Shown here: piece by piece, positions 1-64,000 of the stretch
Layout of the letters: the number at the start of each line of letters is the position of its first letter
Numbering within the stretch: position 1 is the stretch's first letter
Translations under genes and position numbers: made by a program
Assembly: GCF_003687725.1 (NCBI RefSeq)
Contig: NZ_RDOJ01000009.1
Span: forward strand, 1 to 64,000
DNA from: Faecalibacter macacae
GTDB taxonomy: Bacteria > Bacteroidota > Bacteroidia > Flavobacteriales > Weeksellaceae
Reading direction: 5' to 3'
Length of the DNA stretch: 64,000 bases
The notes under the pieces: model-generated
Told to the model about the DNA's origin: nothing
What the model saw: only the letters and a program-made list of their open reading frames with translations
Databases searched by the model: none

Positions 1-26
1 TATTTTACTTTTCTTGCCATAAAAAA

Positions 27-58
27 TGCCCCCAAAAGTGTCTAACTTTTTGGGGGCA
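27..58 (-). terminator. Rho-independent terminator
   Basis: An 11-bp stem TGCCCCCAAAA / TTTTGGGGGCA encloses a 10-nt loop. Read on the minus strand it is followed by six T residues. It lies just past the stop of the lipoprotein gene that ends at 92 and probably ends that transcript. Confidence 0.85.
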
Positions 59-91
59 GTGTAAAACCGAGTTCGCTTTTTTTATGCTACA

Positions 92-634
92 TTATTTCTT
101 CTCGAATAAGAAAAGATTAGTTCCGTAATAGTTTGAATTGTTTATCAAATTTCCTTCTAAAACCATTGTTTTATTTGTTGCATCTATAACAGAAATATAG
201 CTATTAGAATTGTATTCGATATAATTTTCTCTTTCTTTGTTTTGTGGATTTTTGCCGTATTGCATCTTATATTTAATCCAATCCTCTTTACTTGTATTAC
301 AATGAATAGGTCTAAATTTTGATTTTTTCGAATTAAATTCTATTAAATCAAATTGATCTACACATTCACTTGTATAAGCAATCTCTGGGTTTTTATCGTT
401 TGCAAAACTTTCGTAATTTCCTTTGTAAATTCCAACTAATTTCCATTTTCCATCAACTTTATCTTCATCAATTTTTCCTTTTGCTTTTCCAACAGCCCAT
501 CCAATTCCCTTTACTGTTCCTTTAACGACTCCAACACCAACTTTTGCAACAGTGGTTACAGCTTTAGCAGCTGTAGAAACAACACATGATTGTAGGATAA
601 ATAATGCGGTGATTGATAAAGCTAAATTTCTCAT
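92..634 (-). CDS. Putative lipoprotein, unknown function
   Basis: This 180-aa protein begins with a lipoprotein-type signal: a hydrophobic run followed by the lipobox LQSC with the Cys near residue 17. Residues 20-55 are glycine/valine/alanine-rich with many Lys, resembling a membrane-associating linker. A polar globular part follows (about 60-180), with two cysteines (in TSECVDQF and RPIHCNTS) that could form a disulfide. I recognise no family with a known role. The gene is followed by a strong terminator, and 44 bp separate its start from the end of the upstream membrane-protein gene, so the two could be cotranscribed. Anchoring in the periplasmic or outer membrane is inferred from the lipobox only. 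Confidence 0.7.
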   Translation of the reverse strand: MRNLALSITALFILQSCVVSTAAKAVTTVAKVGVGVVKGTVKGIGWAVGKAKGKIDEDKVDGKWKLVGIYKGNYESFANDKNPEIAYTSECVDQFDLIEFNSKKSKFRPIHCNTSKEDWIKYKMQYGKNPQNKERENYIEYNSNSYISVIDATNKTMVLEGNLINNSNYYGTNLFLFEKK

Positions 635-678
635 AATTATCTGGTTTAATGATGATTAAATATATGTAAATAAGTTGA

Positions 679-1824
679 TTATTTAACAGTATAAAAAGGA
701 ATTTTAAAAAATCCTTCGTAATATGTTATTGAAATATTATCGCCAATGTTTTTACTTTCGTATAAATCATAGCTAATGTCAACATCTTTAATTTCTGATA
801 TATATTGCCATTTATCGATAGTAAATATATAAGAAGTAGTTTTTCCGCCACTTGTAAATTTATTAAGAATTTTAGAGTTGTAATATTCGTTTCGTTGATT
901 ATGTATAGCATTTAGATTAATAATACTTCCAAAGCCAAAAGCGAAAGCAATAAAAAATAGAGTTATAAGGTTAAATTTCTTTTTGATAATTGTTTTATAA
1001 TCTTCATTAATAAAATAAATTACTAAAATTATAAAAGCTATAATTCCACTGTACAAAAGGATATAACTATAATCTAAGAAATTGTATTTTAAAATGCAAC
1101 TTATTATAAGAGCACCAGGAATTAAGGATAAAGCAATTCCTATACTTGGAGAAATAGTGTTTTTGTTATCTATAAATTTTATAATCCCTTTGTATTTTTT
1201 AAGAGTGAATATGCATATGAAAAATAAAACAATGCTCGAATATATTGCTAGTGTAATGAAAAATTCTTTAAAAAATATCATCCAAATAAGAATAATTACA
1301 GCTAATACATTAAGAGTTTTAGTGATTTTCTTTGCATCCGATTCTTTTAGATTTTTATGCTTCTTTTCAATTGCTTTTATTTCTTTTCTTTCAGTATATT
1401 TTTCATTTTTATCTAAGTTTTTAAATCTAGCTCTAATCCAGGTTTCTATTTCAGAATAATTGTCATAGTAAGATGCTAATTTTAAAGCTTTCTTTTCAGG
1501 ATGATTCGTCTCAAGAATAATCATATTTTTTAAGACACGAAAACCTTTGATTTCGTCAAAATACCATTCTTTATAAATTTTATCATTTTCTTGTCTAATC
1601 TTTTCGTTATCTATAACAAGAATTAAACTGAATTGACTATTTAAATAGCTGTAAAGAAATATTCCTAGAAAAAAATACGCAAACGGAATAATTACAGTTA
1701 CGAACATATTCATTTCAGTTTTACTATAAATTGGATATAGAAAATAGAGTGCTCCTAAATATATAGAGTAGATAATTGCTAATGATAGATATTTCCAAAA
1801 AGGAGATATTTCGTAAGTTTTCAT
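679..1824 (-). CDS. Multi-pass membrane protein, unknown function
   Basis: The 381-aa product has two hydrophobic segments near the N-terminus (about 12-35 and 40-62), a soluble stretch of about 100 residues (65-165) rich in Lys and Glu, and then about five more hydrophobic segments (170-305). The tail (310-381) is predicted extracytoplasmic or cytosolic. The soluble stretch after the second segment (with ILVIDNEKIRQEN followed by WYFDEIKGFRVL) resembles the pleckstrin-like fold often seen in small bacterial membrane proteins, but that is a guess. No catalytic motif is visible. It lies upstream of the lipoprotein gene in the same direction and could form a small operon with it. Confidence 0.65.
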   Translation of the reverse strand: MKTYEISPFWKYLSLAIIYSIYLGALYFLYPIYSKTEMNMFVTVIIPFAYFFLGIFLYSYLNSQFSLILVIDNEKIRQENDKIYKEWYFDEIKGFRVLKNMIILETNHPEKKALKLASYYDNYSEIETWIRARFKNLDKNEKYTERKEIKAIEKKHKNLKESDAKKITKTLNVLAVIILIWMIFFKEFFITLAIYSSIVLFFICIFTLKKYKGIIKFIDNKNTISPSIGIALSLIPGALIISCILKYNFLDYSYILLYSGIIAFIILVIYFINEDYKTIIKKKFNLITLFFIAFAFGFGSIINLNAIHNQRNEYYNSKILNKFTSGGKTTSYIFTIDKWQYISEIKDVDISYDLYESKNIGDNISITYYEGFFKIPFYTVK

Positions 1825-1898
1825 GTATAGAGTAGTGAGTTAAATTAAAGAATTTAAATATAAAAAAAGGTTCAGAAATTAATCCAAACCATTATTGT

Positions 1899-2948
1899 TT
1901 ATTTTTCTGTATTAAAAAACACTTTGTAATAATACATTTTCTTTTCTTCGTCGTAACCGCGTTCTAAATGTTCTTCGGCAGCATCGGGATCGTGTAAATC
2001 AATTTTGATATTGATATTAGTATCTAACTTAATTTCTGACTTTAATTTTTTAGATTCTTTAGCTAAAGTAGGAAAGGAAACTTCAAAATTCTCAACGAAA
2101 TCTACTTTACGTTCTTCGGCATAATTCTTTTTAAAATCCTTAAACTCATCAATTAACTCAAATGGTTTAATAATTTCTTCCTCGATGATATCCGGAGAAA
2201 TAAAATCATTGTTTTGCATCACTTGAATTGAATTTGCAATAAATTCAGCTTGAGATTTTTTATCGTTTTTGTCTAAGACAATATCATTTGAGAAATCTTC
2301 AATTAATTCTAAAACTTTCTTAGTATGATAGGCATTATCCTTAATCATATCAATTTCAAGGAAGTTCTTTTTCCAATATTCTGATTCTTGGTGCTGATCA
2401 TCAATAGAAAAAACTCTAAAACCATCTTCACGATGTACATCCAAGATTAAACAAGCTTTGTCAATACCTTCCAGTTTATAACCTTTCCAGATATTATAAT
2501 CAATTCCTTTTGATTCATCAAAACGAATAAATTTCTTTTTATTTTCTAATTTATAAATTGCTAAACCGCGACAAGGTATTTCTTCGAATTGCATATTTTC
2601 AAACAAAACCATAAATACTTCACCACTTTTAATCTGTGGATGTAAAGATTTTTCGTACAAATGGCTTAATGTATCGTTAGAAAAGTCAACGAAATCTACT
2701 TCATCATCAAAAACAGAAATTGCAGAATTGTATAAAACATTAAATTCTAACTTTTCTGTATAATGCGTAAAATGATGCGGTTGTAAATTCTTTCTGAAAG
2801 GTGCTAATAAGAAAGGAACCAAATCTTCTTCTTTCTTTTCGTCTAAAGGCATTGTTTCCTGAGCAAAAATATTTGCTTCTTCACGTATTTTATGTCCTAC
2901 TTTTTGTAAAGTAATAAAGCCAATGTAAGCGTTTTTAACGTCAATCAT
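1899..2948 (-). CDS. Nucleoid-associated protein, NdpA/YejK-like family
   Basis: A 349-aa soluble protein matching the general pattern of the 37-kDa nucleoid-associated family. It opens with a short strand-rich region (IDVKNAYIGFITLQKVG) and has a central segment with FMVLFENMQFEE and RFDESKGID, followed by a long helical C-terminal half. Known members (E. coli YejK) bind double-stranded DNA and are found on the nucleoid; flavobacterial versions are uncharacterised. It is the first gene on its strand after a 235-bp divergent gap shared with the secreted Arg-rich protein on the other strand. No partner gene is evident. Confidence 0.7.
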   Translation of the reverse strand: MIDVKNAYIGFITLQKVGHKIREEANIFAQETMPLDEKKEEDLVPFLLAPFRKNLQPHHFTHYTEKLEFNVLYNSAISVFDDEVDFVDFSNDTLSHLYEKSLHPQIKSGEVFMVLFENMQFEEIPCRGLAIYKLENKKKFIRFDESKGIDYNIWKGYKLEGIDKACLILDVHREDGFRVFSIDDQHQESEYWKKNFLEIDMIKDNAYHTKKVLELIEDFSNDIVLDKNDKKSQAEFIANSIQVMQNNDFISPDIIEEEIIKPFELIDEFKDFKKNYAEERKVDFVENFEVSFPTLAKESKKLKSEIKLDTNINIKIDLHDPDAAEEHLERGYDEEKKMYYYKVFFNTEK

Positions 2949-3183
2949 ACTCGAATTCTAATTAAGGCGTAAAATTAATTAAAGTTTTACAACTATTCCT
3001 ATTAAAATATTTGACAATTTTGTTAGATATTTTTGTTAAGTTATATAATTGAACCACAATAATTTACATTTTATGTAAAAGTTAAATTTTAAATTTTTCC
3101 ATTTAAAATTGAATAATGTTTTAAATCTTGGCATAAATATGGTAATGTCGTTTATATAATTTGATTATTAATACAGGTTGGTT

Positions 3184-4050
3184 ATGAAATTAATAAGATT
3201 TACATTTTTAAGTTTAATTATGACATCAGGATTGATGGTTGAACTTAACGCACAAGACAGAGGTGGAAGAGGTGAAGGACAGCGTAATGCAGGAGGTAAA
3301 CCTAATGTTGAAAACCACCAAAGATCGCAAAGAACTGATTCTCCAAACGTAAGAATGGAACAATCGAATAGAGGAAGAGTTGAAACTAACAGACCGAATA
3401 GAGAAGTTGTAAGACAACAATCATCTGTAAATCAAGGAAACCAAAGAATTGAAAGAAATTCTACGGTTGTGAAACAAGATAATAAAGGTAGAGATACACG
3501 TGTTGAAAGACCTCAGGTACAAACAGCAAAAAGACCTGAAGTTAAACATGATCAAAGACGTCCAGAAGTTAGACATGATGGTCATTCAGATAGAAGAGAA
3601 CCGATCAGAATAAACAACTCTAGACAGCAACATAATTACAGTTATAGTAAACCAGTTAAGAACTTTGATCACAAGAGATATAATTCATATCACTACAACA
3701 ACGTGAAATTTTATGGTCAAAATGGAGTTTATTACAGACATTACAACAATAATTATGTAAGATTTATGCCACCAGTTGGTTTTAGAATTAATGTATTACC
3801 GGCAGGCTTTATTTCATTAAATATAGGATCTAGACCATTCTACTTTTATGAAGGAGTATATTATGAAAGATATAGAAACGATTATCGTGTGGTAGAGCCA
3901 CCTATGGGAGCAATTGTGTATGCATTACCATATGGTTATGAAAGAATTAATTATTATGGGGAAAACCTGTATGAATATGCTGGAGTGCTATATGACAGAA
4001 TATACCACAGAGGAGAAAGAGTATATCAAGTAGTTGGTTATTTAAGCTAA
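3184..4050 (+). CDS. Secreted Arg/Asn/Gln-rich protein, DUF6515-like
   Basis: I take the ATG at 3184 as start rather than the TTG two codons upstream, because it gives a clean signal peptide (MKLIRFTFLSLIMTSGLMVE, cleaved near LNAQ). Residues 25-160 are low-complexity and basic (R, N, Q, G and repeated RPEV/RHD motifs). The C-terminal part (about 165-288) is Tyr-rich with repeated G-x-x-Y-Y-R and Y-Y-E-R patterns, the layout of DUF6515-type proteins (glycine/tyrosine repeats, probably beta strands). Its function is unknown. The basic disordered half could bind nucleic acid or anionic surface polymer, but nothing here tests that. A strong hairpin terminator follows. Confidence 0.75.
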   Translation: MKLIRFTFLSLIMTSGLMVELNAQDRGGRGEGQRNAGGKPNVENHQRSQRTDSPNVRMEQSNRGRVETNRPNREVVRQQSSVNQGNQRIERNSTVVKQDNKGRDTRVERPQVQTAKRPEVKHDQRRPEVRHDGHSDRREPIRINNSRQQHNYSYSKPVKNFDHKRYNSYHYNNVKFYGQNGVYYRHYNNNYVRFMPPVGFRINVLPAGFISLNIGSRPFYFYEGVYYERYRNDYRVVEPPMGAIVYALPYGYERINYYGENLYEYAGVLYDRIYHRGERVYQVVGYLS

Positions 4051-4079
4051 ACTTGATTTAGATTAGGTTGATTAAAAAA

Positions 4080-4105
4080 GCCCGATACATTTAGATGTAT
4101 CGGGC
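4080..4105. terminator. Bidirectional terminator
   Basis: An 11-bp GC-containing stem GCCCGATACAT / ATGTATCGGGC has a 4-nt loop, with A residues before it and five T residues after it on the plus strand. It separates the plus-strand secreted-protein gene from the minus-strand tRNA gene and can serve both. Confidence 0.9.
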
Positions 4106-4115
4106 TTTTTATTTG

Positions 4116-4189
4116 TAGCGAAGAGCAGAATCGAACTGCCGACCTCAGGGTTATGAATCCTGCGCTCTAACCATCTGAGCTACCTCGCC
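4116..4189 (-). tRNA. tRNA-Met (CAT anticodon)
   Basis: Read on the minus strand this 74-nt stretch folds as a standard cloverleaf: acceptor GGCGAGG pairing with CTTCGCT, D-stem GCTC/GAGC, anticodon stem CAGGA with loop TTCATAA, and T-arm with TTCGATT. The anticodon CAT is at 4153-4155. The 1-72 pair is present as a G-T wobble, which argues for the elongator rather than the initiator form; a tRNA-Ile with modified CAT cannot be excluded by eye. No CCA is encoded. Confidence 0.93.
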
Positions 4190-4205
4190 ATTTTCTTTTG
4201 GTTTG

Positions 4206-4237
4206 CAAATATAAAGTATTTTAAAAATAATGTCAAA
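4206..4237 (-). promoter_or_regulatory. Bacteroidota-type promoter for the tRNA gene
   Basis: On the minus strand TTTG (complement of 4234-4237) is followed after exactly 20 nt by TATATTTG (complement of 4206-4213). This matches the Bacteroidota -33/-7 consensus TTTG...TAnnTTTG. The box ends 17 nt before the mature tRNA. Confidence 0.8.
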
Positions 4238-4304
4238 GTATTATTTTATTTTCTTTGGTAAATTCAATTCATTTTATATCTTGCGACCTCAATAAATAAG
4301 AATT

Positions 4305-4688
4305 ATGCCAAAAAAGAAATATCAAATAGAGTTTTCAATTAATGCTTCTCCATCATTATTATATAACTATATTTCAAATCCTTCTGGTTTATCTGAATGG
4401 TTTGCTGGTAATGTAAATTCACGTGGAGAAAAGTATACTTTTATTTGGGACGGACACGAAGAATCTGCTTTTTTAATGAAATCTAAGCAAGATACCTACG
4501 TACGTTTTCAATGGGAAGATGATGAGGATACTAAATATTTCTACGAATTAAACATTGTTGTTGACGAATTAACAAACGATGTTTCTTTAGTTATTACAGA
4601 TTTTGCTGAAGAAGATGAAGTAGAAGAATCTAAAGAACTTTGGGAAAGTCAAATTGAAGATTTAAAGAAAATCTTAGGATCTAAATAA
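4305..4688 (+). CDS. START-like (SRPBCC/AHSA1-type) domain protein
   Basis: A 127-aa single-domain protein. It starts KKYQIEFSINASPSLLYNYIS, followed by SGLSEWFAG, the hallmark of SRPBCC/AHSA1-like helix-grip folds. The strand pattern FIWDG...YVRFQWED and a long acidic C-terminal helix (EEDEVEESKELWESQIEDLKK) also fit. Small flavobacterial START-like proteins of this size commonly lie directly upstream of a class IV aminotransferase-like gene, as here (15 bp apart). The ligand and the role are unknown. The hydrophobic pocket of the fold usually binds a lipid or aromatic ligand. Confidence 0.8.
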   Translation: MPKKKYQIEFSINASPSLLYNYISNPSGLSEWFAGNVNSRGEKYTFIWDGHEESAFLMKSKQDTYVRFQWEDDEDTKYFYELNIVVDELTNDVSLVITDFAEEDEVEESKELWESQIEDLKKILGSK

Positions 4689-4703
4689 GAAAACTACTTT
4701 ATT

Positions 4704-5522
4704 TTGAAAATTAATGTTGGTGGATTAATCGTCGACCAAGAAAATTCAACGATTAAAATTACAAATCGTGCATTTTCTCATGGAGACGCGGTTAAAGAGG
4801 TTTTACGATTAGTAAACGGTGAAATTAAAGATTGGGAAGATCATTATTTTAATTTAATGGCTTCAATGCGTATTTATCGCATGAATATTCCTTTATCATT
4901 TACACCAGAATTTTTCCAAGAACAAATTAATTTAGTTGCTGAAGCTAATCATTTCTTAAACGGAAAAATTACGTTTTTTACATATCGTTCAGATGATGCA
5001 GATTTATTAAAATCATCTATAGATTACGTCGTTTCTATTGAAGGAAGTGAAAATGCTTGGGAATTAATAGAAGGTGATGCCGAAATTGATGTTTACAAAG
5101 ATTTTTCTGTCAATACATCATTTTATTCTTTAGTTAATGCACAACATCCAGAAGAATATATTGCTGAAATTTATCGTTTAGAAAATGAATACGAAGATCT
5201 TGTATTATTAAATACTGATAAACGAATAGCAAGAACTTTAAAAGGGAGTATTTTCGTTTTAAAGGATAATGTTCTTAAAACGCCAAAATCGTCTGAAGGA
5301 GTTATTACAAGTGCTTTACGTAATAATTTTATCAAAGTAATTTCGAAAGAAGAAGCTTATACAGTTGAGGAAGTTGAAATATTTCCTTTCGAAATTCAGA
5401 AAGCAGACGAAGTTTTTGTTTTAATTGATGGAGTAGGTATTCAATCTATTAGTCAAAACAGAAAGAAAATTTATCAATCTACAGAGACAAAAAAAATCTT
5501 TGAAATTTATTTCAAAGATTAA
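4704..5522 (+). CDS. Class IV aminotransferase-fold protein, probably catalytically degenerate
   Basis: 272 aa with the class IV aminotransferase layout: GGLIVDQENS...NRAFSHGDAVKEVLRL at the N-terminus, DHYFNLMASMRIYRM in the small domain, and LLNTDKRIARTLKGSIFVLKD and ALRNNFI in the large domain. The start is a TTG, since no ATG/GTG lies further upstream in frame. In active members (IlvE, PabC, D-amino-acid transaminase) a Lys near the middle forms the PLP Schiff base, and a Glu follows in the E-x-x-x-x-N-L/I-F motif. Here the region expected to hold the Lys reads SFYSLVNAQHP, and the Glu position appears to be Arg (RIARTLKGSIF). I infer a PLP-independent or inactive paralogue. It sits 15 bp behind the START-like gene, suggesting cotranscription. 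Confidence 0.7.
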   Translation: MKINVGGLIVDQENSTIKITNRAFSHGDAVKEVLRLVNGEIKDWEDHYFNLMASMRIYRMNIPLSFTPEFFQEQINLVAEANHFLNGKITFFTYRSDDADLLKSSIDYVVSIEGSENAWELIEGDAEIDVYKDFSVNTSFYSLVNAQHPEEYIAEIYRLENEYEDLVLLNTDKRIARTLKGSIFVLKDNVLKTPKSSEGVITSALRNNFIKVISKEEAYTVEEVEIFPFEIQKADEVFVLIDGVGIQSISQNRKKIYQSTETKKIFEIYFKD

Positions 5523-6076
5523 TTCATAGAAGGATCAGAGGGGGTGTTAAACCATATTAGGTTATCACCCCCTAATTTTTTCATTAAATTTTTCCACAAA
5601 TCATTATCGTGTTTGGAAAATATATCTAAAGAAAAGTCATTTAAAACTTCCCATTCTTTTAACTTTTCGACTTCATTCTCTAATTGATTTTTACTCCAAC
5701 CTGAATAGCCAAGGAAAAATTTGATATCATTATCACAAAATAATCCGTGATGTATAGCTTTGTTTACATCATCAAAATCGCCAGACCAATAAATTTCTTC
5801 GGTTATTTTGTAACTATTTTCAATCAAATCTGGTCTTCGATGTAAATAGTAAATATTATCCTTATCTACAGGTCCACCTTCGTTTACGATATCAGAACTT
5901 TCTAAATTTGAAACAAATACATTGATTGGAATTTCTGTAGATTTATTAATAATAAAGCCCACAGTTCCACTTTCTGAATGTTCTACAATCAGAATTACAC
6001 TTCGGTTAAATATATCTAAGGATAATGATGGTCTTGATACCAAAATACTCCCTTTTTTTATACTTGTGTTGGGCAT
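5519..6076 (-). CDS. YqgE/AlgH family protein (UPF0301)
   Basis: 185 aa, the normal family length. The family signature is clear: KKGSILVSRPSL at the N-terminus, then FNRSVILIVEHSESGTVGFIINKST, NEGGPVDKDNIYYLH, and FFLGYSGWSKNQLENE. Structures of this family show a compact alpha/beta fold, but the biochemical role is unsettled; in Pseudomonas AlgH was linked to alginate regulation. The stop overlaps the stop of the convergent aminotransferase gene by 4 bp. The gene is expressed from its own promoter in the gap shared with pdxH. Confidence 0.92.
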   Translation of the reverse strand: MPNTSIKKGSILVSRPSLSLDIFNRSVILIVEHSESGTVGFIINKSTEIPINVFVSNLESSDIVNEGGPVDKDNIYYLHRRPDLIENSYKITEEIYWSGDFDDVNKAIHHGLFCDNDIKFFLGYSGWSKNQLENEVEKLKEWEVLNDFSLDIFSKHDNDLWKNLMKKLGGDNLIWFNTPSDPSMN

Positions 6077-6148
6077 ATATTTTCTTAAATTTGGTGTGAA
6101 TTACTTTAATCACTAGTTAAATATAATAATTTATTTAAAACATTAATT

Positions 6149-6796
6149 ATGAAACAGGATTTATCTTATCACCGTAAATCGTATGAGAAAAAATCAATGA
6201 AATTTGAAGATTTGAAAGATAATCCGCTAGAGCAATTTCGTGATTGGTTTTTACAGGCAGAAGAATGTGATGGGGTTGATGAAGCAAATGCAATGTCGAT
6301 TTCTACAATTGGTTTAGATGGTTTTCCGAGAACAAGAGTAGTTTTATTAAAACGTTTTATTGATGAAGGTTTTATTTTCTATACAAATTATGATAGTCAA
6401 AAAGGAAAAGCTTTACTAGAGAATCCAAAGATTTCTGCGTCGTTTTTCTGGCCTTATTTAGAACAGCAAATCATAATTAAAGGAATTGCAGAAAAAACGT
6501 CTGAAAATACTTCTGATGGTTATTTTGATACACGTCCAAGAGGAAGTCAGATTGGAGCATGGGTTTCGCAACAAAGTAGCGTAATTGAAGAAAATGAAGA
6601 CTTAGAAGCAGAAGTTAAAGAATTAGAAAAAAAATACGAAGGACAAGAAATTCCAAGACCAGAACATTGGGGTGGTTTTATTATTAAACCTGTAGAAATT
6701 GAATTTTGGCAAGGTCGTCCAAATCGTTTACACGATAGAGTTCGTTATGTATTACAAGAAGATTTTGATTGGAAAAAAGAGCGTTTAGCTCCTTAA
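6149..6796 (+). CDS. pdxH: Pyridoxamine/pyridoxine 5'-phosphate oxidase
   Basis: 215 aa, typical length. PdxH oxidises pyridoxamine 5'-phosphate or pyridoxine 5'-phosphate to pyridoxal 5'-phosphate using FMN and oxygen in the cytosol. Visible motifs: an N-terminal RKSYEKKSMKFEDLKDNPLEQF, the FMN-binding stretch TRVVLLKRFIDEGFIFYTNY with NPKISASFFWP, GSQIGAWVSQQSS, and the C-terminal signature EFWQGRPNRLHDRVRY, which carries the substrate-binding Arg and His. It stands alone with its own terminator. PLP supply serves many enzymes, so no pathway link to neighbours is needed. Confidence 0.96.
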   Translation: MKQDLSYHRKSYEKKSMKFEDLKDNPLEQFRDWFLQAEECDGVDEANAMSISTIGLDGFPRTRVVLLKRFIDEGFIFYTNYDSQKGKALLENPKISASFFWPYLEQQIIIKGIAEKTSENTSDGYFDTRPRGSQIGAWVSQQSSVIEENEDLEAEVKELEKKYEGQEIPRPEHWGGFIIKPVEIEFWQGRPNRLHDRVRYVLQEDFDWKKERLAP

Positions 6797-6821
6797 TGCT
6801 GTAAATCGATATAAAACAAAA

Positions 6822-6843
6822 AACCACTTCAATAGAAGTGGTT
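6822..6843. terminator. Bidirectional terminator between pdxH and HU gene
   Basis: A 9-bp stem AACCACTTC / GAAGTGGTT with a 4-nt loop, preceded by an A-run and followed by a T-run. It lies between the convergent pdxH and HU genes and suits both directions. Confidence 0.88.
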
Positions 6844-6865
6844 TTTTTATAAATTAATCGTTCGA

Positions 6866-7144
6866 TTATTTTTTATCAACTGCGTCAGATAATTCTGATC
6901 CAGCCTTGAATTTAGCTACTGTTTTAGCAGCAATTTGAATTTCTTTTTTAGTTTGTGGGTTGATACCAGTTCTTGCAGCTCTTTCAGAAGTTGAGAATGT
7001 ACCAAATCCTACTAAAGCAACCTTATCTCCTGAAGCTAAAGCTTTAGTTACATTTGAAGTGAATGAGTTTAATGCTTTTTTAGCAGCTTCTTTAGAAATT
7101 CCAGCGTCAGCTGCAATTGCGTCAATAAGTTCTGATTTGTTCAT
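6866..7144 (-). CDS. hup: HU-family DNA-binding protein
   Basis: 92 aa, the canonical HU/IHF length. The start [28 protein letters not shown] is the dimerisation helix pair, and [28 protein letters not shown] contains the GFGTF turn and the R-x-G-x-NP motif with the DNA-bending proline at the arm tip. HU compacts and bends DNA without strong sequence preference. The gene has its own promoter on the minus strand and shares a terminator with pdxH. Single-gene transcription at high level is typical of HU. Confidence 0.97.
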
Positions 7145-7175
7145 AGTTGTAACTTTTTTATAATTAATTTATACA

Positions 7176-7206
7176 CAAATATAGTCTTTCCCTTTATTTG
7201 TGCAAG
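7176..7206 (-). promoter_or_regulatory. Promoter of the HU gene
   Basis: On the minus strand the -7 box TATATTTG (complement of 7176-7183) is perfect for the Bacteroidota consensus TAnnTTTG. A near-consensus CTTG (complement of 7203-7206) lies 19 nt upstream. The predicted transcript would carry a leader of about 25 nt. Confidence 0.7.
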
Positions 7207-7267
7207 TTTACAAGCAAAAAAAAATCATCAAAACATAAAAAAATGCAAAAAATTTAACGATGCTTTA

Positions 7268-8209
7268 TTATTTAACAAAGATTTGAGCTTCATTCTGGTG
7301 TCCATTGATGAAATCTTTAGCACTCATCTTACGTTTACCTTCTGGTTGCAAATCTAATATTTCGTACATACCATCAGCTAAATGAATATATAAATTGTTC
7401 TTAGTTCGTACTAATTCAAATAGTTCACCAGATTTTTCTAAATCTGTTTTTATACCTCCGTAAATTTTTAATGTTTTATATGCGTCACTATTCCCGTAAG
7501 TAGTCCAAGCACATGGATAGGGAGATAATCCTCTAATTTTATTATGTATTGTATCAACTGATTGGTTCCAATCAATTTTACAATCATCTTTAAATATTTT
7601 TGGAGCGTGTTTTAATTCAATTGATTCATCTTGTGGATGAGGTTTTAAAGCATCATTTGCTAAACCATCTAAAGTTTTAACAACTAAACGAGCACCAATT
7701 TCCATTAATTGATCGTGAATATCACCAACATTATTATTTTCTCCAATTGAGACTTCATCAGCAATCAAGATATTTCCTGTATCAATTTCTTCATCAATTA
7801 AAAAAGTTGTAACTCCAGTTTTTGTTTCACCGTTCATTACAGCCCAATTGATAGGTGCAGCTCCACGATATTGTGGTAATAAAGAACCATGTAAGTTAAA
7901 AGTTCCTTTTGTTGGGATAGACCATACAGCTTTTGGTAACATACGGAATGCTACAACTACAAAAACGTCAGCATTTAGGGCTCGTAAATCTGCTAAAAAC
8001 TGTTCGTCTCTTAATTTTTCAGGTTGTAATAATGGTAAATCGTGTTCTAATGCATATTTTTTTACATCAGAAATGTTCATTTTTTGACCACGTCCAGATG
8101 GTTTATCCGGAACTGTTACAACACCAACAATTTCGTGATTACTATTTGTATGAATTTCGTTTAGAGAAGCAGCTGCAAAACCAGGAGTTCCCATAAAAAC
8201 TACGCGCAT
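7268..8209 (-). CDS. fmt: Methionyl-tRNA formyltransferase
   Basis: 313 aa. It transfers the formyl group from 10-formyl-THF to Met-tRNA(fMet) for translation initiation. The N-terminus MRVVFMGTPGFAAASL is the formyltransferase nucleotide-like fold. The catalytic region shows FNLHGSLLPQYRGAAPINWAVMNGE (Asn, His and the SLLP loop) and GVTTFLIDEEIDTGNIL with the catalytic Asp. The C-terminal OB-like domain follows (RGLSPYPCAWT onward). It starts 3 bp after the recQ stop on the same strand, so recQ-fmt are almost certainly one transcript. Confidence 0.96.
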   Translation of the reverse strand: MRVVFMGTPGFAAASLNEIHTNSNHEIVGVVTVPDKPSGRGQKMNISDVKKYALEHDLPLLQPEKLRDEQFLADLRALNADVFVVVAFRMLPKAVWSIPTKGTFNLHGSLLPQYRGAAPINWAVMNGETKTGVTTFLIDEEIDTGNILIADEVSIGENNNVGDIHDQLMEIGARLVVKTLDGLANDALKPHPQDESIELKHAPKIFKDDCKIDWNQSVDTIHNKIRGLSPYPCAWTTYGNSDAYKTLKIYGGIKTDLEKSGELFELVRTKNNLYIHLADGMYEILDLQPEGKRKMSAKDFINGHQNEAQIFVK

Positions 8210-8212
8210 ATA

Positions 8213-10072
8213 TTATTCTTTTATTTTATAACTAGCTAATCCTTCATTTTCAATCTTCATTTCGTCAATTAAGAGCTGAAGAGTTTGAAGAATTTTTTCT
8301 TTTGGCGAAGTTATGAAATTAGTCAGAATTTCTTCGTTAGTTTTAGGTCCTGATGCTATAAATTGTAGTATTTGTTTTTGAATTTCTTTCGATTTTTTAC
8401 GTTTTTTGCACACATCGCATTGTCCACAATTTGTTTCAGACTTTTCGTTAAAATATGCTAATAGCATTCGTTCACGACAATTATCTGTTTGTTCAGCATA
8501 AAAAGCCATCGCTTGTAAACGCTTCCATTGTGAGATTTGAATGTTTTCGAAAATTGTCCATAATTTATTATTAAATAATGAATCTTCTCGTGGAACTAAA
8601 AATCTAAAACGAGCCAAATATCGATCTGAATATTCTAATATTTCTCTGTCTTTTAATACGTGTAATTTTTGTCTAATTTCACTAATACTTTCATCCAATT
8701 CATAACTTATACGACCTTCACTTATTTCGCGATGTTGCATAAAAATTCCAGGTGAAGTACGTTGTAAAAAGCTTAAAATAGGATTATTTAAATTACTCGC
8801 AGTTTGTGGTGAGATATGAATTTTAACTGTACTTTGTTGATTAAAATTCTTTTGAAATATGACACCTTGTGTATTTAGAAAATCAATAAACATGACCATA
8901 CTTTTGGCGTTGATTCCAAATTTTTCAGAGAATTTAGGAATATCTAACGTGTAATCAAGATCATGTAATTCGCCTTCACCAATTATTAAATGACTAAATA
9001 AGGCATTCGCCATACGTAGGAATTCTTTTTTTGAAGGTAAATTAGCTTTGAAGATACTTTCTGCATTTACTTGATCTTCTTTAGTATATAAATAAATTCC
9101 TCTCGATTTTTTTCCATTTCTTCCGGCACGGCCAACTTCTTGGTAATATGCTTCAATACTTGGAGGTAAATCTAAATGAAAAACTGAACGAACATTAGCT
9201 TTATCAATACCCATCCCAAAAGCATTAGTAGCAACCATAATTTGCTCGTCACTTTTTGTCCAATCATTTTGCCTTTGTTCTTTTTCTTCTTTCGATAATT
9301 TCGCATGAAAATAGGCTGCATCAATTCCGTTATTAATTAAAAACTTATAAATTTCTTGGGTTTGACGACGGTTTCTTACAAAAATGATAGAACTTTCTTT
9401 TCTTGTTTTATAGTAGCGTAAAAGATCACCAAATTTATCTTTAGATTGAACAACATGATAGGAAAGATTCTCACGTTTTAAAGTAGATTGAAAAACATTA
9501 GGTTCAAAAAGTTGTAACTTTTGAATGATTTCTTGCTTGATTTGATTTGTAGCAGTCGCTGTTAAGGCCAAAATAGGTACACTTGGAAAAACTTGTTTAA
9601 TACGTGCGATTTTGTGATAGGCAGGTCTAAAATCGTGTCCCCATTCAGAAATACAATGTGCTTCATCAATCGCGATTAGCGAAAGTAAAACAGAACGTAA
9701 ATGTTCTATAAAGATTGAACTTAATAATCGTTCAGGAGAAACATATAAAAGTTTAATTTCTCCTCTTTTTGTTTTATCAAGAATTTCTATAATTTGTGCC
9801 TGAGTATATTCACTTGAAATTAATTCGGCAGGAATTCCGGTGTATTTTAATTGATTAACTTGATCTTTCATCAAAGCAATTAATGGAGATATAACCAATG
9901 TTACACCAGGAAATAATAAAGCTGGAATTTGATAGCATAAAGATTTTCCACCACCAGTAGGTAAAACAGCCAAATTATCTGTTTTATTTAATACTGAAGT
10001 GATGATTTCTTCTTGAGGTCCTCTAAATTCTTCGTATCCCCAATATTTATTTAGAACTTCTTTTGCAGTCAA
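8213..10072 (-). CDS. recQ: RecQ-type ATP-dependent DNA helicase
   Basis: 619 aa superfamily 2 helicase, 3'-5' polarity in known members, acting in recombination and fork repair. Motif I is LPTGGGKSLCYQIP (Walker A), motif II DEAHCISEWGHDFRPAY, and motif VI VGRAGRNGKKSRG. The RecQ zinc module is present: CRERMLLAYFNE...CGQCDVC (four Cys). A winged-helix region and a short C-terminal helix bundle (KTNEEILTNFI) follow, but a canonical HRDC domain is not obvious, as in the shorter flavobacterial RecQ paralogues. It is followed immediately by fmt. A second, HRDC-bearing RecQ elsewhere in the genome would be usual. Confidence 0.94.
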   Translation of the reverse strand: MTAKEVLNKYWGYEEFRGPQEEIITSVLNKTDNLAVLPTGGGKSLCYQIPALLFPGVTLVISPLIALMKDQVNQLKYTGIPAELISSEYTQAQIIEILDKTKRGEIKLLYVSPERLLSSIFIEHLRSVLLSLIAIDEAHCISEWGHDFRPAYHKIARIKQVFPSVPILALTATATNQIKQEIIQKLQLFEPNVFQSTLKRENLSYHVVQSKDKFGDLLRYYKTRKESSIIFVRNRRQTQEIYKFLINNGIDAAYFHAKLSKEEKEQRQNDWTKSDEQIMVATNAFGMGIDKANVRSVFHLDLPPSIEAYYQEVGRAGRNGKKSRGIYLYTKEDQVNAESIFKANLPSKKEFLRMANALFSHLIIGEGELHDLDYTLDIPKFSEKFGINAKSMVMFIDFLNTQGVIFQKNFNQQSTVKIHISPQTASNLNNPILSFLQRTSPGIFMQHREISEGRISYELDESISEIRQKLHVLKDREILEYSDRYLARFRFLVPREDSLFNNKLWTIFENIQISQWKRLQAMAFYAEQTDNCRERMLLAYFNEKSETNCGQCDVCKKRKKSKEIQKQILQFIASGPKTNEEILTNFITSPKEKILQTLQLLIDEMKIENEGLASYKIKE

Positions 10073-10134
10073 ATTGTAATTGCTTTTGTGTAAAAATAAA
10101 GTATTTGAACGACAAATTGTGTCTGTATAAATGT

Positions 10135-10938
10135 TTATTTGCTAAATGTCCAGATTAAAGCTTTTTCTTTTGTCGCTCTAAAAATGGTATTATGTTTTTC
10201 TTTTGGCTCATCAGCATAAATCCATTTTAAATTTGCTAATGGGTTATTTTTTAAATTTTGAGCCAATTGTTTTGTGTTTGCATTGATGTCTTTTGCTCCA
10301 GAACCTGCAAACCAAAATTTTAGTGGTTTAGAAGATGTAATCGAAAGGTTTGATTTAGAATTTTTGACGATATATTGATTATTCCACCATAATGAAGGAT
10401 CGAATGCGATGTAATCGTCAAATAATTCAGGTTGCTCAAATAAAGTTTCTACGACAAATAAACCTGCTAAAGATTCTCCTATAATACCTTTTTGATCGTT
10501 TACTCTATATTTTTGATTTATTTTTGGAATCAATTCATCAGCTATGAAAGTTCTAAAATTTGTAGACTCACCAACAATTGGTGCTATTTTTTTGTCTTTT
10601 TCTATAGTGGTATAACCAGTTAAATCTCTTCTTCGTTCAGTATTTTCTATCCCAACTAAAATGATTGAAATTATTTGTTTGGAATTAATTAATTCAGCAA
10701 TTGTATTGGCTAAATGAGGAAAATCTTCATTTATTCCACCATCTAACATATACAAAACAGGATAATTTTGATTAGAAGTTGTATAATCATCAGGTGTCCA
10801 AATCGTAATTATTCTATTCTCGTTTAAGGTTTTAGAAAAGATTTCTATCGTTTGATGCTTTGGAATTTCGTCTTGTGCATTTACATAGGTGTTTGATACG
10901 AATAGAAAAAGAATAATATTTTTAAAAATTTTAATCAT
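10135..10938 (-). CDS. Secreted alpha/beta-hydrolase, esterase D / ferric-enterobactin-esterase type
   Basis: 267 aa with an N-terminal signal peptide (NIILFLFVSNTYVNAQD). The body fits the putative-esterase family: a strand TIEIFSKTLNENRIITIWTPDDY, the oxyanion stretch YPVLYMLDGGINEDF, the nucleophile elbow GIIGESLAGLFVVE (Ser in G-E-S-L-A), and a C-terminal catalytic His, probably the one in KEKHNTIFRA. Family members cleave esters including siderophore esters and S-formylglutathione; the substrate here is unknown. Periplasmic location is inferred from the signal peptide. It stands alone downstream of a divergent gap. Confidence 0.82.
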   Translation of the reverse strand: MIKIFKNIILFLFVSNTYVNAQDEIPKHQTIEIFSKTLNENRIITIWTPDDYTTSNQNYPVLYMLDGGINEDFPHLANTIAELINSKQIISIILVGIENTERRRDLTGYTTIEKDKKIAPIVGESTNFRTFIADELIPKINQKYRVNDQKGIIGESLAGLFVVETLFEQPELFDDYIAFDPSLWWNNQYIVKNSKSNLSITSSKPLKFWFAGSGAKDINANTKQLAQNLKNNPLANLKWIYADEPKEKHNTIFRATKEKALIWTFSK

Positions 10939-11019
10939 TATAAAGTGGTTGATATCTATAAAAATAACTAAATTTTAAAATAAAGTCAATTCTTTGTTGT
11001 TATTATTAAAAATATTTAA

Positions 11020-11609
11020 ATGAAAATTATCCGATTAATTGCATTACTATTTCCTTGTATATTATATGCTTAAGACAAAAAGTGTTTGCTTTTGTTGGAG
11101 AATTGATTGAATATAAAAAAGTAGATTATCAAGAACATAACAAGTTAAATAAAGAAAAATCTCCAGTTTATTTTGATCAAATGTTTGTTGCGAAATATAA
11201 AATTTTACAACCAATATGTAACGAATTTAAGTCGGATACAATAGAATTTGTAAGTTTTGATCATTACGGTGTTCCACCAATTTTTAAAGAAAAAAATCCT
11301 ATTGTTTATCTAGGTATTAATAATGAAAAAAAGGAATATTTTCAATATAAATACATATGGGATGAACCAATATTTATTAATAATAATTGGTATGGAATTT
11401 TTGATTATATAATTGCTGATTTATTAGAAATCTATCAACCAATTACAGTGAAGTTTCCATACATTTATAATAGAGAAGGGCACGAAAAAAATCGATTTTT
11501 ATATCCTGATACGCATTTTGAAATCAATCCAAATGGACAATCTTATGTAACGAAAGTATACGATATATATGATTTAGCAGAAGCAAGAATTAAATATATA
11601 AACAGATAG
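11020..11609 (+). pseudogene. Secreted protein gene with disrupted signal peptide
   Basis: The ATG at 11020 opens a perfect signal peptide (MKIIRLIALLFPCILYA) that ends at once in a TAA (11071-11073). The remaining 180 codons, starting KVFAFVGELIEYKKVD, are open in another frame. A frameshift at about 11070-11080 restores one protein: either a lost base before TAAGA (giving LYA-LRQKVFAF), or a T-for-C change plus one A lost from the A-run (giving LYA-QDKKVFAF). The body (HYGVPPIFKEKNPIVYLG, WYGIFDYIIADLLE) is of unknown function. Initiation at the TTG at 11055 would give a cytosolic protein without a signal, so as read the secreted form cannot be made. A sequencing error in the A-run is possible. 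Confidence 0.65.
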
Positions 11610-11630
11610 CCAACTAAATTTAGTTGGCTA
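11607..11630 (+). terminator. Terminator overlapping the stop codon
   Basis: A 24-bp perfect palindrome whose first three bases are the TAG stop of the preceding gene; the arms are TAGCCAACTAAA and its complement. It is followed by TTTTGTTT. It also lies between convergent genes, 13 bp from the ptrB stop. Confidence 0.8.
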
Positions 11631-11642
11631 TTTTGTTTAAAA

Positions 11643-13685
11643 TTATACTGTAATGCCTTCTAACATAAATAAGAAAGCATCTTCTTTTGCATCTTCTTTT
11701 AACGATTCGAATCGGCCAGAAGCTCCACCGTGTCCTGTATCCATATTCGTATCTAAAAGTAAAATATTATCGTCAGTTTTTAACTCACGTAATTTAGCAA
11801 CCCATTTAGCAGGTTCCCAATATTGCACTTGCGAATCGTGTAAACCAGTCGAAACATACATGTTTGGATATGCTTTCGCTTCTACATTATCGTAAGGCGA
11901 ATATTCTTTCATGTAATGGTAATATTCTTCGTCGTTTGGATTTCCCCATTCGTCGTATTCCCCAGTTGTTAATGGAATTGTATCGTCTAACATTGTTGTA
12001 ACCACATCCACAAAAGGAACTTGCGCTACAATTCCGTTAAATAATGTTGGTTCGTAATTAATTACAGCTCCCATTAATAAACCTCCTGCAGATCCACCCA
12101 TTCCGTAAAGGTGTGGAGTAGAAGTATAACCTTTCTCAATTAAGTATTTCGCACAATCGATGTAATCAAAGAAAGTATTTTTCTTGTCTAACATTTTTCC
12201 ATCTTCGTACCATTCACGTCCTAAATATTGTCCACCACGAATGTGTGCAATCGCGTAAACAAATCCACGATCTAATAAACTTAAACGAATAGAACTAAAG
12301 TTTGGTTCTATTGTATAACCATAAGATCCGTAAGCGTATAATAATAATGGTGTATCAGCAGAAAGTTTTGTGTCTTTGTGATGAACTAAAGAAATCGCAA
12401 CTTTCTCACCGTCACGTGCTTCAGCCCAAATACGTTCAGAAACGTAATTGTCTTTATCAAATGTTCCTAAAACTTCTTGTTCTTTTTTTACTTCGAATGT
12501 TTTATCTTTCATATTGAAATCAATAACAGAAGTAGGCGTTGTTAAAGAAGTATAACCGTAACGTAAAATATCCGTATCAAAATCAGGATTTGTACCCGAT
12601 CCTGCTGTGTATGTTTCTTCGTTAAATGGTAAGTAATAATCTTCTGATCCGTCCCACGCTTTAATGTTCATTTGCATTAAACCATTTGTACGTTCTTCGA
12701 TTACCAAGTAATTCTTGAAAATTTCAAATCCTTCGATAAAAGTTTCTTCGCGATGTGGAATCACTTCAATCCAATTTTCTTGTTCTGTTTTATCAACAGA
12801 AGTTTTCATTAATTTGAAGTTGAAAGCATCATCTTTATTTGTCTGAATATAAAATTCGTTACCGAAGTGTTCAATTGAATATTCTAAATCACGCTCGCGC
12901 TCTTGAAAGATTTTAAATTCAGCATCTGGTTCATTTGCCGGAATAAAACGGTATTCGTCTGAAACTGTTGATGAAGTTCCGATGATGATATAATCTCTTG
13001 ATTTTGATTTGTACACATAAACCGAAAATGTATCGTCAGTCTCTTCAAAAACTAAAGTATCATCTTCTGATGAAGTTCCTAATTTATGTTTCCAAATTTG
13101 GTAAGCGCGTAACGTTTCGTCTTTTCTTGTGTAGAATAACGTTTTGTTGTCTGCTGCCCAAACTGAACCTCCAGTTGTATTTTCGATTTTATCTGCTAAG
13201 ATTTCACCAGTTGTTAAATTTTTGATTTGAATTGTATAAATACGGCGCGAAACATTATCTACACCAAATGTACACATTTCGTTATTTGGAGAAACTGATA
13301 ATCCACCTAATTTGTAGTAAGCGTGACCTTCGGCCATCGGATTTACATCAAACAAGATTTCGTCTTCGTTTTCTAACGAATCTTTGCGACGTTTGTGAAT
13401 TGGATATTCTTTCCCTTTTTGGAATTCAGTTAAATACCAATATCCGTTCATTTTATAAGGAACAGAAGAGTCATCTTCTTTGATGCGCGACTTCATTTCT
13501 TCAAACAATTTTGCTTGAAATTCTTCAGTCGGTTTTAAGATAGCTTCTGTATATTTATTTTCTTCGGTTAGATAATCAATCACTTCTTGATTTTCGCGTT
13601 CGTTTAACCAATAATAGTTATCGATACGAATATCACCGTGTTTCTCTAATTTCTTTTCTATTTTTTTAGCAATTGGTGCTTGCAT
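11643..13685 (-). CDS. ptrB: Oligopeptidase B (S9A serine peptidase)
   Basis: 680 aa, close to E. coli PtrB. The N-terminal half is the seven-bladed propeller and begins PIAKKIEKKLEKHGDIRIDNYYWL, the usual POP/OpdB entry. The C-terminal catalytic domain contains YAYGSYGYTIEPNFS, HIRGGQYLGREWYEDGK, the nucleophile GGSAGGLLMGAVIN, the FVDVVTTMLDDTIPLTTGEY segment typical of oligopeptidase B rather than prolyl oligopeptidase, a DSQVQYWEPAKW Asp region, and GHGGASGRF with the catalytic His. It cleaves short peptides after basic residues in the cytosol. No signal peptide is present. It is preceded on its strand by a hairpin that may insulate it from the secreted-protein pair upstream. Confidence 0.94.
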   Translation of the reverse strand: MQAPIAKKIEKKLEKHGDIRIDNYYWLNERENQEVIDYLTEENKYTEAILKPTEEFQAKLFEEMKSRIKEDDSSVPYKMNGYWYLTEFQKGKEYPIHKRRKDSLENEDEILFDVNPMAEGHAYYKLGGLSVSPNNEMCTFGVDNVSRRIYTIQIKNLTTGEILADKIENTTGGSVWAADNKTLFYTRKDETLRAYQIWKHKLGTSSEDDTLVFEETDDTFSVYVYKSKSRDYIIIGTSSTVSDEYRFIPANEPDAEFKIFQERERDLEYSIEHFGNEFYIQTNKDDAFNFKLMKTSVDKTEQENWIEVIPHREETFIEGFEIFKNYLVIEERTNGLMQMNIKAWDGSEDYYLPFNEETYTAGSGTNPDFDTDILRYGYTSLTTPTSVIDFNMKDKTFEVKKEQEVLGTFDKDNYVSERIWAEARDGEKVAISLVHHKDTKLSADTPLLLYAYGSYGYTIEPNFSSIRLSLLDRGFVYAIAHIRGGQYLGREWYEDGKMLDKKNTFFDYIDCAKYLIEKGYTSTPHLYGMGGSAGGLLMGAVINYEPTLFNGIVAQVPFVDVVTTMLDDTIPLTTGEYDEWGNPNDEEYYHYMKEYSPYDNVEAKAYPNMYVSTGLHDSQVQYWEPAKWVAKLRELKTDDNILLLDTNMDTGHGGASGRFESLKEDAKEDAFLFMLEGITV

Positions 13686-13697
13686 AATATAAAATTT

Positions 13698-13727
13698 ATG
13701 GCTGCAAATTTAGTGATTTGCAGCCAT
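13698..13727. terminator. Strong hairpin between ptrB and the secreted-protein gene
   Basis: A 12-bp perfect stem ATGGCTGCAAAT / ATTTGCAGCCAT has a 6-nt loop. The T-run (six T) is on the plus side; on the minus side the following sequence is AAATTTTATAT. It sits 3' of the minus-strand gene ending at 13737 and 5' of ptrB, so it most likely ends the former with a weak T tract or blocks antisense transcription. Confidence 0.6.
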
Positions 13728-13736
13728 TTTTTAGTT

Positions 13737-14537
13737 TTATTTTACTTTATTAAAAATTCGTTCTTTTAATTGATTGTTGTGATCTAAATATTCAAAACTA
13801 ATCGTTTCATCTGTTGTATACCCAATCGAATTATAAAATTGGTTCTTAGAATCTTTTAATGAAACTAAGAAAACATTTGGACGTAAAGTTGGTTTAAAAT
13901 TAGCAATCAAAGTAGTTTCGTTTGTAATTACAATCGTACCATTTTCTTTATAATTTACTGTAATTGTAATTAAACCATCTGTAAAATCAACTGACTTTTT
14001 AGATTTAATACTTTTTACATCAATTGGTTTATTCTCTACTTTTTTATTTGTTTTTGAATCTTGAATTAGATTTGTGTCGTTTGTACTAACTTCAACAGTT
14101 TCCTTTTTAATACTATTTGTAGTAGTAAATTTTTGTTCAGGTAATTTGTTCATAGCTTCAGCTAAAGCAGCTTGATAACCTTTTTCAAAATCCTTTAATT
14201 TAGAAACACCATCTAATTCATTCAATATAGAATTATTACAATCTGTAAAAACAACTTTTAATTTGTTTTGAAATGAACTTTTTACATTTTGAATATTTGC
14301 TCTTGTAGCTAAACATTCGTTTTGTTGTAAATCTGAAGGAATATTATTTGAACCTTCAACAACAATTTCATACTTTTTTTGACGTAGTAACGTCTTTAAA
14401 TAGGTATTTAATTGATAATCTTCTTTTTCGAAATCAATAAATGTATTTGGAACAATTACATACTTGAAATTACTTACTTGTTGTGCATTTGCAAATGAAA
14501 CAGAAAGTAAAAAAAAGGCAGCTACAAGTTTTTTCAT
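13737..14537 (-). CDS. Secreted protein, unknown; paralogue of upstream gene
   Basis: 266 aa with a signal peptide (KKLVAAFFLLSVSFANAQQ). The N-terminal domain runs FKYVIVPNTFIDF, DYQLNTYLKTLLRQKKYEIV and LKDFEKGYQAALAEAM and matches the neighbouring 257-aa protein piece by piece (KYVHVPDALSSF, QYQLNTRLSFYLGKKNYHIL, IKDFDKGYQEALKKAL). Two Cys (NECLATRAN and FTDCNNSI) are at matching places in both. A Lys/Thr-rich linker (150-185) leads to a C-terminal beta domain (ITITVNYKENGTIVI...GYTTDETISFEYLD) that is again shared. I do not recognise a named function. The pair is 6 bp apart and surely cotranscribed. Confidence 0.75.
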   Translation of the reverse strand: MKKLVAAFFLLSVSFANAQQVSNFKYVIVPNTFIDFEKEDYQLNTYLKTLLRQKKYEIVVEGSNNIPSDLQQNECLATRANIQNVKSSFQNKLKVVFTDCNNSILNELDGVSKLKDFEKGYQAALAEAMNKLPEQKFTTTNSIKKETVEVSTNDTNLIQDSKTNKKVENKPIDVKSIKSKKSVDFTDGLITITVNYKENGTIVITNETTLIANFKPTLRPNVFLVSLKDSKNQFYNSIGYTTDETISFEYLDHNNQLKERIFNKVK

Positions 14538-14543
14538 AACGGA

Positions 14544-15317
14544 TTACTTTGAAGTTAATTTAATTTCTTTCCACATATTATTTTCTAATACTTCGTAAGA
14601 AATTGAATTATCGTTGTTGTAACCTATAGAAGAATAGCTTGCTGTATCATCAGTAACTGCTACACGATAAACTCCGGGCTTAATGGCTTTTTCAAATTTA
14701 GCTACAACTTGTGTTCCGTTTTCATTCATTAACATAAAACTACCGTTTTGTAATTCTATAATTTGGTAATTATTTTTGCCATCAGTAACTAAATTATTTA
14801 CAACAGCTTTTGTTGTAGTAGCAGCTGGTACGTATACAGCTTTTTCTTCTTTAATTTGTTGAGAGTTTGATTGTTTCGCTTCAATTGGTTTAGTAGATTT
14901 TACAGTCGGAACACTAATTTGAATTTTTTCCAATGCTTTTTTCAAAGCCTCTTGATAACCTTTATCAAAATCTTTGATACTTGAAACTCCTTCAAAAGTG
15001 TTAATGATTTGGTTTTTACAATCAATAAAATTGATATTTAATTTATTAGTTGTTAAACTTTTAGCTTTTACTAAATCTGCTCTTACAATAGTACATGGAT
15101 CGTTTAAAGTTTCTGCAGGCCAAACAGATTTATCGTCCTTTAGAATATGATAATTCTTTTTACCTAAATAAAAACTTAACCTTGTGTTTAATTGGTATTG
15201 ATTTTCACCGAATGATGATAATGCATCAGGTACATGAACGTATTTATAATCTTTGATTTCTTGAGCATTAGCAAAACCTAATGTAGCTAATAATATAGTT
15301 GATAGGATTGTTTTCAT
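14544..15317 (-). CDS. Secreted protein, unknown; first of a tandem paralogue pair
   Basis: 257 aa with a signal peptide (TILSTILLATLGFANAQE). It shares a two-domain layout with the downstream 266-aa protein: an alpha/beta N-terminal domain with paired Cys (DPCTIVRAD and FIDCKNQI), a low-complexity linker, and a C-terminal strand-rich domain containing VTDDTASYSSIGYNNDNSISYEVLE. The shared motif SSIGY/NSIGY plus a D/E-rich strand in both C-termini suggests a common ligand or assembly partner. The tandem arrangement with a 6-bp gap points to duplication in place. No enzymatic residues stand out. Confidence 0.75.
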   Translation of the reverse strand: MKTILSTILLATLGFANAQEIKDYKYVHVPDALSSFGENQYQLNTRLSFYLGKKNYHILKDDKSVWPAETLNDPCTIVRADLVKAKSLTTNKLNINFIDCKNQIINTFEGVSSIKDFDKGYQEALKKALEKIQISVPTVKSTKPIEAKQSNSQQIKEEKAVYVPAATTTKAVVNNLVTDGKNNYQIIELQNGSFMLMNENGTQVVAKFEKAIKPGVYRVAVTDDTASYSSIGYNNDNSISYEVLENNMWKEIKLTSK

Positions 15318-15385
15318 TTAAATAAATATTTAAGACCAAATTTAACAGAATTAATAGAATATGCATTGTTAATTATTAGCTAATC

Positions 15386-15886
15386 CTAATCTTTAAAGGT
15401 TTTTTCTTTCATTTTTATTGTAATTCTATTACTTAAATCTGTAGAAGACTTACCTAAAGCAAATGTGTAATCACCTTTTTTAATTTCCCAGCTTTGAGTT
15501 TTCCAATTAAAATCAGCAATAATTCGTTTATCCATTGTTAATTTTACGGTTTTAGTTTCTCCAGGATTTTTATCATCAGGTCGATATCCGGGGTTAGTTA
15601 CTCCCATACTTGCATCTGTACTTTGTATATTAGGAATTCCCAATCTTGGGATACCAGGTGTATATCCAGCACTCATTAAAATATTATTTGGAATTCGGTT
15701 ATCTTTAGGAATACCCAATGTAGGGACGTAGCCAACTAAGCTTGTTATCAATGAAAAGCGTTCATCATCGGTCATTTTAGCTTCGGTTTGTTTTGTTTTT
15801 TGTTCGGCAATTTTATTTTGAGCTACTACAGTCATACTTCCTATAAATATTGATAGAATAAATAGTCTAATTTTATATTTTATCAT
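15386..15886 (-). pseudogene. Internally deleted GH3 beta-glucosidase remnant (open frame, core missing)
   Basis: 166 aa with an intact signal peptide (LSIFIGSMTVVAQNK). Residues 38-105 follow the N-terminus of glycoside hydrolase family 3: MTDDERFSLITSL (GH3 'M-T-x-E-E-K'), then TPGIPRLGIPNIQSTDASMG ('p-x-LGIP-x-x-x-x-D-x-x-x-G'). Residues 108-160 follow the C-terminal fibronectin-III-like domain of the same family: NPGETKTVKLTMDKRIIADF and KKGDYTFALGKSSTDLS. The 500-600 residues between, including the TIM barrel with the catalytic Asp, are absent, and the join near RPDDK/NPGE keeps the frame. I infer a large in-frame deletion. A purposely short protein built from both ends is less likely. 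No hydrolase activity is expected. Confidence 0.75.
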
Positions 15887-16065
15887 AAAGTGATTTTATA
15901 TTAACATATTGAGCTGTAGGGAGATATTAATTTTACTGTTAATTTATTATATATTGCATAAGAGTAATTATATGAAATGAATTTAAATAAGGTTTAAATC
16001 TTGAAAACTAAGGTTTTAAATATTAATAAATTCTTAAATTTATATAGAAATAAAAAAGGATAAAA

Positions 16066-16818
16066 ATGGGAATATTAGAAAATAAGGTTGCAATTGTAAC
16101 TGGTGGAGCATCTGGAATTGGAAAGTCAGTTGCGGAAATTTATGCAAAAGAAGGAGCAAAAGTAATAGTATCTGATATTGATATTGAAAGAGGTGAACAA
16201 GTTGTTGCTGATATATTATCTAATGGAGGAATAGCTTCATTTTTTAAAGCAGACACTTCGACAGCTGAAGAAAATAAAGCATTGGTTGATGAAGCAATTA
16301 AATTATATGGTAAATTAGATATTGCCTGTAATAATGCTGGTATTGGAGGTTTAGCTGCTGAAACTGGTAATTATACATTAGAAGCATGGAAACAAGTAAT
16401 TGATATAAATTTTAATGGTGTTTTTTACGGTTGTAAGTATCAATTAGAAGCAATGGAAAAAAACGGAAGTGGATCTATCATTAATATGGCTTCTATTCAT
16501 GGTTTAGTTGCAGCGCCTATGAGTTCTGCTTATACATCTTCTAAACATGGTATAGTTGGTTTAACAAAGAATATTGGTGCTGAATATGGACCAAAGAACA
16601 TTCGTTGTAATGCTGTTGGCCCAGGATATATTAAAACTCCGCTTTTAGATAATAATTTATCAAAAGAACAATTAGAATTTTTAGTAACAAAGCATCCAAT
16701 TGGTCGTTTAGGAGAGCCTGAGGAAGTTGCTGAATTTGTACTTTTCTTAAGTTCGGACAAGGCATCATTTATGACAGGAGGTTATTATGTAGTAGATGGT
16801 GGATATACAGCTGTATAG
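16066..16818 (+). CDS. Short-chain dehydrogenase/reductase (classical SDR)
   Basis: 250 aa, standard classical SDR length. It has the Rossmann motif TGGASGIG (TGxxxGxG), a D at SDIDIERGEQ (NAD preference, where an Arg would point to NADP), the structural NNAG motif, the catalytic Ser in MASIHG, and the catalytic YTSSK (Y-x-x-x-K). The C-terminus GGYYVVDGGYTAV is typical of glucose-dehydrogenase/FabG-like members. The substrate cannot be told from sequence. The gene is preceded by a 180-bp AT-rich gap without other coding, and followed after 84 bp by fsa. Confidence 0.9.
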   Translation: MGILENKVAIVTGGASGIGKSVAEIYAKEGAKVIVSDIDIERGEQVVADILSNGGIASFFKADTSTAEENKALVDEAIKLYGKLDIACNNAGIGGLAAETGNYTLEAWKQVIDINFNGVFYGCKYQLEAMEKNGSGSIINMASIHGLVAAPMSSAYTSSKHGIVGLTKNIGAEYGPKNIRCNAVGPGYIKTPLLDNNLSKEQLEFLVTKHPIGRLGEPEEVAEFVLFLSSDKASFMTGGYYVVDGGYTAV

Positions 16819-16902
16819 CATTTTGTTAGATATTTCTTTTAAGATTTAGAGGTTTTATAGCCGATTAATCCTTAATTTTGTGCAAACGTAACACAACAAA
16901 CA

Positions 16903-17559
16903 ATGAAATTTTTTATCGATACAGCAAATTTAGCTGATATTAAAGAAGCTCAAGATTTAGGAGTATTAGATGGAGTAACTACAAACCCATCTTTAATGGC
17001 GAAGGAAGGAATTGCTGGAACAGAAAATGTATTAAACCATTACAAAGCAATTTGTGAAATTGTTGATGGAGACGTTTCTGCTGAGGTAATTGCTACAGAT
17101 TTTGAAGGAATGGTTAAAGAAGGTGAGGAGCTTGCTGCTTTACACCCACAAATCGTTGTAAAAATTCCGATGACAAAAGACGGAATTAAAGCATGTAAAT
17201 ATTTCTCAACGAAAGGAATTCGTACAAACGTAACTTTAGTTTTCTCTGTTGGTCAAGCTTTATTAGCTGCAAAAGCAGGTGCTACTTATGTTTCTCCTTT
17301 CTTAGGACGTTTAGATGATATTTCTATGGATGGTATGAATTTAATCGAAGAAATTCGTTTAGTTTATGATAACTATTTATATGAAACAGAAATTTTAGCT
17401 GCTTCAGTTCGTCACACAATGCACATTGTAAATTGTGCTAAAATTGGTGCTGATGTAATGACTGGACCATTATCTTCAATTGTTGGATTATTAAAACATC
17501 CATTAACAGATTCTGGATTAGCTCAATTTTTAGCTGATCACGCAAAAGCAAATTCTTAA
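16903..17559 (+). CDS. fsa: Fructose-6-phosphate aldolase / small transaldolase
   Basis: 218 aa, the size of the FSA/TalC subfamily. [16 protein letters not shown] and [13 protein letters not shown] form the first barrel strands, [17 protein letters not shown] holds the Schiff-base Lys, and [31 protein letters not shown] and [23 protein letters not shown] complete the barrel. These enzymes cleave or form fructose 6-phosphate, or act as transaldolase in the pentose phosphate pathway; separating the two needs assay. A -7-like box TAATTTTG lies at 16873-16880, 22 bp before the start. A terminator follows. Confidence 0.92.
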
Positions 17560-17607
17560 TAGAATTCCTTTACAACTACACAAAAGACAAAGTTTATATA
17601 TTTAAAA

Positions 17608-17627
17608 AGCCACTCATTTGAGTGGCT
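17608..17627. terminator. Bidirectional terminator
   Basis: A 9-bp stem AGCCACTCA / TGAGTGGCT with a tight loop, flanked by an A-run upstream and seven T downstream. It separates fsa (plus) from the convergent endonuclease I gene (minus). Confidence 0.9.
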
Positions 17628-17650
17628 TTTTTTGGTATTATATAAATTGA

Positions 17651-18796
17651 TTATTTAATTATAACTTTTCTATTAATTTCAAGTCCGTTTCCAACAACTT
17701 TGATGACATATACTCCTTTCGTTAGGATTTTGATTTCCATTTTTTCAGAATTATTATGATTTTGTTCTTGTTGAACTAATTGACCATTTAAATTGTATAC
17801 TGAAACTTGCTGAATCTTTTTATTATTGTTTTTTAATTCTACAATTACAGATTGATTATTAGTGTTTATTACACTAATATCAGTTCTATCTTGGTAATCG
17901 AAATCTGTAGAAGATAAAGTTCCCCAAATACGTTGTACGTAATCAGGATTATCAATATATGGATTTCTGTTTCCTTGATAGTTGTAGATTAAATCATTGA
18001 TGTCTAATTCTCTTTGCGAAACAGGATCCTGTACATGCCAAGTAATTAGTTGGTTTAAGAATTCGTCAGAAAATGCTTTGTTAGTACTACCGTCAAACAT
18101 CACTTTAGAATTACTTCTTGTAGTTCTGTAAAAATCAGGCATCATATCTTCGTAACGAGTAGAGAAGTACAATAAAGCACGAGCAATATCTCCTTTAAAT
18201 TCATCGATTGGTTCTACTACAGTAATTGAATTGTTAGTTATATATTTTCCTTTTGTGGTTCCATTTAATGATTTACATGGAGTATTTGTTGCACCACTGT
18301 TACAAGGCGAAGCGGAGTTTCTATTTACAACATTACCGAATGCAAAATTACTTCTCCATCCGTTAACTTTACCATCGGTAGGCCAAACGTGAAAAGCATC
18401 TGTACGCATAGGGTTAGTTTTATATTCGTCAAAAAACGATTGTGGAACTAAATGTTCACGATTGTAACCGCCACCTTCTTGTCCTGCACCTAGATTATCT
18501 CCAGGAATGTAATTGTAAGGATCACGTCCTGTAGGGTTTTCAGAATAGATATCTAGAACTGTATCATCGTTTTCATAATATTTATCTCTAAATCCATTTT
18601 TTGGATCAGTACTTTTGTATAAATCTTTTAAACCATTATAAGTTCTATCAGTATGATTAGCTTTAATTATCTCGTGTAGTTGAGTTTTTAATGCATAACC
18701 TGTACCATTAGCATTGTCGTAATAACCAGTAGGAATTTGTGCAAAAGCAGATAGACTTAAATTAATAAATAGAATAGAGTAGATTGCTTTTTTCAT
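17651..18796 (-). CDS. Secreted endonuclease I with C-terminal T9SS-like sorting tail
   Basis: 381 aa. A signal peptide (YSILFINLSLSAFAQ) is followed by an endonuclease I fold: GYYDNANGTGYALKTQLHEII, then YNREHLVPQSFF with the catalytic/metal-binding His (EHLVPQS), DAFHVWPTDGKVNGWRSNF, GDIARALLYFSTRYEDMMPDF and NRNPYIDNPDYVQRIWG. The last 80 residues form a type A sorting domain (QSVIVELKNNNKKIQQVSVYNLNG...GVYVIKVVGNG...RKVIIK). Family enzymes cut DNA and RNA without sequence preference; extracellular nutrient scavenging or eDNA turnover is the likely role. It lies 4 bp behind a second gene of the same family, so they form one operon. Confidence 0.93.
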   Translation of the reverse strand: MKKAIYSILFINLSLSAFAQIPTGYYDNANGTGYALKTQLHEIIKANHTDRTYNGLKDLYKSTDPKNGFRDKYYENDDTVLDIYSENPTGRDPYNYIPGDNLGAGQEGGGYNREHLVPQSFFDEYKTNPMRTDAFHVWPTDGKVNGWRSNFAFGNVVNRNSASPCNSGATNTPCKSLNGTTKGKYITNNSITVVEPIDEFKGDIARALLYFSTRYEDMMPDFYRTTRSNSKVMFDGSTNKAFSDEFLNQLITWHVQDPVSQRELDINDLIYNYQGNRNPYIDNPDYVQRIWGTLSSTDFDYQDRTDISVINTNNQSVIVELKNNNKKIQQVSVYNLNGQLVQQEQNHNNSEKMEIKILTKGVYVIKVVGNGLEINRKVIIK

Positions 18797-18800
18797 AATA

Positions 18801-19844
18801 TTATTTTATAACTACTTTTTTAGTATCGTTAATATTATTACCAGTAATTTTTAGGATATGAATTCCTTTAGAATTATTACGTATTTCTATATTCTTTTGA
18901 TTAGATGTATTATTAAACACTTTGTTTAATTGTCCACTTGGCGAATAAATAGAAATAGATTGAATTAATTCTGTTGTAGATTGTACAAAAATACTTGTCC
19001 CGTTTGTGTAAGTACTGATTTTGTTTTCTGTATAATTATAATTTTCTGTAGATAATGAACTCCATAAGTTTTCTGCAGCTGGACCACCCCAGATTAATGT
19101 AGCTAAATAAGGATTATCAATAAATGGGTTACGATTACCTTGTGCGTAAGTATTACTTCTATTTCCCATATATTCATTACGTTGAATTTCGAATTGAGAA
19201 ACTGGATCTTCCGCATTCCAACGTAAAAATAAGTCAATCATTTGATCAGGAGTATTTGCTGTGCTTCCAAATCCTACTGCTGTTGGTTTACATCTGTCAC
19301 CATAACGTAAATACATATACATCATCATACGAGCAACATCTCCTTTCCATTCATCTCCAGGATACCAACCGCTTCCAACTTTAGCTGAATTCCCAGAACC
19401 ATCAATGAATTTTAAATTTCCACGCGATGAGTTTCTTTGTACGTCAGATGCTCTTAAATGATGTGCATCTGCACCAGGTCCAGATGTATTTAAATTTGGA
19501 GAACCTAGAGATTTAGCGTAAGTATGCTCACGGTTCCATTGTCCACTTCCACCACCATTGTTATCTTTTCGGTTGTAGTAAGCATCGTTTCCTGTAGAGT
19601 TTTTATTATAACCATAGATTTGGATTACTCTACTATTGTCTGTTGGATCAAGATCTGTAACTTTTAATGCATTCCAAACATTTGAATAAGATAAAGTTTT
19701 CGTATGTGTAGAAGTAATTAATTCGGCTAGTTCTTGTTTAAGTGCTAATCCTCGTAAATTTAAATCTATACCGCTGTAGTAAGATTGTTGAGCTTGCGTA
19801 TAAATACAAGTTAATACAAATAAAATTGTAGAAAGTTTTTTCAT
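18801..19844 (-). CDS. Secreted endonuclease I, paralogue, T9SS-like tail
   Basis: The frame reaches back to 19895, but the Met at 19844 gives a proper signal peptide (KKLSTILFVLTCIYTQAQ), so I start there (347 aa). The nuclease core includes NREHTYAKSLG with the catalytic His, DAHHLRASDVQRNSSRGN, GDVARMMMYMYLRYGD, and NRNPFIDNPYLATLIWG. The tail (STTELIQSISIYSPSGQLNKVF...GIHILKITGNN...KKVVIK) is a type A sorting domain. It resembles its downstream neighbour in layout but not closely in sequence, so this is an older duplication. First gene of a two-nuclease operon. Confidence 0.92.
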   Translation of the reverse strand: MKKLSTILFVLTCIYTQAQQSYYSGIDLNLRGLALKQELAELITSTHTKTLSYSNVWNALKVTDLDPTDNSRVIQIYGYNKNSTGNDAYYNRKDNNGGGSGQWNREHTYAKSLGSPNLNTSGPGADAHHLRASDVQRNSSRGNLKFIDGSGNSAKVGSGWYPGDEWKGDVARMMMYMYLRYGDRCKPTAVGFGSTANTPDQMIDLFLRWNAEDPVSQFEIQRNEYMGNRSNTYAQGNRNPFIDNPYLATLIWGGPAAENLWSSLSTENYNYTENKISTYTNGTSIFVQSTTELIQSISIYSPSGQLNKVFNNTSNQKNIEIRNNSKGIHILKITGNNINDTKKVVIK

Positions 19845-20116
19845 TAAAAATGAATTTAGTTTATATTTAAAATTTTGGCTTGCAAACATATGCAATATTT
19901 AACAATAATCTATAAAGTGTTGAATTAATTTATTAATATGAAAAAAATAAATAATTAAACCTAATGATTTTGAGTGAAAATTCATTTATATTGTCATAAA
20001 AATATTGAATTGATATAATTTAAGTAATATTTGTAAATAATATATAAAAAAATAAACATTTTGATTTAAATGCCTTAATATTACTATTGTTAAATATTAA
20101 TAAATTCCATTATTCC

Positions 20117-20230
20117 ATGACAAAACTATTTATTGTATTACTTGTATTATTTCTTGTACCAATTGTATACGTATTATTACTTTTTATAACATCTTTTTTT
20201 AAAGGTTTTAAAAAAATAAATCACGATTAA
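20117..20230 (+). CDS. Small single-pass membrane protein (37 aa)
   Basis: ATG at 20117 and TAA at 20228 give 37 aa: MTKLFIVLLVLFLVPIVYVL and a second hydrophobic part LLFITSFFKGF, ending in a basic KKINHD tail. It is almost wholly hydrophobic, with a positive C-terminus as in one-helix membrane peptides. A real terminator hairpin directly after the stop, and its isolation in a gap of more than 400 bp, argue that it is expressed. I do not recognise it. Chance hydrophobic reading in AT-rich DNA is the alternative. Confidence 0.5.
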   Translation: MTKLFIVLLVLFLVPIVYVLLLFITSFFKGFKKINHD

Positions 20231-20231
20231 A

Positions 20232-20260
20232 AAAATCCATTATATAATGTAATGGATTTT
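20232..20260 (+). terminator. Terminator after the 37-aa membrane protein gene
   Basis: The stem AAAATCCATTA / TAATGGATTTT with a 7-nt AT loop is followed by TTAATTG and preceded by A residues. It begins 2 bp after the stop codon. Confidence 0.75.
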
Positions 20261-20329
20261 TTAATTGTTTAAAATTCGCATAATCTATTACACTTTATAT
20301 ATATTTAACTATATGTATAATAGTATTTT

Positions 20330-21670
20330 ATGGTTAAATTTTTATTTATTTTATTATTACTTCAACAGTCAATAATATGTGCTCAAGATTCTCTAGTATT
20401 AAATACAAAGTATAGTTATGATAAAGTAGATTTTACTGAAGGAAAGTGGATAAATAAAGCGATCGCTCCAAGTATTTTTTTTGTAGCTTCAGCAGCTTCA
20501 TGGAGTGAGAGAGAAAATATTAGAGAAATTAGAAATAGATATATCCCAACATTTAAAGTAGATTATGATGATTATTTACAATACAGTCCTGCAGCAGCTG
20601 TTTTTGGATTAAAAATAGCAGGTGTTAAAGGTCGTAATAATACTTTAAGAGCTACTATATCTTATGCAAGTAGTTTAGCTATTATGGGAATAATTGTAAA
20701 TACTGTTAAAAATAGTGTAGACGTTGAGAGACCGGATGGTTCTGCAAATAATTCTTTTCCTTCTGGACATACTTCTATGGCTTTTACGAATGCAACTTTT
20801 TTACATAAAGAATATGGTTTAGTAAATCCATTATATAGTATAGGTGGATATAGTGCTGCAACTTTTACTGGTTTAGGTAGGAATTTAAATAATAGACATT
20901 GGATTTCTGATGTTTTAGCTGGAGCAGGGATCGGTATTTTATCAACTGAATTAGGCTATTTTTTTATAAATAAATTCTATAAAAATAATGGTGATAATGA
21001 AGGTTTATTATCAAAAATATCAGGTAATGATAATCCATCGTTCTTAGCATTAAAAGTCGGATCAGCATTGGGAACAACTAATTTTTTAAAGGAATCTGAA
21101 CTTGATGATAAAAAAGAAGTCGGTTTTGAAGCTGGTTTAGAAGGTGCTTACTTCATAAATAAAAAATGGGGTATAGGTGCAGATATTACTTTTAGCAGTT
21201 TTCCTGTTTTAAAAACTCATTTTGATTTGGATGATCAGGGTTTAGAACATGTTGATATAGTTACACAATCTTTGGGTTTTTTAAATTTTGGTATTGGTCC
21301 ATATTATGCTTATGATTTTAACGATAATTTTCAATTAATGTTAAAAGCAAAGCTAGGTTATTCTATAGGTGCAAGTGGTAAAATTTTATTAAAGGATGAT
21401 TTCATAGATGCTCCTACTAATGAATTCGAAATTGCTGAATATAAACCAACTGATAGTTTTAGATTCAATAGCGGAGTATCTTTAACTTACAAGATTAATA
21501 ATGAATTAGGAATTACTTTGTATTCTGATTACAATGCGAGTTCATCTACAATTAACTATAAATTTAATGAAATCTTAGCGGATGATGAAATGGATGATAA
21601 TTTAAATGCTAGTGCTAAAGAAAAAATGAATTATGTTGGAATAGGGCTAAAACTTACTGCATATTTTTAG
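20330..21670 (+). CDS. PAP2-family phosphatase fused to an outer-membrane-type beta-barrel domain
   Basis: 446 aa with a signal peptide (KFLFILLLLQQSIICAQD). Residues about 30-215 hold a PAP2 (type 2 phosphatidic acid phosphatase) domain: KNSVDVERPDG (K-x6-RP), NNSFPSGHTSMAF (P-SGH), and GRNLNNRHWISDVLAGAGIG (SR-x5-H-x3-D; here the R precedes LNNRHWISD), so the catalytic His residues are retained. Residues about 230-446 are alternating short strands (SALGTTNFLKE...GLEGAYFINKKWGIGADITF...) ending MNYVGIGLKLTAYF, a terminal aromatic typical of porin-like barrels. The likely role is dephosphorylating lipid or undecaprenyl phosphates in the periplasm, with the barrel in the outer membrane. Its own terminator follows. 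Confidence 0.85.
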   Translation: MVKFLFILLLLQQSIICAQDSLVLNTKYSYDKVDFTEGKWINKAIAPSIFFVASAASWSERENIREIRNRYIPTFKVDYDDYLQYSPAAAVFGLKIAGVKGRNNTLRATISYASSLAIMGIIVNTVKNSVDVERPDGSANNSFPSGHTSMAFTNATFLHKEYGLVNPLYSIGGYSAATFTGLGRNLNNRHWISDVLAGAGIGILSTELGYFFINKFYKNNGDNEGLLSKISGNDNPSFLALKVGSALGTTNFLKESELDDKKEVGFEAGLEGAYFINKKWGIGADITFSSFPVLKTHFDLDDQGLEHVDIVTQSLGFLNFGIGPYYAYDFNDNFQLMLKAKLGYSIGASGKILLKDDFIDAPTNEFEIAEYKPTDSFRFNSGVSLTYKINNELGITLYSDYNASSSTINYKFNEILADDEMDDNLNASAKEKMNYVGIGLKLTAYF

Positions 21671-21768
21671 ATCTGCATATTTTATTAATTTTAAAGATAG
21701 ATCCAATCTTTCTTCAAATTATTTAGATATATCAACAATTCCTTGGTAGAAAAATGAAGCATAAAAAA

Positions 21769-21793
21769 AGCCATTACAAATTTTGTAATGGCT
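21769..21793. terminator. Bidirectional terminator before mutS2
   Basis: A near-perfect palindrome AGCCATTACAAA / TTTGTAATGGCT with a very small loop, A-run upstream and TTTT downstream. It lies between the convergent PAP2/barrel gene and mutS2. Confidence 0.85.
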
Positions 21794-21799
21794 TTTCAA

Positions 21800-23950
21800 T
21801 TATATTTTATAAACTTCGTGTACTTTGATTTGTGTTGTAAATAAACCATAGTTAACAAAAACTACATCTTTACTTATTTTGTCAATTGTCCCAACCGAGC
21901 TGGATCCATGTATTTTGACACGATCACCAACTTTTAGGTTGTCAATTTTCTTTTGTGTCGCAGCTTTTTCTTTCTGTTCAATCACTTCTTTTTGTTTCGA
22001 AATCTCTTTTGAATTTTCTTTCAATTCACGTTGAACTTCCTTTTCAATTATTTTTTCGATTTTCTTCAATTGCTGAACTTCTTTTGTTTTTTTCGAATTT
22101 TCCATTTCGATAATCTTCAAGAAATTAGCAATTAATTGTTTTTTATTCTTCGATTTCAGGTAAGAATCAGACATGTCTACGATACGTTTTCCTAACATCA
22201 TCGTTTTTTGTTCACGATCATATAATTGTTGGAAATCATACAATTTTTGTTGAATTTTTTCCTTTGTTTGTTCTAATTCTTCAGTTTGAACTAAACTCGT
22301 TTCTTTTAATTCTTCTACTTGATTTTTCGTTTTCTGAATTTCAAATTTTTCTTGTTGAAGTTTTAAAATCGTTTTGTCTAAACTAACTTTTTCACTTTCT
22401 ACTTTTTTCTTTGCACGATTTATTAATCGGAATGGAATTTTATTTTTTTCAGCAACCTCAAATGTGAAAGAACTTCCGGCTTGACCGATTTCTAATCGAT
22501 ATAATGGTTCTAACGATTTTTTATCAAATAACATACATGCATTAATCGCTTCTGGTAATCTTTCTGCGCTTAATTTGATGTTGGTATAGTGAGTTGTGAA
22601 AATACCATATGATTGTCTTTCATAAAATTCTTCAAAGAATACTTCAGCCAAAGCTCCACCCAATTCTGGGTCAGATCCTGTACCAAACTCATCAACTAAT
22701 AATAATGAATTTTCGTCGGCTTGTTTCAAGAAATAAGACATTTGTTTTAAGCGATAACTATATGTCGATAAATGGTTTTCGATGGATTGATTATCTCCAA
22801 TATCTGTAAAAATTTGAGTAAAAAATCCGAATTCGCTTTCTTCATTTACAGGTACTAAAACTCCTGATTGAACCATTATTTGTAATAAACCAATCGTCTT
22901 TAAAGTAATCGATTTTCCACCAGCATTAGGACCTGAAATAATGATAATGCGACAATCTTTGTCTAAATGTAAACTTTGAGGAATTGTACGTTCATTATTT
23001 CTAATATTGTTTAAATATAATAATGGATGATAGGCATCTACCAGTTTAATTTGAAGTTGATCTTTATTAATTTTTGGTAATATTCCATTAATACTTTGTG
23101 CATATTTTGCTTTAGCTTGTGTAAAGTCAATATACTCTAAAAACGCCTGATATTCTTCCAAATTTGGTCGATAAACTGCGATTTTTGCTGTTAAATCTAA
23201 TAGAATTTGAATAATAAGGTGTTTTTCATCTTCTTTTAATTCTTCAAATTCACGGCGTGGACCTTGTACACTTTCTGGCTCAATAAATGTAATAGAACCT
23301 GTTTTTGAAGTTCCTAAAAATTGTCCTTTTACACGTTTTCTTTGGAATGATTTAACGGCTAAAACACGTCGATTTCCAATTACAGATTCGCGAATATCAT
23401 CTAAATAATCTGAATGATATGCCATTGATTTATTAAATAACTCTGTAATACGCGAATTGAGATGACGTAAACGATCACGAACAATTTTTAATTCAGGACT
23501 TGCATCATCTTTTACTTCTCCAAATTTATTAAAAACTGTATCGATTAATTTTACAATATCTTTTTCATATTGTATCGATGAAGCTTTCGTAAATAGAGTA
23601 GGAGTATATTCTTGGAAATTAGTTAAGTACTTTAAAATTTCCTTTACTTGTAATGCGTTTGATTTTATTTTGAAAAATTCTTCTGCAGGCAGATAATAAT
23701 TTTCAATTTCTAAACGCTTTAAATATTCGTCAATAATAAAATATTCAGCAAAAGGGAAAGTATTTCCACTTTCAAAACTTGCTAAATACTCGTTAGTTGT
23801 ATATAAATCTTGAATTAATTCATCTTGGTCTGAATAGGGTTGCAATTCTGTAATTTGATCTACAACTTTTTCAGTGTAAGCAAATGCTGCAATCTCTGAT
23901 TGAACAACATGAAACTCTAAATCTTTTAAGGTTTGATTTGATATTTGCAT
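21800..23950 (-). CDS. mutS2: MutS2-type ATPase lacking the Smr nuclease domain
   Basis: 716 aa. The N-terminal half is the MutS core/lever region (start QISNQTLKDLEFHVV). The ATPase shows GPNAGGKSITLKTIG (Walker A) and LLLVDEFGTGSDPELGGAL (Walker B plus signature), followed by FTTHYTNIK. After it comes a long charged coiled coil (about 500-660) and a KOW-like end GDRVKIHGSSSVGTIDKISKD. The protein then stops; the 70-90-residue Smr endonuclease domain found in Bacillus MutS2 is missing. MutS2 proteins limit recombination or act on collided ribosomes; without Smr, cleavage would need a partner. A shorter MutS2 is common in Flavobacteriia as far as I recall. Confidence 0.9.
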   Translation of the reverse strand: MQISNQTLKDLEFHVVQSEIAAFAYTEKVVDQITELQPYSDQDELIQDLYTTNEYLASFESGNTFPFAEYFIIDEYLKRLEIENYYLPAEEFFKIKSNALQVKEILKYLTNFQEYTPTLFTKASSIQYEKDIVKLIDTVFNKFGEVKDDASPELKIVRDRLRHLNSRITELFNKSMAYHSDYLDDIRESVIGNRRVLAVKSFQRKRVKGQFLGTSKTGSITFIEPESVQGPRREFEELKEDEKHLIIQILLDLTAKIAVYRPNLEEYQAFLEYIDFTQAKAKYAQSINGILPKINKDQLQIKLVDAYHPLLYLNNIRNNERTIPQSLHLDKDCRIIIISGPNAGGKSITLKTIGLLQIMVQSGVLVPVNEESEFGFFTQIFTDIGDNQSIENHLSTYSYRLKQMSYFLKQADENSLLLVDEFGTGSDPELGGALAEVFFEEFYERQSYGIFTTHYTNIKLSAERLPEAINACMLFDKKSLEPLYRLEIGQAGSSFTFEVAEKNKIPFRLINRAKKKVESEKVSLDKTILKLQQEKFEIQKTKNQVEELKETSLVQTEELEQTKEKIQQKLYDFQQLYDREQKTMMLGKRIVDMSDSYLKSKNKKQLIANFLKIIEMENSKKTKEVQQLKKIEKIIEKEVQRELKENSKEISKQKEVIEQKEKAATQKKIDNLKVGDRVKIHGSSSVGTIDKISKDVVFVNYGLFTTQIKVHEVYKI

Positions 23951-24056
23951 TAAAGCAAAATTACATAATATTTATAATTCTAATAATATTATATTTTATA
24001 TCTAAGATCATTTGATTTCAAATATGAAGTAATTATTTTTATCGAAAATTATTACA

Positions 24057-24776
24057 ATGAAACTGTCTATTGAACAAAGCTGGCATGAGGTTTTAAAAAA
24101 TGAATTTTCAAAAGAATATTACTTAGATTTAATGTCTTTTGTAGGGGCTGAATATCAAACTAAAATGATTTATCCATCTTTTGATAAAATATTTGCGGCT
24201 TTTGATGCAACTAAATTTAATGACGTAAAAGTAGTAATATTAGGTCAGGATCCATATCACGGCCCAAATCAAGCCAATGGATTAAGTTTTTCAGTAAATG
24301 ATGGAATAAAATTTCCACCAAGTTTACAAAATATCTATAAAGAATTACAAGATGATTTAGGAATACCTATACCAACTTCTGGTGATTTAAGCAAATGGGC
24401 AGAACAAGGAGTTTTAATGTTAAATGCAACTTTAACTGTAGAAGCTTCAAAAGCAGGATCACATCAAAAGAAAGGTTGGGAAATTTTTACTGATGCAGTT
24501 ATTCAAAAATTAGCTGAAGAAAAAGAAGGGATTGTATTTATACTTTGGGGTAGTTATGCGCAAAAAAAAGGGGCTAAAATTGATAGAGAAAAACATTTTG
24601 TAATAGAATCTGCACATCCATCTCCATTATCTGTTTATAGAGGTTTTTGGGGAAGTAAACCATTTTCTAAAACAAATGAATTTTTAGAAAGCATTGGAAA
24701 ACAAAAAATAGATTGGCAACTAATAGCATCAAATAATGCAACATATATTCAAAGCAGTATTAAATTGGACTTTTAA
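24057..24776 (+). CDS. ung: Uracil-DNA glycosylase
   Basis: 239 aa family 1 UDG. It removes uracil from DNA as the first step of base excision repair. Motifs: VVILGQDPYHGPNQANGLSF with the catalytic Asp in GQDPYH, LLNATLTVEASKAGSH, the FILWGSYAQKKG strand, and the minor-groove loop ESAHPSPLSVYRGF carrying the catalytic His. The usual family end is near the W-Q-L segment; here about 17 extra residues follow because the frame runs into the next gene. That gene starts 41 bp before this stop in another frame, suggesting translational coupling. Confidence 0.96.
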   Translation: MKLSIEQSWHEVLKNEFSKEYYLDLMSFVGAEYQTKMIYPSFDKIFAAFDATKFNDVKVVILGQDPYHGPNQANGLSFSVNDGIKFPPSLQNIYKELQDDLGIPIPTSGDLSKWAEQGVLMLNATLTVEASKAGSHQKKGWEIFTDAVIQKLAEEKEGIVFILWGSYAQKKGAKIDREKHFVIESAHPSPLSVYRGFWGSKPFSKTNEFLESIGKQKIDWQLIASNNATYIQSSIKLDF

Positions 24777-25200
24777 AGAGAAATCTAAAGATTCTCCAAA
24801 ACGTTTTTATTCTAAATCACATTCAATAGTTATTGAAGGGAAAGAACTATTAGAGGTTTCTGCTGCTAAAAACTTTAAGGGAGATCCTTCTTTATATAAT
24901 CCAGAAGATTTATTATTAAGTAGTTTAACATCTTGTCATATGATGTCTTATATGTATTGTTGTTCTATTAATAAAATAGATGTAATTTCCTATACAGATC
25001 AATCAGAAGCTTGTCTTGAAGTAAATTCCGACGGAAGTGGTCAAATAATTAAAGTGATATTAAACCCAACGGTGATTATTTCATCAAAATCAGATCCAAA
25101 TCTTGCTAAAGAATTACATAATAAAGCGAACGAACTATGTTTCATTGCAAATTCATGTAAATTTCCTGTAGAACATCACGTAACTATTATTCTAGAGTAA
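24736..25200 (+). CDS. OsmC/Ohr-family peroxiredoxin-like protein
   Basis: 154 aa. Members reduce organic hydroperoxides with a Cys pair. Features: HIFKAVLNWTFKEKSKD, then GDPSLYNPEDLLLSSLTSCHMMSY with the first conserved Cys (LTSCHM), and near the end FIANSCKFPVEHHVTI with the second Cys. The region between (YTDQSEACLEVNSDGSGQIIKVILNPTV) is typical of the YhfA/OsmC branch. The ATG at 24736 lies inside the ung frame and gives the family N-terminus, so the overlap is real. Confidence 0.9.
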   Translation: MQHIFKAVLNWTFKEKSKDSPKRFYSKSHSIVIEGKELLEVSAAKNFKGDPSLYNPEDLLLSSLTSCHMMSYMYCCSINKIDVISYTDQSEACLEVNSDGSGQIIKVILNPTVIISSKSDPNLAKELHNKANELCFIANSCKFPVEHHVTIILE

Positions 25201-25291
25201 TATATTACTTAAAATATACGGTTATTACTAATTGAAATATATAATTAATAGTAGAATTCGATTTATTTTTGTCAATCAATAATCAATTCTT

Positions 25292-25981
25292 ATGAGTTAT
25301 AGTTCTAAACAAGTAGAAGTCGTTTCAAATTTTAAAGATTTAATTGGGTTTGAATTTTACGGTACTAAAAATGCAACTTGTTGGCAACGTGAATTATCTG
25401 GTGATTTTAAAGAAATTGTTTCAAAATTAGTTTTGAAAGATGATATAACTGAAGTATTAATAGAAGATTTATTAGCTTTAGAACTTAGCGATCAAGGAAA
25501 ATTAGCCAGAGAAATTATAATATCAGATCTGGAATATTTAACTGAATTTGGAGCTCAGCCTACTTTAAATTTATTAAAATCATACGCTCGTGATGATGAG
25601 TTTGATTTTATCTCGACAGATGTATATTCTTATCATGTAGACAGGTCTCCAATTTTAACTGATACATATCTTTGTACATATTACGGAGCTTCTAGTGATA
25701 TTATTGCGAATGAAGAGGTAACGCAGAAGATTTTAATTCCTGAAATTAGAGAAAAACTTAAGGAATTGCACGATGATTCGGATGGTGATTTTGAAGAATT
25801 TTTAAAAGAATACTTTTTTGATTTACACTACCATGCCAAAGAAAATGCTACACCTACAAATTTAGGTATAGGTCATCTTTGGCGTTTAGCAGTAGATCAT
25901 CCAAATCAAGCGGTTTTACCTTGTGTACATCGTGCGCCTAAAGAAAATGATGGTGAATATCGTTTATTATTAATTTGTTAG
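25292..25981 (+). CDS. DUF1826-like protein with a possible His/Asp metal site
   Basis: 229 aa, cytosolic. The elements remembered for DUF1826 are present: an early W-Q-R (ATCWQRELSG), a central YSYHVDRSPILTDTYLCTYYG (H-x-D with the CTY-G strand), and the terminal CVHRAPKENDGEYRLLLIC (HR-P...R-LLL). H-x-D plus a distal His resembles the cupin/2OG-type metal facial triad, but no activity is established for the family. A HxH pair (DLHYHAKEN) precedes the last part. Assignment rests on motif similarity by eye. It stands alone, downstream of ung-osmC and convergent with a peptidyl-prolyl isomerase gene. Confidence 0.55.
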   Translation: MSYSSKQVEVVSNFKDLIGFEFYGTKNATCWQRELSGDFKEIVSKLVLKDDITEVLIEDLLALELSDQGKLAREIIISDLEYLTEFGAQPTLNLLKSYARDDEFDFISTDVYSYHVDRSPILTDTYLCTYYGASSDIIANEEVTQKILIPEIREKLKELHDDSDGDFEEFLKEYFFDLHYHAKENATPTNLGIGHLWRLAVDHPNQAVLPCVHRAPKENDGEYRLLLIC

Positions 25982-25987
25982 AAAAAG

Positions 25988-26620
25988 CTATTTTGATTTT
26001 TTTATAATTTTTGCCTTTTTAATTACATCTAATTTCGGAAACTTACTTCTCATTGCGGCTGTACTATTGTAAATATCGTCTTCTTTCATCGTAGCTTCGC
26101 CATAACCATTATATAAACTATTTACGACATCCATGCCATTTATTACGTTACCGAAAGTAGGAAATCCAACAGCTCCTTCATAACTTGCTGTATCTAATCT
26201 TGCATTGTGATTAAGATTGATAAATAAATCTAATTCTCTCGTGTCTTTACCATATCTCGCAAAACTAAGAGTTCCTTTTTTATTTCCATTAATAACAGGT
26301 TCGTCTAAAACTTTGTATTTTTTCCATTGATTGGCAATAACTGTATCTGTATTTCCAAATTGAGCTACAAAATTTGGAACTACTCTATAAAAAGTGCCAT
26401 CTTTAAAAAAATCGTATTTAACTAATTGATAAAAACGATCCGCTGCATTTGGTGATAATTTTCTTTCAACCTCAATATCAATATTACCTTTTGTTGTTGT
26501 TAATCTTGCAACAAAAACTTCAGGTGCTTTTTTAGTCGTCCACTTTTCTTTTACAACAGTGTTTGTAGTACAACTTGTTAATGAAAGCAAAGCTATAAAA
26601 CCTAATATTTGATTTCTCAT
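25988..26620 (-). CDS. Cyclophilin-type peptidyl-prolyl isomerase, lipoprotein
   Basis: 210 aa. The lipobox LTSC at the end of a short signal (GFIALLSLTSC) indicates a lipid anchor in the periplasm. The cyclophilin domain follows: TTKGNIDIEVERKLSPNAADRFYQL, FFKDGTFYRVVPNFVAQFG (F-x-R-x-x-x-x-F-x-x-Q-x-G core), GTLSFARYGKDTRELDLFINLN, and GAVGFPTFGNVINGMDVVN. The usual W/H active-site residue in the family is replaced around ARLDTASYEGAVGFP, as in many bacterial types. It aids folding of exported proteins. The gene ends 6 bp from the convergent DUF1826-like gene and lies 40 bp downstream of the transporter gene. Confidence 0.9.
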   Translation of the reverse strand: MRNQILGFIALLSLTSCTTNTVVKEKWTTKKAPEVFVARLTTTKGNIDIEVERKLSPNAADRFYQLVKYDFFKDGTFYRVVPNFVAQFGNTDTVIANQWKKYKVLDEPVINGNKKGTLSFARYGKDTRELDLFINLNHNARLDTASYEGAVGFPTFGNVINGMDVVNSLYNGYGEATMKEDDIYNSTAAMRSKFPKLDVIKKAKIIKKSK

Positions 26621-26660
26621 TTTATATTATTGAAATTTAAATATACTAAAACTATACACT

Positions 26661-27572
26661 TTAATAAATTAATATTAATGAAATAATAGAAATTGCTATC
26701 CATAAAATGATTGCAAATGCCATTGTTTTGATTCCTGCTTCTTTAAAAGATTTAAAATTAATTAAAGACCCAATCATAAATAATGACACACAAAGCAGTT
26801 GTTTTGAAATAGTAGTAATTATTGAATAAACATTTTCTCCTTGTGGGTAATAAGTGGCAATAACCATAGCTACTATAAATCCGATGATAAAAAATGGAAA
26901 TTTAATTTTGGATTGATTCGTTTTTTTCTGAAACAAACTTATTATAATAGCAACAGGAAATATCCAAAGTGTTCTACTTAATTTTACTGTTGTTGCGATT
27001 TCTAACGCTTCGTCTCCAAATGTTTTTGCTGCACCAACTACAGAACTAGTATCATGTATTGCAATCGCAGACCATAATCCAAATTGATATTGACTCAGGT
27101 TTAATAGATTTCCAAGAATAGGGAATAAAATAAGTGCAACTGCATTTAGGATAAAAACAATTACCAAAGCAATTGATATTTGATTGGCTTTTGGATTTAT
27201 TACGGATGAAATTGCTGCAATAGCACTTCCACCACAAATAGCAGTTCCGGAGGATATTAATAAAGAAGTGTTTTTATCGGTTTTCAATATTTTGTACAAA
27301 ATAAAACCTAAAACGAAGACAGTTGATATTGTAATTAATGTAATTAAAAATCCATCTTTACTAACAGAAATTGCTTCATGTAAGTTTAGACCAAATCCTA
27401 AACCAATGATAGAGATGTTTAAGATTTTTTTTGAATAATTTTTAGAAAAAGATGACCAATAATTATTAAAAATTAATCCAAATGTAATTCCTAATAATAA
27501 GGCTATAGCTGAATTTGTAATTGGCAATAAAGAAATTATTATAAATAAAATATAAAAAATCCTGGCAGTCAT
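26661..27572 (-). CDS. YeiH/UPF0324 family membrane transporter (putative sulfate/sulfite exporter)
   Basis: 303 aa with about nine hydrophobic segments. Family signatures are strong: SIIGLGFGLNLHEAI, the conserved ISSGTAICGGSAIAAISSVI, VFILNAVALILFPILG, GLWSAIAIHDTSSVVGAA, and TTVKLSRTLWIFPVAI. UPF0324 proteins are annotated as putative sulfate exporters; in enteric bacteria YeiH is next to a sulfur-responsive LysR regulator. A perfect palindrome TGTAACA-tt-TGTTACA lies at 27622-27637, about 55 bp upstream of the start, and related sites precede the sulfane-sulfur genes at 35.5 and 37.7 kb, so I infer shared control. Confidence 0.88.
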   Translation of the reverse strand: MTARIFYILFIIISLLPITNSAIALLLGITFGLIFNNYWSSFSKNYSKKILNISIIGLGFGLNLHEAISVSKDGFLITLITISTVFVLGFILYKILKTDKNTSLLISSGTAICGGSAIAAISSVINPKANQISIALVIVFILNAVALILFPILGNLLNLSQYQFGLWSAIAIHDTSSVVGAAKTFGDEALEIATTVKLSRTLWIFPVAIIISLFQKKTNQSKIKFPFFIIGFIVAMVIATYYPQGENVYSIITTISKQLLCVSLFMIGSLINFKSFKEAGIKTMAFAIILWIAISIISLILIY

Positions 27573-27621
27573 TTATGTAGTTTTAACAAGAGCTAAATTA
27601 TGTTTTATTAGTTAAAATTTA

Positions 27622-27637
27622 TGTAACATTTGTTACA
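27622..27637. promoter_or_regulatory. Palindromic operator upstream of the YeiH-type gene
   Basis: A perfect 7-bp inverted repeat TGTAACA-tt-TGTTACA, equivalent to TGTAA-N6-TTACA, the form expected for a Crp/Fnr-type dimer. Imperfect relatives occur at 35595-35610 and 37731-37746, both upstream of sulfur-metabolism genes. Confidence 0.6.
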
Positions 27638-27660
27638 GTTTTAGACTGATAAAACAAAAC

Positions 27661-27754
27661 TTGCAGGATATTCCTGTTAACGCTAAATTAGAGCGATCTA
27701 TTATTGCAAATTACCAAACAGCAGATTATTTATTTACGAATCATTTATTAAATG
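27661..27754 (+). pseudogene. Possible 3' remnant of a methylglyoxal synthase gene
   Basis: The frame from about 27661 to the TAA at 27752-27754 reads DIPV, then NYQTADYLFTNHLLNEK. The second piece is close to the C-terminus of MgsA as I recall it (IPxACNRxTADFLISSxLMNE), with about ten extra residues between the two pieces. No upstream part of the gene is present; the sequence before it is the promoter of the transporter on the other strand. Its stop overlaps the start of the lipid kinase gene. I read this as a tail left after deletion; chance similarity over about 20 residues cannot be excluded. Confidence 0.35.
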
Positions 27755-28642
27755 AAAAATAAAATTATATTCATTATTAATCCAATTTCTGGAAAAGGAA
27801 AAGGTAAAAGTTTAAAGTTGATTATTGATGATTTTTTCAAAGATAGAGAAGAAGAAGTAATAATTCGTTTTACTGAATATGAAGGACATTCAATTCAGAT
27901 TATTCAGGAAGAAGTTAGAAATAATCCAACAAAAATTATCGCTTGTGGAGGAGATGGTACAATTAATGAAGTTGCGCAAGCATTAGTAGGGAAGTCTATA
28001 CCTTTAGGAGTTATTCCTATTGGTTCGGGAAATGGATTAGCTTCAAACCTTAAAATTCCAAAGGACGAAATTAAGGCATTAGAAATTGTAATTTCAGATA
28101 AAATCAGCCAAATAGATGTAGGATTGATGAATGGCAAATACTTTTTTAGTAATATGGGTTTAGGAATAGATTCGACAGTTATTCATCGTTACACAGAACA
28201 AAGTAAACGTAATTTATTAGGATATTTTAACGCTACAATTTGGTCATTTTTTAATTTTAATCCTTTACAATTTAATCTTTCGATAGATGGATTTGAGATA
28301 AAAGATAAAAGCTATTTTTTTGTTTTATGTTCAAATTCTAACGAAGCAGGGTATGGAATTTCGTTCAATCCAAATGCTAAGTTAAATGATCAAAAATTGG
28401 ATCTTTTATGTGTAGAAAAGCTTAACTTTTTTCAGCTTTTAATTTTTGGATTTTCAGTTTTAACAAATCAAATTCATAAAATGAAAAAGGCTAATGTTTT
28501 TCAGGGTGAAGAAATTATTTTTACTTCTAAATTTGATCAAATTAAGGCTCAAATCGATGGTGAGGCAATTATTATTAATGAAAATCAGGCAAAAGTTAGT
28601 ATTTTGCCTAATGCACTTTATGTAATTATTCCATCAAATTAA
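27752..28642 (+). CDS. Diacylglycerol/lipid kinase (YegS/DagK-like)
   Basis: 296 aa with the DAGK catalytic fold. IIFIINPISGKGKGKSLK is the NP-x-SG-x-x-x nucleotide-binding start, KIIACGGDGTINEVAQAL contains the GGDGT motif, and IPIGSGNGLASNLKIP and the second domain FSNMGLGIDSTVIHRYTEQSKRNLLGYF follow. The C-terminal QIDGEAIIINENQAKVSILPNAL is the family's G-E strand. It phosphorylates diacylglycerol or a related lipid at the membrane. The start codon overlaps the tail of the mgsA-like remnant. Confidence 0.9.
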   Translation: MKNKIIFIINPISGKGKGKSLKLIIDDFFKDREEEVIIRFTEYEGHSIQIIQEEVRNNPTKIIACGGDGTINEVAQALVGKSIPLGVIPIGSGNGLASNLKIPKDEIKALEIVISDKISQIDVGLMNGKYFFSNMGLGIDSTVIHRYTEQSKRNLLGYFNATIWSFFNFNPLQFNLSIDGFEIKDKSYFFVLCSNSNEAGYGISFNPNAKLNDQKLDLLCVEKLNFFQLLIFGFSVLTNQIHKMKKANVFQGEEIIFTSKFDQIKAQIDGEAIIINENQAKVSILPNALYVIIPSN

Positions 28643-28653
28643 TAATCTTGTTG

Positions 28654-30126
28654 CTATAAGTTAGTATTAAATTTAGATCCAAACGTAACATTTCCTTCTT
28701 GAAGCACAATGTCAGAATGTAGAAATTTAGCAGCATCTGCTGATTTTTTAACTTTAACGCTGCTGCGGTCAATCATTTCTTTTTCAAAAGGTTTCAATAC
28801 TTTTTCTCGAATATCAAGATTAGTATTCCCTTCATTATATGCTGTTGTTATTTTTTGAGCCAATAATAAAGCATCTAATAAAGCCTGATTTGCACCTTGT
28901 CCTTTAAATGGACTCATCGGATGGGCAGCATCGCCAAGAATAGTTACTGGTCCTGCATTTGCAAGTAATTCGGGATTCAATAATGCTCTGTCATATACAG
29001 GATATCCTGTGATTTCTTCCGTTTTAGTAGCTGCAATAATTTGAGGAATAGGTGCGTGCCATTGCGTTTTTTTAATTACTTCCTTCTTTAATTCTTCAGC
29101 ACCTTTTTTACTTAAAATTTTAGCTTCTTCTTCAGATATCGGATAACTAAATTGCCACATAATCGAATCTTTATCATAAGGCATCATGTACATTCTTTCC
29201 GTACCATTAGCGGTCTGAAAAACTGTTGCTTGATCTAATAAAGGATTATTTAAATTTTTTAGAGCATCTAACTTACAAATGCCTAAAATAACAATACAAC
29301 CTAGATAACGTAAAGGGCTTTTATCTTCGCCAATTAATTTATTACGTACACGACTTCGGATTCCGTCAGCACCAACAAGTAAATCTGCTTTATACTGTTT
29401 TTGAATTCCGTCTACTTCAAAAGTTAATTCAATTTTATCACTAACTTTATAATCAGTTAATTGATGGTTCCATACAACTTTACTATCTCCACCTAATTGA
29501 TTTAGAAAAGCTAAGCGTAAAGATTGTCTAGCAATATGAATATTAGTTGCTTTATTTTTATTCTTTTCTTCTATAGCTTCTTTATCAATCAATTTTCTAA
29601 TACCCCATTGGGCAATTACATTTCCATCGATTGTATGCGCTAGGTGTAAAGTAGAAACGATTCCTTCAGTTAAATCGTTTATTCCGAATTTTTTAATTTC
29701 TTTACTTGCTTGTTGTAATGTTAAGCCATAACCTTGTGAACGATCCAAAAAAGAACGATCACGTTCAAAAAGTGTAAATGGAATTTGACGATGTAAACAA
29801 GCTAATGCAAGTGCAATACCTCCAATTCCGGCACCGATAATAGCAACATGCGGATATTTATTTTCATCAGGGATTGGTTGCCCATTGTAGATTTCTAATC
29901 CTGTACCTGAACAAGTGGTACAAATTTGCATCGAGTTTTTAGGTTTAATAGGTGCTTCAGTTGCTTGTTCATTTTTATGAAATTGAGCTAATGCAGATTC
30001 GTAACGTAACAGTTTCTTTTTAGAAACACCTTGACTTTTTTTACCTTGACCTTTGCAAGAAGTACAACTTATCCAATTATCTTTTGTGCTCAATTTCTCT
30101 AATTTAATGATGCTTATTATTTGCAA
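28654..30126 (-). CDS. FAD-dependent monooxygenase with N-terminal DnaJ-type Cys motifs
   Basis: 490 aa. Residues 1-75 carry two C-x-x-C-x-G-x-G motifs (CTSCKGQGKKS and CTTCSGTGLEI), the DnaJ-like zinc-binding repeat. From about 90 a PHBH-type flavoprotein follows: HVAIIGAGIGGIALALACL (GxGxxG), FTLFERD (E binding the FAD ribose), LLVGADGIRSRVRNKL (DG motif), and ILGDAAHPMSPFKGQGANQALLDA (GD motif). Such enzymes hydroxylate aromatic or polyketide substrates; the target is unknown. The resistance enzyme TetX is in the same superfamily, but the motifs do not single it out. The true start may be a few codons downstream, since the first nine residues lie outside the Cys-motif domain. Confidence 0.82.
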   Translation of the reverse strand: MQIISIIKLEKLSTKDNWISCTSCKGQGKKSQGVSKKKLLRYESALAQFHKNEQATEAPIKPKNSMQICTTCSGTGLEIYNGQPIPDENKYPHVAIIGAGIGGIALALACLHRQIPFTLFERDRSFLDRSQGYGLTLQQASKEIKKFGINDLTEGIVSTLHLAHTIDGNVIAQWGIRKLIDKEAIEEKNKNKATNIHIARQSLRLAFLNQLGGDSKVVWNHQLTDYKVSDKIELTFEVDGIQKQYKADLLVGADGIRSRVRNKLIGEDKSPLRYLGCIVILGICKLDALKNLNNPLLDQATVFQTANGTERMYMMPYDKDSIMWQFSYPISEEEAKILSKKGAEELKKEVIKKTQWHAPIPQIIAATKTEEITGYPVYDRALLNPELLANAGPVTILGDAAHPMSPFKGQGANQALLDALLLAQKITTAYNEGNTNLDIREKVLKPFEKEMIDRSSVKVKKSADAAKFLHSDIVLQEGNVTFGSKFNTNL

Positions 30127-30225
30127 AAATAAGATAAAACTAGCTGTTAGTCTATCATCAGATTAAAAATGTAGTTATGTTATAATGAGTAAAAATTTAA
30201 TATTTTTGAGTAAATAAAAACAAAT

Positions 30226-30738
30226 ATGAAATTTCTATTTTTTATTAAATTATTTTTAACTAGTTATCTACTTACAGCTCAAATACAAAAAGAATATTAC
30301 ATCACGATAAAAAATGATACAATTAGTGGAGAATTTCTTGATTATCATCCAAAAATGGTTACTTTTTTAGTGGATGAAATAAAGGTCAAATTAAAACCAA
30401 AAGAAATACAATCTATTTTTATTAAAGAAAATGAAAAGTTAGTAAAGTATGTTACTTTAAATAATGATAAAACTAATTTTTATGAGGAGGCAGTAGTTGG
30501 TCCTTTATCTCTTTACTATTTGCGTACTTTTAATCCATATGATGGTGAAAAACTTATTTTTTCAATATTGATTAAAAACAATGAAATGATTAATGTAAAT
30601 GCTTCAAATTCTAAAAAAAGAATTGCCAAATTAATTAAAGATTGTCCCCAATTATTAAAAGAATGGACGCAAACTAATAATTATCCTGATTATGATATAA
30701 TAAAAATTACAGAAGCTTATAACGAATGTAAAAAGTAA
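30226..30738 (+). CDS. Secreted protein, unknown function
   Basis: 170 aa with an N-terminal signal peptide (FLFFIKLFLTSYLLTAQ). The mature part begins IQKEYYITIKNDTISGEFLDY, a pattern seen in many flavobacterial periplasmic proteins in which a K-N-D-T/G-D-T-I strand starts a small beta domain. The C-terminal 60 residues are helical with one Cys pair candidate (KDCPQLL, YNECKK). No named family recognised. It is divergent from the FAD monooxygenase and has its own terminator. Confidence 0.65.
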   Translation: MKFLFFIKLFLTSYLLTAQIQKEYYITIKNDTISGEFLDYHPKMVTFLVDEIKVKLKPKEIQSIFIKENEKLVKYVTLNNDKTNFYEEAVVGPLSLYYLRTFNPYDGEKLIFSILIKNNEMINVNASNSKKRIAKLIKDCPQLLKEWTQTNNYPDYDIIKITEAYNECKK

Positions 30739-30755
30739 GTTATAATTTTAAAAAA

Positions 30756-30780
30756 GCCCTAGTTAATTTTTAACTAAGGC
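30756..30780. terminator. Bidirectional terminator
   Basis: A 10-bp stem GCCCTAGTTA / TAACTAAGGC with one mismatch, a 5-nt T-rich loop, A-run before and seven T after. It serves both the secreted-protein gene and the convergent TonB receptor gene. Confidence 0.88.
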
Positions 30781-30789
30781 TTTTTTTAT

Positions 30790-32808
30790 TTAAAAATTAT
30801 ACTTCATTTGAAGTTTGAAATTTCGTCCAGGATTTGCCATACGTTGCATTAAAGGTAAATCTAATTGATTTTTGTAATTAAAATTTAAATGACTTTGATA
30901 GAATTTATCAAATAAATTTTCGATACCAAAAGTCAACTGAATTTTATCAGTTAACTTAATCAAAGAATTAAAATGCATTAAATGGTAGCTTGTTGAATAT
31001 TTTTCTCCAAATGAATTTGCTATTCTATTTTGATGATTTACAAATTGGTGTTCAAGATTCAAATTCAACCATTTATTCTGAAAACTAAATTTAATCGTAT
31101 TTTCTAATGGAGGAGTAAGCGCTATAGCTTCATTCCAATCTTTATTTTTGGTATAGATATAATTTAAATTTCCGTTTAAACCATAATTGGAATTAAAATG
31201 ATAATTCCAACCTAAATCAAATCCAACTTTAATTGCATTTTGAATATTTGTAAATTGTTTTAAATTTTGTTTATTACCATCAATCATAAAAAAATCTTGT
31301 TTAGCGACGATGTAATTTTTAATGAATGATTGATAGACAGAAAAATCTAAATGTAGTTTATTATTTTGTTTTTTGTATTGAATTTCAAATTGATAATTTT
31401 CTTCAGGTTTTAAATTTGGATTTCCAAAATAACTAGCACCATCCATGCCGACTTGATGTAGATTGATTGTACGTTCAATCATATCACCACTTCTAATTCC
31501 ACGTCCAAATAAAAATGAAATTTTCTGATTATGGGTTAAATTTTTTGTGTAACTAAGAGTTCCGCTAAAATTATAATCAATAGGATTTAAATTAGAATAA
31601 TATGTTTGAAATAAAATAGATGGATCGTTTATTTTTAATTCATTTTTATCAATTCTAAAACCAAAGTCAAATTTATTTGTTGAGTTTATATGATAATCTC
31701 CTTGAAAAAATAAACCTAAATTATTTTGATTTGTATTTTGCCATACAGATGATTGTTTTGTGATAGGATTGGTAATTAAATGTCCATCATGCATTAACAT
31801 AGTACTGTTTTTTAATCCATCTCGGTGTATATAAATCCAATCTAATCCGTTGTAAATATTAAGTTTTTTTAACTTCCAAATTGCTTCAATTTTCCCGCCA
31901 ATTGTAGTACTTTCAACATCTGTTATCATACGCATCATTTTTGAATTTGGTCGATTTAAATTATTCATTTGATGTGTTACAAAACTTGAATAAATTTTAC
32001 TTTGAATTTCTTTTACAAAGCTATTTTTTAGTTTCGTTTTTCCTATAAAGTGAAATATTGTAGTGTCGTCATAACTTGTATCCATAGGTAAAGTTGGATG
32101 TAATATATTACGACCGAATTGTTGTTGTAATCCAAACTCGTATCGACTTTTATTATTTGATTTTAATCCCAATTTCAAAAAATAATCTTGTGATTTATAA
32201 GAGCTTGGTACAATTATTCCGTTCCCATCTTTGTAATTTTTAGAATCTTGATAATTGTAACCAGCTTGTACATCCCATTTTTCTTTATTATAAGATAATT
32301 TAAGTTGATTTGTAAATGCATTCGGATTGGATTGAAAACTACTAATATAGTTAGCTTGAAATCCATATTTATCGTTTAGTTGATGAGAAATTAAGTTGAT
32401 AATTCCTCCAAAATTTGGTCCAAAACGCATAGAATAAGGGCCTTTTATAACTTCTACTTCCTGAATTTGATTCATTGATAAATGAGTTGTAATAGGATCC
32501 ATTCGATTCGGACATGCATTCATTGCTTTAATACCGCCATCAAACTGAACATTGAGTTGTTCGTATTGATTAGCTCTAAAACTAGGATCGATTGCGTAAT
32601 TACTTCTCTTAATTAATTTAATTTCTTGATGAGAATTAAATATATCATTATGATTGAAATTTGAACTTGTATTAGGTTTAATATTTGTTTTTAAGTGATT
32701 AAATATAGAAACAGGATCTAAATTTATGGATGTGTTAATACTGTCCATTTGCTGAGCATATCCCATAGAAGATGCGCAACAAAAAGACGTTATGATGAAT
32801 CTTTTCAT
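30790..32808 (-). CDS. TonB-dependent receptor, OprC/NosA-like (putative copper uptake)
   Basis: 672 aa outer membrane receptor. A signal peptide (SFCCASSMGYAQQ) is followed by the plug domain: FDGGIKAMNACPNRMDPITT, then IQEVEVIKGPYSMRFGPNFGGIINL. The C-P-N-R-M-D-P segment matches the conserved copper-binding C-x-x-x-M of OprC/NosA-type receptors. The barrel runs to a C-terminal aromatic (KLQMKYNF). Many Met and His residues in extracellular-loop-like stretches (MLMHDGHL, MMRMITDVE) fit a metal role. It starts 41 bp after the stop of the small Cys-rich protein on the same strand, a pairing that supports the copper assignment. Confidence 0.85.
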   Translation of the reverse strand: MKRFIITSFCCASSMGYAQQMDSINTSINLDPVSIFNHLKTNIKPNTSSNFNHNDIFNSHQEIKLIKRSNYAIDPSFRANQYEQLNVQFDGGIKAMNACPNRMDPITTHLSMNQIQEVEVIKGPYSMRFGPNFGGIINLISHQLNDKYGFQANYISSFQSNPNAFTNQLKLSYNKEKWDVQAGYNYQDSKNYKDGNGIIVPSSYKSQDYFLKLGLKSNNKSRYEFGLQQQFGRNILHPTLPMDTSYDDTTIFHFIGKTKLKNSFVKEIQSKIYSSFVTHQMNNLNRPNSKMMRMITDVESTTIGGKIEAIWKLKKLNIYNGLDWIYIHRDGLKNSTMLMHDGHLITNPITKQSSVWQNTNQNNLGLFFQGDYHINSTNKFDFGFRIDKNELKINDPSILFQTYYSNLNPIDYNFSGTLSYTKNLTHNQKISFLFGRGIRSGDMIERTINLHQVGMDGASYFGNPNLKPEENYQFEIQYKKQNNKLHLDFSVYQSFIKNYIVAKQDFFMIDGNKQNLKQFTNIQNAIKVGFDLGWNYHFNSNYGLNGNLNYIYTKNKDWNEAIALTPPLENTIKFSFQNKWLNLNLEHQFVNHQNRIANSFGEKYSTSYHLMHFNSLIKLTDKIQLTFGIENLFDKFYQSHLNFNYKNQLDLPLMQRMANPGRNFKLQMKYNF

Positions 32809-32849
32809 TGAATTTGATTTAAAATTATTATTGTTTAACTATTTTCTTG

Positions 32850-33221
32850 TTAAACAACAGGTGGTTTTAAATCTGCTTTTTCAAAAATAAACTGGTAAAA
32901 ATTTGTGTAATGAAAGAACTGTTGTTTTTTTATTACAAGTGGAGTATAAATTTCAAAATCAGATGTTGTAGAGATATTCCAAACGATAGAAATATATGAA
33001 ATACTCTTATGATTTTCTTTGTGTTGATGTTCGTAAAAATCACCGATTTTTTTTAATTGACATGAACCTTCACAATGCAACTCAGGCTGATCTGTATTTA
33101 TACATAAATATTCTACAAATGCATCTTTTTCTATGGTATAAACTAGCATTGTAATTGGTGCGAAAGCGCTTCGTACCAATAGGGCTAATGTAATACATAT
33201 ATATAGAAAATGTTTTGGCAA
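32850..33221 (-). CDS. Small exported Cys-rich protein, partner of the copper receptor
   Basis: 123 aa from a TTG start at 33221; this gives a good signal peptide (LYICITLALLVRSAFA), whereas the next ATG would remove it. The mature N-terminus has YLCINTDQPELHCEGSCQLKK, three cysteines in C-x9-C-x3-C spacing with His nearby, a plausible metal-binding site. The remainder (FEIYTPLVIKKQQFFHYTNFY) has no known motif, and the C-terminus is ADLKPPVV. The family is uncharacterised to my knowledge. Position directly before an OprC-like receptor suggests a role in copper capture or stress sensing. Confidence 0.65.
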   Translation of the reverse strand: MPKHFLYICITLALLVRSAFAPITMLVYTIEKDAFVEYLCINTDQPELHCEGSCQLKKIGDFYEHQHKENHKSISYISIVWNISTTSDFEIYTPLVIKKQQFFHYTNFYQFIFEKADLKPPVV

Positions 33222-33275
33222 AATATAAATTTAAAATCAAAATTAATTTATCTTAATTGGCTATAATATGATAAA

Positions 33276-33303
33276 AATCGGATGAAGCTTATTTCATCCG
33301 ATT
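33276..33303 (-). terminator. Terminator of the DoxD operon
   Basis: An 11-bp stem AATCGGATGAA / TTCATCCGATT with a 6-nt loop. On the minus strand it is followed by TTTATCATATT. It starts 15 bp beyond the stop of the DoxD gene. Confidence 0.75.
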
Positions 33304-33317
33304 ATAAATAACATGTA

Positions 33318-34322
33318 TTATTTTATTAAGCTTTCTTCCCATTCAATACCGCTAATATCTAAAAGTTTAATAGATGTAATTTGGTTTATATCATTAACTT
33401 TAAGTTTTAAATCAGCTTTCGCACCTAAAGGAATTATTAAACTATGTTTACCAGGTTTTACTTTTGCGACGTAAATATTATTGATTTCGTTAGAATTTAA
33501 TTGAGATAAATCAGCCATTTTATATTCGTGTACAATTTGTTTTTTTTCATTTAGAAATTGAATTCCGATTAAAAATGAACCATAAACATCGGCACCTTCA
33601 GTACGATAGATCTGAAATTGGATCTGATTATCCATTTTAGTAATTTGTGAAATTTCAATTTTAGGTTTAACAGATTTGTTGTGCAATTTTCCGAAAACTC
33701 CACCATGAAAATATTGATTGGTAAATAAGGTTAATCCTAGGATTAATAAAGAAACCATTAAAATGAATTTTTTAGATATAACAACTGGGAGATTGCCAGA
33801 TCCAAGCCAAGAAAACCAAGATGTTTGTGTCCATTTTAGTTTTTTATTTATAAGCAATTTATCTAAGGAGTAATACCCACTTCCGGTTAAGAAAAGTGTA
33901 AAACCAGAAGCGATTCCTAAAACTCCAATTTGCCATTCATCTAAGCACGTAGTACCAATCCATCCAGATCCTAATAAAATTCCCATTGCAAGTCCAAATA
34001 CTCCAACGCTCATTAGTCTTGTAAATAGGCCAAGTATAATAAATAGCCCAACTATAGCTTCTATTATTGTAAATGTAACCATAGAATAATACAATTTATC
34101 AGGATTCAAAACGAGATATTCTATTAATGGCTTTATTCCTAGTGCGTTGGGTAAAAAGTGATTAAATTTTTCTCCAATATATCCAGCTTCGTTAGGAATT
34201 AATTTATTTTCTAAAATTAATCTTCTCCAAAAGGCAGAAAAATAAGTCCATCCGATTACAATACGTAAGGACAAGGTAAATAATCCAGCGTAATTATGTA
34301 GCTGGTTTTGTGAGTTTTGCAT
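33318..34322 (-). CDS. DoxD-type membrane protein (thiosulfate:quinone oxidoreductase-like)
   Basis: 334 aa. About five hydrophobic segments in residues 1-200 follow the DoxX/DoxD pattern: LFTLSLRIVIGWTYFSAFWRR, LNPDKLYYSMVTFTIIEAIVGLFIILG, TRLMSVGVFGLAMGILLGSGWIGTTC, and IGVLGIASGFTLFLTGSG. The C-terminal about 125 residues (FHGGVFGKLHNKSVKPKIEISQ...) form a periplasmic domain like that fused in Bacteroidota TQO proteins (DoxA-like). In Acidianus, DoxDA oxidises thiosulfate to tetrathionate with quinone as acceptor. Its neighbours (TauE, rhodanese, MBL) support a sulfur role. Last gene of the TauE-lipoprotein-DoxD operon. Confidence 0.82.
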   Translation of the reverse strand: MQNSQNQLHNYAGLFTLSLRIVIGWTYFSAFWRRLILENKLIPNEAGYIGEKFNHFLPNALGIKPLIEYLVLNPDKLYYSMVTFTIIEAIVGLFIILGLFTRLMSVGVFGLAMGILLGSGWIGTTCLDEWQIGVLGIASGFTLFLTGSGYYSLDKLLINKKLKWTQTSWFSWLGSGNLPVVISKKFILMVSLLILGLTLFTNQYFHGGVFGKLHNKSVKPKIEISQITKMDNQIQFQIYRTEGADVYGSFLIGIQFLNEKKQIVHEYKMADLSQLNSNEINNIYVAKVKPGKHSLIIPLGAKADLKLKVNDINQITSIKLLDISGIEWEESLIK

Positions 34323-34364
34323 AGCTTTTTTTTAATTTAACAATTTAATTTGATGATTAAATGG

Positions 34365-34730
34365 CTAAACTATTGCTATTTTTAATTGAAGATAAAGGAT
34401 GTATTTTGGTGGACTATTATTATGATAATCAAAGTTATAGCTGTCTGAGTAAGGTTTATGATTTACGACAAAAAAAGGAAGTAAATCGGTCGCTTTGACA
34501 TTAAACTTTATATTTTGTTGCTGCTTGTAAGATTTAACTTTTAATTGATTAGTAGTATAGCATGTTGAAGTTGATTTTGTTTTATTGTATGGTTTTTCAA
34601 ATGTTAAACCTACAGTTTCAAAAATAGCTTCTTTAATTGTACATGATGCTAATGCAAAGCACGACAAAATGATCCAACAAGTTATTCTGAGTTGTTTGAA
34701 ATTAGTTAAATATTTGAAACGATTTATCAT
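34365..34730 (-). CDS. Small lipoprotein in the sulfur operon, unknown
   Basis: 121 aa. After a basic N-region (NRFKYLTNFKQLR) comes a hydrophobic stretch ending in the lipobox FALASC, so the mature protein starts at Cys30. The rest is polar with one further Cys (STSTCYTTNQ) and many Tyr/Asn residues, without recognisable motifs. It is placed between tauE (7 bp) and doxD (42 bp) on the same strand, which suggests a periplasmic accessory role in sulfite or thiosulfate handling; that is inference from position only. Confidence 0.6.
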   Translation of the reverse strand: MINRFKYLTNFKQLRITCWIILSCFALASCTIKEAIFETVGLTFEKPYNKTKSTSTCYTTNQLKVKSYKQQQNIKFNVKATDLLPFFVVNHKPYSDSYNFDYHNNSPPKYILYLQLKIAIV

Positions 34731-34737
34731 AATTGAA

Positions 34738-35544
34738 TTATGAATTTAAAACAAATTCTTGAATTAAAATTAAGGATGCAATAAATAATATAAAATATCC
34801 AAAATACGGTTTCAATTTAGACGCATCTACATATCGAACCAAATAGTTTCCCAGTACAATTCCTATAATAGACAAAATAGTCATTGATAATAATAATGTC
34901 CAATTTAAGGTGTTGAATTGTTGAAAATCACTTGTAAAACCTATAATCGAATTAATAGCAACTAGAAATAGGGAAGTAGCGACAGCATTTTTCATCGGAA
35001 CTTTAGCAAAAACAACTAATCCGGGAATAATTAAAAATCCACCACCAGCTCCAAAAATTCCTGAAATTGTTCCGATAATTATTCCTTGAAACAATAATAA
35101 GAATGTTTTCTTCTCCATCTTTTTACCACATTCTATGCAATCCTCTTGTTTGTTCGTAATCATACTATAAGCTGCAAATATCATTACGATAGCAAATGCA
35201 AAAATTAAATAAATATCTTTTGAAATTACTCCCAAATAAGGAAAATAAATTTGTTGAGATAGGAATTTTAAAATGTAAATTCTCGTAACAATCATCGCAA
35301 GTAATGAAGGAATTCCAAAAATTATTACTAATCTAAAATTAACTAAACCATTTTTAATTTTATCATAACTTCCAATTAAAGAGGTAATACCTATAATAAA
35401 TAAAGAATAAGTAGTTGCTTGTACGGTATTGATATCGAATAAATAAACGAGATTTGGAACAGTAAGTATTGATCCACCACTACCCATTAATCCTAAAGTA
35501 ATTCCTACAAGAATTGTAATGATGTACCCTATAATGTCGTTCAT
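34738..35544 (-). CDS. TauE/SafE-family sulfite/organosulfonate exporter
   Basis: I start at the Met at 35544 (MNDIIGYIITILVG) rather than 24 bp upstream, because it opens the first membrane helix; this gives 268 aa. Eight hydrophobic segments appear in the TauE 4+4 pattern, with the repeated signature GLMGSGGSILTVP in the first half and SGIFGAGGGFLIIPGLV in the second. A cytosolic loop contains a C-x-x-C (EDCIECGKK). Family members export sulfite, sulfoacetate or related anions. A relative of the TGTAACA-nn-TGTTACA palindrome lies about 55 bp upstream, the same distance as in the YeiH-type gene. Confidence 0.9.
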   Translation of the reverse strand: MNDIIGYIITILVGITLGLMGSGGSILTVPNLVYLFDINTVQATTYSLFIIGITSLIGSYDKIKNGLVNFRLVIIFGIPSLLAMIVTRIYILKFLSQQIYFPYLGVISKDIYLIFAFAIVMIFAAYSMITNKQEDCIECGKKMEKKTFLLLFQGIIIGTISGIFGAGGGFLIIPGLVVFAKVPMKNAVATSLFLVAINSIIGFTSDFQQFNTLNWTLLLSMTILSIIGIVLGNYLVRYVDASKLKPYFGYFILFIASLILIQEFVLNS

Positions 35545-35594
35545 GATAATTTTTGTTTTAAGCTTCAAATGTCTTTATTTTAGCATTATTCCAC

Positions 35595-35610
35595 AGTTAC
35601 AAATGTTACA
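35595..35610. promoter_or_regulatory. Operator-like palindrome upstream of tauE
   Basis: AGTTACA-aa-TGTTACA: the right half is identical to the perfect site at 27622-27637 and the left half matches 5 of 7. It lies about 55 bp from the tauE start, the same spacing as the YeiH-type gene. Confidence 0.5.
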
Positions 35611-35634
35611 TAAGTGATTTTTTTTTATAGAAAA

Positions 35635-35660
35635 AAAGTGACTGAATTTTCAGTCACTTT
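35635..35660 (-). terminator. Terminator of the MBL-rhodanese-thioredoxin operon
   Basis: An 11-bp stem AAAGTGACTGA / TCAGTCACTTT. On the minus strand it is followed by TTTTTCTATAAAAAAAAATC. It separates the upstream sulfur operon from tauE. Confidence 0.85.
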
Positions 35661-35703
35661 CATTGTAAAAAAAGAATATTTGGACCCAATTTTGGATTTG
35701 ATA

Positions 35704-36006
35704 TTATAAGTGTTTTTTAAGATTATTAATCAAATCATCAGGAAACAAAACACCATTATATTTCCATAGCAATTTATTGTTTTTGAATAACATTAGAGTA
35801 GGTACTCCCATTATTTTATAAGTTGCATCGAAGTGAATAGTATTAATTTTATCTTTATCAATATCGATTTTTATAAGATCTAACTCATCCTTAAATTCTT
35901 TAGAAACTTCTTTTAAAGATTGATCTAAAACTGTACATATACTACATGTTGTAGTGTAAAAATCTATTAATATAGGTTTATCTTCTTTGATTCTATCTTG
36001 TATCAT
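35704..36006 (-). CDS. Thioredoxin-family protein (CSIC motif)
   Basis: 100 aa single thioredoxin domain without signal peptide. The active site is TTTCSICTVLDQ (C-S-I-C, differing from the CGPC of thioredoxin), and the cis-Pro loop is IMGVPTLMLFKNN. CxxC variants with hydrophobic inner residues often serve as thiol-disulfide carriers for a particular partner. The start overlaps the stop of the rhodanese gene by 4 bp (ATGA), so translation is coupled; a sulfur-transfer or persulfide-reducing partner role is inferred. Confidence 0.9.
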   Translation of the reverse strand: MIQDRIKEDKPILIDFYTTTCSICTVLDQSLKEVSKEFKDELDLIKIDIDKDKINTIHFDATYKIMGVPTLMLFKNNKLLWKYNGVLFPDDLINNLKKHL

Positions 36007-36251
36007 TTATTTTCATTAAATACAGACCATGCACCACCATTACTCGAATTATAGCCGTGTTTTATTAATATTGATTTAGCTTGCTCACTTCTTGCACCGC
36101 TTCTGCAAAGTGTCACAATTATTTTTGATCGATCGATCTCGTTAAGTCTATTTTCTAATTCATGTAATGGAATATTGATTGAATTAGGAAAATGACCATT
36201 TTGAAACTCTTCAGGTGTACGTACATCGATAAGAATTATATTCTGAATCAT
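36003..36251 (-). CDS. Single-domain rhodanese
   Basis: 82 aa. The rhodanese pattern is complete but short: ILIDVRTPEEFQNGHFPNSINIPL, then the active-site loop VTLCRSGARSEQA with the catalytic Cys. The C-terminal GGAWSVFNENK is the usual end. It carries sulfane sulfur as a Cys-persulfide between donors such as thiosulfate and acceptors such as thioredoxin. It sits 6 bp behind the MBL-rhodanese gene and overlaps the thioredoxin gene. Confidence 0.92.
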   Translation of the reverse strand: MIQNIILIDVRTPEEFQNGHFPNSINIPLHELENRLNEIDRSKIIVTLCRSGARSEQAKSILIKHGYNSSNGGAWSVFNENK

Positions 36252-36257
36252 GTTGGA

Positions 36258-37655
36258 TTAGTTGATAGTTAAAGATTTTCCTTTTTGTTTCCAATCTGCT
36301 ATACCAGCAGAATAATTTTCAACTTTAAACCCAATCGATTCTAAATAACTTTGCGCAATTGTTGCTCTGTCACCAGCCTGGCAATGTAAAACAATCTTTT
36401 TCTTTGGATCTAATTCATTCGCTTTTGTTCTTAAATGACCTACAAAAATATGTTTTGCACCTGGAATGTGTCCCGCTTTAAATTCAGTTTCTGCACGAAC
36501 ATCTAAGATTTGAATATCATTTTTACCAAGGTAAGATTCCATCCTATCAGCATCAATGATTTTTGAAGTAACCGTATTTTCATTATCATCTAAAAGTAAA
36601 CTTGGCTTAATGTATCCGTAGATATTATCCATACCAATACGCATTAATTTACGAGTAATTTCTTCTATTTCTTCATGGTTTGCGATCAAAACAATTGGTT
36701 CTTCGTAATTAATCATCCAACCCATCCAAGTGTTTAATGTTTTATTATTTTGGATGTTAACTGTGTTTGGAATATGTGAATTGAAAAATTCTATTTTATT
36801 TCTTGTGTCAATTACTTTCATACCAAAATTTTTTGCCTTTTCGAACTCAATTTTAGTTAATTCAGCAACCTTAGGAACTTCAATCAATAATGGACGAAGT
36901 TTTTTATTTAATTGCTTCATTTTAGAAAAATAGGCAGGTGCTTCTGGTTGATCGGCTAATAAATAATCAGAAAAAACTTCTACATCTGAATTTAATTTAA
37001 AAGCCCAATTTCTAATTTTTTCGTAACCAACTGTAGAGCTAGAAACAGCTCCCAAGGCTTTACCACAAGCAGATCCTGCTCCATGCGCCGGCCAAACTTG
37101 AATAAATTCTGGTAATTTCTCGAACTTTTTTAAAGATTCAAACATTTGTTTAGCACCAATTTCTTTCGAACCTATTAACCCAGCTGCTGCTTCTAATAAA
37201 TCAGGACGTCCAATATCTCCAACAAATACAAAATCTCCTGTAAAAATCATTACCGGCTCCATTGTAGCTGGTGTATCAGTTAATAATAAACTGATACTTT
37301 CTGGTGTATGTCCAGGCGTATGCATCACAGCAAAAATTAGATTTCCTACTTTTATTTTATCTCCATTTTTTAATCCAACATGATCATATTCGTATTGCCA
37401 ATCTGGTCCACCTTCATCAGAAACATAAATTTTTGCGCCGGTAACATAAGCTAACTCTAGACTTCCTGATAGATAATCAGCATGAATATGTGTTTCAGCA
37501 ATATGTGTAATTTTTAAATTATTTTCAGAAGCGATTTGTAAATAGGTGTCAATATCTCTTTTAGGGTCTATAACAATAGCTTCTCCAGCAGCTTGACATC
37601 CTACTATATAGCTAGAATGTGCTAACGATTTTTCGAAAATGTGTTGAAAAAACAT
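36258..37655 (-). CDS. MBL-fold persulfide dioxygenase-like protein fused to two rhodanese domains
   Basis: I choose the Met at 37655 (MFFQHIFEKSLAHSSYI) because this is the usual family start; the frame opens 33 bp upstream. Residues about 1-240 are an ETHE1/Blh-like metallo-hydrolase: AETHIHADYLSGS (H-x-H-x-D), MHTPGHTPESI, and FTGDFVFVGDIGRPDL. Two rhodanese domains follow. The first (about 255-350) lacks the Cys, with VLIANHEEIEE at the loop; the second (about 370-460) has an intact loop IVLHCQAGDRA. Known relatives oxidise glutathione or other persulfides to sulfite and recycle sulfane sulfur. It heads the rhodanese-thioredoxin operon, with a palindromic operator upstream. Confidence 0.92.
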   Translation of the reverse strand: MFFQHIFEKSLAHSSYIVGCQAAGEAIVIDPKRDIDTYLQIASENNLKITHIAETHIHADYLSGSLELAYVTGAKIYVSDEGGPDWQYEYDHVGLKNGDKIKVGNLIFAVMHTPGHTPESISLLLTDTPATMEPVMIFTGDFVFVGDIGRPDLLEAAAGLIGSKEIGAKQMFESLKKFEKLPEFIQVWPAHGAGSACGKALGAVSSSTVGYEKIRNWAFKLNSDVEVFSDYLLADQPEAPAYFSKMKQLNKKLRPLLIEVPKVAELTKIEFEKAKNFGMKVIDTRNKIEFFNSHIPNTVNIQNNKTLNTWMGWMINYEEPIVLIANHEEIEEITRKLMRIGMDNIYGYIKPSLLLDDNENTVTSKIIDADRMESYLGKNDIQILDVRAETEFKAGHIPGAKHIFVGHLRTKANELDPKKKIVLHCQAGDRATIAQSYLESIGFKVENYSAGIADWKQKGKSLTIN

Positions 37656-37730
37656 AGAATGATTTTTATGGTTAATATTAATTATCAATTATTTATTAAT
37701 GCAAATTTAAAGACTCATATAATCCTATAC

Positions 37731-37746
37731 AGTAACCTTTGTTACA
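37731..37746. promoter_or_regulatory. Operator-like palindrome upstream of the MBL-rhodanese gene
   Basis: AGTAACC-tt-TGTTACA: the right half is identical to, and the left half matches 5 of 7 of, the perfect site at 27622-27637. It is the third such site, all three preceding sulfur-related genes. Confidence 0.5.
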
Positions 37747-37924
37747 TTCCTATTGTTATGTTTATTTAATTTTGTATGAGCGTAAACAGAGAAAAAAAAA
37801 TTAAGTGATTATATTAAAATGTGTTTGTTATTATCCGTTTGATATAACTTTTTTATTAGCGTAATCATTAAATAAACTGTAATTTTAGAAAAGAATTAAT
37901 CGATATAACTTTTAAATATTACCA

Positions 37925-38257
37925 ATGAAAAAAATAGATATTACAACTTTAGAACATTTAGATCAATTAGATCAAGCTTCGTTCAATCAACCTCAGATTA
38001 TATATAAACATAGTACAACATGTGGATTATGTGATATTATTTGGGATATAGTTAAGGTAAGTGATTTTGAACTGAATTATTTAGATTTGTTAACATATAG
38101 ACCAATATCAAACGAAATAGAGCGTAGATATAATATTTTACACGAATCACCTCAAGTCCTTATTATAAAAGATGGAAAATGTGTTTATAATGCATCACAC
38201 CGTGGAATCAAAAATGAAGAAATCCAAAAACAATTGGATTTATATAAAGTTGATTAA
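37925..38257 (+). CDS. ytxJ: YtxJ/BrxC-like bacilliredoxin
   Basis: 110 aa thioredoxin-like protein of the bacillithiol-linked YtxJ family. IIYKHSTTCGLCDIIWD holds the active Cys; the second Cys in C-G-L-C is unusual, since many members keep only the first. NYLDLLTYRPISNEIERRYNILHESPQVLIIKDGKCVY provides the cis-Pro loop (SPQ) and GKCVY strand. Family members remove bacillithiol from mixed disulfides. It is divergent from the sulfur operon and lies just left of the island boundary, so it belongs to the core chromosome. Confidence 0.88.
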   Translation: MKKIDITTLEHLDQLDQASFNQPQIIYKHSTTCGLCDIIWDIVKVSDFELNYLDLLTYRPISNEIERRYNILHESPQVLIIKDGKCVYNASHRGIKNEEIQKQLDLYKVD

Positions 38258-38331
38258 TTTAAATGAAGATTAAGGCTCATTTTTGATGATAAAATACAAA
38301 TAAGGTACAGATATTATTATAATATTGATAT

Positions 38332-38428
38332 AACGTAAGTTTGTAAAAAGAATAAAAACCTCTTAAATTCAATGCTTTAAGAGGTTTTATTATTGTTTAG
38401 TTTGATGTGGTTACTTTCCGATACAGAA
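38332..38428. repeat. Left attachment-site repeat (attL-like) with mnmE-type terminator
   Basis: It starts AACGTAAGTTTGTAAAA, contains a hairpin AACCTCTTAAA / TTTAAGAGGTT (about 38357-38386), continues TTATTGTTTAGTTTGATGTG, and ends in the complement of TTC TGT ATC GGA AAG TAA, the mnmE C-terminus FCIGK. The right copy matches it apart from scattered changes and a 10-bp expansion of a GTTATTGTTT motif. Confidence 0.8.
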
Positions 38429-38523
38429 TATACTAAAGCCTTTATATATAAGAATTTTAGTAGGTGAGAGGTGTAGTTTTGGTGAAGTGATTTTATTGAA
38501 AGTTTAACATTATTGCTTAGAAA

Positions 38524-39462
38524 TTATTGGAAGATCTTCTTAAATCTGTTATTAACTATTTCTTGATATTCTAGTTTAACATCATCGTTTAAAAAACTTT
38601 GTTGAATAAATTCATCCCATTTTGGTTTAACCTTGACGAATTTTTTATAGATAGATTGTAATGATTTCTCTGAGATTTTAAGCGATTTTGCTAATTGATC
38701 AAAATCTTCAATTTTTAGTCTATTTTTCTTACCATTAATTGTCAATGCGGATTCTTCTTTATCATCTGGTATAAGAATTAGTGTATTTAATAAATCATAA
38801 GCCGGTGATAACTCATACTCATTAAATTCATTTTCAATTAATGAATAATTCTTTAGATGCATATCTGCATTAGCGACTAAATAATTGAATAGAACGATTT
38901 CAAATAATCTTTGAGCCTCTAAACCACTGTTTTTAGTATATAGGTAGATTAATTTACTTATTTTTTCTATAGACCCACGATATTTATGCTCAGTTAGATT
39001 TTCGCTCAATTGGCAAAAATCTTCAACTGAAATTTTTTGATTTTCTTTTCTATCAAATCTTTTTGTTAAATAAGCTAATTCACCTGATTTAAGGCGAATT
39101 AAAGTATGTTTGGCTGTTTTAATTTTAACTAAATCAGCTAGATGCATAGTTAAATCTTCATTTTCAGGTAAATTAATATAGTCATTTGATGCAGGTTTTA
39201 GAATATAATTACCCTCAAGATCAACAATTGTAAATCTTGATTGTTTATTTTTATTATTAATTAGATTTAAAGATAGCTTTGGTTGAACTCCTGTTAGTGC
39301 TATACTTTTATTAATAATTCTCTTAGCTAATTCTTCAATTTGCTTACTATCAAAATCAATTCGTGGTAGAGTATGACTACCAAATATTTTTCTAGCACAT
39401 TTAGAATGGAAATCAATTTCGTTTTCTGACAGCTCTTTATAACAGCTTAAACACTTTTTCAT
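38524..39462 (-). CDS. HipT-like Ser/Thr kinase toxin (HipA C-terminal type)
   Basis: 312 aa, a HipA-type kinase without its N-terminal subdomain, which is a separate gene. It begins with a Cys-rich segment (KKCLSCYKELSENEIDFHSKC). The kinase core shows TGVQPKLSLNL (G-loop), GNYILKPAS (ATP-binding Lys), LAYLTKRFDR, NADMHLKNYSLI (catalytic Asp and Asn) and LSPAYDLLNT (metal-binding Asp). In HipA and HipT the targets are aminoacyl-tRNA synthetases (GltX or TrpS), causing growth arrest. The start overlaps the HipS-like stop by one base. Three tandem genes plus palindromic operators define a hipBST-like locus. Confidence 0.88.
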   Translation of the reverse strand: MKKCLSCYKELSENEIDFHSKCARKIFGSHTLPRIDFDSKQIEELAKRIINKSIALTGVQPKLSLNLINNKNKQSRFTIVDLEGNYILKPASNDYINLPENEDLTMHLADLVKIKTAKHTLIRLKSGELAYLTKRFDRKENQKISVEDFCQLSENLTEHKYRGSIEKISKLIYLYTKNSGLEAQRLFEIVLFNYLVANADMHLKNYSLIENEFNEYELSPAYDLLNTLILIPDDKEESALTINGKKNRLKIEDFDQLAKSLKISEKSLQSIYKKFVKVKPKWDEFIQQSFLNDDVKLEYQEIVNNRFKKIFQ

Positions 39463-39785
39463 TATTTCTCATTTTTTGGTATGATAGATATGCTACCAAT
39501 ACAATCTTTGCAAAGTATAAGTAACAGGCCAAATCGATCTTTTGTATTCAATTTCCAGTTTTTTACAGCTATGTTTAAAAGCCATCCTTCTGGTATTAAA
39601 CCATCGAAAAATGGAAATAATATTTTGCTTTCATAGCTTTCAAGTTGCTTTGGCAGGGTTAAACTAATAGGTTTAGAATTTTCATCATTTAAATATTCTA
39701 TGTCATATTTAAATATAAACCCGTCTTCATTTTCGGTAATTATACCTGCAAATTTGTCTTTATAGTATACTAATCCTTCTCTCAT
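39462..39785 (-). CDS. HipS-like protein (HipA N-terminal domain as separate subunit)
   Basis: 107 aa corresponding to the N-subdomain-1 of HipA: GLVYYKDKFAGIITENEDGFIFKYD, then SLTLPKQLESYESKILFPFFDGLIPEGWLL and DRFGLLLILCKDCIGSISIIP. In the tripartite hipBST system this subunit, not HipB, neutralises the kinase. The gene overlaps hipB by 4 bp (ATGA) and hipT by one base, so the three are translationally coupled. Confidence 0.88.
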   Translation of the reverse strand: MREGLVYYKDKFAGIITENEDGFIFKYDIEYLNDENSKPISLTLPKQLESYESKILFPFFDGLIPEGWLLNIAVKNWKLNTKDRFGLLLILCKDCIGSISIIPKNEK

Positions 39786-39988
39786 ATCTCAATTTTATCA
39801 ATAACACCAACTTCAGATCCAAACAATGCTAATACTTGATTTACTTTATCTAATCTTAAAGTTGGTTTACCTTGTTCTAATTCTCGAACGAAACGAAGAC
39901 CAACACCAGCTCTTTCAGCAAGTTCTGGCTGAGTAATCTTTAATCTTTTTCGTTTTTGTTTTACAAAATCTGCAATTGATAAATTCAT
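39782..39988 (-). CDS. HipB-like XRE-family DNA-binding protein
   Basis: 68 aa: FVKQKRKRLKITQPELAERAGVGLRFVRELEQGKPTLRLDKVNQVLALFG is a compact XRE helix-turn-helix of the y4mF/HipB type. It heads the hipBST-like operon. Three copies of a palindrome TATACC(C/T)-TTT-AGGGTATA lie immediately upstream, which it presumably binds to repress the operon. Confidence 0.9.
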   Translation of the reverse strand: MNLSIADFVKQKRKRLKITQPELAERAGVGLRFVRELEQGKPTLRLDKVNQVLALFGSEVGVIDKIEI

Positions 39989-39990
39989 AT

Positions 39991-40089
39991 TATACCCTTT
40001 AAGGTATAAATATATGAAATAATTTTTAATTATACCTTTTAGGGTATAAAATTTTGTTTTATAACTATATTTATACCCTTTAGGGTATA
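39991..40089. promoter_or_regulatory. Three palindromic operators of the hipBST-like operon
   Basis: Near-identical 18-bp palindromes occur at 39991-40008 (TATACCCTTTAAGGTATA), 40031-40048 (TATACCTTTTAGGGTATA) and 40072-40089 (TATACCCTTTAGGGTATA), spaced by about 40 bp (roughly four helical turns). The first begins 2 bp before the hipB start codon, the position expected for autoregulation. Confidence 0.85.
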
Positions 40090-40120
40090 TGATTATAAAA
40101 ATGTAGTCAGGTTAATAAAT

Positions 40121-40200
40121 TAGTGCAATATATAGCACTAATTTTACACTTTATATTAAATAAACAGTAATATATCTATAAAAGTGCAATATATGACACT
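40121..40200. promoter_or_regulatory. Operator palindromes of the plus-strand XRE gene
   Basis: A perfect inverted repeat TAGTGC-AATATATA-GCACTA lies at 40121-40140. A second related site AGTGCAATATATGACACT lies at 40183-40200 and covers the start codon at 40193. Two sites about 60 bp apart at one gene suggest autorepression, independent of the hipB operators. Confidence 0.75.
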
Positions 40201-40399
40201 ATTGATAATTCATCAAATCAAAGAAAGACGTAAAGTTTTAGCTATTTCACAAGAAACATTAGCTGAGATTTCAGGTGTTGGTTTACGTACGATAAAACAA
40301 TTTGAAAGTGGCAAAGGTAATCCTACATTGGGAACACTATATAAGCTGTGTGATACATTAGGATTGGAGATTAAATTAGAGGTTAAAACAATCGAATAG
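40193..40399 (+). CDS. XRE-family HTH protein, HipB-like
   Basis: I start at the ATG at 40193 (MTLLIIHQIKERRKVLAISQ); a GTG three codons upstream is possible. 68 aa: QETLAEISGVGLRTIKQFESGKGNPTLGTLYKLCDTLGLEI is a full XRE domain of the type that accompanies HipA toxins. No HipA follows on this strand, so it is either an orphan antitoxin or acts on the divergent hipBST-like operon 200 bp away. It binds its own start region to judge from the two flanking palindromes. Confidence 0.85.
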   Translation: MTLLIIHQIKERRKVLAISQETLAEISGVGLRTIKQFESGKGNPTLGTLYKLCDTLGLEIKLEVKTIE

Positions 40400-40455
40400 T
40401 TTATTTCTTCTTTTCAACGTAATTTTATAAGTGAAATAATAGAAATAAAAATGTT

Positions 40456-40487
40456 AAAAGCTCTTATCAATAATGATAAGAGCTTTT
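40456..40487. terminator. Bidirectional terminator between XRE gene and ywbE
   Basis: A 14-bp perfect stem AAAAGCTCTTATCA / TGATAAGAGCTTTT with a 4-nt loop, lying between the convergent XRE and ywbE genes. Confidence 0.9.
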
Positions 40488-40507
40488 AATTTATAGTTTA
40501 ATGCGTT

Positions 40508-40711
40508 CTAAAAATCGTCTTCAATAATTTCCTGTACACGTCCAATTTGTCCATCCATCAAACGAACTTTTATACCACGATGATGATAAGGCGCAGAAGT
40601 CAATAAATCTTTCACTACACCCTCAGTTAATTCGCCAGTTCGTTGATCCTTTTTCAATACAATATTAACCAGTGTTCCTGATTTTATATTTGCTCTTGTT
40701 TTACCATCCAT
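40508..40711 (-). CDS. ywbE: YwbE family protein
   Basis: 67 aa, complete: TRANIKSGTLVNIVLKKDQRTGELTEGVVKDLLTS, then PYHHRGIKVRLMDGQIGRVQEI. This small family is conserved in Firmicutes and Bacteroidota. The fold is KOW/SH3-like by appearance and the function is unknown. A core-type gene inside an island of defence cargo is unexpected and may mark a separate acquisition or a second copy. Confidence 0.88.
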   Translation of the reverse strand: MDGKTRANIKSGTLVNIVLKKDQRTGELTEGVVKDLLTSAPYHHRGIKVRLMDGQIGRVQEIIEDDF

Positions 40712-40807
40712 ATTACAAATATCTTAAAATAAATGGAAAAAATATTCATTCTATCGTAAAGGAAATTAAAAAAATACTTGAAATGCAAACAAAAATTGGA
40801 GAATAAG

Positions 40808-41321
40808 TTAAGCTACATTTTTATAACTAATTTTTTGTTGAATATAAGCATTGTTGACAGGCACTAAAGATTGGTAATAAATTTCTAATGTATTAGGATC
40901 GCATGTATCGTCTACATCTTCGTTGTATTTGATTTCATATAATTCTTTGCTAATTCCTAATTGATCCAATTGCTGAATTAATTCTTCTCTAAACTTATTT
41001 ATAATAAATCCACCTGAAGATTTTCGTAATTTTTTAATTTGAGATTTTGAATTTAATTCATCAAATCCTAATAAATGACGATCGATAATAAAATCAATAT
41101 CTTCAGAAAATCGATCAATTACATCATTAGTTTTACTTAATGATGTACCAGCTTTAAAGATAATTGAATTAGCATATCGTGATTGAAAAATAGATTTCAA
41201 CAAAATACAAACCCACAAATATTTCTCTATTACAAAGGCAGGAAAACCTTTAGTTATACCTGTTTGTTCAAGTAAATGAATTTTTTTGTTTTGAATAAGA
41301 TTCCATGAATCGTATGTTCAT
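40808..41321 (-). pseudogene. AbiEii/AbiGii-type nucleotidyltransferase toxin remnant
   Basis: The open part (to 41218) contains IFKAGTSLSKTNDVIDRFSEDIDFII, the MenT/AbiEii core (GG-TS-x-S-K and SEDID; here the second Gly of the motif is Ala). The same frame continues upstream without a start as DSWNLIQ...LLEQTG...FVIEKYLWV, the family N-terminus. A two-base loss in the ATGAACATA(TA)C region separates it from the likely ATG at 41319-41321. At the 3' end the protein stops after the YIQQKI strand, missing roughly the last 120-150 residues. So it is broken at both ends. Its presumed antitoxin partner is the DUF6088 gene at 45553-46155, now separated by hsdR and a transposase gene. Confidence 0.75.
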
Positions 41322-41430
41322 TTGAATAATGCGTGTACTTTATATAAAATTGTTCCTATGGACCAAATTTTAAGTGATATGTTTAAAGAATTACAAAGCA
41401 CCTTTTAATGAAGTTTGATTCCCTTCATTT

Positions 41431-44400
41431 TTACCTATTCTTCTTAAAATTCTCGGCCTGTTCCAATACATTCTTGTAAACATCTTCTTGCGTAATAGGA
41501 GGGTAACCAAACTCGTGAAGCTTGATAATAATATCCATTTTCAATTGTGCTTTAATATCATCTCGTTCAGCCCAATCAGGATATTGAGAGGCGTTGTCTA
41601 CAATCTTTTTTATTTCACGAGCGAGTTCTAACATTTTATCTTTATCGAATTCAAATCCATAATTTTTACAAATGACATCCAAAATATCGTAGAAAGCTTT
41701 TTCTTCATAATCGATGCCTAAATCTTCAAATGAAGCCATTTCAGTGCGTAATTTGATGATTAAATCTAGCATTTGTTCTGCTGTATCAGCTTGTATACCA
41801 TCATAATCTAAAATATCTTTTTCACTACGTTCGTTGTAACGATCCACAATGCTTTTCAAACGTTCAGCAAAATCTTGACCTTTCACTTTATTCACTTTTA
41901 TAAAGTCAGTAATCGTTTGTTTTAGTAAACGTTCTAAGATTTTAATCTTTGTGTTCGGTAATTCAAGATTAGAGATTTTCTCAATGAATTTATCGTTAAA
42001 CAAATCAATAGCATTGGCTTTATTATCATCCAGTTTAAAGATTTCCTCTACACCTTCAGATATTATCGCATCTTCTACCATTTTAGCTACTTTTTCATTC
42101 ATTTGAGCCGTGTCAGGTGCTTCTCCTTTGGTCAACTTGACAACAATGGATTTAACGGCAAAATAAAAATGAATTTCATCCACTTCTTTTGGTGTGAATA
42201 ATTCAGAACCGCTGACCAAATTATAAGCCGACTTTAATTTCTTCGTTACATTGACAAAAAATTTTTCCGATTCTTCCGTCAATAACACAAATTCAGATGC
42301 TTTTTGTAAACATTGCAAACGTTCTACAGGATTTCCTTCATAATATCCTTTGGCATCAAACGTATGAAAATACTGACGTAACAAATCCATTTGATCTCGA
42401 ACCAGTATTTCAGCTTGTTTTAAGTCCTCAAAATCATCATCGGCAGTTTGGTTGTTGAACACGCCTAACGCTTTGTTCAAATTCTTTTTAATTCCAATAT
42501 AATCAACCACTAATCCGCGATCTTTTCCTTCGTATTTTCGGTTGACACGAGAAATGGTTTGTATTAAATTGTGCGTTTGTAAAGGTTTATCAATATAAAT
42601 AGTATCTAAAAAAGGAACATCAAATCCTGTCAACCACATATCTACTACAATCGCAATTTTAAAGTTGGATTTGATGTGTTTAAACTGTCGATCCAATTCT
42701 TTACGTTCATCTTTATTACCCAAAAGCTCCCAAAGCTCTTTTTCATCATCTTTATTACGTGTCATCACCATTTTCACACGTTCGATAGGTTTGATTTCTT
42801 TTTGCTCTTTCTCAGTTAATCCATCCGAAATATTTACTTCTCCCCATTCAGGTCGTAAGGCTAATATTTCTTGGTACAATTTATATGCAATGGTACGAGA
42901 AGCACATACAAACATCGCTTTTCCTGCAACGGTAGCACGTTCCTCGATACGTTTTTCGTAATGCGCAATAAAATCTTGTGCAATGGCTTTAATTCGATCC
43001 GTATCCCCTAAAACAACTTCCATTTTAGCAATCGCTTTTTGGCTGGCTTCTACATGATATTCAGAAGCGCCTTCGGCTACTGCATTTTCGTAATAGGCTT
43101 CAATTTCTTGCACCTTATTGTAATCTAAATTGACTTTAGCGGCTCTTCCTTCATAGACCAAACGAACGGTAATTTCATCATTTACAGACTCGAACATCGT
43201 ATATTGATCTACCACCTCTCCAAAAACTTCTAACGTTTTGTCGATAGGTGTTCCTGTAAATCCTACATAAGTTGCATTAGGTAAAGAATCGTGTAAATAT
43301 TTAGCAAAACCATAGGATTTTGTCACTCCTTTTTCCTCGTCAATTTTAATTTTTAAGTCTAAATTCACTTGTGACCGGTGGGCTTCATCCGAAATACAAA
43401 TGATATTGGTACGATCGGATAAGATTTCAGCATCTTCAGCAAATTTCTGTACCGTAGTCAGATAAACACCACCACTTTCAATTCCTCTTAATCGAGATCG
43501 TAAATCGGCTCTAGATTCGATATTGATGATATTTTCATCCCCAATGAATCTCTTGGCATTGGTAAAATCTTTCGACAATTGGTCGTCTAAATCGGTACGG
43601 TCTGAAATGATAATAATCGTAGGACTTGCAAAATTGGTTGAACGCATCAATAGACGCGTTAAATACAGCATCGTATAACTTTTTCCACAACCTGTTGCAC
43701 CAAAGTACGTTCCACCTTTTCCGTCGCCTTCAGGTTTACGGTGAGCTTTGATGTTTTGATACAACTTATTGGCCGCATAATATTGCGGATATCGACTTAA
43801 AACCTTTAGCTCTTTTTTAGAAGAATCAGGAAACAAAACAAAATGATGGATGATATCGACCAATCTTGTTTGGTTCAGCATTCCATGAACAATAGAAGTT
43901 GTAGTTTCTATACCTGTTAAAGCTTTTTTTTCTACTCCCGTAATTTTATTCCAACCGTAGTAAAATTCGTAAGGAGAAAATACTGTTCCGGCTTTGTTAT
44001 TCACCCCATCACTAATCACACAAAACACATTGTATTTCAATAGTTCGGGTATATCTCTTTTATAACGATTAGTTAATTGTTCGTATGCTTTAAAGATTGT
44101 TATTTCTTCCTCAATTAATGTTTTAAATTCAAAGACCACAACTGGAATACCATTGATGTATAAAATCAAATCAGGAATTCGTAATTCAGTTCCTTGAATT
44201 TCAAGTTGATTGACAGTTTTAAATGTGTTATTGTCTACCGAATCACAATCGATATATCGTATATGTAAATCCTTTTTTTGTGGATTGTTACGTTTAAAAA
44301 TAAATCCATCTGCCAATAATTTGCAAATGTATTTATTAGACTCGTACAAATTAGAAGTCGATTGAAATGCCAATTCATTGATGATGCTTTCCAATTCTAT

Positions 44401-44568
44401 TTCTTCTAAATCTTCATAACGATCTTGTAAAAAAGCGCGCAAATCTTCCTTAATCAATACTTCTTGATTAGAAGTTCTTATTAATTCTTTTCCGTTAATA
44501 TAGTGATAGCCTTCTGCATCCAAAAGGCCTATAAATGCTTATTCTAATTGTGATTCGGTGTATTTCAT
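41431..44568 (-). CDS. hsdR: Type I restriction enzyme HsdR with a nonsense codon at position 10
   Basis: The native start appears to be the ATG at 44566-44568, reading MKYTESQLE, then TAA (44539-44541, where CAA/Gln is expected), then AFIGLLDAEGYHYINGKEL. If the stop is absolute, translation can only begin at the TTG at 44523, giving 1030 aa that lack 17 residues. The rest is intact: nuclease motif IPDLILY...VVVFEFKTL (D...E-x-K), translocase Walker A GATGCGKSYTM, DEAH box SDEAHRSQ, then the SF2 helicase motifs and a helical C-terminus. HsdR cleaves DNA remote from unmethylated HsdMS sites. The gene is separated from hsdMS by about 6 kb of insertions. Confidence 0.88.
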
Positions 44569-44626
44569 AATAGGTTATTTACATCCTTTATTTCCGTTGT
44601 AGCGGTTGGGGCAGTTGGGGCGGTTG

Positions 44627-44646
44627 GGGCGAATTGCAATTCGCCC
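44627..44646. repeat. REP-like palindrome between hsdR and the transposase gene
   Basis: The perfect 20-bp palindrome GGGCGAATTGCAATTCGCCC, preceded on the plus strand by three 9-bp-like repeats of the type CGGTTGGGG/CAGTTGGGG. The same motif occurs at 44844-44863 and 45372-45391 and, with one change, inside hsdM at 52358-52377. Confidence 0.85.
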
Positions 44647-44658
44647 TTACTTATGCTA

Positions 44659-45327
44659 TTACTGTAATAGGTTATATTCGTCGTTAATCCATCGTTTAGG
44701 ATTTTCAATAATGTAATTACTAATATTGATATAAGCCTTTTCATCTCTTATGATATGTTCATAGTAGTTACGTTGCCAGATTTTATAATCTAAGGATTTT
44801 ATGATTTCCCTCGTTGTAGCGGTTGGGACGGTTGTGGCAGTTGGGGCGAATTGCAATTCGCCCTTACTATCTACGCCCTTACTATCTTCGCCCTTACTAT
44901 CTTCGCCCTTACTATCTACGCCCTTACTTTCTTCTGTTCGTTTTACTATTTTTTTTATTCTTTTTATAGTAGCTATTTTATAGCCTCTTACGATTGCACC
45001 TATGGTTTGGGATGGCGATTTAAAAGCGCTTACAATATTACTAGATTCTTTTGGATATTGTATTTCTATAATACCATGGATATGATTAGGCATTACAACA
45101 TATTCATGCAATACAACATTATCTCTAACCTCTTGCGTATGTAGCCATTCATCAACTGCAATTTGCCCAAATTCATTCAAATACATGATGCCATCTTTTA
45201 TATCACCAAACAAATGCGCTCTATCTTGACAAACTAAAGTAACAAAATACAATCCCGCTTGGCTATAATCATAGCCAACCAAACGTATCGACTTTCGATG
45301 ATGTTTATAAGGGTTGTATTGTTCCAT
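44659..45327 (-). CDS. REP-associated tyrosine transposase (RAYT, IS200/IS605-like fold)
   Basis: 222 aa. The N-terminus HHRKSIRLVGYDYSQAGLYFVTLVCQDRAHLFG and the HUH motif VVMPNHIHGIIEI (H-x-H) match TnpA_REP proteins; the catalytic Tyr is probably in WQRNYYEHIIRDE. RAYTs are single-copy enzymes believed to spread REP palindromes. Between residues about 130 and 170 the protein carries SKGVDSKGEDSKGEDSKG and GELQFAPTATTVPTATT, which are the translation of a 15-bp tandem repeat and of a REP palindrome lying inside the gene. The frame survives. Four REP-like palindromes lie within 8 kb. Confidence 0.88.
   Translation of the reverse strand: MEQYNPYKHHRKSIRLVGYDYSQAGLYFVTLVCQDRAHLFGDIKDGIMYLNEFGQIAVDEWLHTQEVRDNVVLHEYVVMPNHIHGIIEIQYPKESSNIVSAFKSPSQTIGAIVRGYKIATIKRIKKIVKRTEESKGVDSKGEDSKGEDSKGVDSKGELQFAPTATTVPTATTREIIKSLDYKIWQRNYYEHIIRDEKAYINISNYIIENPKRWINDEYNLLQ
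44844..44863. repeat. REP palindrome inside the transposase gene
   Basis: An identical copy of GGGCGAATTGCAATTCGCCC in the coding sequence of the RAYT, together with the CGGTTGGGA/CAGTTGGGG flank seen at the outer copy. It is translated in frame as part of GELQFAPTATT. Confidence 0.85.
44861..44927. repeat. 15-bp tandem repeat in the transposase gene
   Basis: Four full copies of CCCTTACTATCT(A/T)CG plus a partial fifth, each starting with the REP end CCCTTAC. Because 15 is a multiple of 3, copy-number change would keep the reading frame. Encodes SKGVD/SKGED repeats. Confidence 0.85.
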
Positions 45328-45371
45328 AACTTAGCTATTTAAAAGTATAATATACTGATAGTTTTTTGTTG

Positions 45372-45391
45372 GGGCGAATTGCAATTCGCCC
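45372..45391. repeat. REP palindrome upstream of the transposase gene
   Basis: The same 20-bp palindrome 45 bp before the RAYT start, again preceded by GTTGGG and followed by CATACTATCTTCGCCC, a degenerate start of the 15-bp repeat. The RAYT gene is thus bracketed by REP copies. Confidence 0.85.
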
Positions 45392-45425
45392 ATACTATCT
45401 TCGCCCACTGTTTCAAAAATTTTGA

Positions 45426-45488
45426 TTAAGCCTCTATCACCAAAAAATTAATAAAACTTTGTTCTAATTGTGATTCGGTGTATTTCAA
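45426..45488 (-). pseudogene. hsdR: Remnant of a second hsdR 5' end
   Basis: On the minus strand the frame reads KYTESQLEQSFINFLVIEA and stops. This is the N-terminal start of HsdR (compare KYTESQLE-stop-AFIGLL at 44,5xx), with the Gln at the position that is a stop in the full gene. The ATG has become TTG, and the frame ends after 20 codons, so it cannot make a protein. The two copies flank the REP/RAYT unit. It derives from a different hsdR allele, since the sequences diverge after the shared 11 codons. Confidence 0.75.
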
Positions 45489-45552
45489 AGAAATTTTTCA
45501 TGTTGTGTTTTTTTGGCTTTTGTAATTAGTATAGTAGAAAGTGTTACAAATT

Positions 45553-46155
45553 TTATCTTTGTGTATAAAGGTTATTGATGTGTTTCTGTATCCAAACCGG
45601 TGCATATTTTACTTGCTTTTGGACCACTTGAGAGTTGAGCTGCACTATAGAAGGCTTTATTTTTTCTATAAAATCTTCGGTTACGTTGTTTTGGCCCACT
45701 TCTTTAAACGCTTGTACGATCAAATGCAACAATTCATCTTTGATGGCAAAACTTTTTGGAACCGTTTTTTTGAATTGAATGGTACGGTTTCCTATTTTAA
45801 TTTCTCGTTGCGAACCATCGGACAGATACACCGCTTTTAGAGGAACTTGTGTGGTTAGCCCCAACAAATACAAAGCGAATACACCTGTTGGGGCAATTCG
45901 CGCTTTGTCGCGTTGTGCTATTTGCTTGGCTATTTCTTCCGTAGTAGGATAAAGAGTACCTAATAAAGGATCTCTTTTGGGTTTTAGATAAATGCCTTGA
46001 GCCAAACGTTCTAATATGCCTTCATTCACCAAACGAAAAAGCGTTAAACGGATATTACCTGGTGAACCATACGCATAGAAATCTTCAGCGAAAAATATTT
46101 CGCCTAATGAAGATTTTAAAATCTTTGTTTCTATTTGATTTTTAGATGATTTCAC
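45553..46155 (-). CDS. DUF6088/AbiEi-like antitoxin-type protein
   Basis: 200 aa. The N-terminal winged-helix-like region (EIFFAEDFYAYGSPGNIRLTLFRLVNEGILERLAQGIYLKPK) and central RIAPTGVFALYLLGLTTQVPLKAVYLSDGSQREIKIGNRTIQFKKTVPKSFAI (shown only as context) fit the AbiEi-type transcriptional antitoxins annotated as DUF6088. Its usual partner is an AbiEii nucleotidyltransferase directly downstream; here downstream comes the hsdR/RAYT block, and a broken AbiEii lies beyond hsdR at 40.8-41.3 kb. It may still act as a repressor. Confidence 0.75.
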   Translation of the reverse strand: MKSSKNQIETKILKSSLGEIFFAEDFYAYGSPGNIRLTLFRLVNEGILERLAQGIYLKPKRDPLLGTLYPTTEEIAKQIAQRDKARIAPTGVFALYLLGLTTQVPLKAVYLSDGSQREIKIGNRTIQFKKTVPKSFAIKDELLHLIVQAFKEVGQNNVTEDFIEKIKPSIVQLNSQVVQKQVKYAPVWIQKHINNLYTQR

Positions 46156-46248
46156 TTGGTTTTATCTTTATATTCTGTAACAAATTTAGTGAAAATTTGT
46201 TACAAAATCACGTTTGTTTAAATGACTGAGTAATGATTTTTTTATAAA

Positions 46249-49200
46249 TTAAATAAAAAATCTATAATCATATTCTGAAGTTCCTATATTATTTACTAGT
46301 TTACCAATTCTAGCTATTTCATTAGATGAAAATATTGTTGCGGGCAATTGAGAATACATATTTAGGGAATTCCAATTCATTTTTGAAAGTCCTAATATTT
46401 CATTTGAAATTTGTTCTAAAGAACTATTACCATAATGTCTAATTATCTTTAATGGTTTAGGTATATACCTTCCTCCAGGATAAAAATTAAAATTATGGTT
46501 TTGAACTGCTGGAATTATTCCATGTGTCCATAGTAATGCTGAGTTATATGATAATTGAATACAAGTGCCTCTAGCCACTGAAAAACCATCTATTTTAGCT
46601 TCTCCATTTATAATTTTGCTAGAAACATATTTTATATCCTCTTCAAAATTAATTTCAATTAAATCAACATTTTCGACATTAGCATTTTCTAATAAACTAT
46701 CACATATTCCATCTGTTTCCTCTTGAGTAAAAAAAGTTCTTTTATGTATCACAACACGCTTTGGTATTTCGTTCATTGATTCATAAAATAAATTAATAAT
46801 TGATCTTCCAAAATCATATGCATCATCGTAAGACAAATGAGGTTTTTTGTCTCTCCATTGAATTTTATCATTACTTAATTTAGATAATTTATATTTTAAT
46901 CCTTCACCATTTGAAGTGTATAAATGACTGCATCCTAGTACAATATGATTTTTATTTTGTTTATCAATACTATATCCAATTCCTGCGAATGCTGTTTCAT
47001 TTGTTGAATTTTCAACTAACCAGGGTGTACGGAAAGATTTTACGTAAAATGATAAAGAAAGCCACCAAATTACTTGACATTCTTGTTTATAATCTAATAT
47101 TGTTCTTTCTGTAATAAATTGAGATGTTAAACCTTTTTCTGCACAAAAAGCTTTTATATAATCATGTAAATCAAATGATTCTATATTATTAGAATAAGAT
47201 GTGTAGGGTAACCATTTATTAGGAATAAAAATGACAATAATCTTTTGACTACCTGATGCACTTATTTTAAGAATTTCTGAACAAATAGTCTCTTTTATAG
47301 AATGTGAAATAGCTCTCGAATCATTTTGTAAATTAATCGTATTAATTTTTTTCCAATCCTCAGATTCGATTTCAGGTATTTTTAATTTCACTTTATAAGT
47401 GTCTTCAAACCCTTCGTAATTAATTACATAATTTTCCTTTGGATTGGTGGTTGATATTTTTTTATTCAATTTATTAAGAAAATTAAACAATTGATTACTA
47501 TATTCATCAATACATAATACTGAAAGTTTTATTTCTTTTTTTAAAAAATGATTAACACCTGTTTCAAATGGATTATATTGAACTAACCCTTTCATTGGAT
47601 GTGGTTCGAAACTTCTTTTACCTCCATTTACGGAACTAAATATCAAGTTTGGTTCTTTAAATTTTACACCTTTATAACTTATCAAATTTGCAGGTACATT
47701 ATGTGATTCATCACGAGATTTTGTTAAATCATCAATTATAGTAAATATTGGATTCTTTGTTACCTTGAAACTAAAACCCGAATTAGAACTTATTGGATAA
47801 TCAAATTCTGATGTATTGATAAATAATCTTTTTCTCCATTTATCTACATAGTCATTAAATTTATTATTCCATATTTGATGAAAATATTCTAATCCTATTC
47901 CATGTAAATCATTTTTAGATTCTACATAAAAATCAGGATTTAATGTCAAATAATACTGTTTATTGATTATTTCAATGTCTAAGCGAATAGCACTATATAC
48001 CTTTTGTCCTTTAATAGTTTTCCAATCATTAGCATCCCATAATTTTCTTTTGAAATCAGTATTTAAATTACTACTAGAAGAATAATATTTACATAAAGAT
48101 GAAAGAAACAAGTATATCAGATTATTAGATGTATTTGATATTTCCGTAATTGGTTTTCGACCTAACTTACCATTTATCAAATTTTCAAAAGCATTATGAA
48201 TACTATCAGCAGTACCTAATGTCCAAATTTGATTGCCTATTGGAACTGCTGTAATATTTTTATTTGACAAAATATTTTCATTTAAATAATCCCATGTTTT
48301 TCCAGAAATTTTATGCTCAAAAACATAAACTTCTTTTGGAAATTGAATTGGAAAACAATTACTTTTTAAAACTGTACTAGATTTTCTTTGTACTAGATTA
48401 AATGGAGTTGACTCAATATTTTTACTACTATTTTTTACAATAGATTTAAATTCTTCATCTAATTCTTTATTAGATGCTAAAATTAATTGGCTAATTTGAC
48501 GTATTGCAATATCAAAACCCTCTGTAGCTATGTAAAAAGCTTTATTTCTAGTCTTATTTGCATGGTTTATTAATTCAGTAACAGTTTTACTTTTATTTTC
48601 ATGATAACCACACCAATATAGTCTACCACCACCATCTTTTGAATAAACATCTTTTAATGTATTCATTAATGAATGATCTCTACCACTATACCCTAAAACA
48701 ATTAAATGTTTATCTGCTAAATATTCAATCATTTTTTCACGAAAAACTTCATCTTGCTTTTTAAGTTCTTCTTCTGTGTTTTTTAAATCACCATATTTAA
48801 AATCTCCGTGTAATTTTATAATAGGTAATTCGGAAATATTTTGAGCACGACTATTTATTCTTGAAGTATTATCTAAAGAAATATCTATAGATTGAAATCT
48901 CTGTGATATACAAGCATCTCGTATTAAATCATCGAAATTAGTTGTCCAAACACTATCTAAAAATCCAAATTTTGCTAATAATGCTGTTCCTTTATAACCT
49001 ATAGATGGTTGAGCATTTGAACAAATTTTTTGAAAATACTTTCTTCTATCATCATCAATTGGAAAACATTCATTAGCGTAAAATGAATATTCTATATCTG
49101 AATCTTTGGTCGGAAATCTTCCTTGATTATCTAACCAATTCTGGATTATGTTTTGATTTTTTTTATTTTTAAAATTTTCTAAAGATTCATCTGAAATGTT

Positions 49201-49359
49201 ATTATTAGTCTCGTAAATCATTTTTTTCCATTCCCAAATACAATCAGAAGCAGATTGTATTCCAGATGATATAGAACATCCAGCACCTAATAAAAATGCA
49301 TATTTATCATTTTTAGAGATAATCAAGGATCTTTTGAATTTATCAAAATCTAATTCCAT
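46249..49359 (-). CDS. SIR2 domain fused to a short-type prokaryotic Argonaute (SPARSA-like, single chain)
   Basis: 1036 aa. Residues 1-290 are a SIR2 NADase-type domain: FLLGAGCSISSG (GAGxS, residues 25-29), WTTNFDD (138-144), IIKLHGDF with catalytic-type His184, and VLGYSGRD (221-228). The middle (about 320-560) fits the APAZ position. The C-terminal about 450 residues look like MID-PIWI: KLSVLCIDEYSN, FAGIGYSIDKQN, PKRVVIHKRTFF, IIRHYGNSS and the hydrophobic C-terminal end YDYRFFI. The first PIWI Asp is replaced (AGIGYS), as in catalytically dead short Argonautes. Related systems sense invader nucleic acid through a guide and deplete NAD+. Here both parts are one polypeptide, sitting within a type I RM locus. 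Confidence 0.85.
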   Translation of the reverse strand: MELDFDKFKRSLIISKNDKYAFLLGAGCSISSGIQSASDCIWEWKKMIYETNNNISDESLENFKNKKNQNIIQNWLDNQGRFPTKDSDIEYSFYANECFPIDDDRRKYFQKICSNAQPSIGYKGTALLAKFGFLDSVWTTNFDDLIRDACISQRFQSIDISLDNTSRINSRAQNISELPIIKLHGDFKYGDLKNTEEELKKQDEVFREKMIEYLADKHLIVLGYSGRDHSLMNTLKDVYSKDGGGRLYWCGYHENKSKTVTELINHANKTRNKAFYIATEGFDIAIRQISQLILASNKELDEEFKSIVKNSSKNIESTPFNLVQRKSSTVLKSNCFPIQFPKEVYVFEHKISGKTWDYLNENILSNKNITAVPIGNQIWTLGTADSIHNAFENLINGKLGRKPITEISNTSNNLIYLFLSSLCKYYSSSSNLNTDFKRKLWDANDWKTIKGQKVYSAIRLDIEIINKQYYLTLNPDFYVESKNDLHGIGLEYFHQIWNNKFNDYVDKWRKRLFINTSEFDYPISSNSGFSFKVTKNPIFTIIDDLTKSRDESHNVPANLISYKGVKFKEPNLIFSSVNGGKRSFEPHPMKGLVQYNPFETGVNHFLKKEIKLSVLCIDEYSNQLFNFLNKLNKKISTTNPKENYVINYEGFEDTYKVKLKIPEIESEDWKKINTINLQNDSRAISHSIKETICSEILKISASGSQKIIVIFIPNKWLPYTSYSNNIESFDLHDYIKAFCAEKGLTSQFITERTILDYKQECQVIWWLSLSFYVKSFRTPWLVENSTNETAFAGIGYSIDKQNKNHIVLGCSHLYTSNGEGLKYKLSKLSNDKIQWRDKKPHLSYDDAYDFGRSIINLFYESMNEIPKRVVIHKRTFFTQEETDGICDSLLENANVENVDLIEINFEEDIKYVSSKIINGEAKIDGFSVARGTCIQLSYNSALLWTHGIIPAVQNHNFNFYPGGRYIPKPLKIIRHYGNSSLEQISNEILGLSKMNWNSLNMYSQLPATIFSSNEIARIGKLVNNIGTSEYDYRFFI

Positions 49360-49398
49360 AAGTTTTTTTCTAGTAGTTAATTTTGAATATTAGTTAGT

Positions 49399-49459
49399 TT
49401 ACCCCTCCAACCTCGCCAAGCGACTTAACAACAACGATTGAAGTTGGGAGTGTTTTGTA
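49399..49459. repeat. hsdS 3'-end repeat, copy 3
   Basis: On the minus strand it can be read LQSLLLSRLARLEG-stop, the C-terminus of HsdS. It follows the DUF3024 gene and precedes the SIR2-Argonaute gene. It is close to copies at 49838-49898 and 50401-50460. Confidence 0.8.
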
Positions 49460-49462
49460 TTT

Positions 49463-49804
49463 TTACCCAAAGAAGCAATGGAACTGATCTTCTTTTATAA
49501 TCGCTAATAAATCTTGTAAATGATCAGCAATTGGGTGTGGATCGTACAACTCCCATTTGCCAGAAGCACGCATCCAATACAGTTTCCATTCATTTGTGGT
49601 TTTTGTATAGCGAATTTTTGCAAAATTGGACTGAATTAACTCATTCGGATTATTCCAAAATGGACGAATCGTATATAAAATGGCAGTATTCTTTTCCCAA
49701 GAATACCCAAAATCTAATTGTTTGCGTATCTCGTGATCTTCTGGTCGTAAGCCTTCTACAAATTGTTTAATATATGCTTCGCTAATACTAATTTCTTTTC
49801 CCAT
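49463..49804 (-). CDS. DUF3024-like protein
   Basis: 113 aa. The pattern EDHEIRKQLDFGYSWEKNTAILYTIRPFW...AKIRYTKTTNEWKLYWMRASGKWELYDP matches DUF3024, a small alpha/beta family often next to restriction or defence genes. No catalytic residues stand out; many aromatic residues (W, Y) line the putative sheet. It sits between two copies of the hsdS 3' end, as if inserted as a cassette into the RM operon. Function unknown. Confidence 0.7.
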   Translation of the reverse strand: MGKEISISEAYIKQFVEGLRPEDHEIRKQLDFGYSWEKNTAILYTIRPFWNNPNELIQSNFAKIRYTKTTNEWKLYWMRASGKWELYDPHPIADHLQDLLAIIKEDQFHCFFG

Positions 49805-49837
49805 TTGTGTTGATTTTTATAGTAGTTTAGTTTTTCT

Positions 49838-49898
49838 TTACCCCTCCAACGTTGCCAAGCGACTTAACAACAACGATTAAAGTTGTGTGAGTTTTTGA
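49838..49898. repeat. hsdS 3'-end repeat, copy 2
   Basis: The sequence corresponds to LTQL-stop-SLLLSRLATLEG-stop of HsdS on the minus strand, with a CAA to TAA change. It follows the DUF6998-like gene. With copies 1 and 3 it brackets the two cargo genes. Confidence 0.8.
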
Positions 49899-50363
49899 TT
49901 ATGCTATTCTATTTATTCTATCAATATTAAAGTCCGATAAATTTAACTCCTTCAATTTATTTAAAGATAATCGATAAGGATACTTCCTTTCAGTTGGTAA
50001 GTGAGACAACAAATGTTTATAAATTATATCACCACGTCCATTAAAAATTTCTTCAAAAGTCCCATCCTTATTTATATTAATGGCAATAAAGTAGTCAGGC
50101 ATTTTTGTTAAGTCCTTTGGAAAATAGAAATAGTTGTTGAATGAAGATTTAATTTGAACTTCCTTAGTTGAGTCACTGGTAAGAAAACCATCATATACCG
50201 CTTTATTATCTTTATGTAGGGTAATACCATAATATTCTGCGGCTAAAACTTCACCGATATCACCTACAAGCTTACCATCTAAAGTAAATTTCTTGTTATG
50301 ATGGCTATATTTTTGTTGTAACTTTTCTATGGCTATAAAAAATTGCTCTAATTCATCTTTCAT
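49899..50363 (-). CDS. DUF6998-like protein
   Basis: 154 aa. It starts with a helical region (LEQFFIAIEKLQQKYS). A central alpha/beta region VGDIGEVLAAEYYGITLHKDNKAVYDGFL...KEVQIKSSFNNYFYFPKD resembles a nuclease-like core: E in GEVLAAEYYG, D in YDG, and E-x-Q-I-K-S, an approximation of the D...(E/Q)xK pattern of PD-(D/E)XK enzymes with Q in place of the second acid. Proteins annotated DUF6998 are often found beside type I RM genes. It sits 37 bp beyond hsdS and is followed by an hsdS 3'-end copy. A helper in DNA cleavage or protection is only a suggestion. Confidence 0.6.
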   Translation of the reverse strand: MKDELEQFFIAIEKLQQKYSHHNKKFTLDGKLVGDIGEVLAAEYYGITLHKDNKAVYDGFLTSDSTKEVQIKSSFNNYFYFPKDLTKMPDYFIAININKDGTFEEIFNGRGDIIYKHLLSHLPTERKYPYRLSLNKLKELNLSDFNIDRINRIA

Positions 50364-50400
50364 AAGTTTTAATAAATTTTAAGTCGTTTATTATTCATAA

Positions 50401-51981
50401 TTACCCCTCCAACGTAGCCAAACGACTTAACAACAGCGATTGAAGTTGAGTGAGTTTTTGGTTTTGTTTTGATATTAATATAATTTCATCATCAATGTGA
50501 TTCATTTTCTCATGAAAATCTTTGCTATAATTCTCGTTGTAAATCACTTTTAGATTAAACAATTCATCTTTATTTATAGAACTAAATATAGTTCCAGTAC
50601 CATCACTTAATTCAAAATGAGATTTAAAGCTTTTCATTAAGTAAAATAAATATGATGATTCTTTTGAAGAAAGTGCAGCAATACCACGTCCGATACTACA
50701 ATCACTATCAGCAATATTTAAATCACCTACTGGTGCTCTTACAGACATTAAAACATCTCCTTTCTTTGCATTTTTCTTTGATAAAGTTGTAAATATTCTA
50801 ACTTCAGGAATTCTAAAACCAAAATCAGTTCTTCCTTGATAAAATATTTTACCATTACCTTTATCATTATAATTTTCTCCTTCTGGAGATTGTCCCATTG
50901 TAATCTTAGAAATATCTGATAAACTCTTCACCTCCCAACCCTCAGGAATTTCCTTTTCTAATTCTTCATTGAAAACCATTTTCCCTGCCGTCCTTAACTC
51001 CGTTTGCGGGGCAGGTAAACTGGTTTTTAGTTGAGTGATTCCGCCTGCTTTTTCAATTTGCCTGCTTATCCAAGTTCTACCATAGCCTGTTTTTAAATCT
51101 TTTTCTCTTTTTACAGCTTCTTCCTTTGTTGCAAAACTTTCCCAATGAATAACTTTTAAAGGTTTATTAAGTTTTGTCCATTCAGCACCTTCTCCCATAT
51201 AGTGTTCGTAAAACCTACGGTATAAATCATTCGTCATTCCTTTATAAACAGAATCGTTCTCACATAAGATAAGATATACAAACCAAGTTTTGCCATCTGA
51301 AACGGGTAAACCACCCACCTTGCTATATGTACAAACACTTCCTATCTTAGTAATATATTCATCGATTGGCAGATTTTGGTTTACCTGCCCGTGAGGACGA
51401 TAGCCCGAAGGAAGGCAGGGAAACTCAAAATCGACAAACCATTGCTTGTACAAGGTCTGAGCAGTAGCTTCCAACTTCTCGCAGATTTGTTCGTTGACTT
51501 TTATTTTGTTTTCTATCGCTTGGTATTGCGCTACAATTTCGCGTTGTTTCTCGATGGATGGAACAGGTAATTCTACTTCACATAATTCTTCCCAATCAAA
51601 AGATTCTCTTGTACTTCCATGCGAGTGATAACGTGCATAACGATCAAATTCTGGTCGAGAAAACCACATCATCAGATATTCAGGTAGCAATTCATTTTTA
51701 TCTATTACTTCAAAAACAATATAGATTTGAGAAACCAAAGCCTTTTCATATTCATCAGCTAATGCAATAGATATTTTATCTCCATTTCTAGATGTAATGG
51801 TTCCGTATGCGAATTGCCCCTTTTCAATAATCTTATACGTAGACATATCCGTTCCAACAGTATTAGCAATGGAAGGAATCAATTTTTTAGTAATACTTAC
51901 ACCAAGCAATGTATCAACTTGTAAATCTCTGTTACGATTATTTACTTGTTGAATATAATTACCCAACTTTTTATAACTCAT
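50401..51981 (-). CDS. hsdS: Type I specificity subunit HsdS with an inserted GIY-YIG nuclease domain
   Basis: 526 aa. Residues 1-186 are TRD1 and the first conserved helix: SYKKLGNYIQQVNNRNRDL, SRNGDKISIALADEYEKAL, LPVPSIEKQREIVAQYQAIE, TLYKQWFVDFEFP. Residues about 340-526 are TRD2 and the second helix: MVFNEELEKEIPEGWEVKSL to QKLTQLQSLLLSRLATLEG. Between them (about 187-334) lies a domain foreign to HsdS: WFVYLILCENDSVYKGMTND, LYRRFYEHY, AVKREKDLKTGYGRTWI, the GIY-YIG fold of the YhbQ/UvrC-like single-domain family. Its edges are GC-rich hairpins. HsdS dictates the methylation/cleavage target. The gene overlaps hsdM by 11 bp. Confidence 0.9.
   Translation of the reverse strand: MSYKKLGNYIQQVNNRNRDLQVDTLLGVSITKKLIPSIANTVGTDMSTYKIIEKGQFAYGTITSRNGDKISIALADEYEKALVSQIYIVFEVIDKNELLPEYLMMWFSRPEFDRYARYHSHGSTRESFDWEELCEVELPVPSIEKQREIVAQYQAIENKIKVNEQICEKLEATAQTLYKQWFVDFEFPCLPSGYRPHGQVNQNLPIDEYITKIGSVCTYSKVGGLPVSDGKTWFVYLILCENDSVYKGMTNDLYRRFYEHYMGEGAEWTKLNKPLKVIHWESFATKEEAVKREKDLKTGYGRTWISRQIEKAGGITQLKTSLPAPQTELRTAGKMVFNEELEKEIPEGWEVKSLSDISKITMGQSPEGENYNDKGNGKIFYQGRTDFGFRIPEVRIFTTLSKKNAKKGDVLMSVRAPVGDLNIADSDCSIGRGIAALSSKESSYLFYLMKSFKSHFELSDGTGTIFSSINKDELFNLKVIYNENYSKDFHEKMNHIDDEIILISKQNQKLTQLQSLLLSRLATLEG
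50979..51423. mobile_element. GIY-YIG-encoding insertion with hairpin ends inside hsdS
   Basis: About 445 bp inserted in frame. The left hairpin runs TTTTCCCTGCC...GGCAGGTAAAC (50979-51020) and the right hairpin TTTACCTGCCC...GGCAGGGAAA (51380-51423). The two outermost 11-bp ends, TTTTCCCTGCC and GGCAGGGAAA, are inverted repeats of each other, and each hairpin stem is CCTGCC/GGCAGG. The encoded part between is the GIY-YIG domain. The layout (nuclease gene with palindromic ends) recalls REP/RAYT units, but with a GIY-YIG enzyme. Higher GC than surrounding sequence at the ends. Confidence 0.7.
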
Positions 51982-53536
51982 AGCCCAACGATTTAAATAC
52001 GTTAGTTACTTCTTGTTTCAAAGCTTCTTCTTGCTGAAACAAGTCTTTCAATTCGGTTTGCAAGGCTTGCATTTGGGTATCGTAATCGATGTTTTCGTCA
52101 CGGTTTACAAACTCAATGTATTTACTTGGCACCAACGAATAATCTTTTTTACGAATCTCTTCTAAGGTTGCACTATAGCAATATTCTGGTTCGTTCGTAT
52201 AAGTCGTTGCCACATCTTTCTGTTGCCAGTTATGATAGGTTGCTGCAATTTGCTCAATATCTTGTTCGGAAAACTGAATGAATTTCTTTTCAAACGGTTC
52301 TCCTTTTTGGCGTAAATCCATAAACAACACTTCACCTTCGCGGTTACGGTACTGTCGGGGCGAATCGCAATTCGCCCTTACTTCAGTGCGTTCTGTTTTA
52401 TTACGATTCAATATCCAAAGCGTTACCGAAATATCTGTAGAATAAAACATATTACGAGGTAGAATCACAATCGCTTCTACCAAGTCGTTTTCTATAATTT
52501 GTTTGCGGATTTTGTATTCTTCACCACCACCCGAAAGGGCGCCATTGGCTAAGATAAAACCAGCCACACCGTTTTGCGAAAGTTTCGAAATCATGTTCAA
52601 AATCCACGCATAATTGGCATTGGATTTTGGAGGAACTTCGTAACCAGTCCAACGTGGATCGTCTGTTAATTCGTTTTCAGCGCGCCAATCTTTTAAGTTG
52701 AACGGAGGATTTGCCATGATGTAATCGGCTTTCAATTCTTTGTGCTGGTCGTCACCAAACGTATCGGCCGCTTTGTTTCCTAAATTGGCTGAAATCCCAC
52801 GAATAGCTAAGTTCATTTTAGCCAGTTTAAACGTAGTATTCGTTAATTCTTGTCCGTAAATGGAAATGTCTTTTTTGTTTCCTTGGTGCTTTTCAATAAA
52901 CTTCAACGACTGCACAAACATACCACCCGAACCACAAGAAGGATCATAGATCTTTCCTTTATAAGGTTCAATCATTTCGGCAATCAAGTTTACAATTGAT
53001 TTTGGCGTATAGAATTCTCCTTTCCCTTTTCCTTCGGCAATGGCAAACTTGCTCAAGAAGTATTCGTACACACGCCCCACAATATCTTGTGCTTCATCAC
53101 GAAGCGTATCGATGTTGTTGATGGTATCCAATAAAGCCGAAAACTTAGATTGATCCAATCCCAATCGAGAAAAATAGTTATCAGGTAATGCACCTTCTAA
53201 TGATTTGTTAGTACGTTCAATCGTTTTAAGTGCGGTATCTACTTTTAGCGTAATATCTTCTTGTTTGGCATTCTCAATAATGTAATCCCAACGCGATTCC
53301 TCTGGTAAATAGAATACATTTTCTGCCTGATAAAATTCTGGTATTTCTAAGAAGGCCTCTTTTCCTTCTGCAATCAATTCTTCTCTACGTTTGATGAATT
53401 TATCACTTGCAAATTTCAAGAAGATTAAACTCAACACCACGTGTTTATATTCGGATGGTTCAATTGAACCACGTAATTTATTTGCTGCATCCCAAAGGAT
53501 TTCTTCTGTACTTTTAGTTTGTACTTTTTTTGCCAT
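51971..53536 (-). CDS. hsdM: Type I DNA methyltransferase subunit HsdM
   Basis: 521 aa. It methylates adenine in the HsdS target using SAM. Helical N-terminus (EILWDAANKLRGSIEPSEYKHVVLSLIFLKFASDKF), SAM motif DPSCGSGGMFVQ, catalytic NPPF in YIMANPPFNLKDW, and ILPRNMFYSTDISVTLWILNRNK. At about residues 384-396 the stretch EVRANCDSPRQYRN is the in-frame translation of a REP palindrome inserted in a loop that is variable between HsdM proteins. It begins the RM locus; the next gene hsdS overlaps by 11 bp. Upstream 332 bp carry no gene and are likely the promoter region. Confidence 0.95.
   Translation of the reverse strand: MAKKVQTKSTEEILWDAANKLRGSIEPSEYKHVVLSLIFLKFASDKFIKRREELIAEGKEAFLEIPEFYQAENVFYLPEESRWDYIIENAKQEDITLKVDTALKTIERTNKSLEGALPDNYFSRLGLDQSKFSALLDTINNIDTLRDEAQDIVGRVYEYFLSKFAIAEGKGKGEFYTPKSIVNLIAEMIEPYKGKIYDPSCGSGGMFVQSLKFIEKHQGNKKDISIYGQELTNTTFKLAKMNLAIRGISANLGNKAADTFGDDQHKELKADYIMANPPFNLKDWRAENELTDDPRWTGYEVPPKSNANYAWILNMISKLSQNGVAGFILANGALSGGGEEYKIRKQIIENDLVEAIVILPRNMFYSTDISVTLWILNRNKTERTEVRANCDSPRQYRNREGEVLFMDLRQKGEPFEKKFIQFSEQDIEQIAATYHNWQQKDVATTYTNEPEYCYSATLEEIRKKDYSLVPSKYIEFVNRDENIDYDTQMQALQTELKDLFQQEEALKQEVTNVFKSLGYEL
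52358..52377. repeat. REP palindrome inside hsdM
   Basis: GGGCGAATCGCAATTCGCCC differs at one base from the island REP, and is followed by the same TTAC flank. It is translated in frame in a loop between the catalytic domain and the GEVLFMDLR segment. Confidence 0.85.
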
Positions 53537-53868
53537 ATTGTTATTCTGTACTTAAGTTGTAAATATACTAATCGTTTTATTGCTAATAAAATCATAACAA
53601 AAGATAATTACTTCCTATTAAACCTATTTGTAATGATAATAACAAACATAAATATTCACAACGTCAAAACAAGTCGTTTGGATAATAAATGTATAACAAA
53701 GAGATAGAATAGGAGAGGAGCAATTGATTATAGATTAGTAGTTTTTTAATCTACTAGTTAATGATGCTACATTATACATAAAATTAGTAAAGCCTCCGAA
53801 GTTGGAGGCTTAAATGAATGGATTTGAAGCAAAATTTATGAAGGAATATGGAATTTTGGTGTTAAATA
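53537..53868. other. Intergenic gap upstream of hsdM with one hairpin
   Basis: 332 AT-rich bp without a credible gene. A hairpin AGCCTCC-gaagtt-GGAGGCT (53791-53810), followed on the minus strand by TTTACTAATTTT, is a likely terminator for the four-gene operon to the right. The rest presumably holds the hsdM promoter; I see no consensus box with confidence. Confidence 0.5.
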
Positions 53869-54423
53869 TCATCTATCATATTTTGAAGTTATTTCATGTA
53901 TAAGTTCACAAGCTTCAAGTAATTTATGATAATCAAGGATTGATACACTGCAAACAAAGTCTTTTCCATAAGTGTCATCAGCCATTGCGGCAAGTATTAG
54001 ATTAAGAAATGATTTACTAACCTTTTCAAATCGATGCTTTTTAAAAATATTTTAGAAAACGATATAGGGATTTTCAATCTCATTTAGATCTAAATAATTC
54101 ACTTCTTGCAACCGTTTTTCAGAGAATTGATATTTGCTAAGATTCATTCTTTTAAATTCTTCTGGATTTAGAAAAATTTTATATCCTATTTTTATAATAG
54201 ATTGAATAACAATGGTATCATATATAACCTCTGTAACTCTTCTTTTATCATACATGACATAACTTATGGAATACAAACAATAATGATCTAATTGTTGATG
54301 AAAATATTCCATACCTGCTTGTTCTTTTAGTAAAACTAAAAGTTCATACGGGCATTCAACCTGATCTTTCGTCCAATAATAGGAATCTAAAGTTAATTCA
54401 AACATCTTCATCATAAATTTCAC
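53869..54423 (-). pseudogene. Two-unit helical-repeat protein split by a nonsense codon
   Basis: From the ATG at 54423 the frame runs 123 codons to a TAA at 54052-54054, then continues open in the same frame for 60 more codons (NIFKKHRFEKVSKSFLNLIL...HEITSKYDR) to a TGA at 53869-53871. Including the stop position the protein would be 184 aa, the size of its neighbour (181 aa). Both halves carry the unit seen twice in the neighbour: (N/C)PY-(E/I)-(L/V)-(I/L/F)-x3-F/L... ending in a helix with I-x3-(Y/C)-x-(I/L). The nonsense codon falls right after the second unit's NPYIVF. First-unit-only protein may still be made. Function unknown. Confidence 0.65.
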
Positions 54424-54943
54424 GTTTAAAAATTAACCAGCAAGCATCTAACAACCTATTGATATTGATAAATGAAATACAAACATCTTCTGATGGGCTA
54501 CTTGAAGCATTACCTAAGGCATGTTCCAAGATATCTTGTAGATCAAACTCTATTTGGGAAAGGGTTTGCTCTTTAAAAACTTCTTTGATTAGTAAGTATG
54601 GATTGAGATAATGCACATAAGTTAATCCAGATGCATAGACTAAATACTTCGAATGTAATACTGCATTAGATTCACTTTTACGTTCATATTGATCAATATT
54701 CCTTAAAATTTTAAAACTTGCTCGAGTCAATGATTTCAATACATTTAAAATTTTTAATGATTCAATTGGACTTGTATAGATTTCAAATTTTTTATCAAAT
54801 GCATATTTTAAGATTTGATTGAAATTTGTTTTAATCGTTGTGAGCGATTTAAATTCAAAAATTGCTTGAATTAGTTCATAGGGATTTTGAATTTTCCTAT
54901 TACACCAAGACGCTGCTGCCAATGAGATTTTTTCTTTTTTCAT
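54398..54943 (-). CDS. Two-unit helical-repeat protein, unknown function
   Basis: 181 aa, probably all helical. Two copies of a unit of about 60 residues: NPYELIQAIFEFKSL...FNQILKYAF...VLKSLTRASFKILR (about 19-82) and NPYLLIKEVFKEQTL...LQDILEHAL...INRLLDACWLIFKR (about 113-176). The downstream gene carries the same unit. The 3' end overlaps that gene's start by 26 bp, and 5 bp separate it from the upstream 520-aa gene. No cysteines or catalytic residues in a pattern. An adaptor or HEPN-like bundle is possible. Confidence 0.6.
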   Translation of the reverse strand: MKKEKISLAAASWCNRKIQNPYELIQAIFEFKSLTTIKTNFNQILKYAFDKKFEIYTSPIESLKILNVLKSLTRASFKILRNIDQYERKSESNAVLHSKYLVYASGLTYVHYLNPYLLIKEVFKEQTLSQIEFDLQDILEHALGNASSSPSEDVCISFININRLLDACWLIFKREIYDEDV

Positions 54944-54948
54944 GAGAT

Positions 54949-56511
54949 CTAATTTTTAAATTCGTTTGAAAATTGGAGATGTGAAAATAGTGTAGTAACT
55001 AATTGATCAATCAAGGTACAAATGGATTCATCTAATAGTAATTGACCTTCTTTTATAAATTCATTTTGTAAATTTTTAAATAAGGAACTAAGCTGATTTA
55101 TTTCGGTAGTAGAAAATTGTTCAAGTAATGCACTGTTTGCAAAAATTATTAAATTCCAAAGTGTTATGAGGTTTTTTGATTGTGGTTTGTAAATGATTTC
55201 ACTATAAATAAATGTTTTGAAATGATTCACTAAAAAATCAACTAACATTTTGTTGGAAATGTATTTTCTAGTGTTTTTACTTTCTAATATCGGTTTAATC
55301 TTGTATTCATAATGACACAAATTCAATTCGTATAATCCTTTTAAATCATCTATAGAACAGATTTCTTCATCGTACCAATGAATTTTAGGATAATAACCAG
55401 TGCTGAAAATTTTGTTCTTGGATTTCATTGCCTTTTTAAAAAAACATTGATATTTATAAAGTTTACATTGAATTTGATAGCGTGTATAGCAAATACTAGT
55501 TAAACAAACATCTTCAATGGGATTATGTTCTATGTGTTGCAAATAGGTTTTTAGTTCTTCTGTTACTTTCTGTTTAATTACAACAAATACATAAAGATGT
55601 TCGTGCAGTCCATTATTACCAAAAGTTGTGATTTGATGAAAAACAAATATTTCTTCCACCTCATCAAACTTTTTCAATTGATTTAAAGCTTCATGATGCA
55701 TTAATTCATGATTAAAAACCTCATTTTTCTTTTCAACGCTTAGTATGCGACAACCATTATATTTCTCCGTATATTGTGAGATATTTTGATGCACTAACTT
55801 ATAGAATAATTTCTGAATCTTTTGAAGACTTTTTCCAAAATCGTCGTAATAACCTGAATCATCATCATGAATGATATAATCAATTAAAAAGTAAGTTTGT
55901 TCATCTTTTTTAACCAATAGTTTTTTTACTTCTGGAATAAAACGCTCTAAAATCAACAAGCGTTGGGTTATTGTTTTACTTTCAAATGAAGTTCCGTAAA
56001 GCATGAGTTCTAAATACGTAATATCATTTGCAAACGCTTTTATGATAAATTGCCATGCGCCTTGTAATTTTTCTTTTATAAATTCTGTACTTATCTTATT
56101 TAATAGCTTATTTTTTTCTTCATAACTATTTTTTAATTTCATGTAATAGGTCTCATTTAAATACGTATAGAGGGTTATTTTTTCAGTACTGTACAAACAA
56201 TTATCCTCATGAAGTAAATGAGCAAGTATGAAATCGTCAAAACGCTGTGAATATTCAAAATCTTTATTGTCAAGAAAGACCATTGAAATTTGATTTTCTC
56301 TTAAAATAGCGTTTTGGAAATCGACTGAAAATGATTTTTCAATTTCTTTTTTATCTTTTACTTTTAACCATAAAATGTGATAGTCCGTACGAGCGGTTTT
56401 ATCAAACCAAATGCATTGAATTTCATGAGTACGAATACTTTCTTCTAATTTACAGTTCAATTCATCAGGTAAATGAACTGTTTTACTGAATTCTTTTTCT
56501 TGAATATTCAT
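54949..56511 (-). CDS. Uncharacterised protein, possible tandem degenerate nucleotidyltransferase/HEPN fold (520 aa)
   Basis: 520 aa, rich in aromatic residues and His. Two similar halves can be traced: each has a strand that looks like an MNT nucleotidyltransferase start, then a helical bundle. In the second half EVEEIFVFHQITTFGNNGLHEH is followed by LYVFVVIKQK, where active MNT enzymes have a G-S...D-x-D pattern; here the acids are not aligned, so catalysis is unlikely. FFKKAMKSKNKIFSTGYYPKIHW resembles the F...G-x-x-Y/W turn that precedes HEPN domains in MNT-HEPN fusions. It matches the 540-aa neighbour in length and layout. These are visual inferences; I know no annotated family for it. 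Confidence 0.5.
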   Translation of the reverse strand: MNIQEKEFSKTVHLPDELNCKLEESIRTHEIQCIWFDKTARTDYHILWLKVKDKKEIEKSFSVDFQNAILRENQISMVFLDNKDFEYSQRFDDFILAHLLHEDNCLYSTEKITLYTYLNETYYMKLKNSYEEKNKLLNKISTEFIKEKLQGAWQFIIKAFANDITYLELMLYGTSFESKTITQRLLILERFIPEVKKLLVKKDEQTYFLIDYIIHDDDSGYYDDFGKSLQKIQKLFYKLVHQNISQYTEKYNGCRILSVEKKNEVFNHELMHHEALNQLKKFDEVEEIFVFHQITTFGNNGLHEHLYVFVVIKQKVTEELKTYLQHIEHNPIEDVCLTSICYTRYQIQCKLYKYQCFFKKAMKSKNKIFSTGYYPKIHWYDEEICSIDDLKGLYELNLCHYEYKIKPILESKNTRKYISNKMLVDFLVNHFKTFIYSEIIYKPQSKNLITLWNLIIFANSALLEQFSTTEINQLSSLFKNLQNEFIKEGQLLLDESICTLIDQLVTTLFSHLQFSNEFKN

Positions 56512-56523
56512 AATTCTATACTT

Positions 56524-58116
56524 TTAATTGTTCGCAAGCTGTATTTCATTAAACAGCTTTTCGCACAGACCTAAAGTTTTTGCACAAGTAAGCTGATCAA
56601 TATTTTGTTCTTTTGGATTGATATTAGGAAGGAAATCTATCGGTGTGCTCAACAAATGAAGTATGGTTTGAACTTCAATAGAATCAATACATTTATTGTA
56701 GATTTCAGGTAACAGGGATTGGAATAATTGCATCAAATATCTGCTACTGTAAATAGCAGGAATGTATTGTAACTTTTGATATAAAATTCCAAGGATTAAC
56801 TGTTGCAAGATGTTTTTAAGAAGTAAAATATGTCCGTTTTGGTAGACTAAATTTTGTTGTTGAAAAGCAGTAAACCAAGGCGAAATATAGGCTAAACGTT
56901 CTGTCCAATACTTTTCTTGTAATTGTTTGGTGTTAGTAGTTTCACAATGCTTTTTATTTAGTACTAAGTTACTTTTCATAAACAAAACATTTTGATGTAA
57001 TATGTATTTATTGATAAAATGCTGAAAGGTTTCTTCATTTTTTTGAAGCCATTCCAACGTATGAATTAAACATAATACTTCTACCTTCCCTTTGAAATGA
57101 TTAGAAACTTTTTGAACAAGTGCATCGTGTTGTTGAATACGAAGTGTTGGAGCAATGATAAGCAGATTAAACTTATAATTATGGGTACCATTCGAGTCAT
57201 TTATTTTTTCTGTACTTAATAGATAAATCGAATCTATTTTATAGGTACGGATTAAAAAAGTAACGAGATTTTTTAATAGCGTTTTTTCATTTAAACGATC
57301 TGGTAGTTGTGCATCGATTCGTTTCGTGTAAAAGATATTCGTTCGTTTAAATCCATGCGTTAGGATTTCTAATGCGCTTTTCATTGTTTTATCGAAAATA
57401 CTTTTGGGAGTTTCTCCCAGTATATATTGCGATTGATCGATAAATGAAACCTCTTTAATTTTAGAGATTTTATAGACGATTTTTGAAAACACATGATAAT
57501 ACGCATCTATAAATAAAATAAATTCTTGCTCGTTATACTTGTGATGGAGGGAACTTGGGAGCAACATATTTTTTAACAAATCAAAGTAATAAGAAAAGAC
57601 TTCAAACAATGCTAAATGTGCCGCTTCGTAAAGTTGCTGTTTGACTAATGGAGCTACAAACATAGAAATAGCCTCATGTACCTTATTCTCAACTTCCTTA
57701 GTGTATTTTTGGTAATGTATTTTCGCCTTTTGTTTATCCGTAGTGTAAATATTTTGGAATAAACTGTTCCACCTCTTTAAATGATTGCTGTAAATAACAT
57801 AGCAAGGCTGTAGATGTAATTGCAAATAACTAAAATGGAAATGTGAATCGTTTGATGAAACGGAATGATAATTTATCGTTATCAAAGTATCGTACTTTTC
57901 CAAAGCATGTAAGGCATTTACTTGTGATTGTAACTCATCAACTAAAGCATCATAGTTTTGTTTATCTACAACTAAGGTTATTATTTTTAGTTTACTGTGA
58001 CCCACAGCTGTATAAAACACCAACAATAGTTCGACACGACAAACCGCATTGCTTATAAAATTTTGAACAGGAATAGCCAAGTCTTTTGGTAGGTTTGTTT
58101 TGTTTAAATCTATCAT
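56524..58116 (-). CDS. Uncharacterised protein, possible tandem degenerate nucleotidyltransferase/HEPN fold (about 530 aa)
   Basis: The Met at 58116 (MIDLNKTNLPKDLAIPVQNF) seems the better start; the frame allows 58146. First half: VELLLVFYTAVGHSKLKIITLVVDK, then EAAHLALFEVFSYYFDLLKNML and a long helical part. Second half: KIDSIYLLSTEKINDSNGTH...FNLLIIAPT in the MNT-strand position, FQHFINKYILHQNVLFMKS, and a HEPN-like bundle ILQQLILGILYQKLQYIPAI followed by YSSRYLMQLFQ. It is the first gene of the four-gene operon, 12 bp before the 520-aa gene, and divergent from an XRE regulator. If the MNT/HEPN reading is right, both large proteins belong to the toxin-antitoxin or defence class; unproven. 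Confidence 0.5.
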   Translation of the reverse strand: MIDLNKTNLPKDLAIPVQNFISNAVCRVELLLVFYTAVGHSKLKIITLVVDKQNYDALVDELQSQVNALHALEKYDTLITINYHSVSSNDSHFHFSYLQLHLQPCYVIYSNHLKRWNSLFQNIYTTDKQKAKIHYQKYTKEVENKVHEAISMFVAPLVKQQLYEAAHLALFEVFSYYFDLLKNMLLPSSLHHKYNEQEFILFIDAYYHVFSKIVYKISKIKEVSFIDQSQYILGETPKSIFDKTMKSALEILTHGFKRTNIFYTKRIDAQLPDRLNEKTLLKNLVTFLIRTYKIDSIYLLSTEKINDSNGTHNYKFNLLIIAPTLRIQQHDALVQKVSNHFKGKVEVLCLIHTLEWLQKNEETFQHFINKYILHQNVLFMKSNLVLNKKHCETTNTKQLQEKYWTERLAYISPWFTAFQQQNLVYQNGHILLLKNILQQLILGILYQKLQYIPAIYSSRYLMQLFQSLLPEIYNKCIDSIEVQTILHLLSTPIDFLPNINPKEQNIDQLTCAKTLGLCEKLFNEIQLANN

Positions 58117-58192
58117 AATCAATAATTTAAAAAATGAATACTTCAAAATTGATTAATTATAACGAGGTATCGAACCATAAAATGAAGTAACG

Positions 58193-58210
58193 TACCACGA
58201 ATAGGTGGTA
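58193..58210. promoter_or_regulatory. Candidate operator between the XRE gene and the four-gene operon
   Basis: An inverted repeat TACCAC-GAATAG-GTGGTA in the 140-170-bp divergent gap, about 77 bp from each start. The XRE protein encoded on the right is the likely binder. A shorter GGT...ACC motif lies nearby at about 58165-58175. Confidence 0.55.
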
Positions 58211-58287
58211 AATAACATTTTTAGAGAAAATATTTAGGGAATATTTTAAGAAAATAGCCTATATTTGAGTATATATAATTTTGGCTT

Positions 58288-58695
58288 ATGGTAACGACAC
58301 AAAAAAAACATTTAGGACGCAACATCAGTCGCATACGAGAAATGAAGGGAATGAAACAAGAAACTTTAGCTGAACTGTTAGGTATTAGTCAACAAAAAAT
58401 GTCGGTACTTGAAAACACAGCTGATTTGGAAGATGTGAAACTTGACGATATTGCGAAAGCCCTTGAAGTGCCTACACAAGCCATTAAAGAATATTCGGAT
58501 GAACGTATGATTAATATTATTTCTAATAATACTTTTTATAATGATTCATCTGCTGTGAAAAATTTATACAATCCAACCTTCAACCCTTTAGATAAATTGG
58601 TTGAGGCATACGAAGAAAACAAGAAATTGTACGAGCGTCTGTTAGCTGCTGAAAAGGAAAAATTAACTTATATAGAGCAATTATTAAAAAAATAA
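58288..58695 (+). CDS. XRE-family HTH regulator with coiled-coil tail
   Basis: 135 aa. Residues 8-65 are a standard XRE domain: LGRNISRIREMKGMKQETLAELLGISQQKMSVLE, then LDDIAKALEVPTQAIKEY. The linker (70-100) is Asn/Ser-rich and the end is a charged helix (LVEAYEENKKLYERLLAAEKEKL) suited to dimerisation. It is divergent from the uncharacterised four-gene operon and the only regulator nearby. A hairpin terminator follows at 58732-58765. Confidence 0.85.
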   Translation: MVTTQKKHLGRNISRIREMKGMKQETLAELLGISQQKMSVLENTADLEDVKLDDIAKALEVPTQAIKEYSDERMINIISNNTFYNDSSAVKNLYNPTFNPLDKLVEAYEENKKLYERLLAAEKEKLTYIEQLLKK

Positions 58696-59036
58696 ATTTT
58701 GTTATAAAAACACACTATATTATATAAGTAAAAAAATCGGCTATGAATTAATAGTCGATTTTTTTGTTTTTATATTCAAAATAAAGTTAATGTACTTTCT
58801 ATGCTTATGTATAAAGTATTTAAATGTTATTACAATCATTAGTAGCTTTGGTTTTTAAACGCTGGATAAAGGCAAGATAAAGGCAGGATAATGGCAGTAG
58901 TATGACTGGACTAGTATTGATATAAATATATGATGTTTCACTGAAAGTGTTAAAATTAATAAATCATAAATAAATTATAGTATATAACACAAAAATCAAT
59001 ATGTTTGCAACCTACTAAATACGATAAAGTACAATT
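58696..59036. other. Intergenic region with terminator and 11-bp repeats
   Basis: 341 bp without a gene. It contains the hairpin AAAAATCGGCTAT / ATAGTCGATTTTT (58732-58765, one mismatch) that ends the XRE gene, and at 58864-58896 three head-to-tail 11-bp copies GGATAAAGGCA, AGATAAAGGCA and GGATAATGGCA. Beyond them an AT-rich stretch should hold the promoter of the lipoprotein gene. Confidence 0.65.
58864..58896 (+). repeat. Three 11-bp direct repeats
   Basis: GGATAAAGGCA / AGATAAAGGCA / GGATAATGGCA, directly adjacent. The 11-bp period equals about one helical turn, so a protein would meet the same face each time, as in iterons or accessory recombinase sites. No replication or recombination gene is next to them. 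Confidence 0.7.
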
Positions 59037-59462
59037 ATGAAAAAAGCTGTTCTATTAGCAGGTTTAATAACTTTTACATTCTCTTTAAGTAGTTGTGGAG
59101 TAATGTTTGGAGGTAGCCATTATGATGCAAATATTAAAGTTGCTGAACATCCAAATGCTCAAATCTATGCAAATGGAGAAAAAATTGGAGAAGGGGAAGT
59201 TTCTAAATCATTTAAAAGAAACAAAGATTTAAAGATTGAAGTGAAGCAAGATGGTTGTGAACCAAAATCACAAAATTTTGAAAAAACATTTAGAACTGAA
59301 AACTTTATTTTAAGTGTTATTTCATGGGGATTACCTGGAATTATTGTTGATTTAGCTTCAGGGGCTTCTTATAAACCAGACCATAAGCACAATAATTCAG
59401 TTGAAAAAGTATCAGATAAAGAATACAAATTCAATATTGATTATTCTGAATGTAAGTTATAA
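59037..59462 (+). CDS. Lipoprotein with PEGA-like domain
   Basis: 141 aa. The signal ends FSLSSC (lipobox, Cys20). The core IKVAEHPNAQIYANGEKIGEGEVSKSF is the typical PEGA-type strand pair ('V-x-V-x-x-x-P-x-A-x-V-Y-x-N-G-x-x-I-G'). A short hydrophobic piece (FILSVISWGLPGIIVDLASG) follows, as in small periplasmic or phage-like lipoproteins. Two Cys (QDGCEPK, YSECKL) could pair. Role unknown, probably envelope. It has its own terminator, which overlaps the 3' end of the convergent nuclease-like gene. Confidence 0.75.
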   Translation: MKKAVLLAGLITFTFSLSSCGVMFGGSHYDANIKVAEHPNAQIYANGEKIGEGEVSKSFKRNKDLKIEVKQDGCEPKSQNFEKTFRTENFILSVISWGLPGIIVDLASGASYKPDHKHNNSVEKVSDKEYKFNIDYSECKL

Positions 59463-59467
59463 ATATT

Positions 59468-59499
59468 AAAACCTCAACTAAATTAATAGTTGAGGTTTT
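59468..59499. terminator. Bidirectional terminator overlapping the convergent gene end
   Basis: A 13-bp stem AAAACCTCAACTA / TAGTTGAGGTTTT with a 6-nt loop. It begins 6 bp after the lipoprotein stop and includes the last codons and stop (59483-59485) of the minus-strand gene. Confidence 0.85.
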
Positions 59500-60844
59500 T
59501 TATTTCAGTTAGAATATTGTTAAGCTTTAGACTTAAATCTTCATCATAATTAATAATGTAAAGTTTACAATTATTTTCAAAACATTTTTTTTGTTTTTCT
59601 AAGTCTCTTATTTGATTTTGTTTAAGACCTTCATCACCACCAAAGAAACTAATAGATTCGTAATGTTGTTTACCATTGTATTCAATAGCTATATTTAATT
59701 CTTTAATATAAACGTCAAATCTTTGTCTACCTAACCATTTTGGTGAATATTGACTGATAATATTATATCCAAGTAAATTTTCTTTAAAAAAGTTATATAC
59801 AATAGTTTCTTTATAATAACTTCCTATGTCTTTAAATCCTTTTGTATTGCGAAGATATTTTTCAATTTCTTTTAAATTATTGATAAATAGTTGTTCAAAT
59901 TCTTTTTTTACATTTTGTGTTAAATTGAATGAATTTAAAGTTTCATTGTGTTTATTCTTAGGATAGTTATAATCGAATTCATCTTCAATATTTTTATATC
60001 TTGTATGAATATCAATTCCTAATAAATCATTTATATCTAATTCAAGTATATTATCTAAAAATACATTATTTTCAATGTAGTCGAGTATATAAAATCTTCG
60101 AATATCATTGTCATCAAATAATTCTGAATATTGTTCTAAATAGGTAATATCAATTATTTCATTGGTGCTTTTTGCAAATTGATAAAACTTCGTATTAATA
60201 AATGTTTTTTTTCTGAAGTTTATTAGACAATCTAAAATATCTTGATTTGTTATTTTATATTGAAATATATAATAGCCGATAATAAATTCAAATGGACTTA
60301 ATAATTTATAATGTTTCAAAAGATTGAATTTTTCAGTCGGTGTAATATTATTATAACAAGTTATTATTCCTCTAATTTCAGTTCTTCCACACCATATATT
60401 ATCTGAAAATGAATATAAATAGTCAGTAATGTAAGTATTAAATAAAGTTGTTTCTATTTGATTTATATAGTCGTAAGACGATAAAAAATATAAAACTGAG
60501 GAATTTAATACATCTTGTGTAATTAATATTTTATTATTGTTAGGCAAGATATAAACTGGCACCCAAAATGTATCAGAACTACTATGAATAATATTTCCAC
60601 AAGGATAACAAGATTTATCACCTAACAGATACAATAAATTATTATGAACTATAACTTCAAAAGAAGAGCTTATACCATCATCAAATATTATTTTATTTAG
60701 CCTATGAATATTTTCTTTATTATAATCTATTTGGCGTTGATTTAATTCAAAATTTGACTTAACAATACTTCTTTGATGTATTGATTTTAAATCAATATTG
60801 TATTTGTTTAAATAAGATATTTCAATAAGTTTTTCTTTATTCAT
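59483..60844 (-). CDS. Protein with C-terminal Vsr-like PD-(D/E)XK nuclease domain
   Basis: 453 aa. Residues 1-310 are AT-rich with repeated short hydrophobic helices and two close Cys (SCYPCGNI), perhaps a target-recognition region, with no known family. Residues about 325-450 match Vsr/DUF559-like endonucleases: KETIVYNFFKENLLGYNIISQYSPKWLG, RQRFDVYIKELNIAIEYNGKQHYE (D...E-x-N-G-K/Q), then FFGGDEGLKQNQIRDLEKQKKCFEN and LYIINYDED. This fold makes DNA strand cuts. The gene follows the CoiA-like nuclease gene by 33 bp on the same strand; both share unusually high AT content, so they likely work or travel together as an unclassified restriction-like system. Confidence 0.7.
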   Translation of the reverse strand: MNKEKLIEISYLNKYNIDLKSIHQRSIVKSNFELNQRQIDYNKENIHRLNKIIFDDGISSSFEVIVHNNLLYLLGDKSCYPCGNIIHSSSDTFWVPVYILPNNNKILITQDVLNSSVLYFLSSYDYINQIETTLFNTYITDYLYSFSDNIWCGRTEIRGIITCYNNITPTEKFNLLKHYKLLSPFEFIIGYYIFQYKITNQDILDCLINFRKKTFINTKFYQFAKSTNEIIDITYLEQYSELFDDNDIRRFYILDYIENNVFLDNILELDINDLLGIDIHTRYKNIEDEFDYNYPKNKHNETLNSFNLTQNVKKEFEQLFINNLKEIEKYLRNTKGFKDIGSYYKETIVYNFFKENLLGYNIISQYSPKWLGRQRFDVYIKELNIAIEYNGKQHYESISFFGGDEGLKQNQIRDLEKQKKCFENNCKLYIINYDEDLSLKLNNILTEIKNLNY

Positions 60845-60877
60845 ATGTTTATATAAAGTTAAATGTATAGCATATAG

Positions 60878-62353
60878 CTAATTGCCTAAGTGAAAATTCA
60901 TAAAATCTTTTATTTCAATTTTCTTCAATCTATCCTCATCAATTCTTTTAAGTAAATATGATTCCCCTATATCAAAATAGATAGTGCAATTAGATTCCTT
61001 CCAGCTCTTTCTCTCATTCTTCCAATGGAATTTATATATACCTTTATAATCCTTCATTATTTGGAATTTCTTATCTATATAGTCTTTTTCTAATTTTTTA
61101 TAACTCTTATCTTGTTCTATTTTTTGATTTTTAAAGATTTGAAGTTTTTCATCTTCTAAATTCTTTAGTTTATCTTTTAGATTACTTATAATTATTTTTA
61201 TATCGTTTATTTCTTTAGTAATTTCTTTAATTAAATTTTTAAGATTTAGATATAGTTCATTACTTATTTTATCTTTTAAAATAGAAAATGAATTCTCAAA
61301 AAAGATGATTTTTTGGTTGTTAATCTCTGTATCTTTCTGTAATTCATCGGTATAAATCGTTAAGTTTATTGCGAATTCATACTGCTCAATTTTAGAAGAA
61401 ATTCTTTTAAACTCCATTTCATTTTTAAATTGTATTATTTTAGGGAAAAGTGAATTTTTACTTTCTTTTAGAATGGCAATAGTTTTATAGAAACTAGTAG
61501 AAGATATTTTATTATATGGGACTATTTTATAAATTATTCCTTCTAAATCATAGTTTTCAAGATTATTTATTGCTTTTAGTTTTTCTTCGTTTTTTAAAAT
61601 AATATCTTGTAGTTTATGTATATTATTTCTTATATTTTTTAAATTAGTTTTATCTACTAAGTCTATTTTTCGTCTAATTTCGTCTGTTTCATAATCATCA
61701 ATGTATGCATCTTTTATCCATTTTTTAATAATGGAGTCTGAAAATTCTATAAAATTAACCTCTCTTTCTTTTAATCTATTTACTTTATTCTGTTTAAGCT
61801 TTACTTTATCTAATAGATTATCTACATCTTCTGAAATCTCCTTATATTCTTCTGATAATGTTTTAAGTTCTCTAGTATATAATTCATTGACAGAGTTAAG
61901 AAGTTGATTTTGGTTGATTCCAAGTTCTTTCAAATTTGTAGAAACTAGACTTTTACATTTTAAGTTATTCTTAAATCCAATAGCGTTAACAACCCAAATC
62001 ATATCTTGATAAAAATTTTCTCTTATTTTTATAGTAGAAGAAGAAATATTAGAGTTTTGAAATTCAATAACAAGTCCTTTTTTTGTTTTTATATCAGCTA
62101 TGTGTTTTTCATTATCATTTTCTATTATTATTTCTTGCCAATTTTCAGGAAATTTTGATTTCCAATTTAGATGCCATTCTGTTTCTGTTTCATTCCACGA
62201 ATCACAATCTCTAAAACCTTTATGTTGCCAATGCCATTCATAGATTTCACCACATTTGCCAATTACTAATCCATCGCATAATGGGCAAAAAGCTTTTTGT
62301 CCTGATTTTGTTGGTTTTATTCTTCTTTTATTTTCATCTAATGCAAATTTCAT
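60878..62353 (-). CDS. CoiA-like nuclease with long coiled-coil region
   Basis: 491 aa. The N-terminal 150 residues follow CoiA/competence-protein-like nucleases: a zinc-finger-like FCPLCDGLVIGKCGEIYEWHWQHK, then ETEWHLNWKSKFPENW, HIADIKTKKGLVIEFQNSNISS (D...E-x-Q core of a PD-(D/E)XK-type site) and DMIWVVNA. Residues about 165-420 are Lys/Glu-rich heptad-like coiled coil, and the C-terminus has WHFKW-like aromatic residues (YKFHWKNERKSWKESN). CoiA is a nuclease tied to transformation recombination, while many CoiA-like genes are in islands as defence nucleases. Adjacent to the Vsr-like gene. Confidence 0.75.
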   Translation of the reverse strand: MKFALDENKRRIKPTKSGQKAFCPLCDGLVIGKCGEIYEWHWQHKGFRDCDSWNETETEWHLNWKSKFPENWQEIIIENDNEKHIADIKTKKGLVIEFQNSNISSSTIKIRENFYQDMIWVVNAIGFKNNLKCKSLVSTNLKELGINQNQLLNSVNELYTRELKTLSEEYKEISEDVDNLLDKVKLKQNKVNRLKEREVNFIEFSDSIIKKWIKDAYIDDYETDEIRRKIDLVDKTNLKNIRNNIHKLQDIILKNEEKLKAINNLENYDLEGIIYKIVPYNKISSTSFYKTIAILKESKNSLFPKIIQFKNEMEFKRISSKIEQYEFAINLTIYTDELQKDTEINNQKIIFFENSFSILKDKISNELYLNLKNLIKEITKEINDIKIIISNLKDKLKNLEDEKLQIFKNQKIEQDKSYKKLEKDYIDKKFQIMKDYKGIYKFHWKNERKSWKESNCTIYFDIGESYLLKRIDEDRLKKIEIKDFMNFHLGN

Positions 62354-62404
62354 TTTAGTTAGTTTTTTAATAAATTAAAGCATTTATTTATTATAAATAA
62401 CAAT

Positions 62405-62428
62405 AAACCCTCAAATAAATGAGGGTTT
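62405..62428. terminator. Terminator between the toprim fragment and the CoiA-like gene
   Basis: A 9-bp stem AAACCCTCA / TGAGGGTTT with a 6-nt loop; on the minus strand it is followed by ATTGTTATTTA. It lies 41 bp past the stop of the minus-strand fragment ending at 62469 and separates it from the nuclease pair. Confidence 0.7.
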
Positions 62429-62468
62429 AAAAGTTTTATTAAATGCTACATAAAAAACATTTACTACA

Positions 62469-62870
62469 TTAATTATGATTTCTGAACAATTGCCAATTGT
62501 GATTGATTAGAAAATCAGCTAAATCATACCCTTTATTACGTTGTTCAGTTGTGGCAACTTTCTCTAAATAATCAGAAACACTAATCTGAATATTAGGATA
62601 TAATTTTCTTAATAATTCAGCTTTCTTGTTCCATTCGTTATAGGCAATTTTATCTTTGGATAAGTCAGGATATAACGTAACTTTTCTGTTTTGGATAGCC
62701 TTAAATTTATCTTCACTCAATCCGTTTAACATGGTTGCAGAAAGCCAAATTGTATTGAATGGATTATCAGGAAAACCATAATACAAAGTACAGATTAAAG
62801 CAGTTTTAGGAGCTTCTACAATTGCAATTGGGTTGTTTTTGTACTTGCTTACTATATGTGCTCTATCTTT
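62469..62870 (-). pseudogene. Toprim/DUF6371-like primase fragment (N-terminus missing)
   Basis: A frame open from about 62870 contains IAIVEAPKTALICTLYYGFP, LSATMLNGLSEDKFKAIQNRKVTLYPDLSKD and EWNKKAELL, the toprim-like core typical of DUF6371 proteins from mobile elements (E-x-x-K-T-A, and LYPD-x-S for the metal site). No start exists in frame at the left edge, where the zinc-finger gene ends, and the N-terminal zinc/primase part is gone. Translation from the TTG at 62786 would give only 105 aa. I infer a deletion that joined this fragment to the zinc-finger gene. Confidence 0.65.
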
Positions 62871-63106
62871 TTATCATTCGTGTTGTAATCATTGAGCCAA
62901 GAAGGTAATTGTTTAGTTACAGATTTGAACTTCGTATTAAGAATAGGAGCTTGCTCAATTTCGGATTTCTGTTCTAATCTCTTTCTTAATTTATAGTGTT
63001 GGCTATTGCATTTATGCGTACAATATTTTGTTGTGGTTTTATGTGCTTCGAACATATTTCCACAATTCAAACATTGTTTAAGAATCTTAATATTTGCTTC
63101 ACTCAT
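62852..63106 (-). CDS. Truncated zinc-finger/excisionase-like protein of an integrative element
   Basis: 84 aa. NIKILKQCLNCGNMFEAHKTTTKYCTHKCNSQHYKLRKR (C-x-x-C...C-x3-C) is the N-terminal zinc finger that in Bacteroidota integrative elements precedes an excisionase HTH. Here the HTH is missing: after KSEIEQAPILNTKF the frame ends in a stretch of different character (SVTKQLPSWLNDYNTNDKK). Together with the toprim fragment beside it, this is the usual left-over of a recombination module next to an attachment site. Whether the short protein is functional is unclear. Confidence 0.6.
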   Translation of the reverse strand: MSEANIKILKQCLNCGNMFEAHKTTTKYCTHKCNSQHYKLRKRLEQKSEIEQAPILNTKFKSVTKQLPSWLNDYNTNDKKIEHI

Positions 63107-63276
63107 CTATCCAATTATTTAGAGTTAATAAAATAACATTAGAAGTATTAAGAGTAATTAAGGGACTTTATCTCGCTAAAAATTTGATTTTCAGCTTATT
63201 TTTTGCCTTATTAAAGTATAAAAGCTACAAGAAAGGTACAAGAAATATCAAAATATATATAAAAGGATATAAATAA

Positions 63277-63382
63277 AACGTAAGTTTGTAAAAGAAGAAA
63301 ACCTCCTAAAATCAATGCTTTAAGAGGTTTTGTTATTGTTTTGTTATTGTTTAGTTTGATGTGGTTACTTCCCGATACAGAA
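63277..63382. repeat. Right attachment-site repeat (attR-like) next to intact mnmE
   Basis: Matches the left copy from AACGTAAGTTTGTAAAA through the hairpin (AACCTCCTAAA...TTTAAGAGGTT; about 63300-63329), the TTGTTTAGTTTGATGTGG segment and the mnmE 3' codons. A GTTATTGTTT motif is duplicated here. The hairpin is probably the terminator of mnmE, which lies on the minus strand. Confidence 0.8.
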
Positions 63383-64000
63383 CTTCCCGAAGATAGTTCC
63401 TAAAATATCTTGGTCAACATCAATTTCTCCTGTAATATGCCCTAAATAAGTTAAGGCTTCACGGATATCCATCGCTAATAAATCTCCAGGAAGTCCCACG
63501 TCCATACCTTGTTTGATTTTACCAATTTGGATTAATGTGTTTTGTAATGCTTCTAAGTGACGAGAATTTGTTACAATTGTATCGTCTTGGTTCGATCCTT
63601 TTAATTTCATTTGATAAACCAATTGTTCTTTTAAAGCTTCAATATTGTATTGATCTTTAGCAGAAATTTCTAAGTGAACAATATCTTTAAACTCTTGTTT
63701 AATTGCCTCAGAAATCACAGATTCATTATTTGTAACATCAATTTTGTTGGCTACATTAAAAACGATTTTATCTTTTCCTTGTAGTTCATCTAATTGCTGT
63801 GCAATTTGATTTTCTTCTGTGATATTTGAATCGTATAAGTAAATAACAATAGATGCATCATTTATCTTTTCAAAAGTCTTTTCAATACCAATTTGTTCAA
63901 TTGTATCTCCAGCTTCACGTATTCCAGCTGTATCTATAAAGCGGAAACCTACACCATCAATGTAAATTGTTTCTTCGATGGTATCACGAGTTGTTCCTTC
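63365..64000 (-). CDS. mnmE: tRNA modification GTPase MnmE, C-terminal part (cut by window edge)
   Basis: The frame is open to the right edge; 212 codons are visible, including EGTTRDTIEETIYIDG (G2), DTAGIREAGDTIEQIG (G3), FNVANKIDV (G4) and ALTYLGHITGEIDVDQDIL before the end GTIFGKFCIGK. This C-terminal Cys (FCIGK) is essential in MnmE. The protein modifies wobble uridine with MnmG. The stop at 63365 lies within the attachment repeat; the island copy restores the same last residues, so function is kept. Confidence 0.96.
   Translation of the reverse strand, partial: EGTTRDTIEETIYIDGVGFRFIDTAGIREAGDTIEQIGIEKTFEKINDASIVIYLYDSNITEENQIAQQLDELQGKDKIVFNVANKIDVTNNESVISEAIKQEFKDIVHLEISAKDQYNIEALKEQLVYQMKLKGSNQDDTIVTNSRHLEALQNTLIQIGKIKQGMDVGLPGDLLAMDIREALTYLGHITGEIDVDQDILGTIFGKFCIGK

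Follow-up and report, generated by a model that had tools for sequence, protein, structure and literature searches.

How does a GIY-YIG nuclease domain come to lie in frame in the middle of the specificity subunit of a type I restriction-modification (RM) system, and does it move as a unit of its own? This question is raised by hsdS of Faecalibacter macacae within the 64,000-nucleotide stretch of DNA analysed here (contig NZ_RDOJ01000009.1, positions 1 to 64,000; hereafter the window). The gene has the two TRDs, the conserved regions and the neighbouring hsdM and hsdR of a type I RM specificity subunit. Methylase_S was found in two stretches of its ORF (Pfam), and PADLOC type I specificity models matched HsdS on either side of the insert. 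The features of the locus are the following:

50401..51981, minus strand: hsdS with the insert, 526 aa, frame open throughout (ORF, Pfam, PADLOC)
51420..51981, minus strand: TRD1 and conserved central region of HsdS, ahead of the insert
50984..51419, minus strand: insert proper, 436 nt, from CCTGCC at 51419 to GGCAGG at 50984, in frame
51384..51419, minus strand: 5' (coding-sense) hairpin, CCTGCC..GGGCAGG, read as CLPSGYRPHGQ
51079..51285, minus strand: GIY-YIG catalytic domain, UPF0213-like (Pfam, structure relatives)
50984..51015, minus strand: 3' (coding-sense) hairpin, CCTGCC..GGCAGG, read as LPAPQTELRTAG, an inverted copy of the 5' hairpin
50401..50983, minus strand: conserved restart (KMVFNEELEKEIPEGWEV) and TRD2, behind the insert
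51971..53536, minus strand: hsdM of the same system, intact (ORF, type I models)
41431..44523, minus strand: hsdR of the same system, intact (ORF, type I models)

Between hsdR and hsdS the locus also encodes a 1036-aa SIR2/pAgo-type protein (46249-49359; PADLOC pAgo, 1365 bits). About 55-70 nt from the 3' terminus of hsdS (50401-50470) are repeated twice downstream, at 49394-49463 and 49831-49895, and the repeats surround small ORFs at 49463-49804 and 49899-50363, an arrangement suggestive of cassettes being exchanged at direct repeats.

The insert and its hairpin ends

The GIY-YIG domain (PF01541) was detected at HsdS residues 233-301 with 53.4 bits against a cut-off of 22.6. Y11, Y21, R31 and E56, which we take to be the catalytic residues, were invariant in our GIY-YIG alignment (A1). 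The nearest solved structures were the UPF0213 proteins 1ywl and 1zg2, and searches of NCBIfam and PHROGs returned no name for the window's own domain. An AlphaFold model of HsdS built on a 12-row alignment had a mean pLDDT of 57 and a pTM of 0.34. Its GIY-YIG part (about residues 231-311) showed strands and helices in a GIY-YIG-like order with block means of about 63-77, a long helix covered residues 143-183, and the linkers 179-228 and 322-333 as well as most of TRD2 were below 50.

On either strand, both insert ends folded as DNA hairpins better than 200 of 200 dinucleotide shuffles (z -3.65 to -5.76). The ends are mutually inverted over 16 nt at 94% (TTTCCCTGCCGTCCTT / AAGGAAGGCAGGGAAA), with the inner 12 nt at 100%. 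Throughout the 2.9-Mb genome the exact hairpin pattern and the looser CCTGCC-N4..34-GGCAGG occurred just at these two ends, and a whole-genome search found no other copy of the insert, which is single-copy, or of the hairpins. The same genome had four further GIY-YIG matches, all elsewhere. One free-standing 105-aa GIY-YIG gene, on contig C8 (locus L002, 1411-1909), is flanked by a pair of direct repeats, each about 68 nt long.

The sequence-only reading had described a GIY-YIG domain in frame amid HsdS and hairpins with a CCTGCC/GGCAGG stem at both ends; the former is confirmed by the open 526-aa ORF, the Pfam score and the TRDs on either side, and the latter by the fold against shuffles. Its view of the outer ends as inverted repeats stands for the 16 inverted nucleotides and falls for TTTCC and GGGAAA(A), which flank the insert as host codons and are present in uninterrupted alleles too (e.g. 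that of genome G109). Likewise, its limits of 50979..51423 did enclose an in-frame insert and have to be redrawn, the element proper running from about 50984 to 51419.

No ATG was present between the insert start and the domain in eight of eight inserts. Internal starts are possible at a GTG in the window's insert (lacking in that of Empedobacter falsenii) and at a TTG in genome G325, and the inserts in HsdR of G456 and G725 have a GTG within the hairpin. With no ATG start upstream of it, the nuclease domain is most likely translated only within the host protein. The coupling with HsdS that had been proposed holds in the physical sense of one reading frame.

Unoccupied alleles and relatives in RM genes

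Two of the 14 genomes of the genus carried the insert, the window's own and G099, whose locus is found letter for letter within Empedobacter falsenii Q1655. The same HsdS type occurred without the insert in six of the 14 (G044, G021, G109, G083, G073 and G061). HsdS residues 1-189 were matched at 61-97% in these six alleles, with 95-97% protein identity for G044, G021 and G109. Where the insert would be, the uninterrupted alleles read FEFP-NEEGKPYKSSGG-xMV or near variants. Comparison of alleles with and without the segment therefore placed the junction, and showed that the insert substitutes about 12 linker residues (NEEGKPYKSSGG) and is no clean addition. In G044 the hsdS frame is broken by a stop codon in the conserved central region, immediately ahead of the linker.

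The inserts of the window and E. falsenii agreed at 428 of 436 positions (98.2%), whereas the adjacent DNA was 85-90% identical (51/60 and 130/150 in the 5' flank, 45/50 in the 3' flank; Fisher p 1e-7). Identity of hsdM was 89.2% over 1506 nt. The 150-nt 5' flank of the window was closer to four of the six unoccupied alleles (138, 137, 134 and 133 identities; 125 and 129 in the remaining two) than to the occupied E. falsenii allele, and TRD1 and TRD2 both differed between the two occupied alleles. Because the insert is more alike than the adjacent hsdS DNA and both TRDs are different, it moved as a unit and arrived in two hsdS backgrounds without neighbouring DNA. The sequence-only reading had proposed a small, frame-preserving mobile unit and had named a broad presence of the domain in HsdS as a finding that would speak against it. 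Such a presence did not hold, with two occupied genomes of 14 and six uninterrupted alleles, and the mobile unit is upheld by its lack in sister alleles, by insert identity above flank identity and by relatives with similar ends elsewhere.

The two best non-self matches of the insert among 395 genomes of the phylum were in G456 (52%, in an ORF of 1339 aa) and G325 (46%, 717 aa). When alignment A1 was searched against 391 genomes, four matches exceeded 110 bits, in G456, in G725 and twice in G674, and the next, in a small ORF, scored 83 bits. Nothing but the window itself was above 76 bits in the 296 genomes of the order. A scan of named genomes matched just E. falsenii and a tRNA-linked gene of WOR-1, and none of 28 plasmid records with relatives of the insert exceeded 60% identity.

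By Pfam, the GIY-YIG domain was accompanied by HsdR in G456 and G725, by a type ISP enzyme on contigs C25 and C39 of G674 and by HsdM in G325. A gene on contig C135 of G674, truncated by the contig end, combined it with an N6 methylase/Eco57I-like protein. A second GIY-YIG subfamily was in frame in EcoEI-type HsdR of G803, G681 and G303; these loci (L228, L229 and L230) also showed tandem STSSPTA-type repeats beside the domain. Among the matches listed, at least 11 loci, one of them cut by a contig end, had the domain in an ORF of at least 526 aa, and 11 of 11 were RM genes. Frames of middle length (about 100-340 aa) at free GIY-YIG genes in 12 regions appeared by eye to be upstream read-through and were rejected as host genes.

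Insertion sites could be read by comparison with copies lacking the insert. At the type ISP site, with three occupied and three unoccupied copies, proteins without the insert read CPD-GSKDENVFDI, EDGRKDENVFDI and SPDGSKDENIFDI (L236, L237 and L246) and those with it PD-LPAPRSG..MARQAG-G. At the HsdM site the corresponding readings were VPD-AWIDH (L302; L301 and L303 similar) and PD-LPAPLPESG..MERQAG-AWIDH. Both inserts are clean additions that follow a Pro-Asp codon pair, start with CCTGCC and end with GGCAGG. The HsdR site reads W-KSVDGKKE-ASHL without the insert (L250) and, with it, W, a hairpin (PVCVRARTGR), KSVDGK, the GIY-YIG part and ASHL; here the hairpin (CCTGTCTGCG..) lies a few codons, about 20 nt, ahead of the GIY-YIG part, and both HsdR relatives are without GGCAGG at the 3' end.

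The three diverged type ISP genes of G674 carried near-identical inserts at one position. The inserts were identical at 269 of 284 positions (C25/C39) and at 176 of 180 (C25/C135, cut), the 5' flanks at 63/90 and 62/90, and the host proteins were 59% and 45% identical overall. At synonymous sites the insert domain had diverged by 0.18 and 0.09, and the host was saturated. For this sister element, near-identical inserts at one paralogue position are seen in the sequence. The dN/dS of the insert domain was 0.16 and 0.09 for the G674 pairs and 0.18 for G725/G456; the window and E. falsenii domains, with 0 synonymous and 2 nonsynonymous changes, are too alike a pair to tell, and their whole inserts gave 0.43.

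Another nuclease domain, DUF559, was seen in frame in the HsdR of G456 (L231), and by eye the HsdR of G326 (L256) has apparently the same kind of insert in the same place. These DUF559 inserts adjoin PSLNPSQREG-like stretches and are perhaps a parallel element with a different nuclease.

Article listings from a search of literature outside subscription journals gave no description of GIY-YIG domains within type I RM genes, nor of palindrome-bounded GIY-YIG units. Fusions outside RM are on record, as PMC1564403 describes N-terminal methyltransferase-GIY-YIG fusions in Lactobacillales, to which an Enterococcus match from our search of plasmid records was comparable.

Free-standing relatives and palindromes

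The 234 loci collected comprised 216 GIY-YIG sites, 176 of them different, which were sorted by best query into 102 window-like sites and 74 of another type. A tRNA gene was within 400 bp at 57 of the 102 window-like sites and at none of the 74 others, and 56 of the 57 tRNA-linked genes shared the strand of the tRNA. At 14 tRNA-linked sites an intact tRNA followed downstream of the GIY-YIG gene, and five of these 14 had an upstream copy of the tRNA 5' half that was split directly after position 21 or 22; at the WOR-1 locus L136 the split was after position 18. The splitting stretch folds as a hairpin in L029, L202, L209, L168 and L136 (e.g. CCTGCCTGCCGCAGGCAGG in L202), and in L024 it reads CCTGCC..GGCAGGCAGG. 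The tRNA match ends 13-21 nt beyond these hairpins (44 nt at L029). In all six of these loci the hairpin sits in the D-loop region.

CCTGCC..GGCAGG was found within 200 bp of 8 of 95 window-like sites, the window and E. falsenii included, compared to 0 of 81 control windows and 0 of 73 sites of the other type, with 8 sites with short flanks left out of the count. GC-rich palindromes were somewhat commoner near the type not linked to tRNA as well (7/73 vs 1/72). In a tree of 108 GIY-YIG domains, poorly resolved on 85 columns and with one RM row (G803) mislabelled as 'other', tRNA linkage required 12 changes, compared to a mean of 36.3 after shuffling, and for the RM label the count was 3, compared to 8.8. 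The inserts of HsdS, HsdR, HsdM and type ISP were near one another with a single origin unsupported, and the second RM group was placed elsewhere.

GIY-YIG units with other ends were also encountered. In G113, of the same genus, a unit with other inverted ends occupied one position in two diverged, presumably transposase-like genes, with the insert identical at 300 of 301 positions and the flanks at 52/60 and 43/60. Repeat-protein-like and transposase-like genes contained inserted GIY-YIG genes at L027, L032, L100 and L105, and the ends of these units were short and inverted (TCAAATAA..TTATTTGA; CCCCGT..ACGGGG).

Palindromes were counted across the phylum as well. The form CCTGCCTGC-N0..20-GCAGGCAGG had 538 copies in 107 of 391 genomes, and the reversed control occurred once each in 3 genomes. 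It was present in 84 of 188 genomes with an A1 match (E 1e-12) versus 23 of 203 others (p 9e-14, odds ratio 6.3), a co-occurrence that ignores kinship and counts any A1 match, not the tRNA-linked type alone. None of 28 solo palindromes sampled, one locus per genome, was near a tRNA or GIY-YIG gene, which argues against a strict pair of palindrome and nuclease. The loose hairpin pattern was dropped as a census tool after 197 genomes of the family gave mostly chance-looking places.

A different palindrome, GGGCGAATTGCAATTCGCCC, was observed in the window at 44627-44646, 44844-44863 and 45372-45391, exact and at or within a Y1_Tnp-like gene (44659-45327). A fourth copy with one mismatch lies in frame in hsdM (52358-52377); four copies in the window compare to 0 expected, and the E. 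falsenii hsdM (L010) has two by eye. This palindrome and the Y1_Tnp-like gene appear to be a separate REP/RAYT-type system at the same locus.

Homing as the probable explanation and comparison with known systems

We favour, with a probability of about 0.68, the reading of the insert as a small homing-type mobile element that consists of a GIY-YIG domain between CCTGCC/GGCAGG ends and sits in frame in the hsdS linker. The insert, its ends, the empty alleles, the kept frame and a recent, flank-independent movement can be read from the DNA itself. Among the marks of homing, occupied and unoccupied alleles at a fixed site were found for HsdS and type ISP, and spread independent of host descent for HsdS, type ISP and the transposase-like gene of G113; carriage as a free gene or by an intron or intein was not found, as the domain is internal and in frame. 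Homing would explain the common site in homologous genes, the likeness of inserts against diverged flanks, and the empty alleles.

The steps might be as follows. The linker between the TRDs would tolerate the insert, which is kept in the reading frame and, without an intron or intein, would not be removed. This linker seems a tolerant place because a second, unrelated HsdS of the same genome (contig C45, locus L048) holds a different, palindrome-like stretch, CATCCTGAACTTGTTTCAGGATCTC, in frame there. An allele without the insert would be cut by the GIY-YIG domain close to the place of insertion, and would receive the element when the break is repaired by copying. I-TevI and similar enzymes of the GIY-YIG class cleave some 23-25 nt ahead of their insertion point. 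With the tRNA match ending 13-21 nt beyond the hairpins, and the GIY-YIG part of HsdR starting about 20 nt after its hairpin, the hairpin ends may disrupt the cleavage site and thereby shield an occupied allele; alternatively, they may act as processed ends. RM genes may be favoured as targets because they are often exchanged, so that uninterrupted alleles keep appearing.

The restriction of the long ORFs to RM genes, the purifying selection on related inserts and the occurrence of a second subfamily in EcoEI-type HsdR would also suit an accessory nuclease domain, captured as useful to the RM enzyme, with the hairpins as scars of capture. We consider this unlikely, since the inserts are in four kinds of RM protein at unrelated places, HsdR already owns a nuclease, close sister alleles sharing TRD1 lack the insert, and near-identical inserts in diverged ISP genes resemble spreading rather than function. 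Somewhat less probable still is a passive passenger, carried in the conserved hsdS centre whenever ordinary homologous recombination exchanges TRDs. The two occupied alleles do differ in their TRDs and have the insert-bearing centre in common, but a recombined centre would have brought its flanks along, and the conserved DNA adjoining the insert is not shared to the same degree as the insert.

Two further explanations invoke known kinds of mobility. That the hairpins are mobilised by a Y1 (RAYT-type) transposase, with the GIY-YIG domain as cargo, could be considered in view of the nearby Y1_Tnp-like gene, although this gene scored 21.9 bits, under the Pfam cut-off of 23, and is bordered by GGGCGAATTGCAATTCGCCC instead of CCTGCC..GGCAGG, whose hairpins are in the genome just at the insert; we regard this as very improbable. 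A self-splicing intron or intein with a GIY-YIG homing nuclease has the least to recommend it and is scarcely credible. GIY-YIG nucleases are classic intron endonucleases according to PMC3943268, and the two HsdR relatives weakly matched a model of group I intron endonucleases, with 20.7 and 24.3 bits where the cut-off is 56. A search of 50700-51700 with Rfam nevertheless found no intron, its 4 matches at E up to 1 all falling far short of the gathering threshold, no Hint or splicing domain was among the Pfam matches up to E 0.01, and the entire insert is an open frame.

The homing-type reading can be widened, tentatively and at somewhat below even odds, to a new mobile class of Bacteroidota (with the WOR-1 example) in which UPF0213-like nucleases home together with palindromes, in a tRNA and an RM branch and with immunity by the hairpin. 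If so, in the tRNA branch a redundant tRNA half would be split by the hairpin, some 15-20 nt ahead of the end of the tRNA match, and the RM branch would do without splicing and borrow the translation of its host. The hairpin would confer immunity by destroying the site that the element's nuclease cuts, and solo palindromes would be derived copies that lack the cargo.

Several known systems resemble the insert in part. The UPF0213/YhbQ/YazA-type small GIY-YIG proteins, placed in a Slx1-like cluster in PMC1564403, are the sequence family of its domain; these proteins are encoded by genes of their own, in contrast to the present domain, which lies within RM proteins and is bounded by hairpins. 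Some nuclease domains of 'multi-domain' restriction enzymes may be selfish inserts, and such enzymes deserve to be read again in this light. REP/RAYT and REPINs also tie GC-rich hairpins to a DNA-processing enzyme. Here, in contrast, the enzyme is GIY-YIG and not Y1, there are no dispersed copies in the genome, and presence is site-specific, at homologous positions. A dispersed system of this kind, to which the sequence-only reading had drawn an analogy, was not supported, with hairpins at a single locus here and none in 9 of 14 genomes of the genus, and the analogy is loose because they occur nowhere else in the window's genome.

Rickettsia palindromic elements are palindromes in frame within genes and also occur in RNA genes. 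They share with the elements described here short palindromic DNA in frame inside protein genes, and in RNA genes too, and differ in that here a nuclease gene lies between the palindromic ends as a candidate for moving them, which, to our knowledge, is not known for the Rickettsia elements. The puzzle of palindromic in-frame elements would thereby be linked to a candidate mover, a link that is testable by cleavage, and the free-standing branch beside tRNA genes, with its spare tRNA half split by a hairpin, would give the same test at many sites.

Homing endonucleases of the GIY-YIG class include I-TevI and the free-standing Seg genes of T4. As in homing endonuclease genes, a GIY-YIG domain is at a defined site, the insert is more alike than its flanks, and relatives have alleles without it. 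Unlike them, the domain is in the host frame and neither in an intron or intein nor a free gene, its ends are palindromic, and it is short and UPF0213-like, with no recognised separate DNA-binding module. Homing nucleases are thought to last in conserved genes since introns and inteins hide them; the insert in hsdS points to a third way of hiding, which is to remain in the finished host protein at a tolerant place.
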